Positions 1-43,175 of a stretch of DNA of 43,175 nucleotides are shown here, piece by piece (the first letter of the stretch is position 1; each line of letters starts with the position of its first letter). Position numbers and translations under genes: made by a program. Origin of the DNA: Desulfobacterales bacterium (lineage in GTDB: Bacteria; Desulfobacterota; Desulfobacteria; Desulfobacterales; Desulfobacteraceae); NCBI GenBank assembly GCA_022361395.1, contig JAKSAX010000101.1, positions 1 to 43,175 of the forward strand, read 5' to 3'. Below the pieces are notes generated by a model. That model ran no database searches and was not told the origin of the DNA. It saw nothing but the letters and a program-made list of their open reading frames with translations.

Positions 1-2
1 CT

Positions 3-137
3 AAGATACTGGAGGTCAGCGGGATGATCGATATTATACTCGGAGCCCTTAAAAACAATGAAGATATCAGCCACCTGATGGTCCGCGAGCACACGGGATG
101 CGGGGAGTACAAAGGGACCGCCGCCGGCTGTGTATAG
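3..137 (+). CDS. C-terminal fragment (5' truncated by window), probable NifB/NifX-like nitrogenase cofactor protein
   Basis: Open frame KILEVSGMIDIILGALKNNEDISHLMVREHTGCGEYKGTAAGCV* ending at TAG 135-137; followed by ferredoxin and nifV; NifX-like motif 'ILEVSGMIDIILGAL'. Family call rests largely on context. Confidence 0.4.
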   Translation, partial: KILEVSGMIDIILGALKNNEDISHLMVREHTGCGEYKGTAAGCV

Positions 138-212
138 CGGGAGTCCGCTATTTGATCGTTGGCTATTTGATATTGGATACCTGACTTATTTACACTGAAA
201 ACGGAGAAACCT

Positions 213-518
213 ATGAAGAAACCCAAAAAACACATCATGGTCTGCGCCAGCTTCCGGCCCAGCGGAGAGCCCAAGGGCAAATGCCACAGAAAAGAATCAG
301 GCGCCTTTCTGCCCTATATTGAAAATGAAATCCTTGACCGGGGGCTTGAGGATGTCCTGGTCTCGTCCACCTGCTGCCTGAAGTATTGTGACCAGGGTCC
401 TGTGATGGTCGTCTATCCGGACAATCTCTGGTACGGCAATGTGGACAGCGAAGATGCGGTTGACACTATTCTGGACGCCCTGGAAGATGGTACCGTTGCC
501 GGGGAGTATCTGCTCTGA
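213..518 (+). CDS. (2Fe-2S) ferredoxin, thioredoxin-like fold
   Basis: 101 aa with spaced Cys (VCAS...GKCHRK...STCCLKYCDQGPVMVVYPDNLWYG) typical of thioredoxin-like 2Fe-2S ferredoxins; TGATG overlap with nifV. Confidence 0.8.
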   Translation: MKKPKKHIMVCASFRPSGEPKGKCHRKESGAFLPYIENEILDRGLEDVLVSSTCCLKYCDQGPVMVVYPDNLWYGNVDSEDAVDTILDALEDGTVAGEYLL

Positions 519-1669
519 TGGCAGGGCGGCCTCAGCATATATGGATGGTGGACACCACTCTCAGGGATGGTGCCCAGGCACCGGGCGTGGTATTCCGTCC
601 GCTGGACAGGCTTGAGATCGCCTGGGGGCTTGCAGCCTGCGGTATAGACGAAATAGAGGCAGGCATACCGGCCATGGGGGAAACCGCCTGTCACGAAATC
701 ATCGCCCTGTCCCGTCTTGACCTGGCCTGCACCTTATCTTGCTGGTGCAGGGCAGTGAAGGGGGATCTTTCCCTGGCCGCCCGCTGCAATACCCCCGGGG
801 TTCATATCAGCTTTCCCACCTCGTCCGTTCTTCTCAAAACCTTTGGCAAAGACGAGGCCTGGGTGCTGAACACCCTGGAAGACCTGGTCCGCTACAGCCG
901 GCACCACTTTGACCATGTTACCGTTGGCGCCCAGGATGCCACAAGGACAGATACGGGATTTCTGTACCGGTTTTCAGGCCTGGCCCGGGACCTCGGGGTC
1001 CGCCGCCTCCGCCTTGCAGATACCGTTGGGATGGCAAGCCCGGTCATGATTATGGATATGGTGTCGGACCTCTGCATAGCCGTGCCCGGGCTTGACCTGG
1101 AATTCCACGGCCATAACGATCTTGGAATGGCCACGGCCAATGCTGTATCTGCCGTGGATGCCGGCGCCTCCGCCCTGAGCGTCACCGTGAACGGTCTTGG
1201 GGAACGGGCCGGCAACACCCCTTTGGAAGAGACAGCCACGGCCCTGTTTGGCACAGGGGTCCGAAAGGGTAGCATCCGGCTGTCCGGCCTCACAGCCCTT
1301 TGCAGAAATGTTGCCCGGTTTTCCAACCAGGAGATCCCCCCTGCCAAACCCGTTGTGGGATCCAGAGTATTTTCCCATGAATCCGGCATCCACACTGCCG
1401 GACTGATGAAAAATCCATACGCCTATCAATTGTTTGACCCCGGCCTTGTGGGCAGTCCGCCTGCCGCCTTTGTTCCCGGCACCCACTCCGGTGCCGCCGG
1501 CATCTGCCACATGCTGAATGAACGGGGTATCTCCATCACTAGAAAAGCAGCTCAAAAACTGGTGCCCATGGTCCGGGAAAAAGCAATGAGCCTGAAAGGC
1601 CCTCTCCGCCCGGACCACCTGGAAGAGATTTACCGCAAGGATTTTGAAAAACACAAAGGGACCGCGTAA
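518..1669 (+). CDS. nifV: Homocitrate synthase
   Basis: DTTLRDGAQAPGVVF, LEFHGHNDLGMATANAVSAVDAGA, NGLGERAGNTPLEE, FSHESGIHTAG motifs of the homocitrate/isopropylmalate synthase family; nif context. Confidence 0.87.
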   Translation: MAGRPQHIWMVDTTLRDGAQAPGVVFRPLDRLEIAWGLAACGIDEIEAGIPAMGETACHEIIALSRLDLACTLSCWCRAVKGDLSLAARCNTPGVHISFPTSSVLLKTFGKDEAWVLNTLEDLVRYSRHHFDHVTVGAQDATRTDTGFLYRFSGLARDLGVRRLRLADTVGMASPVMIMDMVSDLCIAVPGLDLEFHGHNDLGMATANAVSAVDAGASALSVTVNGLGERAGNTPLEETATALFGTGVRKGSIRLSGLTALCRNVARFSNQEIPPAKPVVGSRVFSHESGIHTAGLMKNPYAYQLFDPGLVGSPPAAFVPGTHSGAAGICHMLNERGISITRKAAQKLVPMVREKAMSLKGPLRPDHLEEIYRKDFEKHKGTA

Positions 1670-1756
1670 GAATCAGTTCACATTCTGTTTGCACAATACC
1701 CAATGTTTTAAGGGTTTTTATCAACAGACCAGGTGAAGTTATTTTTGTGCGATCCC
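1658..1756. repeat. Foldback MITE-like repeat, copy 1 (terminal inverted repeats, ~99 bp)
   Basis: GGGACCGCGTAAGAATCAGTTCAC...GTGAAGTTATTTTTGTGCGATCCC; ends are imperfect inverted repeats; closely matches 19218-19314. Confidence 0.8.
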
Positions 1757-1967
1757 TAATACCAACCTTTCCGGACTTTGCCCGATTCCCAGCCCCGATG
1801 GTGGGTTGACAAAGTGAACGGTGCTGCCCTAATATCTGTCTGATAACGATCCGATCTGAGCTGCTTTTAAATTGGGGGAAGTATGGAAACCTCCGTGTTG
1901 ACTTCTCCTCTTTTGCGTATTATGGATTTACTATAACAGCTTCACTGATTCTGACAGGAGGCACTCC

Positions 1968-2960
1968 ATGGAAAACAAGGCCTTTCAGGCATTGGTTGTC
2001 GAAGAAACAGAACCGGAAACCTTTACCCGCACCGTCCGGGAACGATCCGTTGAGGATCTTCCGGAAGGCGAGGTGCTTATCCGGGTCAATTACTCCTCCC
2101 TAAATTACAAAGATGCGCTGTCCGCCACCGGAAACCGGGGGGTCACCAAATCTTTTCCCCATACCCCGGGCATTGATGCGGCAGGTGTTGTCGAAACAAG
2201 CGAGGCAGAGGCCTTTGCCCCGGGCGATAAGGTCATCGTAACCTCTTACGATCTGGGGATGAATACACCGGGGGGATTTGGCCAGTACATCCGGGTGCCG
2301 GCAGACTGGGTCGTGCCCCTGCCCGGGGGGTTAAGCATGGAAGAGAGCATGGTACTCGGCACGGCCGGTTTTACGGCTGCCATGTCCGTGGAAAGGCTTG
2401 TGCCCGGCCTGACCCCGGGCCAGGGCCCGGTTCTTGTCACCGGCGCCACAGGCGGCGTGGGTTCCCTGGCCTGCGCCATACTTTCCAAACTCGGGTTTGA
2501 GGTGGCTGCCGTATCCGGAAAGCCTGACGACGGCTTTCTGGGAAGCCTCGGGGTAAAAGAGGTGATTCCCAGGCAGAACTTCCTTGAAAATACAGGTTCT
2601 CCCATGCTCAAACCCAGATGGGCCGGGGTAGTGGACACGGTTGGCGGGGAGATTCTTGCCACGGCCATAAAGGCCACCCGGGAAAACGGCCTTGTTACCT
2701 GCTGCGGCCTCGTGGCCTCGCCCGATCTTCCCATTACCGTATTCCCCTTCATCCTGAGAGGCGTGTCCCTGTTCGGCATTGACTCCCAGCACTGTCCCAT
2801 GCCCCTGCGCAGGGATCTCTGGGACTGCCTGGCCGGGGAATGGAAACCTGACATGCCTGAATCCATGGTCAGGAAAATAGGACTAAAGGATCTGGACGAA
2901 AGCATTGGAACAATCCTCAAAGGCCAGGTCAGGGGCCGGACCCTTGTGGACCTGGGATGA
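1968..2960 (+). CDS. YhdH/YhfP (AcuI)-family quinone oxidoreductase / acrylyl-CoA reductase-like
   Basis: MDR-family protein: VNYSSLNYKDALSATGN, HTPGIDAAGVV, LGTAGFTAAMSVERL, VTGATGGVGSLA, GIDSQHCP..RRDLWDCLAG. Confidence 0.87.
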   Translation: MENKAFQALVVEETEPETFTRTVRERSVEDLPEGEVLIRVNYSSLNYKDALSATGNRGVTKSFPHTPGIDAAGVVETSEAEAFAPGDKVIVTSYDLGMNTPGGFGQYIRVPADWVVPLPGGLSMEESMVLGTAGFTAAMSVERLVPGLTPGQGPVLVTGATGGVGSLACAILSKLGFEVAAVSGKPDDGFLGSLGVKEVIPRQNFLENTGSPMLKPRWAGVVDTVGGEILATAIKATRENGLVTCCGLVASPDLPITVFPFILRGVSLFGIDSQHCPMPLRRDLWDCLAGEWKPDMPESMVRKIGLKDLDESIGTILKGQVRGRTLVDLG

Positions 2961-3014
2961 GCTTTAACTGGATTAAGTATCGCTTAAAACAACCATAAGT
3001 ATAAGGAGAACACC

Positions 3015-3197
3015 ATGAGCACACCACAACACTGCCCTGGATTTGAAAATTTCAAAGAGTTGAAATCCTTTTCCTGCAAATGCACGAAATGCAGTGCAAC
3101 AAAGGAAATTTTCTCCGACGAATTTGACAAAAAACATAAATGTGCCGAGTGCGGTGAGGAGATTGACTTCACCAGCTGCACCTACGAAGCCGGCTAA
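3015..3197 (+). CDS. Small zinc-ribbon-like protein
   Basis: 60 aa with CKCTKC...CAECGEEID Cys pairs; RBS AAGGAG upstream of ATG. Confidence 0.6.
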   Translation: MSTPQHCPGFENFKELKSFSCKCTKCSATKEIFSDEFDKKHKCAECGEEIDFTSCTYEAG

Positions 3198-3207
3198 ATA
3201 CAACCGG

Positions 3208-3237
3208 CCCGGTCTGCCGGTTTGCCGGCAGACCGGG
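3208..3237 (+). terminator. Strong hairpin between convergent genes
   Basis: CCCGGTCTGCCGG-tttg-CCGGCAGACCGGG perfect 13-bp stem just after the zinc-ribbon stop; no long T tract. Confidence 0.6.
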
Positions 3238-3256
3238 TTCCCCCGTGAAAAACCAC

Positions 3257-4672
3257 CTACTCAGGTGTCAAACTGATTTCAAACTCTTTCATCTTCCGGT
3301 ACAGCAGGGTTCTGTGAATTCCCAGGAGTCTTGCCGCCTCTGTCTTGTTGTACCCGGTCCTTGCCAGTGCCTGGTAAATGGCCTTGATCTGGGCCTGGTT
3401 TTTAGCGGTTTTAAGGTTTGACCGGTCCCTGGTCTTCTGCCTCTTTCCGGAGAATGCCATGGAAAAGGGCAGATCCCCTTTGTAGATCACCGGGGCATCA
3501 GAGGCGTACATGGCCCGTTCCAGGACATTGGACAACTCCCTGACATTACCGGGCCAGTCATGGTGTACCAACTCCTTTTCCGCCTCTTTTTCGATCCGCT
3601 TTTCAGGAAGGCCGGCCTCAGTGGTCATTTTTTCAATCAGGTGGCGGGCAGTGGGAAGAATATCCTCCTGCCGCTCCCGGAGGGGGGGAATCTCGATGGG
3701 AATTACGTTAAGCCGGTAGAAAAGATCCTTTCGAAACCTGCCCTGTTCCATCAGGTTTTCCAGATCCTGGTTGGTGGCGCAGATCACCCGGAAATCGGGA
3801 CGGATAAGCCGGGTGCCCCCGATTTTTTCAAACTCTTTTTCCTCCAGTACCCTGAGAAGCTTGGGCTGCATATCCAGGGGCAGGTCCCCGATCTCGTCCA
3901 GAAAAATGGTCCCCTGGTCAGCCAGCTCAAATTTTCCGGTTTTTCCCTTGGCCTTGGCACCGGTAAAGGCCCCGGCCTCATACCCGAAGAGTTCCGATTC
4001 AAGAAGATCTTTGGGGATTGCCGCGCAATTGATGCGGATAAAGGGATGAAGGCGGCGGCGGCTGCCGTGGTGGATCGACTGGGCAAAGAGCTCCTTTCCC
4101 GTGCCTGAGTCCCCGGTAATCAAAACGGTGGAGTCATTTGTGGAAGCCTGCCAGGCCTGTTTTTTAAGATAACGGATTTCCCTGCTCTCCCCTATTATGC
4201 TGTCAAAGGTATACCGGGTGGATCTCAGGTCAAATAATTCCTTTTCATAGGCACGTACCTTGGACTCCAGCAGGGACAGCTTTTTTGCCAGTGCCCCCAC
4301 CTCGGACACATCCTTGAAAATCACCTGGCCGTACACACCGATCAGACGGCCGTCCCTTTTCATGGGAATCCGCTGGACCACCATGTCCACACCGTTTATC
4401 CGCTGGGACTGGTTGATCTCCTCTTCTCCGGTGCGGGCAACAATGTGCATCCGGGTGTTCTCAAACACCTCGGTGCAGTGCCTGCCGATCTGCTTTGCGG
4501 CATCCACCCCCAGGAACCTGCCGTAAGGCTCGTTCATATGGGTGATCCTGCCGTCAGGATCAATCACGGTGGCGCCGTGGTTAATACTGTTAAAGATCAG
4601 GTGGTAGGTCTCCAGTTCTTTTTTCAATGCATCCAGCTCTGAAGGACAGGACATCTGTTTTTCATCTGCCAT
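3257..4672 (-). CDS. Sigma54-dependent PAS-domain transcriptional activator
   Basis: GDSGTGKELFAQSIH, ESELFGYEAGAFTGA, Walker B FLDEIGDLP, C-terminal Fis-type HTH; PAS N-terminus. Start re-set to ATG 4672 (MADEKQMSC) with GGAGAAT RBS instead of GTG 4708. Confidence 0.92.
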   Translation of the reverse strand: MADEKQMSCPSELDALKKELETYHLIFNSINHGATVIDPDGRITHMNEPYGRFLGVDAAKQIGRHCTEVFENTRMHIVARTGEEEINQSQRINGVDMVVQRIPMKRDGRLIGVYGQVIFKDVSEVGALAKKLSLLESKVRAYEKELFDLRSTRYTFDSIIGESREIRYLKKQAWQASTNDSTVLITGDSGTGKELFAQSIHHGSRRRLHPFIRINCAAIPKDLLESELFGYEAGAFTGAKAKGKTGKFELADQGTIFLDEIGDLPLDMQPKLLRVLEEKEFEKIGGTRLIRPDFRVICATNQDLENLMEQGRFRKDLFYRLNVIPIEIPPLRERQEDILPTARHLIEKMTTEAGLPEKRIEKEAEKELVHHDWPGNVRELSNVLERAMYASDAPVIYKGDLPFSMAFSGKRQKTRDRSNLKTAKNQAQIKAIYQALARTGYNKTEAARLLGIHRTLLYRKMKEFEISLTPE

Positions 4673-4700
4673 AATATTCTCCGGATTTGATTTGCCTGTT

Positions 4701-4736
4701 TGTATCACAAAGTCTACATGTAGACTTTATGATACA
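4701..4736. promoter_or_regulatory. 36-nt near-perfect palindrome, candidate enhancer site for the adjacent sigma54 activator
   Basis: TGTATCA-c-AAAGTCTACATGTAGACTTT-a-TGATACA; one mismatched pair. Confidence 0.75.
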
Positions 4737-4835
4737 TGCTTAACTTATAGTTTGGTTTTCCTGTAAAGTCGAGCAGAATTTTAATTCTTTTTGATTTCAG
4801 ATATTTACCCTGCCAGATTTCCTGAATACCTTTTA

Positions 4836-4851
4836 TGGTCTGAAACTTGCT
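4836..4851 (+). promoter_or_regulatory. Sigma54 (-24/-12) promoter
   Basis: TGGTCTGAAACTTGCT: GG and GC elements with the canonical 10-bp gap, ~85 bp upstream of the SDR start codon. Confidence 0.7.
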
Positions 4852-4937
4852 CATTATTTAAATTGTCTAAATCGGTTTAACATCGACACAATAATATTAC
4901 CAGGGGGACAGCAGTGTATCCCCGTGAAAGGAGTGCC

Positions 4938-5777
4938 ATGGACATCCAGGAACCGGATATTCTATCCTATGAAATCCTCAGCCTTAAAGATGAAAACTTT
5001 ACCAGGGACAATGTCTGTATCATCACAGGTGCGGGAAGCGGTATCGGCCGGGCAACTGCTGTTGCGGCGGCAAAAAACGGATTAACCGTGGTGGGGCTGG
5101 ATATCAATGAAGCGGCAGGACAGGAGACCTGCGACAAGGCCCGTGCCCACGGCGGCAATATGACATTTATCCCCACAGACCTCTGTGACGACAAAGCAGT
5201 TGCCGGGGCGGTGGAACAGGCCGCAGACCTGGGTCAGATCAAATATCTGGCCAATATTGCCGGCATGCAGCACATTGATTCCATTGAGAACTTTCCCATG
5301 GATATTTATGACCGGATGCAAAAAACCATGCTCAGGGCGCCCTTCCTTCTCTCACAACTGGTTATTCCGCACATGAAAGAGAGCGGCGACGGCAAAGGGG
5401 TTATTGCCAATATGTGCTCCGTCCACGGTCATATCTGCACCAAAAACAAACCGGTATACAACCTGACCAAATTCGGGCTCCGGGGACTGAGCCAGTCCAT
5501 TTCCGCCGAAGGCCGGGGAAAAATAAGATCCTTTACCGTGAGCACTGGATTTGTTAAAACCCAACTCGCCCTCAACCAGATTGCAGACCAGGCAGAACAG
5601 CGGGGAATAACCCGTGAGGAAGTGGTATCAGACGTAATGATGGGTAAATCCCGGGTCAAGGAGATGATGACCCCGATTGAGGTGGGCAATATGATAATCT
5701 TCGGGTTTTCCCGGCATGCCACCTATCTGATAGGCGGGGATTTGTTATTTGACGGCGGCATGGTGCTGACCTACTAG
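4938..5777 (+). CDS. SDR-family oxidoreductase (3-hydroxybutyrate dehydrogenase-like)
   Basis: ITGAGSGIGRATAVAAAKNG, NIAG, YNLTKFGLRGLSQS; start set to ATG 4938 with AAAGGAG RBS. Confidence 0.82.
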   Translation: MDIQEPDILSYEILSLKDENFTRDNVCIITGAGSGIGRATAVAAAKNGLTVVGLDINEAAGQETCDKARAHGGNMTFIPTDLCDDKAVAGAVEQAADLGQIKYLANIAGMQHIDSIENFPMDIYDRMQKTMLRAPFLLSQLVIPHMKESGDGKGVIANMCSVHGHICTKNKPVYNLTKFGLRGLSQSISAEGRGKIRSFTVSTGFVKTQLALNQIADQAEQRGITREEVVSDVMMGKSRVKEMMTPIEVGNMIIFGFSRHATYLIGGDLLFDGGMVLTY

Positions 5778-5832
5778 AGCCGGAAGAAAAGTAAAAGCTG
5801 CAAGATTTATAATATTAACGAGAGGATAAAAA

Positions 5833-6825
5833 ATGGAAGTTTTGGAAAAGGGTAAGGGCCCAGTGTTTACCGATCCGGATCCGGATGCGGCCCGGGATTT
5901 TTTCCGGAAGAAGAGCAGAGTAAAAAAAGATAAGACCATGTCTTTGAAAAAGGCTGTGGAAACCTTTGTAAACGACGGGGATTACCTGGGGATAGGCGGA
6001 TTCGGCGCCAACAGAACCCCTGTGGCAGCCTGCCACGAAATCGTCCGCCAGAAGAAGAAAAACCTTGGATTTGCCGGCCACACCTCCACCCATGACATGC
6101 AGATCCTTTCTGCCGGCAGGGTCTATGACCGTATTGACATGGCATACGGTGTGGGGCTTGAGGCCAGGGGGCTCTCCGGGTGCTCAAGGAAATATCTGGA
6201 AAGCGGGGCCGTGACCGTCAGTGAATGGACCAACTATGCCCTGTCCATCCGTCTCCAGGCAGCATCCATGGGGGTTCCTTTCCTGCCCATGAGAAGCATG
6301 CTCGGCACTGAAACCTTTGATTACAGCGGTGCTGTGGCAGCCAACTGCCCCTTTACCGGTAAAAAAATGGCATTGGTACCCGCCCTGAGCCCGGATGTAT
6401 CCTTTATCCATGTCCATGAGGCGGATATTTACGGCAACGCCAGGTTCGAAGGGATTGCCGTGGCAGATATAGAGCTAGCCAACGCATCAAAAAACCTGAT
6501 CATCACCTGCGAGCGCCTGGTTCCCCACGGGGAAATCGCCAGCGAGCCCCACAAGACCCAGATCCCTTATTTCATCGTGGATGCGGTTTGCGAAGTTCCC
6601 TACGGCGCCTTTCCGGGCACCATGCCCAATGAATATTTCAGCGATGAAGCCCACCTGAAAGAATGGATGGCCAAGGAAAGGGATCCCGACGCCTTTGAAA
6701 CCTTTCTGAACGAAAATATCTATGACTGCGAGGACTTCCAGGCCTACATTGACAGAAACGGCGGCATGGACAGGATGCGGCAGTTGCGGCGCCAGGAATT
6801 CATGATCAACGGGGAGGATGAATAA
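5833..6825 (+). CDS. CoA-transferase subunit A (GctA-like)
   Basis: DGDYLGIGGFGANRTPVAACHEIVRQ..., PALSPDVSFIHVHEADIYGNARFEG; paired with subunit B by a 1-bp overlap; RBS GAGAGGA. Confidence 0.85.
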   Translation: MEVLEKGKGPVFTDPDPDAARDFFRKKSRVKKDKTMSLKKAVETFVNDGDYLGIGGFGANRTPVAACHEIVRQKKKNLGFAGHTSTHDMQILSAGRVYDRIDMAYGVGLEARGLSGCSRKYLESGAVTVSEWTNYALSIRLQAASMGVPFLPMRSMLGTETFDYSGAVAANCPFTGKKMALVPALSPDVSFIHVHEADIYGNARFEGIAVADIELANASKNLIITCERLVPHGEIASEPHKTQIPYFIVDAVCEVPYGAFPGTMPNEYFSDEAHLKEWMAKERDPDAFETFLNENIYDCEDFQAYIDRNGGMDRMRQLRRQEFMINGEDE

Positions 6826-7592
6826 TGACTGAATATAACCAAATGGAAATGATGATCTCCATCGCAGCCCGGGAGCTGGAAAACGGGGCCACTGTCGGCG
6901 TGGGCACCGGAGCCCCCTGTGCTGCAGCCATGCTTGCCCAGAAAACGGCCTCCCCCGATCTTGTCATCATGTTCGAAGCCGGCGGAATCAGCCCGGATCT
7001 CCCTGAGATGCCTATTTCGGTAGGAGACTCAAGAACCTTTTACAAGGCCTCCATGGCAGGTTCCATGAGCACCATCATGTCCTCCTGCGCCAGGGGGTTT
7101 GTGGATTATACCTTCCTGGGCGGTGCCCAGATCGATATGTACGGCAACCTGAACTCAACAGTCATCGGCGACTGGGAATCCCCCAAGGTCCGCCTGCCCG
7201 GCAGCGGCGGCGCCAATGATTTTGCCTCCTTCTGCTGGAAGATGATGGTCATGACGCCCCAGGACAAGCGCCGCTTTGTGGAAAAGGTGGACTTCCTCAC
7301 CACGCCCGGCTGGCTTGAGGGCGGGGATTCCAGGAAAAAATCAGGCCTGCCGGAGAATGCAGGTCCCCACAAGATTATCACCAATATGGCAGTAATGGAT
7401 TTTGAACCGGAATCCAAACGGATGCGGGTGATCTCCCTGAACCCCGGCTATACCTTTGATGATGTCCAGGAAAACTGCGGGTTTGAACTCCTGCGCCTGG
7501 ACAACCTGGCCGAGACACCGGCACCCACCGAGGAGGAGCTCTCCATCCTCCGGCACCAGGTGGATCCGGGACGGGTGGTTATCGGCAGATAA
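6825..7592 (+). CDS. CoA-transferase subunit B (GctB-like)
   Basis: GVGTGAPCAAAMLAQKTASPDLVIMFEAGGISP, TFLGGAQIDMYGNLNSTVIGDWESPKVRLPGSGGANDFAS. Confidence 0.85.
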   Translation: MTEYNQMEMMISIAARELENGATVGVGTGAPCAAAMLAQKTASPDLVIMFEAGGISPDLPEMPISVGDSRTFYKASMAGSMSTIMSSCARGFVDYTFLGGAQIDMYGNLNSTVIGDWESPKVRLPGSGGANDFASFCWKMMVMTPQDKRRFVEKVDFLTTPGWLEGGDSRKKSGLPENAGPHKIITNMAVMDFEPESKRMRVISLNPGYTFDDVQENCGFELLRLDNLAETPAPTEEELSILRHQVDPGRVVIGR

Positions 7593-7610
7593 CCGGTCCG
7601 GACGGTTCAT

Positions 7611-7702
7611 AAAAAAATCTGCTGTTGAATCCGGCGGGTTCACGGGATGAATGGTGCGAACAGCATTCATCCCGGATCCCGGGATAAAACAGCAGATTTT
7701 TT
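7611..7702. terminator. Nested bidirectional terminator between convergent operons
   Basis: Outer arms AAAAAATCTGCTGTT / AACAGCAGATTTTTT; inner arms CGGGATGAATG / CATTCATCCCG. Confidence 0.75.
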
Positions 7703-7705
7703 ATT

Positions 7706-8989
7706 TTATAGCAGTCCTTCCACACGTTTTACCGCGCAAAAGTCCCCGCACATGGTGCAGACCCCGTCTTCGGACGGCTGCGAACTCTCCTTGTAGGCCC
7801 TGGCCTTTTTGGGATCCAGGGAGGCGGCGAACTGGCCTTCCCAGTCCAGGGCCTTCCTGGCCCTGCTCATGGTCAGATCCTTGTCACCGGCTCCCGGAAT
7901 TCCCTTGGCCAGATCCCCTGCATGGGCGGCAATTTTGGATGCGATAATCCCCTCCTTGACATCATCCACAGAGGGCAGGCGCAGATGTTCGGCAGGCGTC
8001 ACATAGCAGAGGAAATCCGCACCGTGCATGGCTGCAAGGGCGCCCCCGATGGCAGAGGTGATATGATCATACCCAGGGGCAATGTCGGTGACCAGCGGCC
8101 CCAGCACGTAAAACGGGGCGTTGTGGCAGAGTTTTTTCTGGATTTTCATGTTCATCTCCACCTCGTGGAGGGGCACATGGCCCGGCCCTTCGATCATCAC
8201 CTGGACATTCCTGTCCCAGGCCCGTTTGGTCAGTTCGCCCAGGGTGATGAGCTCCTGGATCTGGGGGGCGTCCGTGCTGTCTTTGATGGCGCCCGGACGG
8301 AGTCCGTCACCCAGGCTGATACAAATATCGTACTTTTCGCAGATATCCAGCAGACGGTCAAAGTGCTCGTAAAAGGGATTTTCAGTACCTGTTTTTTTCA
8401 TCCATTCAAAGAGAATGGCGCCGCCGCGGCTGACGATCCCGCAGAGCCTGGGATTCTTCTCTATGGTCTTTGCAGCCTTAAGGTTCAGCCCGGCATGGAT
8501 GGTTACAAAATCAATCCCGTTTTTTCCATGGATTTCCACGGTTTCAAACCAGTCGTCAATGGTCAGCTCTTCGGTCGGTTTTCCCGTCCGGGTCAGGGTG
8601 TCGTAAATGGGCACACTGCCGATCATCACGGGAACCTCTGCCACCAGGCGTTTCCTGAACGCTTCGGTATCCCCTGACACACTCAGGTCCATGATGGCGT
8701 CTGCGTTGTACTCCAGGGCCAGTTTGGCCTTGTTCATCTCAGAATCAAAGGAGCAGACATCCCTGGACACCCCCAGGTTGACATTGATCTTGGTTTTCAA
8801 CCCGTGGCCGACACCCGCAGCCCTGATGCCGAAGTGGTTCTTATTGGCAGGGATGGCAATGGAGCCGTCTGCCACACGCGCCACAAGGTCTTCCCTTGAA
8901 ATGGATTCATTTTCAAGGACCTGTTCCATCTGGGGGGTGACGATGCCTTTTCTGGCCGCATCCATCTGGGTGGTGTATGTTTCAGTCAT
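7706..8989 (-). CDS. thiC: Phosphomethylpyrimidine synthase ThiC
   Basis: GIVSRGG, SLGDGLRPG, VMIEGPGHVP, GPLVTDIAPGYDH, C-terminal CTMCGDFCAVK cluster motif; last gene of thi operon. Confidence 0.95.
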   Translation of the reverse strand: MTETYTTQMDAARKGIVTPQMEQVLENESISREDLVARVADGSIAIPANKNHFGIRAAGVGHGLKTKINVNLGVSRDVCSFDSEMNKAKLALEYNADAIMDLSVSGDTEAFRKRLVAEVPVMIGSVPIYDTLTRTGKPTEELTIDDWFETVEIHGKNGIDFVTIHAGLNLKAAKTIEKNPRLCGIVSRGGAILFEWMKKTGTENPFYEHFDRLLDICEKYDICISLGDGLRPGAIKDSTDAPQIQELITLGELTKRAWDRNVQVMIEGPGHVPLHEVEMNMKIQKKLCHNAPFYVLGPLVTDIAPGYDHITSAIGGALAAMHGADFLCYVTPAEHLRLPSVDDVKEGIIASKIAAHAGDLAKGIPGAGDKDLTMSRARKALDWEGQFAASLDPKKARAYKESSQPSEDGVCTMCGDFCAVKRVEGLL

Positions 8990-8990
8990 T

Positions 8991-9638
8991 TTACTCTCCT
9001 ATAATATTTCTCAGTTCTTTGATCCGTTCTTTAATATCAGGTGCACTGATGATCTCAGTCACCAGGCAGATGGTTGCGGCACCACGATCGGCCACCGCTT
9101 TTATGTTGTTACGTTTGATCCCGCCGATAGCCACAAAGGGAATGCTGTGGGTGGCGACAACATGATCCAGGTACTCAAACCCCACGGCATCACAGACATC
9201 TTCCTTGGTCTGGGTGGTAAAAACAGGCCCCACCCCGATATAGTCCGCCCCGTCCTCAACCGCCCGGGCAGCCTGCTCAGGCGTATGGGTTGAGCAGCCG
9301 ACCATGAGGTCCGGGGCCAGCTGTTTCACGGCAGTCACCGGCAGGTCCTCCTGCCCCACATGCACCCCGTCCGCCCCCACCATCAGGGCGATATCCAAAA
9401 AATCATTCACAATAAAGGGCACGCCTGCACCGGCTGTGATTTTCCGGATCTCCCGGCACTCGGCCAGCATATCCCTCCGGTCTTTTTTATGGGCCTTTTC
9501 ACGGTATTGGAGGATATCAATTCCCCCGTCCACAAGCAGCCTTGCCGTCTCCACATTGGACCGCCCCAGAGAAAACGCCTCACCAAGAATCCCGTAAATC
9601 CCCTTGGGGAGTCCGGGTCTATCCGATTGATCCGTCAT
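8991..9638 (-). CDS. thiE: Thiamine-phosphate synthase
   Basis: LQYREK, FIVNDFLDIALMVGADGVHVGQEDLP, DYIGVGPVFTTQTK. Confidence 0.92.
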   Translation of the reverse strand: MTDQSDRPGLPKGIYGILGEAFSLGRSNVETARLLVDGGIDILQYREKAHKKDRRDMLAECREIRKITAGAGVPFIVNDFLDIALMVGADGVHVGQEDLPVTAVKQLAPDLMVGCSTHTPEQAARAVEDGADYIGVGPVFTTQTKEDVCDAVGFEYLDHVVATHSIPFVAIGGIKRNNIKAVADRGAATICLVTEIISAPDIKERIKELRNIIGE

Positions 9639-10177
9639 ATTTCCCTCCTCTTACTTATCCATTCCAATACTTTGCCTGCCATTAGAGCCGCAATAATCCC
9701 GATTTTCGGCGGGAACAGCACCCCATCCCTCACATCGGTCGTAAAATCACCGACAATACGGCAATTGCCTATCTTCCGGACCCGGACCGCATCCAGATCC
9801 CTTCCGGCAATGCCCGAGGCACAGACCATGGGTATATCTGCAGCGGACAACTCCTCAACAAGATGCTTTTTGGCAACGGGATCATCAAAGCCTTCCACAA
9901 CCAGGTCACAGTCTTTGAAAACAGAAAGGCTTTCCCCCGGGGCCAGGCGGTGATGCACCACGTCCACATCCATATCCGGGTATATTTTTTTTAAATTATC
10001 CCTCAGGCATTTCACCTTGGGACGGCCGATCTGATCAACCCCGTAGAACTGGCGGTTTAAATTTGAAGACTCCACCCGGTCAAAATCAACCACCCGGATC
10101 CGGGAAACCCCGGCCTGGGCCAGGTACCGGGCCACATTGGACCCGATCCCGCCGGCCCCGGCAATTCCGATAATCAT
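9635..10177 (-). CDS. thiF: ThiF-family sulfur carrier adenylyltransferase (short form)
   Basis: IGIAGAGGIGSNVARYLAQAGV, DFDRVESSNLNRQFYGVDQIGRPK; thi operon. Confidence 0.88.
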   Translation of the reverse strand: MIIGIAGAGGIGSNVARYLAQAGVSRIRVVDFDRVESSNLNRQFYGVDQIGRPKVKCLRDNLKKIYPDMDVDVVHHRLAPGESLSVFKDCDLVVEGFDDPVAKKHLVEELSAADIPMVCASGIAGRDLDAVRVRKIGNCRIVGDFTTDVRDGVLFPPKIGIIAALMAGKVLEWISKRREI

Positions 10178-11341
10178 TTAAAAAATCTCCCAGTCTTTGA
10201 ACACAGGCTGGTACCCGCTGGCCCGGATCATTTCGGTAATTTCGGAAACACTCCTGTTGTCGGTGATTTCAAACTGGACCGTGGTATCCGGGTTTTTTGC
10301 TCCCGGTCCGCCGGGCTCGCCGCTGCTTGCCCCTGGATTCCGGACCAGATAACCGCCCACATCTGTTTTGGAACCGGCAGAGTACCTGGTCGCCCCCAGA
10401 TGAATCAGCCTGTCCCTGAATGCGGCAGATTCCCGTGTGGACACCGTTATCCCCAGCCGCGGCATGAACAGCCGCCAGGCCAGCATGGTCTGGACAAAGG
10501 CGGCGTCAGATAAATGATTTTTAGGGGCGATCCCCCCTTCCGCCTTTGTCATCCGGGGCAGGGACAGGGAAACCTCCACATGGGGAAACTCCTGCTCCAG
10601 GTACCTGGCGTGGAGTCCGGCCATAAAGGCCTCTGCCCCGGGTTTTCCAAGACCGAAAAGGGTACCGATATTCAAGGCTCTAAAACCGGCCCTGGCGCCC
10701 CTTTCAGGTGTGAGCAGGCGAAAGGCGTAATCGGATTTGGGTCCTTTGGGGTGGACCTCTTTATACAGGGCCTGGTCATAGACCTCCTGGTAAACGGTCA
10801 GGGAATCCGCCCCGGCCTCACTCAACTGCCTGTAATCCGCCTCTTCCATGGGGAACATCTCCAGTGCAATGGAAGAAAAGTGCCGGGCCAATATGGAAAC
10901 CGCCTCTTCAAGATAGCCCATGGGGGTTTTGGCCGGGGCCTCTCCGGTGAGCACCAGAATATGGCGGATGCCCAAGTCGGCGATGGCCTTTGCCTCGGTC
11001 TCGATCTCTTCCATGGTCAGGCGGGTCCTGGGAAAGTCGGTCACGGCATTAAAGCCGCAATAGGTACAATGGTTGGAACAGAAATCGGAAATATACATGG
11101 GCGCATACAGGCCGATGGTCCGTCCGAAATACTGGAGGGTAAGCTCCCTGGCCTTCTGCGCCATGGGCTCAAGAAACTCTGCAGCCGCCGGCGACAACAG
11201 GTTGAGCAGGTCATAGACATCAAGGCGGTTCATATCCCCGGCCTTACCCAGACTGGTCCCCACATCCACGGGGGTAACCCCCTGAAAATATCCGTCAAAA
11301 TCAAAGGATTGATATTGGTCTGCCAGATCTAAAAAGGACAT
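10178..11341 (-). CDS. thiH: 2-iminoacetate synthase ThiH (radical SAM)
   Basis: MYISDFCSNHCTYCGF radical SAM motif; EEIETEAKAIADLGIRHILVLTGE; operon context. Confidence 0.92.
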   Translation of the reverse strand: MSFLDLADQYQSFDFDGYFQGVTPVDVGTSLGKAGDMNRLDVYDLLNLLSPAAAEFLEPMAQKARELTLQYFGRTIGLYAPMYISDFCSNHCTYCGFNAVTDFPRTRLTMEEIETEAKAIADLGIRHILVLTGEAPAKTPMGYLEEAVSILARHFSSIALEMFPMEEADYRQLSEAGADSLTVYQEVYDQALYKEVHPKGPKSDYAFRLLTPERGARAGFRALNIGTLFGLGKPGAEAFMAGLHARYLEQEFPHVEVSLSLPRMTKAEGGIAPKNHLSDAAFVQTMLAWRLFMPRLGITVSTRESAAFRDRLIHLGATRYSAGSKTDVGGYLVRNPGASSGEPGGPGAKNPDTTVQFEITDNRSVSEITEMIRASGYQPVFKDWEIF

Positions 11342-11344
11342 GGT

Positions 11345-12118
11345 TTACTCCCTTAAAAACCCGGTCAGCGGGGATGATGCCCGGGCAGTAACACTTTGCC
11401 CGGCAAGCCTTGCCCTGTATGCCGTGCGCCCGGCCTCAACGGCCAGGGCAAAGGCGCGGCCGGCCATGGACGGATCCTGTGCCGTGGCGATTGCGGTATT
11501 GACCAGTACGGCGTCCGCCCCCATCTCCATGGCTTCGGCAGCCTGGGAGGGTTTGCCGATACCGGCATCCACAATCACGGGCAGCCTGCCGGTGTCAATA
11601 ATCCGCTGAATCATGGGGTGCATCTCAAGGCCCCGGTTGGACCCTATGGGGGAGCCAAGGGGCATGACTGCGGCAGCACCGGCATCCTGCAGCTGACGGG
11701 CCACTGTTATATCCGGCATCATATAGGGAAGGACCACAAATCCTTCTTTGGCCAGGATCTCAGTGGCCTTCAGGGTTTCATGGTTATCCGGCAGCAGGAA
11801 CTGCATATCCGTGATCACCTCAATCTTGATGAACTCCCCGCATCCGGCCTCCCTTGCGATCCTGGCGATACGGACAGCCTCCTCTGCCGTACGGGCTCCG
11901 GAGGTGTTGGGCAGCAAGGTCACTGTCTCCGGGATATGGGACAGGATATTATCCTGGGCATCCGCTCCGGGATCCACCCGGCGAAGGGCCACGGTAATCA
12001 TTTCCGATTTGCTGGCCTCCAGCATGGGGGTGATAAGGGTTTTTGACGCAAATTTTCCGGTACCGGTAAGCAACCGGCTGGAAAAGGTTTTCGGGCCAAG
12101 GGTTAACAGGTCTTCCAT
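11345..12118 (-). CDS. thiG: Thiazole synthase
   Basis: [50 protein letters not shown]-like C-terminus. Confidence 0.93.
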
Positions 12119-12121
12119 GGT

Positions 12122-12319
12122 TTATCCTCCTCCCACGAAGTTGAGCAGTTCAACGGTATCCCCGTCACGCACCGGGGTTGCGGCCCAACTGGCTTGTTTA
12201 ATTACATTCAGATTGTGTTCAATGACCAGGGATGAGGGATCAAGCCCCTGTGAGTCTACAAGGGCGGCGAGATCGGGACTCTCCGTGTCAACGGAAGAGC
12301 CGTTTAAAATAATTTTCAT
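12122..12319 (-). CDS. thiS: Sulfur carrier protein ThiS
   Basis: MKIILNGSS...VELLNFVGGG with C-terminal GG; start set to ATG 12319 with GGAGGTG RBS. Confidence 0.9.
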   Translation of the reverse strand: MKIILNGSSVDTESPDLAALVDSQGLDPSSLVIEHNLNVIKQASWAATPVRDGDTVELLNFVGGG

Positions 12320-12427
12320 AACACCTCCGGCAAATTTAAATACCCCGAACATTCAGGGTAAGGTAACCGGGGATGATCTGATGGAAACTACAGGCGGGAA
12401 TACTAAAAAAGACTCTCTATAACGCTA

Positions 12428-12528
12428 TACACTTTCCCTACGCCGGTATTAACCGTATCAGGTTCCAAGGGTTGAAGGCCTGCCTTCTCTCAGCAAAAAG
12501 CACCCCCAGTGAACTTGGAGGAGTGTAT
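12428..12528 (-). ncRNA. TPP (THI element) riboswitch
   Basis: Reverse complement reads GGGGGTGCTTTTTGCTGAGAGAAGGC...ACCCTTGGAACCTGATACGGTTAATACCGGCGTAGGGAAAG. Confidence 0.95.
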
Positions 12529-12660
12529 ATGATTTGGATGGCGTTGTCAAACTGAAATATCAGATATCAGTTGACGCGGTGGGAGAGGGATAAGCGGGAG
12601 CCGCTTGAACAGCCGTTCCTGTTTTGGCTGTTCAAGCAGACCCCGCGGTTTTCGGTGCTT

Positions 12661-12855
12661 TTATACATGTCCGCCAAGGAATCCGGGCGGTTCATTCCGG
12701 GAGCATGCCCGGGAAACGCTGGGGATGGAATCTTCGATGCTGTATGCAAAAGATTCAAGTTCGGCCTGACGCTTTTCATCAGCTTCCCTTACAATATTTC
12801 TGCATTCGCCTTCGTCACAATGTCCGGTTATATCTCTTGAGGGTATTTGTGCCAT
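12661..12855 (-). CDS. Hypothetical small protein (64 aa)
   Basis: MAQIPSRDITGHCDEGECRNIVREADEKRQAELESFAYSIEDSIPSVSRACSRNEPPGFLGGHV; GGAGAG RBS 5 nt upstream of ATG 12855; competing ORFs on the other strand. Confidence 0.35.
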   Translation of the reverse strand: MAQIPSRDITGHCDEGECRNIVREADEKRQAELESFAYSIEDSIPSVSRACSRNEPPGFLGGHV

Positions 12856-13026
12856 GATATCTCTCCTCATTTATCTGAATTTAAAGCCGTTTTTTTTCGG
12901 CCAGGTTGAGGATAAAATAACCACCAACAAAAGTTCGTCAAGGCTAATTTTTATTGACAATCAAAACCATTGCGAATATAACTCGAAACCGGGACAAAAA
13001 GTAAACAGAATATAAGGAAAATTTCA

Positions 13027-13701
13027 GTGAAAGAAACCCTGGCAACCAAAGTGCTGCACCAGTTTTCAGAATCCCTGGGTGCGGCCATAGATGCCAAGGA
13101 TCCCTTTACCAGCCTTCACAGCGAGGAGGTGGCGGAAATCTCACATTCCATTGCCCTGTCCATGGGACTTGATACCCGGGAGGCAGACCTCATCCATGTG
13201 GCAGGACATCTTCACGATATCGGAAAAATAGGGATACCTGACGACATCCTGAAAAAAAAGGAACCGCTCACAGACCTGGACTGGAAGTTTATCCGAAGAC
13301 ATCCGGATATCGGAGCGGATATTCTCAAACCGGTTGAGGCTTTGGCTGACAGCGGTATCGTTGACCTGGTAAGACATCACCATGAACGGTTTGACGGACA
13401 GGGCTACCCCTGCCGGTTAAAGGGAGAGACCATTCCCCTGGGCGCAAGGATCATTGCCCTTGCAGATGCCCTGTCTGCCATTTTACAGAACAGGCCTTAC
13501 CGGCCGGCAAGAAAATTTGAGGAGGCTGTTGCTGAGATTATCAACTGCAGTGAGACCCAGTTTGATCCCGGGGTTGTGGCGGCATTTCTCAGGATAAAGG
13601 ACGAGGTCCGGTCCATTCTGACCTATTTAAACCCGGATCCTCTGGGTTCTGTTAATTCTTTGGATCCGGCGGATCCGGAGGATATGGCAGTTCAGGCCTA
13701 G
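13027..13701 (+). CDS. HD-GYP-type HD domain phosphohydrolase
   Basis: DPFTSLHSEEVAEISHSIA, AGHLHDIGKIGIPDDILKKK, VRHHHERFDGQGYP, GARIIALADALSAI. Confidence 0.85.
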   Translation: MKETLATKVLHQFSESLGAAIDAKDPFTSLHSEEVAEISHSIALSMGLDTREADLIHVAGHLHDIGKIGIPDDILKKKEPLTDLDWKFIRRHPDIGADILKPVEALADSGIVDLVRHHHERFDGQGYPCRLKGETIPLGARIIALADALSAILQNRPYRPARKFEEAVAEIINCSETQFDPGVVAAFLRIKDEVRSILTYLNPDPLGSVNSLDPADPEDMAVQA

Positions 13702-13712
13702 GGCCGTGATAC

Positions 13713-15269
13713 TCACCCCAGATCTTTGGGCAGGGAGTATACCCGCACAGGATCGGATTTGCCTTTTACACTGGTTTCGGGCATGGGTATAAAATCGTAC
13801 CGGTTTTTAAGCCTGGCCTGCATCTCTTCGCTGACAAGGATGTCTGTACGAAACTCCTTGGTCAGCCCCTGGATTCTTGAGGCCATGTTGACTGTATCCC
13901 CGATCAATGAATAGGCCGACCTGTAGGCACTGCCGATGTTGGCCGCCAGGACCGGTCCGGTATGAATGCCTACCCCGTGGGCGATGGGGGGCATGCCCCG
14001 GACTTCAAACCTCTTGTTGAGCAGTTCCAGCCGCCCCCGCATTTCCAGGGCGGTTTTTACGGCATCTGCCTCATGGCCCTCCCTGGCCACAGGCGCACCG
14101 AACACCGCCTCCACCTCATCGCCGATAAACTGGAGGATCAGGCCGTCATTCCTGTCTATGGCCCTGGAGATCTCATTAAAATAGGAGTTGAGCATATAGA
14201 TCAGTTCCTTGGCCGGGGTTACGGCCACCAGGGGGGTAAAATTTCTCAGGTCCGCAAATAGGATGGTGGCCTCCTTTCTCTCCCCGTCCAGGGGCACCTT
14301 TCCCGAAAGGATCTCATCCCTGATCCTCCGGTCCACATACTTACCAAAGGTATCCTTAATGAGTTCCCGTTCCACCAGTCCCTGGTTCATGGCGTTGAGC
14401 ATCTCCCCTGCAAACCCGATCTCATCGTTTGTCAAGACCTGTGCCTTTTGGGAAAAATCCCCTTTTTTCACATGGGCCATGACCCTGATAATCTCTGCCA
14501 CCGGCCGTTTCAGGTGGTGCAGCACCAAAAAGGAGAAAGCAACGGCAACCACCATGAAAACAGCGCTTTCCCGTATAATGGTATCATCAAGGCGCTGGAC
14601 CAGGTCAAGCAGGGACATTTCATCCATCATCTGCATCTGCCGGAACCTGTGAATGGTTATGTGGATAAAGGCCAGGGGAACTATGGAAACGGCAAAGATA
14701 AGAGAGGTAAACCGCACCCGCAGGCTGATGGATTTCACCCCCTGGACAGTGGACAGGTCGCCCTTTGGAAAAAACAGGGGAATACGGGTGTGCTGGGAAA
14801 CATGCTCAACCCAGAAAAATGCCAGTGTCACAGTGATCAGCCCGCTGCCAAGCCCGACCCAGATCCCACCCGGGGTTCCCACGGCCCAGAACAGGAAGGA
14901 GCCCAGCAGCCAGACAATGATGTCCATGATGACAATGAAATAAGGCTCGTTAAGTACACGGCGACGCGCCTTTTCCAGCAGCCCGGGATCTGCCGGTTCA
15001 CTCCGGTGAAAGGCTGTCAGGCACTGCCGTATGGACCGCTCATACAAAACAATCAGTACAGACATGATCACGGTCATAACAGCGCCGTAGGACAGGTCCA
15101 GATAATAGACCATGATCAGGACCTCTTCAGGGGCATCCCCCACCCGGTTATCAAAGAAGATGTTGGTCATCCAGTCGCCGACAAGCAAGGCAAAGGTATT
15201 GCCGATGATGACCTCATTGGCGACGTAAAATTTGTAGAACTTGTTTTTTATCAGTCTGGCCTGGTTCAT
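13713..15269 (-). CDS. Membrane adenylate/guanylate cyclase with HAMP domain
   Basis: ATILFADLRNFTPL, FIGDEVEAVFGAPV, GVGIHTGPVLAANIGS, YSLIGDTVNMASRIQGLTKEF. Track ORF runs to 15461, but its upstream part is antisense to the cobalamin riboswitch; ATG 15269 is a plausible start. Confidence 0.85.
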   Translation of the reverse strand: MNQARLIKNKFYKFYVANEVIIGNTFALLVGDWMTNIFFDNRVGDAPEEVLIMVYYLDLSYGAVMTVIMSVLIVLYERSIRQCLTAFHRSEPADPGLLEKARRRVLNEPYFIVIMDIIVWLLGSFLFWAVGTPGGIWVGLGSGLITVTLAFFWVEHVSQHTRIPLFFPKGDLSTVQGVKSISLRVRFTSLIFAVSIVPLAFIHITIHRFRQMQMMDEMSLLDLVQRLDDTIIRESAVFMVVAVAFSFLVLHHLKRPVAEIIRVMAHVKKGDFSQKAQVLTNDEIGFAGEMLNAMNQGLVERELIKDTFGKYVDRRIRDEILSGKVPLDGERKEATILFADLRNFTPLVAVTPAKELIYMLNSYFNEISRAIDRNDGLILQFIGDEVEAVFGAPVAREGHEADAVKTALEMRGRLELLNKRFEVRGMPPIAHGVGIHTGPVLAANIGSAYRSAYSLIGDTVNMASRIQGLTKEFRTDILVSEEMQARLKNRYDFIPMPETSVKGKSDPVRVYSLPKDLG

Positions 15270-15344
15270 GATGTCCGAATAATCGGCCAATCCCCCTGGT
15301 TTGTAAAGACATTTTACAAAAATATTGACCTTGGGGCCGAACCG

Positions 15345-15515
15345 GTGTAATTTATCAGCCCATAATTTGTTGCGGAAATCCGGCCAACGGAACACGGTGA
15401 AATCCCGTGACGGTCCCGCCGCTGTAATCGGAAATATCTGATCTGCCATGCCACTGGTCACCCGGGAAGGTGCAGATTCAGGTCTAACGCCGTAAGTCAG
15501 AAGACGAGCCGGAGC
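15345..15515 (+). ncRNA. Cobalamin riboswitch (upstream of ThiC paralog/cobT)
   Basis: ACGGTGAAATCCCGTGACGGTCCCGCCGCTGTAATCGG, GCCACTGG, AAGTCAGAAGACGAGCC conserved blocks. Confidence 0.92.
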
Positions 15516-15628
15516 TTCCCTTAAGCTTTGTAAAACTTGATGGTAAAGGGTTTTGTAGGATGTAACGTCTTGCAGAGCCTTTTTCGGTTTTGCAGGGCAA
15601 GCTGATCTAGATCAATAGCGAGGAGACT

Positions 15629-16933
15629 ATGAAAACACAGATCGAATACGCCCGCGAGGGCAAACTCACCAGGGAAATGACCTTTGTCGCAGAATCAGAA
15701 GGCCTGTCAACAGACTTCATTATGGACAAGGTTGCCAGGGGCGAAATCGTCATCCCATGCAACACCAACCGGCCCAACCAGAAAATTGCCGGTATCGGTA
15801 CAGGACTGAGAACCAAGGTAAACGCCTCCATCGGGACCTCTTCCGATATCTGCGATGTGGATCTTGAAGTGGCCAAGGCCAAGGCTGCCGAAGAAGAGGG
15901 GGCAGACACCCTCATGGAGCTGTCTGCTGCCGGCAACATGGATAAAATCAGGCGTACCGTCCTGGCCAACACAGACCTTCCCGTTGGCAACGTTCCCCTG
16001 TACCAGGCATTCAAGGAGGTCATCCGCAAATACCAGAACCCTGCCAAACTGGATCCGGAATACCTGTTTGACCTGATCGAACAGCAGCTGGACGACGGGT
16101 TGAGCTTCATGGCCATCCACTGCGGTATTAACCAGTACACCATTGAACGCCTCAGGAAACAGGGATTCCGCTATGGCGGCCTGGCCTCAAAGGGCGGCAC
16201 ATATATGGTGGCCTGGATGGATATCAATAAAAAGGAAAACCCCCTTTACGAACAATTTGACAGGGTCTGCGCCCTGATGAAAAAATATGATGCCGTCTTT
16301 TCCCTGGGGAACGGCATCCGGGCAGGCGCCATCCACGACAGCCATGACCGGGCCCAGATGGCCGAGATGATCATTAACTGCGAACTGGCTGAAATCGGCC
16401 GGGACCTGGGCTGCCAGATGATGGTGGAAGGCCCCGGCCACGTCCCCCTGGATGAAATCGAAGGCAATATCATGCTGGAAAAACGGATGTCCGGCAATGC
16501 CCCCTATTATGTACTGGGTCCCATCCCCTGTGACACCGGTGCCGGATATGATCATATTACCGCCGCCATTGGTGCGGCCTCATCTGCCCGTTACGGCGCA
16601 GACCTGATCTGCTATATCACTCCGGCCGAACATCTGGCCCTGCCCTCAGTGGCAGATGTGCGTGAAGGCGTAAGAGCCACCCGCCTGGCTGCCAGAATCG
16701 GTGATATTTCCAAATATCCCGACCGCAGGGAGAACGAAAAACAGGCAGCCATGGCCAGGAGGGACATGCGCTGGGACGACCTTGAAAAATACCTGCTCTT
16801 CCCGGATGTGGCAAAATCCATCCGTGAGGAACGGGCACCGGAACAAAAAGAGACCTGCACCATGTGCGGGGATTTCTGTGCCATGAAAAAAGGCATGGAG
16901 ATATTTGAGAAAGATATAACAGACAAGAGGTAA
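15629..16933 (+). CDS. bzaF: ThiC-family radical SAM paralog, probable 5-hydroxybenzimidazole synthase (BzaF-like)
   Basis: ThiC fold and C-terminal CTMCGDFCAMK cluster, but active-site blocks differ from the genuine ThiC here (GGLASKGG, SLGNGIRAG, DTGAGYDH); B12 riboswitch upstream, cobT downstream. Confidence 0.82.
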   Translation: MKTQIEYAREGKLTREMTFVAESEGLSTDFIMDKVARGEIVIPCNTNRPNQKIAGIGTGLRTKVNASIGTSSDICDVDLEVAKAKAAEEEGADTLMELSAAGNMDKIRRTVLANTDLPVGNVPLYQAFKEVIRKYQNPAKLDPEYLFDLIEQQLDDGLSFMAIHCGINQYTIERLRKQGFRYGGLASKGGTYMVAWMDINKKENPLYEQFDRVCALMKKYDAVFSLGNGIRAGAIHDSHDRAQMAEMIINCELAEIGRDLGCQMMVEGPGHVPLDEIEGNIMLEKRMSGNAPYYVLGPIPCDTGAGYDHITAAIGAASSARYGADLICYITPAEHLALPSVADVREGVRATRLAARIGDISKYPDRRENEKQAAMARRDMRWDDLEKYLLFPDVAKSIREERAPEQKETCTMCGDFCAMKKGMEIFEKDITDKR

Positions 16934-16936
16934 GCT

Positions 16937-18001
16937 ATGTCACTGCTTGAACAGACCATAGGATCAATTAGGGAAACCCTGGACCAGGAAGTCCTGGCCG
17001 CAGCCAAGCAGCGCCTTGCCGACCAGGCCAAGCCTGCCGGCAGCCTCGGGATCATGGAAGGTATCGGCGCCCGCCTTGCCGCCATAAAAGGCACCATTGA
17101 CGTCCGCCTGACAAACAAGCGGATCGTTACCTGCGCCGGGGACCACGGTGTAACCGACGAAGGGGTCAGCCTGTTTCCGGCTGAAGTCACCCCCCAGATG
17201 GTGATGAACTTTGCCGGAGGCGGCGCCTCGGTAAATGTCATCGGCAACCATGCCGGCGCCGTTGTCAAGGCAGCCGACCTGGGAGTGAACCATGACTTCC
17301 CTGCCGACCTGCCCATCTTCCATAAAAAGGTCCGCCACGGTACGGGTAACTTCACCAAAGAACCGGCCATGACCCGGGAAGAGGCTGTCCGTTCCATTGA
17401 GGCCGGTATTGAGATCGTGGAAGAACTCCAGGCCGAAGCCCCTGTGGATCTGTTGGGCACCGGTGATATGGGGATCGGTAATACCACCCCTTCATCAGCT
17501 ATTATTGCGGCCTTTTCAGGCCTGCCCGTGGAAACCCTTACCGGCCGCGGCACCGGCATTGACGATGCCGCCCTGGCCAATAAGATCGCCGTCATCCGGA
17601 AAGGCCTTGACCTGCACAACCCCGATCCCAAGGATCCCATTGACGTCCTCTCAAAGGTCGGCGGCCTTGAAATCGGCGGCCTGGCAGGGCTTGTACTGGG
17701 AGCGGCAGCCCACGGCATCCCCGTGATCTGCGACGGCCTCATCTCCACGGCAGGGGCACTGATTGCCTGTGAGCTGGCTCCGGCAGCCAAGCAATACCTG
17801 TTTGCCAGCCACAAATCCGTTGAAATCGGCCATAAATACATGCACGACCGCCTGGGGCTCGATCCCCTTATTGACCTGAAGTTCCGCCTCGGCGAAGGCA
17901 CAGGCGCTGCCGTCTGCATGGAGCTTCTGGATCTTGCCACACGCATCCTGGCAGATATCAAAACCTTTGAAGAGGTCGGGGTATCCCAGGCAGACCAATA
18001 A
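16937..18001 (+). CDS. cobT: Nicotinate-nucleotide--dimethylbenzimidazole phosphoribosyltransferase
   Basis: QAKPAGSLGIMEGIG, CAGDHGVTDEGVSLFPAEVTPQMV, GDMGIGNTTPSSAI, GRGTGIDD, HKSVEIGH. Confidence 0.95.
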   Translation: MSLLEQTIGSIRETLDQEVLAAAKQRLADQAKPAGSLGIMEGIGARLAAIKGTIDVRLTNKRIVTCAGDHGVTDEGVSLFPAEVTPQMVMNFAGGGASVNVIGNHAGAVVKAADLGVNHDFPADLPIFHKKVRHGTGNFTKEPAMTREEAVRSIEAGIEIVEELQAEAPVDLLGTGDMGIGNTTPSSAIIAAFSGLPVETLTGRGTGIDDAALANKIAVIRKGLDLHNPDPKDPIDVLSKVGGLEIGGLAGLVLGAAAHGIPVICDGLISTAGALIACELAPAAKQYLFASHKSVEIGHKYMHDRLGLDPLIDLKFRLGEGTGAAVCMELLDLATRILADIKTFEEVGVSQADQ

Positions 18002-18042
18002 GCCCCTCCGGCCCGGACATTTCCGGGCCGGCCGCACATCCA

Positions 18043-18075
18043 AACGCCCCCGGATAATTTCCAGGGGCGTTTTTC
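18043..18075 (+). terminator. Rho-independent terminator after cobT
   Basis: AACGCCCC-cggataatttcca-GGGGCGTTTTT. Confidence 0.85.
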
Positions 18076-18235
18076 ATTGAAAAAAGTCCTGAAAATCAGG
18101 GTTTCCCCGATTGTTTTTCCCGCCACGATTGATTATTCACTGCTATGGGTCTATGTTTTTAGAGGAGATGAGATTAATGACTGTCCCAAATAAACCGCAC
18201 AGCGTATACATCCAATAAACCAACGGGACCCGCAG

Positions 18236-18958
18236 TTGATTATACCTAAAAAACCGATAACCGGACTGATCATACTCATGTCACTCATAAGTGCAGGCCA
18301 TTCAGGCGCAAAGGAGTCTGTTATCCTTCTCCACGGGCTTGCACGGACCAACCGGTCCATGGTGAAAATGGCTGCCTCACTAAAGGCCGAAGGGTTTCAC
18401 ACGGTCAACCAGGATTATCCGTCAACTGATTTTCCCATAGAGGTACTGGCTGAAAAAACCATTGAAAAGGCATTGAAAAAATGCCCGTCAGGCAACAGGA
18501 TCCACTTTGTCACCCATTCCCTGGGGGGAATTCTGGTGCGCCAGTACCTGAGCGGCCATACCATTGAACACCTGGGAAGGGTGGTGATGCTCGGCCCGCC
18601 GAACCAGGGGAGCCAGGTGGTGGATGCATTGAAAAACATGCCTGGTTTTAAGCTGCTGAACGGCCCTTCCGGAATGCAGCTTGGCACGGATGCCCAAAGC
18701 GTTCCCATCAGGCTCGGTCCGGCAGATTTTGAGGTGGGAATCATCGCAGGCAGCCGGAGCATCAACCTGATTTTGTCCACATTTTTACCGGGCCGGGATG
18801 ACGGCAAGGTCACCATAAAGAATACAAAACTGGAAGGGATGGCCGATCATATTACCCTGCCGGTCTCCCACCCTTTTATGATGAGAGATAAGACAGTGAT
18901 CCGCCAGGCCATCCGGTTTCTCAGGGACGGCAGGTTTGGCAGGGAAACCGATCATTAA
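18236..18958 (+). CDS. Exported alpha/beta-fold hydrolase (lipase-like)
   Basis: VILLHGLARTNRSM, FVTHSLGGILVRQYL nucleophile elbow, MLGPPNQGSQVVD; hydrophobic N-terminus. Start uncertain (TTG 18236 or ATG 18278). Confidence 0.78.
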   Translation: MIIPKKPITGLIILMSLISAGHSGAKESVILLHGLARTNRSMVKMAASLKAEGFHTVNQDYPSTDFPIEVLAEKTIEKALKKCPSGNRIHFVTHSLGGILVRQYLSGHTIEHLGRVVMLGPPNQGSQVVDALKNMPGFKLLNGPSGMQLGTDAQSVPIRLGPADFEVGIIAGSRSINLILSTFLPGRDDGKVTIKNTKLEGMADHITLPVSHPFMMRDKTVIRQAIRFLRDGRFGRETDH

Positions 18959-19039
18959 TCTTATACAGCTTGTCTGCCCAGGATCAATCATCCACTGATT
19001 TTCCCACTTCTCTTCATGTCTATCCTGTGATATATCGCA

Positions 19040-19200
19040 TGCAGTGAACCTGTTTTCCTTAAGGGAACCCGGTTAAAATCCGGGGCGGACCCGCCGCTGT
19101 GAATGGGGACGAAAACCGCAGAGGCCACTGTGTTGTAAGTAAACCAGCGAAACAGCACGGGAAGGCGCGGTGATTAGAAGGATCCACAAGCCAGAATATC
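19040..19200 (+). ncRNA. Cobalamin riboswitch (upstream of symporter)
   Basis: CTTAAGGGAACCCGGTTAAAATCCGGGGCGGACCCGCCGCTGTGAATGGGGACG, GCCACTGTG, GGGAAGGCGCGG, AAGCCAGAATA. Confidence 0.92.
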
Positions 19201-19217
19201 TTAGGGAAAGCGTTAAT

Positions 19218-19314
19218 GGGTCGCGAAAGAATTAGTTCACATTCTGTTTGCAAAATACCCAAGGTTTTAAGGGTTTTTAAAACAGACTAGGTGAAGTTAT
19301 TTTTGCGCGATCCC
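19218..19314. repeat. Foldback MITE-like repeat, copy 2 (~97 bp)
   Basis: GGGTCGCGAAAGAATTAGTTCAC...GTGAAGTTATTTTTGCGCGATCCC; same element as 1658-1756. Confidence 0.8.
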
Positions 19315-19360
19315 TAAATAAACGTCTCGGAGAGACGGTAAATCCCCGGGCTGATAAAGT

Positions 19361-19386
19361 GCCGGCTCGCGGAGCGGCCGGTTTTT
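19361..19386 (+). terminator. Candidate riboswitch expression-platform hairpin with U tract
   Basis: GCCGGCTCGCGGAGCGGCCGGTTTTT just upstream of the symporter RBS/ATG. Confidence 0.5.
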
Positions 19387-19397
19387 GGGAGTTTATC

Positions 19398-20933
19398 ATG
19401 GCATCATATCACCTGTTTCTGCTTGTCCTGGCTGTTTATATTTCCTTCCTGGTCCTAACCGGGCTTTACTTCAGTAAAAAACAAAAATCCCAGACCGACT
19501 TCTGGCTGGCGGGAAAATCCGCAGGCTTTTTATCCGTCGGGTTTTCCGCTGCCGCCTCCTGGCTGACGGCAGGGGCGCTTCTGGCGGTTATCGGTTTTTA
19601 TATGCTTTTAGGCATGGGATCGGTGTGGGGATTTGTGGCCCCCAATATCCTGGCGCTCTTTATCATTGCCTTTTTTGTGAAAAAGATAAAATCCCTGCCG
19701 GCCATTACCCAGCCGGAACTCCTTGAAATGAGATACGGCAGTTTTTTAAGGCTGCCCGTGGCCGTCATCATCACCGTGGTCATGATCCTGTTTGCCGTTG
19801 CCGATATCAAGGGGTTTGCCATGGTCCTTGAAATATTTTACGGGATCAGCCCGACCTGGTCCGCTCTGATCGTCGGGCTTGCCGTTGCCGTATATGTCAC
19901 CCTTGGCGGCCTGTCCGCCGTCATTGCCACGGATATGATTCAGTTTATCTGCCTCTCCCTTTTTATCCTGATCATGGCCGCCGTTGTCACATCCGGAGGG
20001 GGGAGTGCCGCAGGGCTTTCCCTTGGGGAGATGGTAGGGGGCACACCTGAGGGATGGTGGAATCCGGCATCCATCGGAATGCCCATGGTATTGATCTTTG
20101 TACTGGCCATTATTCCCGGATGGATCACGGAGCAGGATCCCTGGCAACGGGTGTGGGCGGCAAAGGATGAACGCTCCGCCCGGAACGGGATGTTTCTGGG
20201 ATCTTTCCTGGTGGCTGTGGTTTTCGGTGCCTGCGCCCTGATCGCCCTGGGCCTGAACAACATCTATCCTGAAATTGCAGAGGCCGGATTCCCCATGGGA
20301 ATGGCCAAGGCAGAACCGGCACTTCTGACCTTTATCATGGAGAGCCGGTTTTCAGATATCAGCCTGGCCCTGTGCGCCGTCGCCCTTGCCACGGCCGCCA
20401 TGTCCTGTACAGATACCTTTGCCGCCTCCGGTGCCTCCTGCATTTCAAGGGATATCTTCCAGCGGTATATTTACAAAGATGCCGGTATGAAGCAGGTGCG
20501 CCTGGTTAACCGGCTCAGCGTTCTTTTAATCGTAGCCCTGGCCACCCTGGGCTCTTTTTACATCAACAGCATCATAGATGCCATCCACATTGCCACCTTT
20601 ATTGCCTCTGCATCTTATTTTTTCGCCCTCATGGGCGGCCTGTACTGGAAACGGGCCACAGGCCCGGGAGCTGTTGCCTCACTCTGGACAGGATTCATCA
20701 TCCAGACCGGCCTGGTCATATTTGACCTGGCCAAAACAGCGCCCATGGCACCGCCTTATCTTGAAAGCATCCATCCCGTATTCATGGGCCATGGTGTTAT
20801 TATTGCCATGCTCATCTCCGGTATTGTATTTGTAGGTGTTTCTCTGGCCACGAAACCTTGCGAAAAAGAGCAGCTGGATATCTTTTTTAAAAACGGGAAT
20901 GTGGAAACAACCGGTCCTGCAACGGAAAGATAA
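19398..20933 (+). CDS. Sodium:solute symporter (SSS) family protein
   Basis: FWLAGKSAGFLSVGFSAAASWLTAG, TLGGLSAVIATDMIQF, TEQDPWQRVWAAKDERSAR; multi-TM. Start set to ATG 19398 (GGGAG RBS) rather than GTG 19359. Confidence 0.88.
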   Translation: MASYHLFLLVLAVYISFLVLTGLYFSKKQKSQTDFWLAGKSAGFLSVGFSAAASWLTAGALLAVIGFYMLLGMGSVWGFVAPNILALFIIAFFVKKIKSLPAITQPELLEMRYGSFLRLPVAVIITVVMILFAVADIKGFAMVLEIFYGISPTWSALIVGLAVAVYVTLGGLSAVIATDMIQFICLSLFILIMAAVVTSGGGSAAGLSLGEMVGGTPEGWWNPASIGMPMVLIFVLAIIPGWITEQDPWQRVWAAKDERSARNGMFLGSFLVAVVFGACALIALGLNNIYPEIAEAGFPMGMAKAEPALLTFIMESRFSDISLALCAVALATAAMSCTDTFAASGASCISRDIFQRYIYKDAGMKQVRLVNRLSVLLIVALATLGSFYINSIIDAIHIATFIASASYFFALMGGLYWKRATGPGAVASLWTGFIIQTGLVIFDLAKTAPMAPPYLESIHPVFMGHGVIIAMLISGIVFVGVSLATKPCEKEQLDIFFKNGNVETTGPATER

Positions 20934-20943
20934 GCTTAAGAAT

Positions 20944-20980
20944 CCCGCCCCTGAAAACATTCAGGGGCGGGGTTTTAAAA
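20944..20980. terminator. Terminator between convergent symporter and PilZ genes
   Basis: CCCGCCCCTGAA-aaca-TTCAGGGGCGGGGTTTT; overlaps the PilZ stop codon. Confidence 0.85.
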
Positions 20981-21365
20981 CTGATTCATCCTCCGACTGT
21001 ACTGTGTTTTTATGAATATAGTAGGCCAGATCAGATTTTTGCCGGGTATCCAGATTTGTAAACCGGACATGGCATCTGCGGCACTCCATGGAGCTGAACG
21101 GAGAAATATTCAGAACCGGATATTCCCCGACAATTTCATATTGGAGCGCTCCCACAAAAGAACTCATACTGACCAGAGAAAGGTACTCTTCAGGTAAAGA
21201 CCTGTTTTCTTTATTGTCAACAATATATTTAAAGCAGAGACCGCCTTTACTTATATTGATAACCTGCCCAGCTTTAGACGACTTCTCAATCGCGGCAAAA
21301 GCACCTTCGGAAGCCATATAACGCTCTTCTTTTCTTCTTTCGAAAGCCGGTATTTTTTTAGACAT
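20961..21365 (-). CDS. PilZ-domain-like protein
   Basis: FERRKEERYMASEGAFA...VINISKGGLCFKYI...CRRCHVRFTNLD. Confidence 0.75.
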   Translation of the reverse strand: MSKKIPAFERRKEERYMASEGAFAAIEKSSKAGQVINISKGGLCFKYIVDNKENRSLPEEYLSLVSMSSFVGALQYEIVGEYPVLNISPFSSMECRRCHVRFTNLDTRQKSDLAYYIHKNTVQSEDESVLKPRP

Positions 21366-21466
21366 GAAATATATCCTTCCACCTTTGATTTAATTTGAAA
21401 CAGTCTCTTTGGATGCCCTGTATTGCGGGAAACCCACAGGGAGCAATTTTATTGAACCTATTGGAC

Positions 21467-22126
21467 CTATTGAACAGATGCAAGATCTGTGAGGCCTTTT
21501 GTAATCGCATATTTAGTAAGGCCTGCGATGGTGTGTATGTTCAGTTTTTTTTTAATGTTATTCCGGTGAACATCAACGGTCTTCGAACTGATGTTCATCT
21601 GTGCGGAAATGGTTTTGCTTGTATGACCTTCTGATATCAATTGAAGTACTTCACGTTCCCGGGCGGATAGCAGGGATAAACTGTCCACCGCATCCCATTC
21701 CCTGTTTTTAGCAAACTCCACCACCATATGGGTTATTTCAGGGCTCAGGTATGTGGCGCCTGATAATATCACATTCAATGCTTTTACCACCTCTTCAAAC
21801 GGGGCGGTTTTCAACAGGTAGCCTGAAGCGCCTGCGTTGAGCATGCCCATTACATAGGGTTTGGCCGAGTGCATGGTCAGGGCCATGACCTTTGTGTCTG
21901 GGACGGTGGCAACAATCTGGCGGGTGGCTTCGATACCGTTCATATCCGGCATGCTGACATCCATTAAAACAATGTCCGGCCTGAGTTCTTCCGTCAGTTT
22001 CAAGGCAACCCTGCCGTTGTCGGCCCTGGCAACCACGTGGAATTCACTGCTGGATTCAAGGGTGTGGCCGATACTGTCCCGCACGATCTGATGGTCATCA
22101 ACAACAAGGATTCTGGGTTTTTCCAT
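21467..22126 (-). CDS. NarL/FixJ-family response regulator
   Basis: VDDHQIVRDSI, DIVLMDVSMPDMNGIEATR, C-terminal LSAREREVLQLISEGHTSKTISAQMNISSKTVDVHRNNIKKKL. Confidence 0.93.
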   Translation of the reverse strand: MEKPRILVVDDHQIVRDSIGHTLESSSEFHVVARADNGRVALKLTEELRPDIVLMDVSMPDMNGIEATRQIVATVPDTKVMALTMHSAKPYVMGMLNAGASGYLLKTAPFEEVVKALNVILSGATYLSPEITHMVVEFAKNREWDAVDSLSLLSAREREVLQLISEGHTSKTISAQMNISSKTVDVHRNNIKKKLNIHTIAGLTKYAITKGLTDLASVQ

Positions 22127-22303
22127 TGAGTACTCGTTCTAAGAATAATTGGAATCATTTATATGATAGCGTATATTTTTTTTACCAGAAATCCGCCCCC
22201 GAGATCAAGACATACTTTTAACCGCCTTAATTTGCTGGAAATATAACAAAAAAGACTCGCCGCATGCACCAAGGGCAGCGCATTCCTCAGTAAAAAAACA
22301 CCT

Positions 22304-22371
22304 GGTCCGGTATACTGTTTTTATTTGCTGAAGAATGCAGAAAAGCGGTGACCGCTGCGTATACCGGAACC
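22304..22371. repeat. Inverted repeat with internal hairpin
   Basis: GGTCCGGTATAC ... AGCGGTGACCGCT ... GTATACCGGAACC. Confidence 0.6.
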
Positions 22372-22531
22372 GTTCATTTACATTGGAGATCAAAATATGA
22401 TGACATATCCGGCCCCCGGTATTTTACTTATTTGCCTGTAGACAAATTTTCCCTTTTTTTTCGACAGCAAAAGCTGTTATAGAACATCAATAAAATATTG
22501 CAACGTTTATTTCACAAGGGCGGCAATTATT

Positions 22532-24619
22532 TTGAAAATCAAACTCTCCATAGCTAAAAAATTATTCGTATTCCTAATGGCTGTTACATTTCTTATTTTC
22601 GGTCTTTTATTTTTACTTGCCAATAATGCGTTACAGGAATTCGGAAAAGTGGCCATGAAGACAAACACACAGCAGATAAAAAGCCTGTCCGAATCCTATC
22701 TGATGGATATTGCCCGTGAGAGAGTTCAAAAATTTAATGAAAAAATAGCAAAATACGAATCAAGTGCGGCGTTTGTGGCAAAGCGGGCCGGGGAAATATA
22801 CAACCGGATGGATGAAGAGATTCAACAGAGCGGGACGTATCCGGACTTAAGCCGGAGTATTGAAAATAACATTTTTTACACGCCAAAAACGCTTCCGTGT
22901 ATAACGGCTTTCTGGGGAAGCGATAAAATATCAGAGAAAAAAAACCAGGAACTCAGGGCATTGTTCCGTCTGGATGCTGATTTGGAAACCGCAAAATTCC
23001 TGACAGCTGAAAGTATGGCCGCCCATATCATCACATTGTCCGGAATCGGTAAATACTTTACGGAAAATCCATCTGCCAGGGCCAGGTGCTTTGATTTACC
23101 GCCGGCTTCGGTATTTGACCTGAGGGACGGAGAACCGGTCACCATTTATACAAGAACGCCCGGCCAAGGTAATCTTCCGAAAATAACACAGCCCTATAAG
23201 GACGATGTAATTGACGGTTTTATCATTACGGCAACAGCCCCGATAGTGGATAATAAAGGCATTTTAAGGGGAATAGCAGGAATTGATGTCCCCCTGGCCG
23301 ACATTTCCAGATCCCTGAAAACAGACAGCAACAAAAAACGATTTTTCTTTTTTATCGGAACAGACGGAGAACTCATGGGGTTCCCCCAGAAATGTATGGA
23401 TTTTTTCGGTTTAAATATTGACCAAAAGGCGTTTAAACACTCAAAAGACACCTTATCACTAAAATTAACAGACTCTTCCATACCTGAGGTAAAAAAAATA
23501 GACCAGTGGATCCGGGAGGACAAGAAACCCTTTTTCAGGTTAACCGTTGATGGTGAACCGCTGTTATTGGCAGTTGCCCGTTTCAGCCAGGCAAAGCACC
23601 GCCTGGTGGAAGTCATGAGTGAGAGAGAGATGGTGGCATCCATCCGCCGGACCGGGGAGGCCCTTGAAAGAAGCGATTCAAAGATAAAATACCATTTTTT
23701 AATGTATGCCCTGGCATTTTTCATTTTTTCCATTGTCTGTATTTCCGAAGCCGTCAGAAGCGTGGTAAGGCCTATTCAGCACCTGACAGCGTTTACCCGC
23801 AGGATTGCAAATAAAGAGTACCATCTGCGTTCAAAGCTTTACAGAAATGATGAAATCGGAGACCTGTCCATTGCCCTTGATATCATGGCCAAGCGTCTCG
23901 GGCAGTACAAAACCCAGGAAAAAAACCTTGTTGAAGACCTTTCCAGGCAGGGCCGGCAGTTGAAACAGCTGAACGAATACCTGGTCTATTTTGAAGAATC
24001 CGAAAGAAAAGCCATTGCTTCGGAACTTCACAGCACAATTGCCCAAAGCCTCGGAATCGGGGTATCAAAAATCAGAAGCCTGATAAACCGGGAGGATCCT
24101 CCCCAGCCGTCTGACCTGGAGGAATTGCAGGCTTTTCTGGAGTATGCGGTCAAGGATATCAGAAAAATCATGTATGAACTTGCCCCGCCGATATTGAACG
24201 ATTTTGATATTGATGTGGCCATTGAATTCTTAATCGAAGAAATCAACGAAAAAAAGGGAACGGATTTTGTTTTCCATAATGCCGTAGGCGGGGCAGTCGG
24301 ATTGAACAAGGCCCTGAAACTTACATTTTACAGGGCTGTCAAAACACTGCTATTCAGTATCCTCGAACAATCGGACGCCCCACAGGCAGGGGTGGAAATA
24401 TCAGCGGAGAAAACCCAGCTGCTTATCCGTATGCATGCATGCGGGGCAGGCATTGATACAGAGAAGCTGATGTGCCTGCCGGTCGGCAGTTCAGGCTCCC
24501 ACCTCCTGTCCGAAAGAATGAGACGGCTGGGAGGGTCCATGTCCACCCGTGAGACGGAGAAGGATTGTGTCCTTATCGATCTTGCGGCCCCGGTTTTAAC
24601 GGATCACCCTCAGGAGTAA
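22532..24619 (+). CDS. Membrane sensor histidine kinase-like protein (Cache-like sensor, HAMP, HisKA_3) with divergent ATPase domain
   Basis: N-terminal TM, extracytoplasmic domain, HAMP (RPIQHLTAFTRRIANKEYHLRSKLYRNDEIGDLSIALDIMAKRL), H box SERKAIASELHSTIAQSLG. Confidence 0.85.
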   Translation: MKIKLSIAKKLFVFLMAVTFLIFGLLFLLANNALQEFGKVAMKTNTQQIKSLSESYLMDIARERVQKFNEKIAKYESSAAFVAKRAGEIYNRMDEEIQQSGTYPDLSRSIENNIFYTPKTLPCITAFWGSDKISEKKNQELRALFRLDADLETAKFLTAESMAAHIITLSGIGKYFTENPSARARCFDLPPASVFDLRDGEPVTIYTRTPGQGNLPKITQPYKDDVIDGFIITATAPIVDNKGILRGIAGIDVPLADISRSLKTDSNKKRFFFFIGTDGELMGFPQKCMDFFGLNIDQKAFKHSKDTLSLKLTDSSIPEVKKIDQWIREDKKPFFRLTVDGEPLLLAVARFSQAKHRLVEVMSEREMVASIRRTGEALERSDSKIKYHFLMYALAFFIFSIVCISEAVRSVVRPIQHLTAFTRRIANKEYHLRSKLYRNDEIGDLSIALDIMAKRLGQYKTQEKNLVEDLSRQGRQLKQLNEYLVYFEESERKAIASELHSTIAQSLGIGVSKIRSLINREDPPQPSDLEELQAFLEYAVKDIRKIMYELAPPILNDFDIDVAIEFLIEEINEKKGTDFVFHNAVGGAVGLNKALKLTFYRAVKTLLFSILEQSDAPQAGVEISAEKTQLLIRMHACGAGIDTEKLMCLPVGSSGSHLLSERMRRLGGSMSTRETEKDCVLIDLAAPVLTDHPQE

Positions 24620-24632
24620 AGGAAGGTTTGTA

Positions 24633-25061
24633 ATGATAAAGCAGACGCTTATTTTCTGTATTGTCACATTGGTGCTCACAGCCCATTCCCTCTGGGCGGA
24701 ATCGCCCGAACCGGAAAAAGAGGCCCGGGCCCTGATGGCGGCCGAGGCCTGGCTGTCCATTGTTGATAAAGGGGAATATGACAAAAGCTGGGAAAAAACC
24801 TCTGAATATTTTCAGAACTCAGTATCGAAAAAAGACTGGACCGATGCCCTGACCGGCTTCCGAAAGCCTTTTGGAAAGGTGATCCTCAGAAAGGTAGCCC
24901 AGATGAAATACACCACGAGCCTGCCCGGTGCCCCGGACGGTGAATATGTGGTGATCCATTTTAAAACATCTTTTAAGAACAAGGCCTCTTCTTTTGAAAC
25001 CGTTACACCCTCACTTGAAAAAAACGGGACATGGCGGGTTGCAGGCTATTTTATAAAATAA
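24633..25061 (+). CDS. DUF4019-like exported protein
   Basis: Signal peptide, AEAWLSIVDKGEYDKSWEKTSEYFQNSVSKKDWTDAL...GYFIK. Confidence 0.75.
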   Translation: MIKQTLIFCIVTLVLTAHSLWAESPEPEKEARALMAAEAWLSIVDKGEYDKSWEKTSEYFQNSVSKKDWTDALTGFRKPFGKVILRKVAQMKYTTSLPGAPDGEYVVIHFKTSFKNKASSFETVTPSLEKNGTWRVAGYFIK

Positions 25062-25073
25062 GGGAGATAATCC

Positions 25074-25640
25074 ATGACCTTTGATGAATTGCTGGGATCC
25101 CGGAGATCCGTACGAAACTACAGGCAGGATCCGGTTTCTCAGGAACTGATCACGGAGATGATAAACGAAAGTACCCTGGCGCCGAATGCCGGTAATGAAC
25201 AGCCCTGGAAATTTATCGTAATTAATAACCAGGCAGTTATGAAACGCATATCAGACGAAAGCAAAAGGAACATCCTCGCCCGAATCGCGGCAAACCCGGA
25301 CGATTATGCAAGCCGGTATAAAACCATCCTTGAAAAAGAGGGGTATAACGTATTCTACAATGCCCCCTGCCTGGTCATGATCCTGGGACCTGCAAGACTG
25401 CGGAATATCTATGCGGACTGCACCCTGGCAGCGGCCTACTTTATGCTGGCAGCCGCATCCCGGGGGCTTGGCACCTGCTGGGTCAACCTTGGCAGGGCAA
25501 TTGAGGATCAGGAGATGCTGACCGAACTGGGTGTTCCGGATGATTGTGACATTATTGCCCCGATAGCCCTGGGATATCCCACACAGATACCGCCCGTTCC
25601 AAAAAGAAAACCACCTGAAATCCTGAAAATAATCGATTGA
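25074..25640 (+). CDS. Nitroreductase family protein
   Basis: LLGSRRSVRNYRQDPVSQELI, APNAGNEQPWKFIVI, LGTCWVNLG, IALGYP. Confidence 0.9.
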   Translation: MTFDELLGSRRSVRNYRQDPVSQELITEMINESTLAPNAGNEQPWKFIVINNQAVMKRISDESKRNILARIAANPDDYASRYKTILEKEGYNVFYNAPCLVMILGPARLRNIYADCTLAAAYFMLAAASRGLGTCWVNLGRAIEDQEMLTELGVPDDCDIIAPIALGYPTQIPPVPKRKPPEILKIID

Positions 25641-25846
25641 CGCAGCTTCCGGATACCGGAAAAATACAGGGCAGACTACAGCTCCCTGGGAATCATTGGG
25701 TTTCATCTGCAATAATCAAATTCAGGGTTGATTACACGGCAGTCAGGCCTTACCTTTGTCAATATCCCCCGGGCGGCCTGCCAATTTCCACTGCAATTCC
25801 AAGTGACAGGCCCTGCGGGACCATCCGTGATTAAAAGGAGAGCCCC

Positions 25847-26311
25847 ATGCTTAAGAAAATGAATCATCCCTTTGCCTTTTCCTCATTGGCTGTGATTTTT
25901 TTACTGGTCTTCGGCCTGGCCCCTGCCGTACAGGCCCATTGTCAGATTCCCTGCGGGATCTACGATGACCATGCCAGGGTCAAGTCAATGAAGGAAGATG
26001 CTTTGACCATTGAAAAATCCATTCACAAGATTTCCGCGTTAACCGGAAAAACAGATGCCCTCTCAGTAAACCAGAGGGTCAGGTGGGTTATGAACAAAGA
26101 AAAACATGCCCAGAATATTATCTCAGCCATCAGCGATTATTTCCTGACCCAGCGGGTTAAGCCGGATCAGGAGGATTATACCCGTCGGCTGATAAACCAT
26201 CACGCCGTTATTGTAGCTGCAATGAAAGCCAAACAGAATGCGGCCCCGGAGTTTGTCCAGGCCCTGAAACAGGCCATTGGCGAACTGGAACCGTATTACC
26301 CGGGACATTAA
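25847..26311 (+). CDS. sodN: Nickel superoxide dismutase, with apparent Sec signal peptide
   Basis: ...GLAPAVQA|HCQIPCGIYDDHARV Ni-hook motif immediately after a predicted signal peptidase site; rest matches NiSOD length and pattern. Confidence 0.88.
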   Translation: MLKKMNHPFAFSSLAVIFLLVFGLAPAVQAHCQIPCGIYDDHARVKSMKEDALTIEKSIHKISALTGKTDALSVNQRVRWVMNKEKHAQNIISAISDYFLTQRVKPDQEDYTRRLINHHAVIVAAMKAKQNAAPEFVQALKQAIGELEPYYPGH

Positions 26312-26416
26312 ATATTGCAGCACCGGCCGCCGCCTCTCCGACCAGGCTGTCCCCCGGAGGCGGCTGTCCGGACCTCTTACAGGACCGGTAAAAAACAGCA
26401 CCCGGGGGCGCTATCA

Positions 26417-27724
26417 CTATGTCCCTGGGCGTGAACCTTCTTTGGGTGTATTCCACCTGATGATGACGCAGGTTCCTTTGCCGGGCCGGCTGTCCATAGA
26501 GAGTTCCCAGCCAAAACGTTTGCACAGCCGGGAAACAATACTCAGGCCAAGGCCGAACCCCCGGCTCCGCTCTCCCTTGATATGGGACTGTGTCACTGAT
26601 TCCAGCCGGTCCGGTTCAATGCCCATGCCGGTATCAATGATGGTGATGCGGGCAGGATCGGAAATGATGGAGACCGATCCGCTGGATGTAAACTGAAAGG
26701 CATTCCGGATCAGGTTGGTTACGGCTATATAGAGGATCTCCTCCCTTACCCGGAGGGTGGGGGTGCCGCTGAAGTCCAGCTTCAGTTCAACATCCTTATT
26801 CTCTATAAGATACCGGGTGTTTTCCACGGCCTTTTTAATAACCGGCTCCACATCACAGGTCTCTGTGGGATCATTGTCTTCCCTGGCCAGCCAGAGAAAG
26901 GTCTCAATCGTGGTTTCCATATCTTTCACGGACATGACAATCCGGTTCAGTGGCTTTTTCAGTAAGGGGTTGACCTCTATCTCAGGCTGCTGCTCCATAA
27001 TCTCAACCGCACCCTTGACAATGGTCAACGGGGTTCTCAACTCATGGCTGGCATCCCGGGTAAACTGCTTTTCCCTGCGGATGAAGGCGTTGATCCTCTG
27101 CATGGCAGTCTCTATGCTTGAGGTCAGCATGCTGATTTCCCCCTTCTGGGACTGTTCGGTCCATTGCTCGGGAATTTTTTCAGGATTCAGGCGCTTTATC
27201 TTATTCATGAGGTCGACCATGGGCCTGAACAAGACCCTTGAAGTGATCACCCCGATGATTGTTCCCGGCACCAGGAGAAGGCCCAGGGAGATCATCAGGA
27301 TCTGAAGGGGATTGAGAAAGTCATTTTCCTTAAAAAATTCCCTTCCGTGGAAAAAAAGATAGTGGGTGGCCCCGGTGTCCGGAAGCTTTATTATTCCCAC
27401 ATGCACCGGAGGCCGGTTCTTTTTGTAAAACCGGGTATAAACACCCGGTTTAAGTTCCCGCACAGCCCCCCGGACTTTCTCCGGTACCTGATCCAGCCCC
27501 TGGTAAGCTTTAATAAATCTTGAATGGGGAAAAGGGGTTGTTTTGTCTTTTTCATACTGGTACAGGAAATAGTCCACCTCTGTTTCCAAAAGGTTGTTTA
27601 CCAGGCGGTCAAGATTTTTTCCCATAAGAATAAAGGTGATTATACCGTTGATAACCACCAGGATCGTACCAAAAATCAGAATCGTGACCACCACCCGGAA
27701 CCGGATGCTCTGGTAAAATTTCAT
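26417..27724 (-). CDS. Sensor histidine kinase
   Basis: HAMP, FTRDASHELRTPLTIVKGAVEIM, NLIRNAFQFTSSG, IIDTGMGI, RGFGLGLSIVSRLC. Confidence 0.94.
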   Translation of the reverse strand: MKFYQSIRFRVVVTILIFGTILVVINGIITFILMGKNLDRLVNNLLETEVDYFLYQYEKDKTTPFPHSRFIKAYQGLDQVPEKVRGAVRELKPGVYTRFYKKNRPPVHVGIIKLPDTGATHYLFFHGREFFKENDFLNPLQILMISLGLLLVPGTIIGVITSRVLFRPMVDLMNKIKRLNPEKIPEQWTEQSQKGEISMLTSSIETAMQRINAFIRREKQFTRDASHELRTPLTIVKGAVEIMEQQPEIEVNPLLKKPLNRIVMSVKDMETTIETFLWLAREDNDPTETCDVEPVIKKAVENTRYLIENKDVELKLDFSGTPTLRVREEILYIAVTNLIRNAFQFTSSGSVSIISDPARITIIDTGMGIEPDRLESVTQSHIKGERSRGFGLGLSIVSRLCKRFGWELSMDSRPGKGTCVIIRWNTPKEGSRPGT

Positions 27725-27726
27725 TA

Positions 27727-28404
27727 TTATTCCTTTAGTCTGAAACCAACACCGTGGACCGTCTGCACCAGTGCCCGGTCAAAGGGTTTGTCAATTTTCT
27801 TCCGCAGGTTATAGAGGTGGCTTCTCAACACATCGCTGCCCGGGGGCATATCCCCCCACAGGGTGTGCTCTATCTCTTTTCTGGACACCACATTGGGACT
27901 GGCCTCCATGAGCTGCCTCAAAATAGAGATACAGGCGTTGTTCAGCTCAATGGCCCGGCCCTGGCGGGTCACCTCAAAGGTGCCCAGGTCCATGGTGAGA
28001 TCCCCCACGGCCAGCACCTTTTTATCCCGGGAACGCCGTTTGGCAAGTACCCGCACCCTGGCCTCCAGTTCTTTGAGGGCAAAGGGTTTGACAAGGTAAT
28101 CATCCGCACCGGAGTCAAAACCCAGGAGCTTGTCGTCCAGGGTGTCCCGGGCCGTGAGCATGATCACCGGTACCTGTTTATCCGCCTGCCGGCGAAGTTT
28201 CCGGCAGAGGGTGATCCCGTCCATACCCGGCAGCATCAGATCCAGGACAATGACGTCATACTCCTGGGTCAGGGCCAGGTGAAGGCCGCCGATACCGTCC
28301 ATGGAAAAATCCAGTATAAACCCTTTGGGCTCTAAAAAATCACTGATATTTTCCACTATGGCCGGGTTGTCTTCAATGACCAGCAAACGGATATTCTCTT
28401 TCAT
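27727..28404 (-). CDS. OmpR/PhoB-family response regulator
   Basis: LVIEDNPAIVENI, DVIVLDLMLPGMDGITLC, LLGFDSGADDYLVKPFALKELEARV, winged helix C-terminus. Confidence 0.94.
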   Translation of the reverse strand: MKENIRLLVIEDNPAIVENISDFLEPKGFILDFSMDGIGGLHLALTQEYDVIVLDLMLPGMDGITLCRKLRRQADKQVPVIMLTARDTLDDKLLGFDSGADDYLVKPFALKELEARVRVLAKRRSRDKKVLAVGDLTMDLGTFEVTRQGRAIELNNACISILRQLMEASPNVVSRKEIEHTLWGDMPPGSDVLRSHLYNLRKKIDKPFDRALVQTVHGVGFRLKE

Positions 28405-28426
28405 TTGGATCCTCCAACGGAACCGC

Positions 28427-29815
28427 TCAGGGTTGTGATATGTTACGGCCAGTATAATAGTCTAACTCTTCCAGGGCAAGGACAAGGGAGACCCTGGCAT
28501 CGGCAAGGTCACCCTGGGCTGCAACAAGATCGTTCTGGGCCTCGTTCATCCGGACCAGGGAGGCCTGGCCGGCGCGGTACTCCTTTTGGACAAGATCCCT
28601 TGTGGTTTCCACCAGGGAGGTGTTTTCCCGCTGGAGTTCCAGGGCCTGGCGGGCGGAATCCACCTTGGATAGTGCAGACCGGATTTCCGAGGCAGCAGTG
28701 ATCCGGGCCTCTTTCCGCACCTGTGCAAGCTCCCGCTTCTCCGATACCGCTTTCCGGACCGCGGACCGGGTGGCACCGCCGGAAAAGATCTCAAAACTGA
28801 GGGAAATACCCACGGATGCTCCCATATTGCCTGAATCTCCCAGGCCGTCGAACTCATCTATTCCGCTTCCGCCATAACCGCCCACCAGGGATATTGTTGG
28901 GAAATAGCCTGATTTTTCCCGGTTGATTCCGGCTTCAGCCTCCTGAACGGCAAATTCATCTTCTTTCAGGTCCGGACGGTCTGCCAGGGCGGCACTGATA
29001 TCCGAAGCCAGCTCTTTCTCGCTGACCGGGTCCCCCCACCGGGGTGAGGCGGTCAGGGCCTGGACTTCCATGCCCCGGGGCAGGCGGGCCTCTCTGTACC
29101 CCATCAGGGCGGCCAGGCCATAGCTGTACTCCTTATAGGACTGCCCGGCTTCAATCAGGGACGCCTTTGCCGAATTGACCCTGGTCTTATAATTCAGCAC
29201 ATCACTGTAGGAGCCCGTGCCGAGACGCTCTTTGGCAATGGCCTCCTTTTCCTGTTCCCGGTTGAAGTCCATGTCGGACCTGGCAATCCTGATATTTTCT
29301 GCTGCCAGCTGCACATTAAGAAAGCTCTGGGCAATTGACCATGCAAGGATGCGCCGGGCATCCTCCCGGGCAGCAAGGCTGGCTTTTTCCCCGTATCGGG
29401 CTGCCAGGGCATTATACTTCCGGTAAAACCCCTGAAACAGCACCTGGGTGACGGAAATTTTATTGGTGTATTGATTTTCAGAGGCTGAGGGAGAAGAAGT
29501 GTCAGTGGCCTCCGTGTAATCCCAGGACGAGGACAGCCCCACTGTGGGAAGATAATCCGCCCTGGCCCGGTTTATGGTTTCCATGGCCTGGATAACATTC
29601 TCCTTAGCCGCCTCAATGGTGGGGCTGTTTTCAAGGGCAATCTTTTTGGCCCGGGCCAGGGTCAGTGTAACGGCAGGCGCCGGGGATGGGCTTTGCATTA
29701 TTTCGGCGGCAGGTTGGCCGGAGGTGGATGCGGCCGTGGCGGGGCTGCCCTGGCCCGGGCCAAAAAGAAAAGCAATTACATAAATAGACAGCAACACTAT
29801 ATTAAAAAATCTCAT
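28427..29815 (-). CDS. TolC-family outer membrane efflux protein
   Basis: LTLARAKKIALENSPTIEAAKENV and duplicated OEP-type helices; adjacent to RND genes. Confidence 0.9.
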   Translation of the reverse strand: MRFFNIVLLSIYVIAFLFGPGQGSPATAASTSGQPAAEIMQSPSPAPAVTLTLARAKKIALENSPTIEAAKENVIQAMETINRARADYLPTVGLSSSWDYTEATDTSSPSASENQYTNKISVTQVLFQGFYRKYNALAARYGEKASLAAREDARRILAWSIAQSFLNVQLAAENIRIARSDMDFNREQEKEAIAKERLGTGSYSDVLNYKTRVNSAKASLIEAGQSYKEYSYGLAALMGYREARLPRGMEVQALTASPRWGDPVSEKELASDISAALADRPDLKEDEFAVQEAEAGINREKSGYFPTISLVGGYGGSGIDEFDGLGDSGNMGASVGISLSFEIFSGGATRSAVRKAVSEKRELAQVRKEARITAASEIRSALSKVDSARQALELQRENTSLVETTRDLVQKEYRAGQASLVRMNEAQNDLVAAQGDLADARVSLVLALEELDYYTGRNISQP

Positions 29816-32800
29816 GATGACGCTCCCGGAGAGAAAGAATTCAGGGGTTCAGGTTCAGGAAGATTGCGTTTGAAAGCCGGCTCAAGACGGTTCCGGGAAA
29901 CCGGAACAGGACCGAACCCGCCGGCCAGCGCATATCTGATGTCATTGATAATGGCAAACAGGCAGGGCAGAAGCACCAAAGTCAATATTGTGGCAAAGGC
30001 CACACCAAATGCCAGGGATATTCCCATCGGGATCAGCTGCCGGGCGTGCTGGCTGGTCTCCAGGATCAGGGGTAAAAGCCCGCCGATGGTGGAGATGGAG
30101 GTAAGCATCACGGCCCGGAACCGCCTCAGGCCGCCCTGGAAAACAGAGTCGAAAAATCCCATTCCCTCTTCCAAGTTCATGTTGATCCGTTCAATAAGCA
30201 CGATGGCGTCGTTGACCACAACCCCGGACAGGGCCACCATGCCGAACACCGAGAGTATGGAGAGCATGTGGCCCATGATGAAGTGTCCCATTACAGCCCC
30301 CACCAGGCCGAACGGGATGGTCATAAGGATAAGAAACGGCTGGACATAGGACCGGAACATGGTGGCGATGATCACGAACATGCCCATGACGGAGATGGGT
30401 ATCCAGATATAAAGGCTGCCAAAGGATTCTGCAGAGTGTTTGGCATCCCCCTCCAGAATAATACGCATATCAGGATATGCCTCCCGGATCTCCCTGAACA
30501 CGCCGGCCTCAAGTGTGGAAATGACTTCTCCGGCCACAATTTTTGCCCTGTCCACATTTGCCGACACCATGATCTGGCGGGAACCGTTTTTCCGGGTGAT
30601 GGTGGAAAATCCCGGTTCAAAACTGATGTCAGCCACAGCTTCCAGGGGTATCCAGGTGCCGTCAGAGGTTTTTATCTTGTATTTGCCGATGGACTCCCGT
30701 GTCCGGCGCTCAGCCTCTGTAAGACGGACATAGACCTCGACCTCGTCATTGTCCCGCTGGATTTTCAGGGCCTCGGACCCGTAGTAGGCCTCGTAGATCC
30801 GGGTGGCCAGGTCTGACAGGCTTATACCTAAATATTCGGCTTCGGGCCTGATATGAAACTTAAGCTCGTTTTTTCCCGGGGCATTGTCGGAGTAAACCCG
30901 GGAGACCCCGTCTATGGCGGCCAGTTTTGCCATTATCCTGTCGGCGGCATCAGACATCCGGTCCAGGTTCTGCCCCTGGAGGCAGATCTCCACAGGGGCG
31001 CCCGGAGGCCCGCTGTTTGAAGCGGAAAAATCCAGGGACTGGACACCGGCAATGTCACCGGCAGCAGTTTCCCAGGCCGTGATAAAATCATCCGAATGGA
31101 CACCGCTCTCACCCGGATCCATCAGGGTTACCCTGACCCCTCCCTCGTGCGGGGAGGCGGTATCTGATCTACCTGCGGTCTCTCCGGCGTTCTGCCCCAC
31201 CGTGGCCAGGGTGTTCACAATCAAAGACTCCCCCGGGCCGAATGCCCGGGCAGCCTGCCGGGCTCCGGCTTCAATTTTCTCCACCGCGGCCCGGGTTACG
31301 GCAAACGGGGTACCTTCGGGGAAGGCCACAGAGGCGGTGATGATGGAGGAGGCCTGGTTGGGAAACACGTTAAACTTGATAAAACCGCCCGCAACCAGGC
31401 CTGCACACAATAAAAGAAGGGTGATACAGAGGCTGACAAACAAATACCTGAAGCGCACGCAGGCCTTTAATACAGGATAATAAACCTGGCGGGCAACACG
31501 CTCCATACCGGCCACAGACCTGTCATGGAACCGGTTTATTGCGGTTAACAGGATATTCCCCTTTTTAACCGGTTTCGGCCTGTCTGATAAACCGGATAAA
31601 TGGGCCGGCAGCATAAACAGGCACTCCACAAGAGAGACCAGCAGGCAGGCAATCACAGCCGTCGGCAGCGCCACTATGAATTTACCCATCATCCCTTCAA
31701 TGTGATAAAGAGGGAAAAAAGCCACAATGGTTGTAAATATGGCCGCCAGAACCGGCAGTCCGACCTCCCCGACCCCTTTCATCACAGCCTCCATGGAAGA
31801 GGCCCCGTTCTTCCGGTGATAAAAGATGGATTCCCCCACCACAATGGCATCGTCCGCCACAATCCCCAGAACCATGATCAGCCCGAACAGGGTAATCTTG
31901 TTTAACGAGATTCCACAAAAATGTACAATGGCCAGGCCTCCAAGCAGCGATATAGGTATGCCCATACCTGCCCAGAATGATATTCGAGTATCCATAAACA
32001 GCCAGAGCAGAACAAATACCAGCAAAAGCCCCATAGCAGCATTGGAATAAAGAGTGGAAAGATTTGACCGGGTGCTTTCGGTGTTGTCGGAAAGAATAAC
32101 GATCTCGGAACCCCGTGGAAGCTGTTCATTTTTCTCCTCCTGATATTGGCGGACCTGGTCTGCAATGCGGATGGTATCCTCTTCTCCTGCCAGGATATTG
32201 ATTAAAACGGCCGGCCGGCCGTTGGCCATGACAGAGAGGCTGTCCTGGGTGAATCCGTCTTTGATATCTGCAATATCGCCCAGGAAAAGGGTCTGTCCGT
32301 CCTCCCCGCTGATAATTTTGATCCGCGACAGTTCCTGCCCCGTGTACTTGCGGCCCATGGTCCTGAGACGGATATCTTCGGCAGAGGTTCTCAGGGTTCC
32401 CCCGGACCGGTTCAGGCTGTTATCACTGACAACAGCCGCCACCTCATCTATACTCAGGTTGTACTTGCGCAGGCTGTCCTGGGGGATCTCAATGGATATC
32501 TCATAGGCCCGGGTGCCGGAGAGGTTGACCTGGCTCACCCCTGGCAGGTGCTGGAGCTCTTTTTTTATACTGTCTGCCCATTCCTTGAGCCGGACCTCCC
32601 CCATATCACTGACCAGTCCCAGGCTGATCACCGCCCGTTGAATGGACGGCCGGACAATTGAGGGGGTATCGGCATCATCCGGAAAGGTGGAAATACTGTC
32701 CACCTCGTTGCGGACCCGGTCCAGGAGGCGGTCCGGGTCATACCCGTCGGTTACGGTGATCACCGTGCGCGAAGACCCTTCTGCAGATGTGGAGGTATAC

Positions 32801-33036
32801 TCATCAACGCCCTCAAGACCGTCAATGGCATCCTCGATTTTTCGTGATATTCCCTCTTCAATCTCTTCGGGGTCGGCTCCGGGATAGGTAACGCTGATCT
32901 CTATAGTATCCAGGTCCATCTCCGGCATATCTTCCCTGACCATGGAAGTCCCGGCCAGGATACCGGCCATGAGAATGGTCACCATGGCCAGGTTTGCAAA
33001 CACCGGGTTCCTGGCAAAGGCTTTTATCAGGTTCAT
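29812..33036 (-). CDS. RND efflux transporter permease (AcrB/HAE1-type)
   Basis: 1074 aa; GTSMVREDMPEMDLDTIEISVTYPGADPEEIEEGI; GIVADDAIVVGESI; FGMVALSGVVVNDAIVLIERIN. Confidence 0.95.
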   Translation of the reverse strand: MNLIKAFARNPVFANLAMVTILMAGILAGTSMVREDMPEMDLDTIEISVTYPGADPEEIEEGISRKIEDAIDGLEGVDEYTSTSAEGSSRTVITVTDGYDPDRLLDRVRNEVDSISTFPDDADTPSIVRPSIQRAVISLGLVSDMGEVRLKEWADSIKKELQHLPGVSQVNLSGTRAYEISIEIPQDSLRKYNLSIDEVAAVVSDNSLNRSGGTLRTSAEDIRLRTMGRKYTGQELSRIKIISGEDGQTLFLGDIADIKDGFTQDSLSVMANGRPAVLINILAGEEDTIRIADQVRQYQEEKNEQLPRGSEIVILSDNTESTRSNLSTLYSNAAMGLLLVFVLLWLFMDTRISFWAGMGIPISLLGGLAIVHFCGISLNKITLFGLIMVLGIVADDAIVVGESIFYHRKNGASSMEAVMKGVGEVGLPVLAAIFTTIVAFFPLYHIEGMMGKFIVALPTAVIACLLVSLVECLFMLPAHLSGLSDRPKPVKKGNILLTAINRFHDRSVAGMERVARQVYYPVLKACVRFRYLFVSLCITLLLLCAGLVAGGFIKFNVFPNQASSIITASVAFPEGTPFAVTRAAVEKIEAGARQAARAFGPGESLIVNTLATVGQNAGETAGRSDTASPHEGGVRVTLMDPGESGVHSDDFITAWETAAGDIAGVQSLDFSASNSGPPGAPVEICLQGQNLDRMSDAADRIMAKLAAIDGVSRVYSDNAPGKNELKFHIRPEAEYLGISLSDLATRIYEAYYGSEALKIQRDNDEVEVYVRLTEAERRTRESIGKYKIKTSDGTWIPLEAVADISFEPGFSTITRKNGSRQIMVSANVDRAKIVAGEVISTLEAGVFREIREAYPDMRIILEGDAKHSAESFGSLYIWIPISVMGMFVIIATMFRSYVQPFLILMTIPFGLVGAVMGHFIMGHMLSILSVFGMVALSGVVVNDAIVLIERINMNLEEGMGFFDSVFQGGLRRFRAVMLTSISTIGGLLPLILETSQHARQLIPMGISLAFGVAFATILTLVLLPCLFAIINDIRYALAGGFGPVPVSRNRLEPAFKRNLPEPEPLNSFSPGASS

Positions 33037-34415
33037 TTGGGGCCTCCGGACACCCGGGCGATTTGAACTGCGGCCCTGGCCTGCCGGACAACCAGCCGGG
33101 TATTTTCAATGGGGTTGTTCAGGGGCGTGGTGATAATGCTGTCCCCCTGCTCAAATTCGCCGGAAACATAAACATCCTCTCCCTCAGCCATAACCTGGGT
33201 GACTGCCAGGGTTTTCAGCCGGTTGTCCCGGGCAAGGAAAACCGTGTCATCCGGATTCAGGGCGTTCAGGGGAATTTTAACCACATCCGGAACCGGCCGG
33301 CCCTGGAAATAGACCTTGCAGAACATGCCCTCCACCAGGGGGATCCCGCCCTGGCCTGGCGCACTGCCGTTTTTCTCCATATCTGATCCCTGCATTACCC
33401 GCACCGCCAGGTACAGGGTTCTGGTGGTTTCATCATACCGGACCGCCCTGTGGACCCGGGCGGCCATGGCGGCAAAGCTCTTGCCGGTAATAGTTTCAAT
33501 ACGGCAGTTGATGGCGGAAAGCCCTGAGAACCAGGTGTTTGTACCCGGGGTATGCCGCAGGCCCAGCACCTCAAAAGCATCCCTGTCGCTCAGGGGCACC
33601 TGGATTTCGACAACATTGTCATCGGTAAGGGTCAGGGCGCTGGTGCCGGTGGAAATATAGGTGCCGGTTTCAACGGACTCCGCCTTTACCCGCCCTGAAA
33701 AAGGGGCTGTAATTACACATCGTTCAAGGTTGAGCTTTACCGTTTTCAGGTCTGCCTTATCCTGTGCCAGGTCACTTTTTGCCTCCTCAATCTGGAGGGG
33801 ATAGAGGGAGATGGTCTTTATCAGGCTTTTCTCGGAATCCAGATAGGTGTTGTAATTTTTCTCAGCCGTCTCCACCTCGGACAGGGTGCCCACCCGGTCG
33901 CTTTCATACAGGGTTTTCAGCCTTAAATACTCTGCCTTGCCCAGTTGGGTGGTCTTCCTGACGGCATCCAGCCGGTCCTTGTCCCGGGCATAGGACATCC
34001 GGTACTGGGCAATGGCGTTTTCGGAAAGTTTTACCTCGGCAACGGCCTTGTCCACGGTAATGGCATAATCCGTGTCATCTATTTTTAAAAGGACCTCACC
34101 TTTTGACACCATCCCGCCCTGCTCCAGGGCCGGATGCCGCCGGACAATATTCCCGGATACCTGGGGACAGATCTCCAGGACATTCACCGGTTCTGCCTGG
34201 CCGTATCCCATGGCTGTCAGGCGGATGGTCTGTTTTTCGGCCGGAACCGCAGAGACAGTAAGATCCCCTTCTTTTTTGGGCTTTTCCCCGGGCGGCCGTT
34301 TGGATGCCGCCAATGTTTTCATGCCGAAAATCCCTATAGCGATGACCATGATACAGGCCAGTCCCATGGCAAGGGTTCTCACGGGATTGGTGCGGGACTT
34401 GGGTGTTGGTTCCAT
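33033..34415 (-). CDS. RND efflux periplasmic adaptor (membrane fusion protein)
   Basis: VSGNIVRRHPALEQGGMVSKGEVLLKIDDTDY, FSGRVKAESVETGTYISTGTSALTL. Confidence 0.93.
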   Translation of the reverse strand: MEPTPKSRTNPVRTLAMGLACIMVIAIGIFGMKTLAASKRPPGEKPKKEGDLTVSAVPAEKQTIRLTAMGYGQAEPVNVLEICPQVSGNIVRRHPALEQGGMVSKGEVLLKIDDTDYAITVDKAVAEVKLSENAIAQYRMSYARDKDRLDAVRKTTQLGKAEYLRLKTLYESDRVGTLSEVETAEKNYNTYLDSEKSLIKTISLYPLQIEEAKSDLAQDKADLKTVKLNLERCVITAPFSGRVKAESVETGTYISTGTSALTLTDDNVVEIQVPLSDRDAFEVLGLRHTPGTNTWFSGLSAINCRIETITGKSFAAMAARVHRAVRYDETTRTLYLAVRVMQGSDMEKNGSAPGQGGIPLVEGMFCKVYFQGRPVPDVVKIPLNALNPDDTVFLARDNRLKTLAVTQVMAEGEDVYVSGEFEQGDSIITTPLNNPIENTRLVVRQARAAVQIARVSGGPK

Positions 34416-34474
34416 TGGAGTTCCTCCGTGGGTTTTATTTTTTTACGGAGTATAAAAAAACAGGCATGAACCAG

Positions 34475-34507
34475 ATGTGAATTTTATGTCAAAAAAATGT
34501 GAAATCC
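34475..34507 (-). promoter_or_regulatory. Triple 11-bp direct repeat, candidate OmpR/PhoB-type regulator box for the RND operon
   Basis: ATGTGAATTTT-ATGTCAAAAAA-ATGTGAAATCC at exact 11-bp spacing upstream of the RND operon start. Confidence 0.55.
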
Positions 34508-34637
34508 TTCCCCTCGGGACTGGCCGGCCCGGGGTCTGTTGTTTTGCGTAAACTTTCCTTGACGGTATCCATAGATTCCGGCTACTATCTGGATGATCAT
34601 CTGAATTTAAGCCATTTTAAGACAAGGGGGCAATGCC

Positions 34638-35399
34638 ATGAAAAATGCCGTCCGGATCACTATCCTTGTTCTTTTACTTTCAGTTTCCCAGGCAGATGCC
34701 CAGGTAACCAGTAAACCGGCCCCCATAAAGATGACCACCTGCAACTGGCAGCCCTATGCAGGTGTCAACCTCACCAACCTCGGCTTTGCCTCTGAACTGC
34801 TTACCCGTCTTTTTAAACGGCTGGGATATGAGACAACAATAGATATTCTCCCCTGGAAAAGATCAATGATCAGTACGGCACAGGGCAAATACGACCTGGC
34901 CTACAATGCCTATTATTCAGAGGAACGCGCCAGGAATTACGCACTCACCGATCCCTACATCCACAGCAGGGTCTATCTCTGCTCCAGAAAAGAGTCCGGG
35001 ATCAATTTCACAACGCTCAGGGAGTTAACCCCATACAGGATCGGGGTGGTCATGGGATACGTCAACTCAGAGGAGTTTGACCGGGCAGCTTACCTGAACA
35101 TTGACGAGGCTGTCACAGATCTTCACAACCTGAAAAAATTATTCGGCAGGCGGATTCACCTTGCCGTTGTTGACCAGTATGTGGCTGTCCAGCTCATCAA
35201 AACCTCCCCCTTTCTCATTGCCAATGTCACGGATCTGACCTTTCATGAGCCGCCCCTGTCCACCCAGCCGGTTCATGCTGCCTTTTCAAAGGCGATCCCC
35301 GGGTACCGGGAGCGGGTAAAAGAGTTCAACCGGGAACTGAAAGCCATGATCAGGGACGGTACCTTTGATACCCTGATGGAGATTCACAATTTCAAATAA
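34638..35399 (+). CDS. Periplasmic substrate-binding protein (SBP_bac_3-like), orphan
   Basis: Signal peptide; CNWQPYAGVNLTNLGFASELLTRLFKRLGYETTIDILPWKRSMISTAQGKYDLAYNAYYSEERARNYALTDPYI. Confidence 0.85.
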   Translation: MKNAVRITILVLLLSVSQADAQVTSKPAPIKMTTCNWQPYAGVNLTNLGFASELLTRLFKRLGYETTIDILPWKRSMISTAQGKYDLAYNAYYSEERARNYALTDPYIHSRVYLCSRKESGINFTTLRELTPYRIGVVMGYVNSEEFDRAAYLNIDEAVTDLHNLKKLFGRRIHLAVVDQYVAVQLIKTSPFLIANVTDLTFHEPPLSTQPVHAAFSKAIPGYRERVKEFNRELKAMIRDGTFDTLMEIHNFK

Positions 35400-35447
35400 G
35401 GAATCGTTACAAAACAACCCCAACGTTGCAAAAGCCGGGGAGGTATC

Positions 35448-36362
35448 ATGCTAACAGGAATCCACTTTCTACTCACCTATACCTGTAATTTTGAATGCGA
35501 CCATTGTTTTTTGTACTGCAGTCCCGGCACCACGGGCACCTTTACCCTGGACCAGGTAAACACCACTCTCGATGAGGCCGGAAAAACAGGAACCATCAAT
35601 TCGGTCTTCTTTGAGGGGGGAGAGCCATTTCTCTACTTTCCCCTTTTAAAAGAGAGCCTTGCCCTGGCAAAGGCTGCAGGATTTAAAACAGGGGTGGTCA
35701 CCAATGCCTATCCGGCAACTTCCGTTAACGACGCAAAACTCTGGCTTGCACCGCTGCAGGAGGCCGGCCTTGATTTTTTAAGCATCTCAAACGATGAGTT
35801 CCACTATGGGGATGCCGGGGACACCCCTGCAGGCAAGGCTCTTAAAGCAGCAGAAGCCCTTGGCATCAACACCTCTCCCATCTGCATCGACCGGCCGCAG
35901 CCAGTTGACAATTCAGCAGTAGAAAAGGACAAGGGCGCCCCGGTGACCGGCGGCGGCCCCCGATTCCGCGGCAGGGCAGCCGAAAAACTGGTTAAGGGCC
36001 TGCCCCTCCGGCCCTGGGAAAGCCTTAACCAATGCCCTGATGAAGACCTTACAACCCCGTCCAGGGTCCATGTGGACCCCTTTGGACATGTCCATCTCTG
36101 CCAGGGTATCAGCATGGGGAACATGTGGGATACGCCGCTGTCAGAACTGGCTGCCGGGTACCGGCCCCATTCCCATCCCGTTGTTGCCCCCCTTGTCAGG
36201 GGCGGACCGGCTGAACTGGCAAAGGAACTGGGGATTACCCCGGATAAAGGGTATGCCCGCGGATACGTGGATGAGTGCCATTTGTGCTATACGGTGAGAA
36301 AGGCATCCCTAGGCAGGTTTCCGGAATTACTTGCACCGGCTCAGGTGTACGGGACAGGTTAG
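35448..36362 (+). CDS. Radical SAM protein with C-terminal Cys cluster
   Basis: TCNFECDHCFLYCSP (CxxxCxxC), FFEGGEPFLYFP; C-terminal HLCQG and ECHLC cysteines. Confidence 0.88.
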   Translation: MLTGIHFLLTYTCNFECDHCFLYCSPGTTGTFTLDQVNTTLDEAGKTGTINSVFFEGGEPFLYFPLLKESLALAKAAGFKTGVVTNAYPATSVNDAKLWLAPLQEAGLDFLSISNDEFHYGDAGDTPAGKALKAAEALGINTSPICIDRPQPVDNSAVEKDKGAPVTGGGPRFRGRAAEKLVKGLPLRPWESLNQCPDEDLTTPSRVHVDPFGHVHLCQGISMGNMWDTPLSELAAGYRPHSHPVVAPLVRGGPAELAKELGITPDKGYARGYVDECHLCYTVRKASLGRFPELLAPAQVYGTG

Positions 36363-36375
36363 ATCCGGTGTCCTG

Positions 36376-36609
36376 TTATCCGCCGCTGATCAGGGGAAAA
36401 AAGGTGATCGTATCGCCATGGCCCAGAACATCTCCCAATTTAGAAAACTGGCCGTTAACAAGGATTCTGCAGCCTGTTTCGCCTGGGACATCCAATTTCT
36501 TTACCAGGTGCCCAACTGTACTTTTTTCCGGTAATTCCATAAAAAATTTATCCGTTCCGTCAGGGGAGTACTTTTTAAAACAGGAGTACAATTTTACACA
36601 GATTTTCAC
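36376..36609 (-). CDS. MoaD/ThiS-like sulfur carrier protein
   Basis: KICVKLYSCFKKYSPDG...ILVNGQFSKLGDVLGHGDTITFFPLISGG with C-terminal GG; start set to GTG 36609 with GAGG RBS. Confidence 0.8.
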   Translation of the reverse strand: MKICVKLYSCFKKYSPDGTDKFFMELPEKSTVGHLVKKLDVPGETGCRILVNGQFSKLGDVLGHGDTITFFPLISGG

Positions 36610-36676
36610 TATTACTACCTCAGGTGCTCTATTCCGGCTGTTAAAATTGAAATGGCCATGAAACAACCGGGGCATA

Positions 36677-37846
36677 TCAACCGGGTGCCAGAAAAGACTC
36701 TGTGAGTTTTGTCCAGAATCCGGCCCCGGCCTTCAGGATATCATCATTAAAATCATAACCGGGATGGTGCAAGGGATTTGCATCCGCTGATGACGCCGTT
36801 CCGATAAGAAAATAACATCCCGGGCAGGCCTGCAGCATATAGGTGAAATCTTCACTTCCCATAAGGGGATGATCCAGGTCGGTAACATTTTCATCCCCTG
36901 CAAACAGCACAGCCTGTTCCCTGACAAAACCGGTTTCAGAGGGATGATTGACCACCGGATCATAGCCCCGTTGGTAATCGACAGTGGCGCTCATACCATA
37001 TGCTTTGGCCTGGAATTCGGCGATCTGAGTAATGCGGTCCTGGATGAAGTCCCGGGTTGCCGGGCCGAAAGAACGGATTCCCACAACAAGCTCGGCTTTG
37101 CCGGGAATGATATTACTGGCTGAACCGGCGTGAAAAGAACCAACCGTTATGACAACCGGATCAAAAGGTTCGGTATTTCGTGACACGATGGTCTGTAATG
37201 CCAGGATGATGTTTGCCCCGGCAACCATGGGGTCTAAGGTATTGTGAGGTTCAGCCCCGTGGCCGCCGCTTCCGTGAACCGTAATTCTGGCTTCATCAAC
37301 CGATGCCATGATAACGCCCTCACGAAGGGCAAATTGACCGGACGGCAGGTCCGGATGATTGTGCATTGAAAATACAGCATCGCAGGGAAAGAGTTTGAAC
37401 AGCCCCTCTTCAACCATCATTTTTGCACCGCCATGATTTTCTTCTGCCGGCTGGAATATCAAATGGACAGAGCCGTCAAAACGTTTTCTCTCAGCAATTG
37501 CTCTTGCGGCGCCAAGCAGCATCGCCATATGGCCGTCATGACCGCAGGCATGCATCCTGCCTCTGTTTTTACTGGCCCAGGAAAGGCCGGTCTCTTCATT
37601 GACGGGCAGCCCGTCCATATCGGCACGAAGACCTATGGCCCGGTTGCTTCTGCCGTTTCTCAGGCTGCCGATCACAGCCGTTTTCGCAAGCCCGCGGTGG
37701 ATATCATATCCCAGTGTTTCCAGATGGCCCGCAATAAAATCAGAGGTCTGTGTTTCCTCCAGGCCAAGTTCAGGATAGCGGTGAAACTCCCTACGCATGG
37801 CTTTCATTTCAGGCAGGTCAACCCTGATATCACCTGAATTATCCAT
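36677..37846 (-). CDS. M20D-family amidohydrolase (N-acyl amino acid / hippurate hydrolase-like)
   Basis: RREFHRYPELGLEETQTSDFI, MHACGHDGHMAMLLGAAR, FQPAEENHGGAKMMVEEGLF, FSMHNHPDLPSG, MGSEDFTYM. Confidence 0.93.
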   Translation of the reverse strand: MDNSGDIRVDLPEMKAMRREFHRYPELGLEETQTSDFIAGHLETLGYDIHRGLAKTAVIGSLRNGRSNRAIGLRADMDGLPVNEETGLSWASKNRGRMHACGHDGHMAMLLGAARAIAERKRFDGSVHLIFQPAEENHGGAKMMVEEGLFKLFPCDAVFSMHNHPDLPSGQFALREGVIMASVDEARITVHGSGGHGAEPHNTLDPMVAGANIILALQTIVSRNTEPFDPVVITVGSFHAGSASNIIPGKAELVVGIRSFGPATRDFIQDRITQIAEFQAKAYGMSATVDYQRGYDPVVNHPSETGFVREQAVLFAGDENVTDLDHPLMGSEDFTYMLQACPGCYFLIGTASSADANPLHHPGYDFNDDILKAGAGFWTKLTESFLAPG

Positions 37847-37868
37847 GTATGCGCTTTCCTCTCAATAC

Positions 37869-38636
37869 TTAAATCGTTACTGAATGTTTTCTTTCAAAGT
37901 AACCTAGCACCGCAACCAGAATACCGGTGAGGCACAGGTAAACCAGGGCAAGCAATAATAAGGGCTCATATACCACAAAGGTATCCTGGCGCACTTTAGA
38001 GGTGACGGCGAAAACGTCGATAACCGTGATCGTGGCAACCAGGGGGGTTGCCTTTAACTGCAGGACGATCTCTCCGGTGAGGGTCGGCAGGACGCGCTGC
38101 AGAGCCCGCGGCAGCCAAATCCTGTATAGTATTGTAAGCGGCTTCATGCCGTAGGATTTTGCCGCCTCAAGTTCGCTGCGGGGCACCCCTGCAAAAGCCC
38201 CGCGCATGACCTCCCCCTCATAGCTGGCAAAAGAAAGCGTTAAGGAGAGAACGGCATAGGGCCAGGCCTCTCTTAGAAAGGGCCATAAAAAAGAGTCCCG
38301 GATTCCGGGAAATTGGGGAAACAGCGAGGCAACGCCGAAATATAACAGCCAAAGCTGGAGCAGCAGAGGGGTGCCGCGAATGATGGTGCAAAATCCCCGG
38401 CACAGCATAGAGAGGGGCTTTGGTCCGGTTACCTGGAAAAAGCCGATAGGGATGGCAGCCAGAAATCCCAGGACACAGGTAACAATAAGAATCAGGATGG
38501 TTTTCCATAAACCGGCAAGCAGTTCCTCATAGTAGTCCGGCAGCCAATACCATTTCATTGAGGCCGCTGCAAAAACAATCAGGCCGGCTGCGATTATCAA
38601 TAACACTATCCGATGCGGCTTAAATAACATATTCAT
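37869..38636 (-). CDS. Amino-acid-type ABC transporter permease (HisM/OccM-like)
   Basis: RGTPLLLQLWLLYFG, SYEGEVMRGAFAGVPRSELEAAKSYGMKPLTILYRIWLPRALQRVLP. Confidence 0.92.
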   Translation of the reverse strand: MNMLFKPHRIVLLIIAAGLIVFAAASMKWYWLPDYYEELLAGLWKTILILIVTCVLGFLAAIPIGFFQVTGPKPLSMLCRGFCTIIRGTPLLLQLWLLYFGVASLFPQFPGIRDSFLWPFLREAWPYAVLSLTLSFASYEGEVMRGAFAGVPRSELEAAKSYGMKPLTILYRIWLPRALQRVLPTLTGEIVLQLKATPLVATITVIDVFAVTSKVRQDTFVVYEPLLLLALVYLCLTGILVAVLGYFERKHSVTI

Positions 38637-39349
38637 GATCTGCCAACCTCAGGCATGCCCCGGTAAGCATGCTTTTCAATTTTCCGGATACAGAGGTTCG
38701 ATACCAGTGTCACACAAAGATACAGCAACCCTGCTGTGCAGAAAAAAAGTAAATACGCCTTGGTTGCGCCTCCTGCCTGCCGTGTGGCCATGGTAAGTTC
38801 CGTAAACCCCACAACAGCCAGGAGCGCGGTATCCTTAGTGGCAATCAGCCATAAATTTGAAAGACCGGGTATGGAGTGGGGCAACATGATCGGGAGTATG
38901 ATGCGGCGAAGGATAAGCCCGCGGCCCATGCCATATGCATTTGCCGCTTCAATCTGCCCGGGGTCGATGGCATTGATGGCGCCGCGCAGCACCTCAGTCG
39001 TATACGCACCCTGTACGACTCCGATCACCATAATACCGGCCACAAGCCCGTTAATATCCACCGGAGGCAGGCCGAAAACAGAGAGTATATGGTTTACTGC
39101 ATCGGATCCTGCATAATAGAGCAGAACGATCAGCACCAGTTCGGGAATGGCCCGGACAATGGTTGTATAGCACACCAGAAGGTCCCGCACCACAGGGCCG
39201 CCGTAAAGTTTGCCAAAAGCCCCCCCGATTCCTATTAACAGACCGAAACAATAGCCCCCCAGGGCAATCGATATTGAGGTTACCAGCCCCCGTAGCAAAA
39301 GGCCGCCCCAACCGGGGGGAGTCAGTGCGAGAAGTTCTAAATTACCCAT
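38633..39349 (-). CDS. Amino-acid-type ABC transporter permease (HisQ/OccQ-like)
   Basis: TIVRAIPELVLIVLLYY, YTTEVLRGAINAIDPGQIEAANAYGMGRGLILRRIILPIM. Confidence 0.92.
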   Translation of the reverse strand: MGNLELLALTPPGWGGLLLRGLVTSISIALGGYCFGLLIGIGGAFGKLYGGPVVRDLLVCYTTIVRAIPELVLIVLLYYAGSDAVNHILSVFGLPPVDINGLVAGIMVIGVVQGAYTTEVLRGAINAIDPGQIEAANAYGMGRGLILRRIILPIMLPHSIPGLSNLWLIATKDTALLAVVGFTELTMATRQAGGATKAYLLFFCTAGLLYLCVTLVSNLCIRKIEKHAYRGMPEVGRS

Positions 39350-39393
39350 TGTTCAAGATCCCACCTAATGGTTTCCGTTGCAGTCCGATTTGC

Positions 39394-39426
39394 GTAAAAG
39401 GCGCCTTTACCGCCGGCGCCTTTTAC
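39394..39426 (-). terminator. Intercistronic hairpin between SBP and permease
   Basis: GTAAAAGGCGCC-tttaccgcc-GGCGCCTTTTAC perfect 12-bp stem immediately 3' of the SBP stop codon. Confidence 0.65.
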
Positions 39427-39430
39427 CCTT

Positions 39431-40207
39431 CTATTGGCCGTAAACGTCTACATTAAAGTACTTCTTCGTTATTTCCTCATATTTTCCATTGGCCCGGATG
39501 GCGGCTATGGCGGCATTAATTTTGGCTTTCAGCCCCTCGTCACCCTTCCGGACGCCCGCGCCGACCCCGGCGCCTAAAATAACCGGATCATCCGCGACCT
39601 GTCCTTTAACCTCGCAGCAGGCCCTGCCTTCCTCTGACTCAATGAACGTGTCAAGCACCAGGGAATCGCCCTGGATGGCGTCAATACGTCCGGAAACTAA
39701 ATCCTGGAGCATTTCGTCCTGGGTCAGGTAATCCTTTATTTTTGCCTTGGTAAAATATTTTTCTACATAAGTTTTGTGTATTGTTGATGTCTGGACACCT
39801 AAGTATTTGCCGCTCAGGCCTTCCGGCGTCGCGTCGAAACCGGATGTTTTCGCACCGATAACCACGGCAGGGGCATTGAAATATTTATCTGAGAAATCGA
39901 TGGTTTTCATTCTTGCCTCCGTGATCGACATGGAGTTCATGATTAAGTCGATCTTTTTTGACATCAAAGCCGGGATAAGACCATCCCATGCGGTGGGAAC
40001 AATCACATAGTCTAGTTTCGCCTCTTCACAGACGGCCTTGATAATGTCGATTTCCCATCCGACCCAGTTGCCGGATGCATCAGGAGACGTGAAGGGGGGG
40101 TAAGGTTCAGCAGCAATACCCACGCGGACCTTTTCGGCAAATGCCATGCTGCTGCAAAAACTTACTGCAACGGTGATTAGCAATAATTTCTTTAAAAATG
40201 TAGTCAT
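39431..40207 (-). CDS. Amino-acid-type ABC transporter substrate-binding protein (HisJ/LAO-like)
   Basis: Signal peptide; RVGIAAEPYPPFTSPDASGNWVGWEIDIIKAVCEEAKLDYVIVPTAWDGLIPALMSKKIDLIMNSMSITEARMKTIDFSDKYF. Confidence 0.93.
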   Translation of the reverse strand: MTTFLKKLLLITVAVSFCSSMAFAEKVRVGIAAEPYPPFTSPDASGNWVGWEIDIIKAVCEEAKLDYVIVPTAWDGLIPALMSKKIDLIMNSMSITEARMKTIDFSDKYFNAPAVVIGAKTSGFDATPEGLSGKYLGVQTSTIHKTYVEKYFTKAKIKDYLTQDEMLQDLVSGRIDAIQGDSLVLDTFIESEEGRACCEVKGQVADDPVILGAGVGAGVRKGDEGLKAKINAAIAAIRANGKYEEITKKYFNVDVYGQ

Positions 40208-40252
40208 TTTAATCTCCCTTAAGTTTTCTTCCTCAGTGAGGAATTTGGTTAA

Positions 40253-41074
40253 TTATGACACGGCACTGATGAACCGTTTCAGGTAACTGGATTTCGGCGC
40301 CCCGAATATCGCCTCCGGTTCCCCCTCCTCCTCTACGATCCCGCTTTGAAGAAATACAATCCGGTTAGCCACTTCCCGGGCGAACTTCATTTCATGGGTT
40401 ACCAGAATCATCGTCCGGCCCTCCCGGGCAAGGTCGCCGATTACAGAGAGCACCTCACCGACCAACTCCGGGTCCAGGGCAGAGGTCGGCTCGTCAAACA
40501 GCAAGACCTCCGGTTTGATTGCCAGTGCCCTGGCAATTGCCGCCCGCTGCTGCTGGCCGCCGGATAGAAAGGCCGGATATACGTCACGCTTGTCATACAG
40601 GCCTACCCGGTGCAACAGCACATCTGCGGATTCAATGGCCTCTGGTTTTGACTGGCCTAAAACGTGGACAGGGACCTCAATAATATTTCCCAACAGCGTC
40701 AGATGCGGCCAAAGATTAAAGCTCTGAAAGACCATGGCCAGCCGTGTCCGGATAAGCCGGACCTGGGAACGGTTTGCCGGGACCTGCCCCCCCTTTCCGT
40801 CGTCTTTCATTTCAATCTCTTCGCCGTGCACCTTGACTCTTCCGCTTGTGGGTGTCTCCAGCATGTTTATACACCGCAACAATGTGGATTTGCCTGACCC
40901 GCTTGCGCCTATGATGGCAATGACATCCCCCTCATACGCATCTAAGGAGACACCTTTTAACACCTCAAGAGAACCAAATGATTTATAGAGTTCTGATATT
41001 TCAATGGCCTTTGCCCTGCCGGCCTGGTTTAACCCCGTGATATTTCTTTTGTGCTGACCCTGTGATTCGTTCAA
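40253..41074 (-). CDS. Amino-acid-type ABC transporter ATP-binding protein (HisP-like)
   Basis: GASGSGKSTLLRCINMLE, LSGGQQQRAAIARALAIKPEVLLFDEPTSALDPELVGEVL. Confidence 0.95.
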   Translation of the reverse strand: MNESQGQHKRNITGLNQAGRAKAIEISELYKSFGSLEVLKGVSLDAYEGDVIAIIGASGSGKSTLLRCINMLETPTSGRVKVHGEEIEMKDDGKGGQVPANRSQVRLIRTRLAMVFQSFNLWPHLTLLGNIIEVPVHVLGQSKPEAIESADVLLHRVGLYDKRDVYPAFLSGGQQQRAAIARALAIKPEVLLFDEPTSALDPELVGEVLSVIGDLAREGRTMILVTHEMKFAREVANRIVFLQSGIVEEEGEPEAIFGAPKSSYLKRFISAVS

Positions 41075-41158
41075 AATATCCTCACTTTAATAATGATTTA
41101 AGTTTGTCTATTCGAACTTCTGCTTAACTTTTGACTGCCGGCTGTAACGCTCCCGGAT

Positions 41159-42952
41159 TTATTGTTTCCCCCTGTTCAAAAATCTGTCTTTAACGGATAG
41201 TAACCCCAGTCTTTCCAAGGTCTCTTCCGTCGGGACCCCGTTTTCATCCCATCCCCGTTTTTCATAGTACAAGCGCAGCATCTCCGCGAAATCGCCTTTA
41301 ACAAAGGGCTTGCCTTTGTGGGGGCCGTTTTGCAGCCCTTCCTTGTGTATCCTTTCCGGCAGGTAATCATCTTTTCCTGAGAACCCTGATGCAATATTAA
41401 ATACCCGCCCGAGATTCCATATCCGTTCTCCGGCAAGATAAATTTCATCTTCAGTAAAATTTTTCCCTGTGCCTGCCGATAAAAACCCGGTTATTTCCGC
41501 GACCTGGAACCCGTGGTTGAAAATACAGATCGTGGCACTGTCCTTAAGGGCAAATCTCTGGTTCTGGTCAACCACGACATCAACATTGGGTTCTATTTCA
41601 TAACTGCCCGCATCCCAGGCCGGGAATGCCCTGAGATGACATGCCCCCCTGTCCGAAGTTGCGTAGGCCAGTCCCATTCCATAGGCCCCCCTGGGATCGT
41701 AGCCCGGGAACTCAAGCCCCTTGACTTCCATGGCAAACTCACTGCCGCCGACTCTGTCACTCAGTTTTTTAACCCCTAAAGCCAGCAACTCACCCCGGCC
41801 CGGTTTTTTACAGGTGATTTCCCCGGGCATTTTCAGGTATTCATCTTCCTGGCCGAACTTTATTTGGAAATCATGAAGCCCTGTTTCAGTCATTTCCATG
41901 GCAAACCCGATGACGTTTCCCGTGGATATGGAATCCAATCCAAAATCATCACAAAGCTCGTTGAACCGTATGATCGGTTCGGCTCTTTCAATCCCGCAAT
42001 TGGACCCGCCCACTGACAATGTCTCGTATTCAGGCCCTTCGACCATACCGGTCTTTGTCCGGGTCAGTTTGCCGCATCCCAGGGGGCAGCTGAAACATGC
42101 CCGGTGATGTCTGGTCCATTTGTTGACCTTTTTTGAACTGATCCGGTGGGAATCGGGTAGCTGCCCCCTGGTATAATTGTTCACCGGAATGATGCCCATC
42201 TCGCTTATGGGCTCCACAAGGAAGGGGGTTCCCTCTTCCATCACCCATTGATTATCTTCATTGGCAAGAACCTCCTTGTAGGCCTCATTGTATAACCGGG
42301 TGAAGCCTTTTTTATCTTTTACCTCCACGGCGCCTGTACCTTTTACGGCAACGGCTTTCAGGTTCTTGCTGCCCATGACCGCCCCTGCACCGCCCCTTCC
42401 TGCCTGGCGATAGGATTCCGTGCCGATACATGCAAAAGGTATTAAATTCTCTCCGGCCTGCCCGATCAGTGCTTTTTTATATTTTTTATTGCCGAGCTCT
42501 TTTTCAATAAGGGCTTCGGAATCATAAATACCCTTGCCCCACACGCCTGAAGCATCTTTCAACTCAATTGCCTGATCACAGATACAAAGATATACCGGGT
42601 GATCTGCCCTGCCTGAAATCACAATCCCGTCAAATCCTGCAAATTTCAGCTCCGCAGCAAAGGTGCCTCCCATATGGGAATCGAGAATTGTCCCGGTTGC
42701 AGGTGACTTGGTCACGATGCCTGTGCGCGATGAACTCGGTATATTGGTTCCTGCAAAAGGCCCTGTCATGAAAATTATGATGTTTTCCTGGGATAAAGGG
42801 TCTGTCCGGGGAGATAATTCTTCGATCAGATATCTGAAACCAAGACCTTTTCCACCGATAAACTTCTCCGCCCAGTTCTGATTAAGCGGAATTATTTCAT
42901 TTTGCCGGGTTGTTAAATCGACTTTTAATATTTTTCCCGTATAAAGGGACAT
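41159..42952 (-). CDS. Tungsten-type aldehyde:ferredoxin oxidoreductase (AOR) family protein
   Basis: MSLYTGKILKVDLTTRQ, GGKGLGFRYLIEEL, GPFAGTNIPSSSRTGIVTKSPATG, AGRGGAGAVMGSKNLKAVAVKG, CFSCPLGCGK; start set to ATG 42952 with GGAGG RBS. Confidence 0.94.
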   Translation of the reverse strand: MSLYTGKILKVDLTTRQNEIIPLNQNWAEKFIGGKGLGFRYLIEELSPRTDPLSQENIIIFMTGPFAGTNIPSSSRTGIVTKSPATGTILDSHMGGTFAAELKFAGFDGIVISGRADHPVYLCICDQAIELKDASGVWGKGIYDSEALIEKELGNKKYKKALIGQAGENLIPFACIGTESYRQAGRGGAGAVMGSKNLKAVAVKGTGAVEVKDKKGFTRLYNEAYKEVLANEDNQWVMEEGTPFLVEPISEMGIIPVNNYTRGQLPDSHRISSKKVNKWTRHHRACFSCPLGCGKLTRTKTGMVEGPEYETLSVGGSNCGIERAEPIIRFNELCDDFGLDSISTGNVIGFAMEMTETGLHDFQIKFGQEDEYLKMPGEITCKKPGRGELLALGVKKLSDRVGGSEFAMEVKGLEFPGYDPRGAYGMGLAYATSDRGACHLRAFPAWDAGSYEIEPNVDVVVDQNQRFALKDSATICIFNHGFQVAEITGFLSAGTGKNFTEDEIYLAGERIWNLGRVFNIASGFSGKDDYLPERIHKEGLQNGPHKGKPFVKGDFAEMLRLYYEKRGWDENGVPTEETLERLGLLSVKDRFLNRGKQ

Positions 42953-42974
42953 ATAGTTTCCTCCATTTACCGGT

Positions 42975-43175
42975 TCATGTCGTGATATCACTGTATTCAA
43001 TCAGCCGAATTGCTCCGGGCCGGCATGAGCTAATGCACCGGGGCTCTCCATCGCAAAGGTCACATACAAAGGCGGATTTGGAAATTTCGTCAAACCCCAT
43101 TGCATTATATGGACAGGCCTTAAGGCATGCCCTGCACCCTGTACAGCTTTCCTGGTTAATCTCTATGATGCCTTC
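42975..43175 (-). CDS. 4Fe-4S ferredoxin (5' end beyond window)
   Basis: Reverse complement translates EGIIEINQESCTGCRACLKACPYNAMGFDEISKSAFVCDLCDGEPRCISSCRPGAIRLIEYSDITT*. Confidence 0.88.
   Translation of the reverse strand, partial: EGIIEINQESCTGCRACLKACPYNAMGFDEISKSAFVCDLCDGEPRCISSCRPGAIRLIEYSDITT

Follow-up and report, generated by a model that had tools for sequence, protein, structure and literature searches.

What a sodium:solute symporter (SSS) carries when its gene stands behind a cobalamin riboswitch is the question raised by a locus of a Desulfobacterales bacterium (GCA_022361395.1, contig JAKSAX010000101.1, positions 1 to 43,175, forward strand); this whole stretch of 43,175 nt is called the window here. 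An earlier note on this DNA had placed a cobalamin aptamer ahead of an SSS-family gene, and both calls are borne out by matches to RF00174 (80.4 bits) and PF00474 (98 bits).

Gene layout and the symporter protein

The symporter gene (19398-20933, + strand) encodes 511 aa and is a predicted importer of a benzimidazole, or lower-ligand base. Its start is most likely the ATG at 19398 rather than the GTG at 19359, since GGGAG is present at 19387-19391 and all orthologs align from that ATG. The gene lies downstream of a bzaF-cobT unit, in which a second RF00174 riboswitch (15326-15527, +) precedes a bzaF-like ThiC paralog, the candidate 5-hydroxybenzimidazole synthase (15629-16933, +), and cobT, the lower-ligand base phosphoribosyltransferase (16937-18001, +; TIGR03160 at 420.7 bits, cut-off 319.3). 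The symporter had been described as adjacent to this unit; it is adjacent but not contiguous, as one lipase-like ORF (18236-18958) stands between cobT and the symporter leader. The identity of the ThiC-like gene of the unit as ThiC itself was rejected because the genome has a separate ThiC (7724-8971), and the two proteins, 42% identical, fall into different clades of a ThiC-paralog tree. The bzaF-like protein groups with all other BzaF-like proteins and the protein from 7724-8971 groups with ThiC. A TPP riboswitch (12417-12517, - strand, 73.6 bits) is found close to the thiamin gene cluster.

In the profile search, the PF00474 match covers residues 35-432 with a cut-off of 22.8. The symporter scores too low for each of the substrate-specific models and far too low for the PanF, PutP, ActP, and MctC equivalogs, with 68 of the 328 needed for PanF and 75.5 of the 515.5 needed for PutP. 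Thus, no subfamily of known substrate fits it, and the outcome that the earlier note named as refuting its reading, membership of one with an established unrelated substrate, did not arise. The AF2 model (38-row alignment; pLDDT 87, pTM 0.86) has the LeuT-type SSS fold, and its best PDB matches are SGLT1, SiaT, SGLT2, and CHT1, with E about 1e-14 and TM 0.7-0.8 for the SGLT1 and SiaT structures. The protein has its own conserved motifs, GWITEQDPWQ and MS[CSN]xDTF. Residues 335-337 are MSC, with Cys where SSS proteins usually have Ser/Thr, and presumably align with the usual Na2-site MSS/MST of the family. The reading frame is open in all carriers. The orthologs at L027 and L054 and those of archaea are ~640 aa long, and their C-terminal extension of ~130 aa is lost in the clade of the window.

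Cobalamin aptamer, leader element, and insertion

The aptamer of the symporter leader (19062-19201, +) exceeds the RF00174 gathering score of 31.5 with an E value of 2.3e-18 in the covariance model search. It aligns to model positions 45-169 of 189 only, with positions 1-44 and 170-189 and hence the P1/P2 ends unmatched; the core alignment is beyond doubt. Of the 16 bacterial orthologs whose upstream DNA could be read, 14 have an aptamer immediately ahead of the symporter (the window, G017, G040, G057-G060, G080-G082, Desulforhopalus, Desulfogranum, Desulfosediminicola, and Desulfopila), and outside Desulfoluna all 14 testable Desulfobacterota orthologs do. RF00174 is absent upstream of both Desulfoluna orthologs examined and from all four archaeal symporter loci tested. 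The aptamer-free Desulfoluna genes (L030, L086) are located directly behind an NSS-family transporter gene, with which they may form an operon. Other RF00174 sites of the window genome precede BtuB-, BtuF-, BtuC-like, CbiK-like, and CobO genes.

A 29-nt element, CTCGGAGAGACGGTAAATCCCCGGGCTGA or a near match to it, lies behind the aptamer and ahead of the start codon in every aptamer-bearing symporter leader, and bzaC, some bzaF, and SSS leaders share it. In the window it occupies 19326-19354 (+). Its 3' part is one hairpin arm of the GGGCTGA/TCGGCTC type. A scan of the family with the 18-nt core, allowing at most one mismatch, gave 26 matches versus 3 for the reversed pattern used as control. 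Matches in leaders behind an aptamer are all ahead of the symporter, bzaC, or bzaF; one aptamer-less copy precedes a decayed cobT (G075, L214), and the remaining family matches are scattered one-mismatch ones. With a weight matrix of the element, symporter and bzaC leaders reach 24-50 bits, whereas the cbiK, btuF, btuB, btuC, and cobO leaders of the window genome stay below 0, as does the bzaF leader of the window itself. A longer pattern of the element was not found in 394 other genomes of the phylum, and no Rfam family matches the element. Further sites are located at L149 2835(+), L150 10375(-), L172 9097(-), and L214 1501.

The predicted expression platform (19346-19391, +) consists of hairpins adjoining the GGGAG ribosome-binding site. 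A terminator-type platform is likely in the symporter leaders, because the 3' half of the element forms a hairpin and a T-run lies behind it in several orthologs. This terminator-like character is weaker in the window, where the fold has z = 0.02, so that folding alone is no evidence for a platform. The btuB, btuF, and cbiK cobalamin leaders of the window genome (L001-L004) share another conserved platform of the GTGGACAAGG type, which suggests that platform types follow gene function.

The near-invariant element could belong to the expression platform or act as a second sensor. In the latter case, the leader would hold tandem sensors, the cobalamin aptamer and an undescribed RNA element sensing the lower-ligand base or a pathway intermediate, so that the base and the finished cofactor would both govern a benzimidazole importer derived from archaea; we regard this arrangement as quite improbable. 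The element alignment has no two-sided covariation and its changes are one-sided only. A standalone second riboswitch was rejected, since the sole aptamer-less copy is probably a remnant. An L5-L13 kissing loop was also rejected: the L5 loop GGACCC, compared with the element by eye, pairs over at most 3 bp, and one base varies.

The window leader is interrupted by a MITE-like insertion (19218-19314, +) between aptamer and expression platform. This repeat of 97 bp is bounded by terminal inverted repeats (GGGTCGCG...CGCGATCCC) and folds into a near-complete hairpin; the genome has at least 40 copies at 91-100% identity, and orthologous symporter leaders lack it. The 29-nt element follows the aptamer by 124 nt in the window versus 0-20 nt in other leaders; without the insertion the distance is 27 nt. 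In this position, the MITE may impair switching in the window genome. Another copy sits between two divergent RF00174 sites (G000:C119:771-866), and an Rfam match to MIR6438 at 19227-19304 was dismissed as chance similarity to the MITE hairpin.

Operons, co-distribution, and origin

An operon that starts with the symporter gene and continues on the same strand with a BzaC-like gene is present in 10 genomes of 5 genera (G037, G040, G057, G058, G059, G060, G080, G081, G082, and Desulfogranum japonicum). A run of three genes, BzaD-like and BzaE-like ones among them, was read in 7 of these, and bzaE lies some kilobases further on in G057, G059, and G060. E. limosum and A. woodii have the same bzaC-bzaD-bzaE order (PMC8123684). 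The genes are separated by short gaps, with ~40 bp between symporter and bzaC in L021. The BzaD-like protein (449 aa) scores 424.4 bits with TIGR04385, its best family by far (E 6e-127), at a cut-off of 450. The BzaC-like protein contains Methyltransf_2 and DUF2284; at L021 (7602-9137) and in its relatives, it is an O-methyltransferase fused to the cysteine-rich DUF2284 metal-binding domain. The BzaE-like protein is a second B12-binding radical SAM protein. BzaC, BzaE, and BzaF were assigned by domain content, gene order, and the ThiC-paralog tree; none of them matched a curated NCBIfam model, and BzaF and ThiC are not told apart by the curated models. G049 and G056 have bzaCDE but no symporter, and in both the riboswitch is directly ahead of bzaC. 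In several carriers the symporter is distant from bza genes.

Orthologs were collected from 86 family genomes, 395 phylum genomes, and the GTDB species set, which yielded 11 carriers in the family and 70 loci in the species set; the 395 phylum genomes contain no ortholog at E <1e-100 except that of the window genome. Among the 86 family genomes, bzaE is present in 20 and bzaF in 41, and one or the other is found in 11 of 11 carriers versus 33 of 75 non-carriers. Symporter and bzaE are associated with a Fisher p of 1.5e-5, in a test that takes no account of shared ancestry. Two carriers, the window genome and G017, have bzaF and lack bzaE. Beyond the family, each of the six named bacterial carriers has bzaF (73-83% identity), and 5 of them lack bzaE, which is present in Desulfogranum only. 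G058 (99% complete) combines the symporter and bzaCDE with no detectable bzaF, and its sole ThiC-family protein groups with ThiC; similarly, G037 (90% complete) has the symporter and bzaCDE, and bzaF was not found. Taken together, these gene sets leave 5-hydroxybenzimidazole (5-OHBza) as the one compound that the carriers' predicted pathways share, either made through bzaF or needed as BzaC substrate, and the gene set of G058 is as expected if this compound is the cargo. The earlier note had linked the B12-controlled symporter to corrinoid or lower-ligand acquisition, and it is the lower-ligand half that gains support, from the 14 of 16 aptamers, the bza operons, the co-distribution, and the shared leader element.

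In a tree of 70 proteins, the 16 bacterial symporters are one clade (100/97) within Methanosarcinaceae, a family with 5-hydroxybenzimidazole in its cobamide; the clade is placed beside Methanosarcina (87/91), and Desulfoluna branches first. The simplest history would comprise a single transfer from a methanogen, by which bacteria apparently gained the symporter, its recruitment behind a bza leader after the Desulfoluna split, and then its dispersal through Desulfobacteraceae, Desulfobulbaceae, and Desulfocapsaceae. Of 200 genomes from the class of Methanosarcina, 157 have the symporter and 156 a BzaF-like ThiC paralog. This archaeal ThiC-like group A is likely BzaF; a firm call was withheld, as its SH-aLRT is only 94% and the curated models do not split BzaF and ThiC. 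Three Methanosarcinales genomes (G489, G484, G488) have three ThiC-family paralogs each, grouping with BzaF, grouping with ThiC, and highly divergent (L224, L226, L228). The archaeal neighbours of the symporter comprise mtr, a tungstate transporter, and methionine synthase, none of which names a cargo. In Methanosarcina, the symporter gene is 1.7 kb from mtrEDCBA, and MtrA of M. mazei holds a 5-hydroxybenzimidazolyl cobamide (PMC12774963). In Methanolobus and Methanomethylovorans (L045, L048-L053 and similar), the genes for an unannotated 104-aa protein and a methionine synthase (PRK06052) come after the symporter gene on its strand. An archaeal AP_endonuc_2 neighbour was rejected as CbiR at 43 bits, the cut-off being 105.

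Candidate cargoes and known systems

The reading that we prefer, and to which we give an even chance, is that this SSS protein uses cation-coupled transport to import or recapture a benzimidazole lower-ligand base and that its expression is repressed by cobamide. Here we infer the repression by cobamide, the direction of transport, the coupling ion, and the cargo, and the most likely base is 5-OHBza. At low cobamide, the leader would be read through and the importer made together with the lower-ligand enzymes, so that the base could be brought into the cell. In the window type, CobT would attach the imported base directly; in the operon type, BzaC/D/E would first methylate or convert it towards 5,6-dimethylbenzimidazole (DMB). 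When cobamide is plentiful, it would bind the aptamer, and the expression platform would stop expression. A dedicated carrier may not be needed for the entry of some free bases. Free benzimidazoles occur in many environments (PMC4230183).

Among the rival explanations, the one that survives best, although it is unlikely, is that the cargo is unrelated and that the symporter landed behind a bza leader by chance after the archaeal transfer. The wide occurrence of archaeal orthologs (157/200 genomes) without bza operon context, the lack of an aptamer in Desulfoluna, and the MITE in the window leader are in line with such recruitment; however, the pair of leader and symporter is kept across Desulfobacteraceae, Desulfobulbaceae, and Desulfocapsaceae with the frame open in all carriers. 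Next in rank and also unlikely is methionine or another B12-sparing nutrient, the symporter being made when B12-dependent methionine synthesis fails. B12 riboswitches are known to control B12-sparing genes such as NrdDG in delta-proteobacteria (PMC545781), the orthologs of Methanolobus and relatives adjoin methionine synthase, and the NSS transporter ahead of the Desulfoluna symporter belongs to a family that includes amino-acid carriers, but with this cargo there is no explanation for the bzaCDE operons, for a leader in common with bza genes, or for the finding of the symporter in bza-bearing genomes only.

Ranking below these, and improbable, is the import of α-ribazole, the base with its ribose, or of a similar activated lower ligand, as with the ECF component CblT in Firmicutes; α-ribazole and methionine are the main rival cargoes. 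Salvage by CblT/CblS is a known route of lower-ligand uptake (PMC6461909; PMC8123684), and a nucleoside-sized cargo suits an SSS protein. On the other hand, the operon partners BzaC/D/E are reported in benzimidazole biosynthesis, CobT activates the free base, and the kinase CblS is not beside the symporter at any inspected locus. SSS proteins are carriers of small solutes. A corrinoid (cobinamide) or cobalt is thus very improbable as cargo despite the B12-riboswitch control and the peptide/nickel-type ABC transporter that follows the Desulfopila symporter (L054), as the BtuB-, BtuF-, and BtuC-like proteins of the genome's own B12 regulon, under other riboswitches, give intact corrinoids other routes of entry.

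Cobamide-dependent microbes share lower-ligand bases. If the symporter is a 5-OHBza importer, it would let sulfate reducers and methanogens that salvage lower ligands be recognised by a marker gene, would explain how genomes like G058, with bzaCDE and without bzaF, could make DMB, and would offer a tool to steer which cobamide anaerobic communities make. In the literature searched, no dedicated transporter for free benzimidazole bases was found, and the α-ribazole transporter CblT is the nearest; the symporter is a strong candidate for this missing role.

The symporter shares profile and fold with the SSS family (PF00474; TC 2.A.21), whose members include PanF, PutP, vSGLT, SiaT, and CHT1. In contrast to these, it stays below all substrate-specific cut-offs and has motifs of its own. 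CblT is controlled by a B12 riboswitch. Its fold and energy source are unrelated to those of the symporter, which is linked to bzaF/bzaCDE, whereas CblT is linked to cblS, and the predicted cargo of the symporter is the free base. No ECF S-component match was found in the symporter, where only PF00474 matched and the model has the SSS fold. The likeness to CblT and CblS consists in the predicted role in lower-ligand salvage (PMC6461909, PMC8123684). The anaerobic benzimidazole pathway (bzaABCDE/bzaF) of E. limosum, M. thermoacetica, and G. sulfurreducens has the same bzaF-cobT unit and bzaC-D-E order, and its operons are described without a transporter gene (PMC8123684). In the operons found here, the SSS symporter comes first and bzaF is at a separate locus. 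Work by Rodionov from 2002 reportedly presents ThiV, an SSS-type protein under THI elements, as a candidate transporter of a thiamin precursor. By that description, ThiV and the symporter are both SSS proteins with a vitamin riboswitch and a heterocyclic base as proposed cargo, and the vitamin differs. The transporter family is already known; what is new here is the predicted cargo and the regulatory setting.
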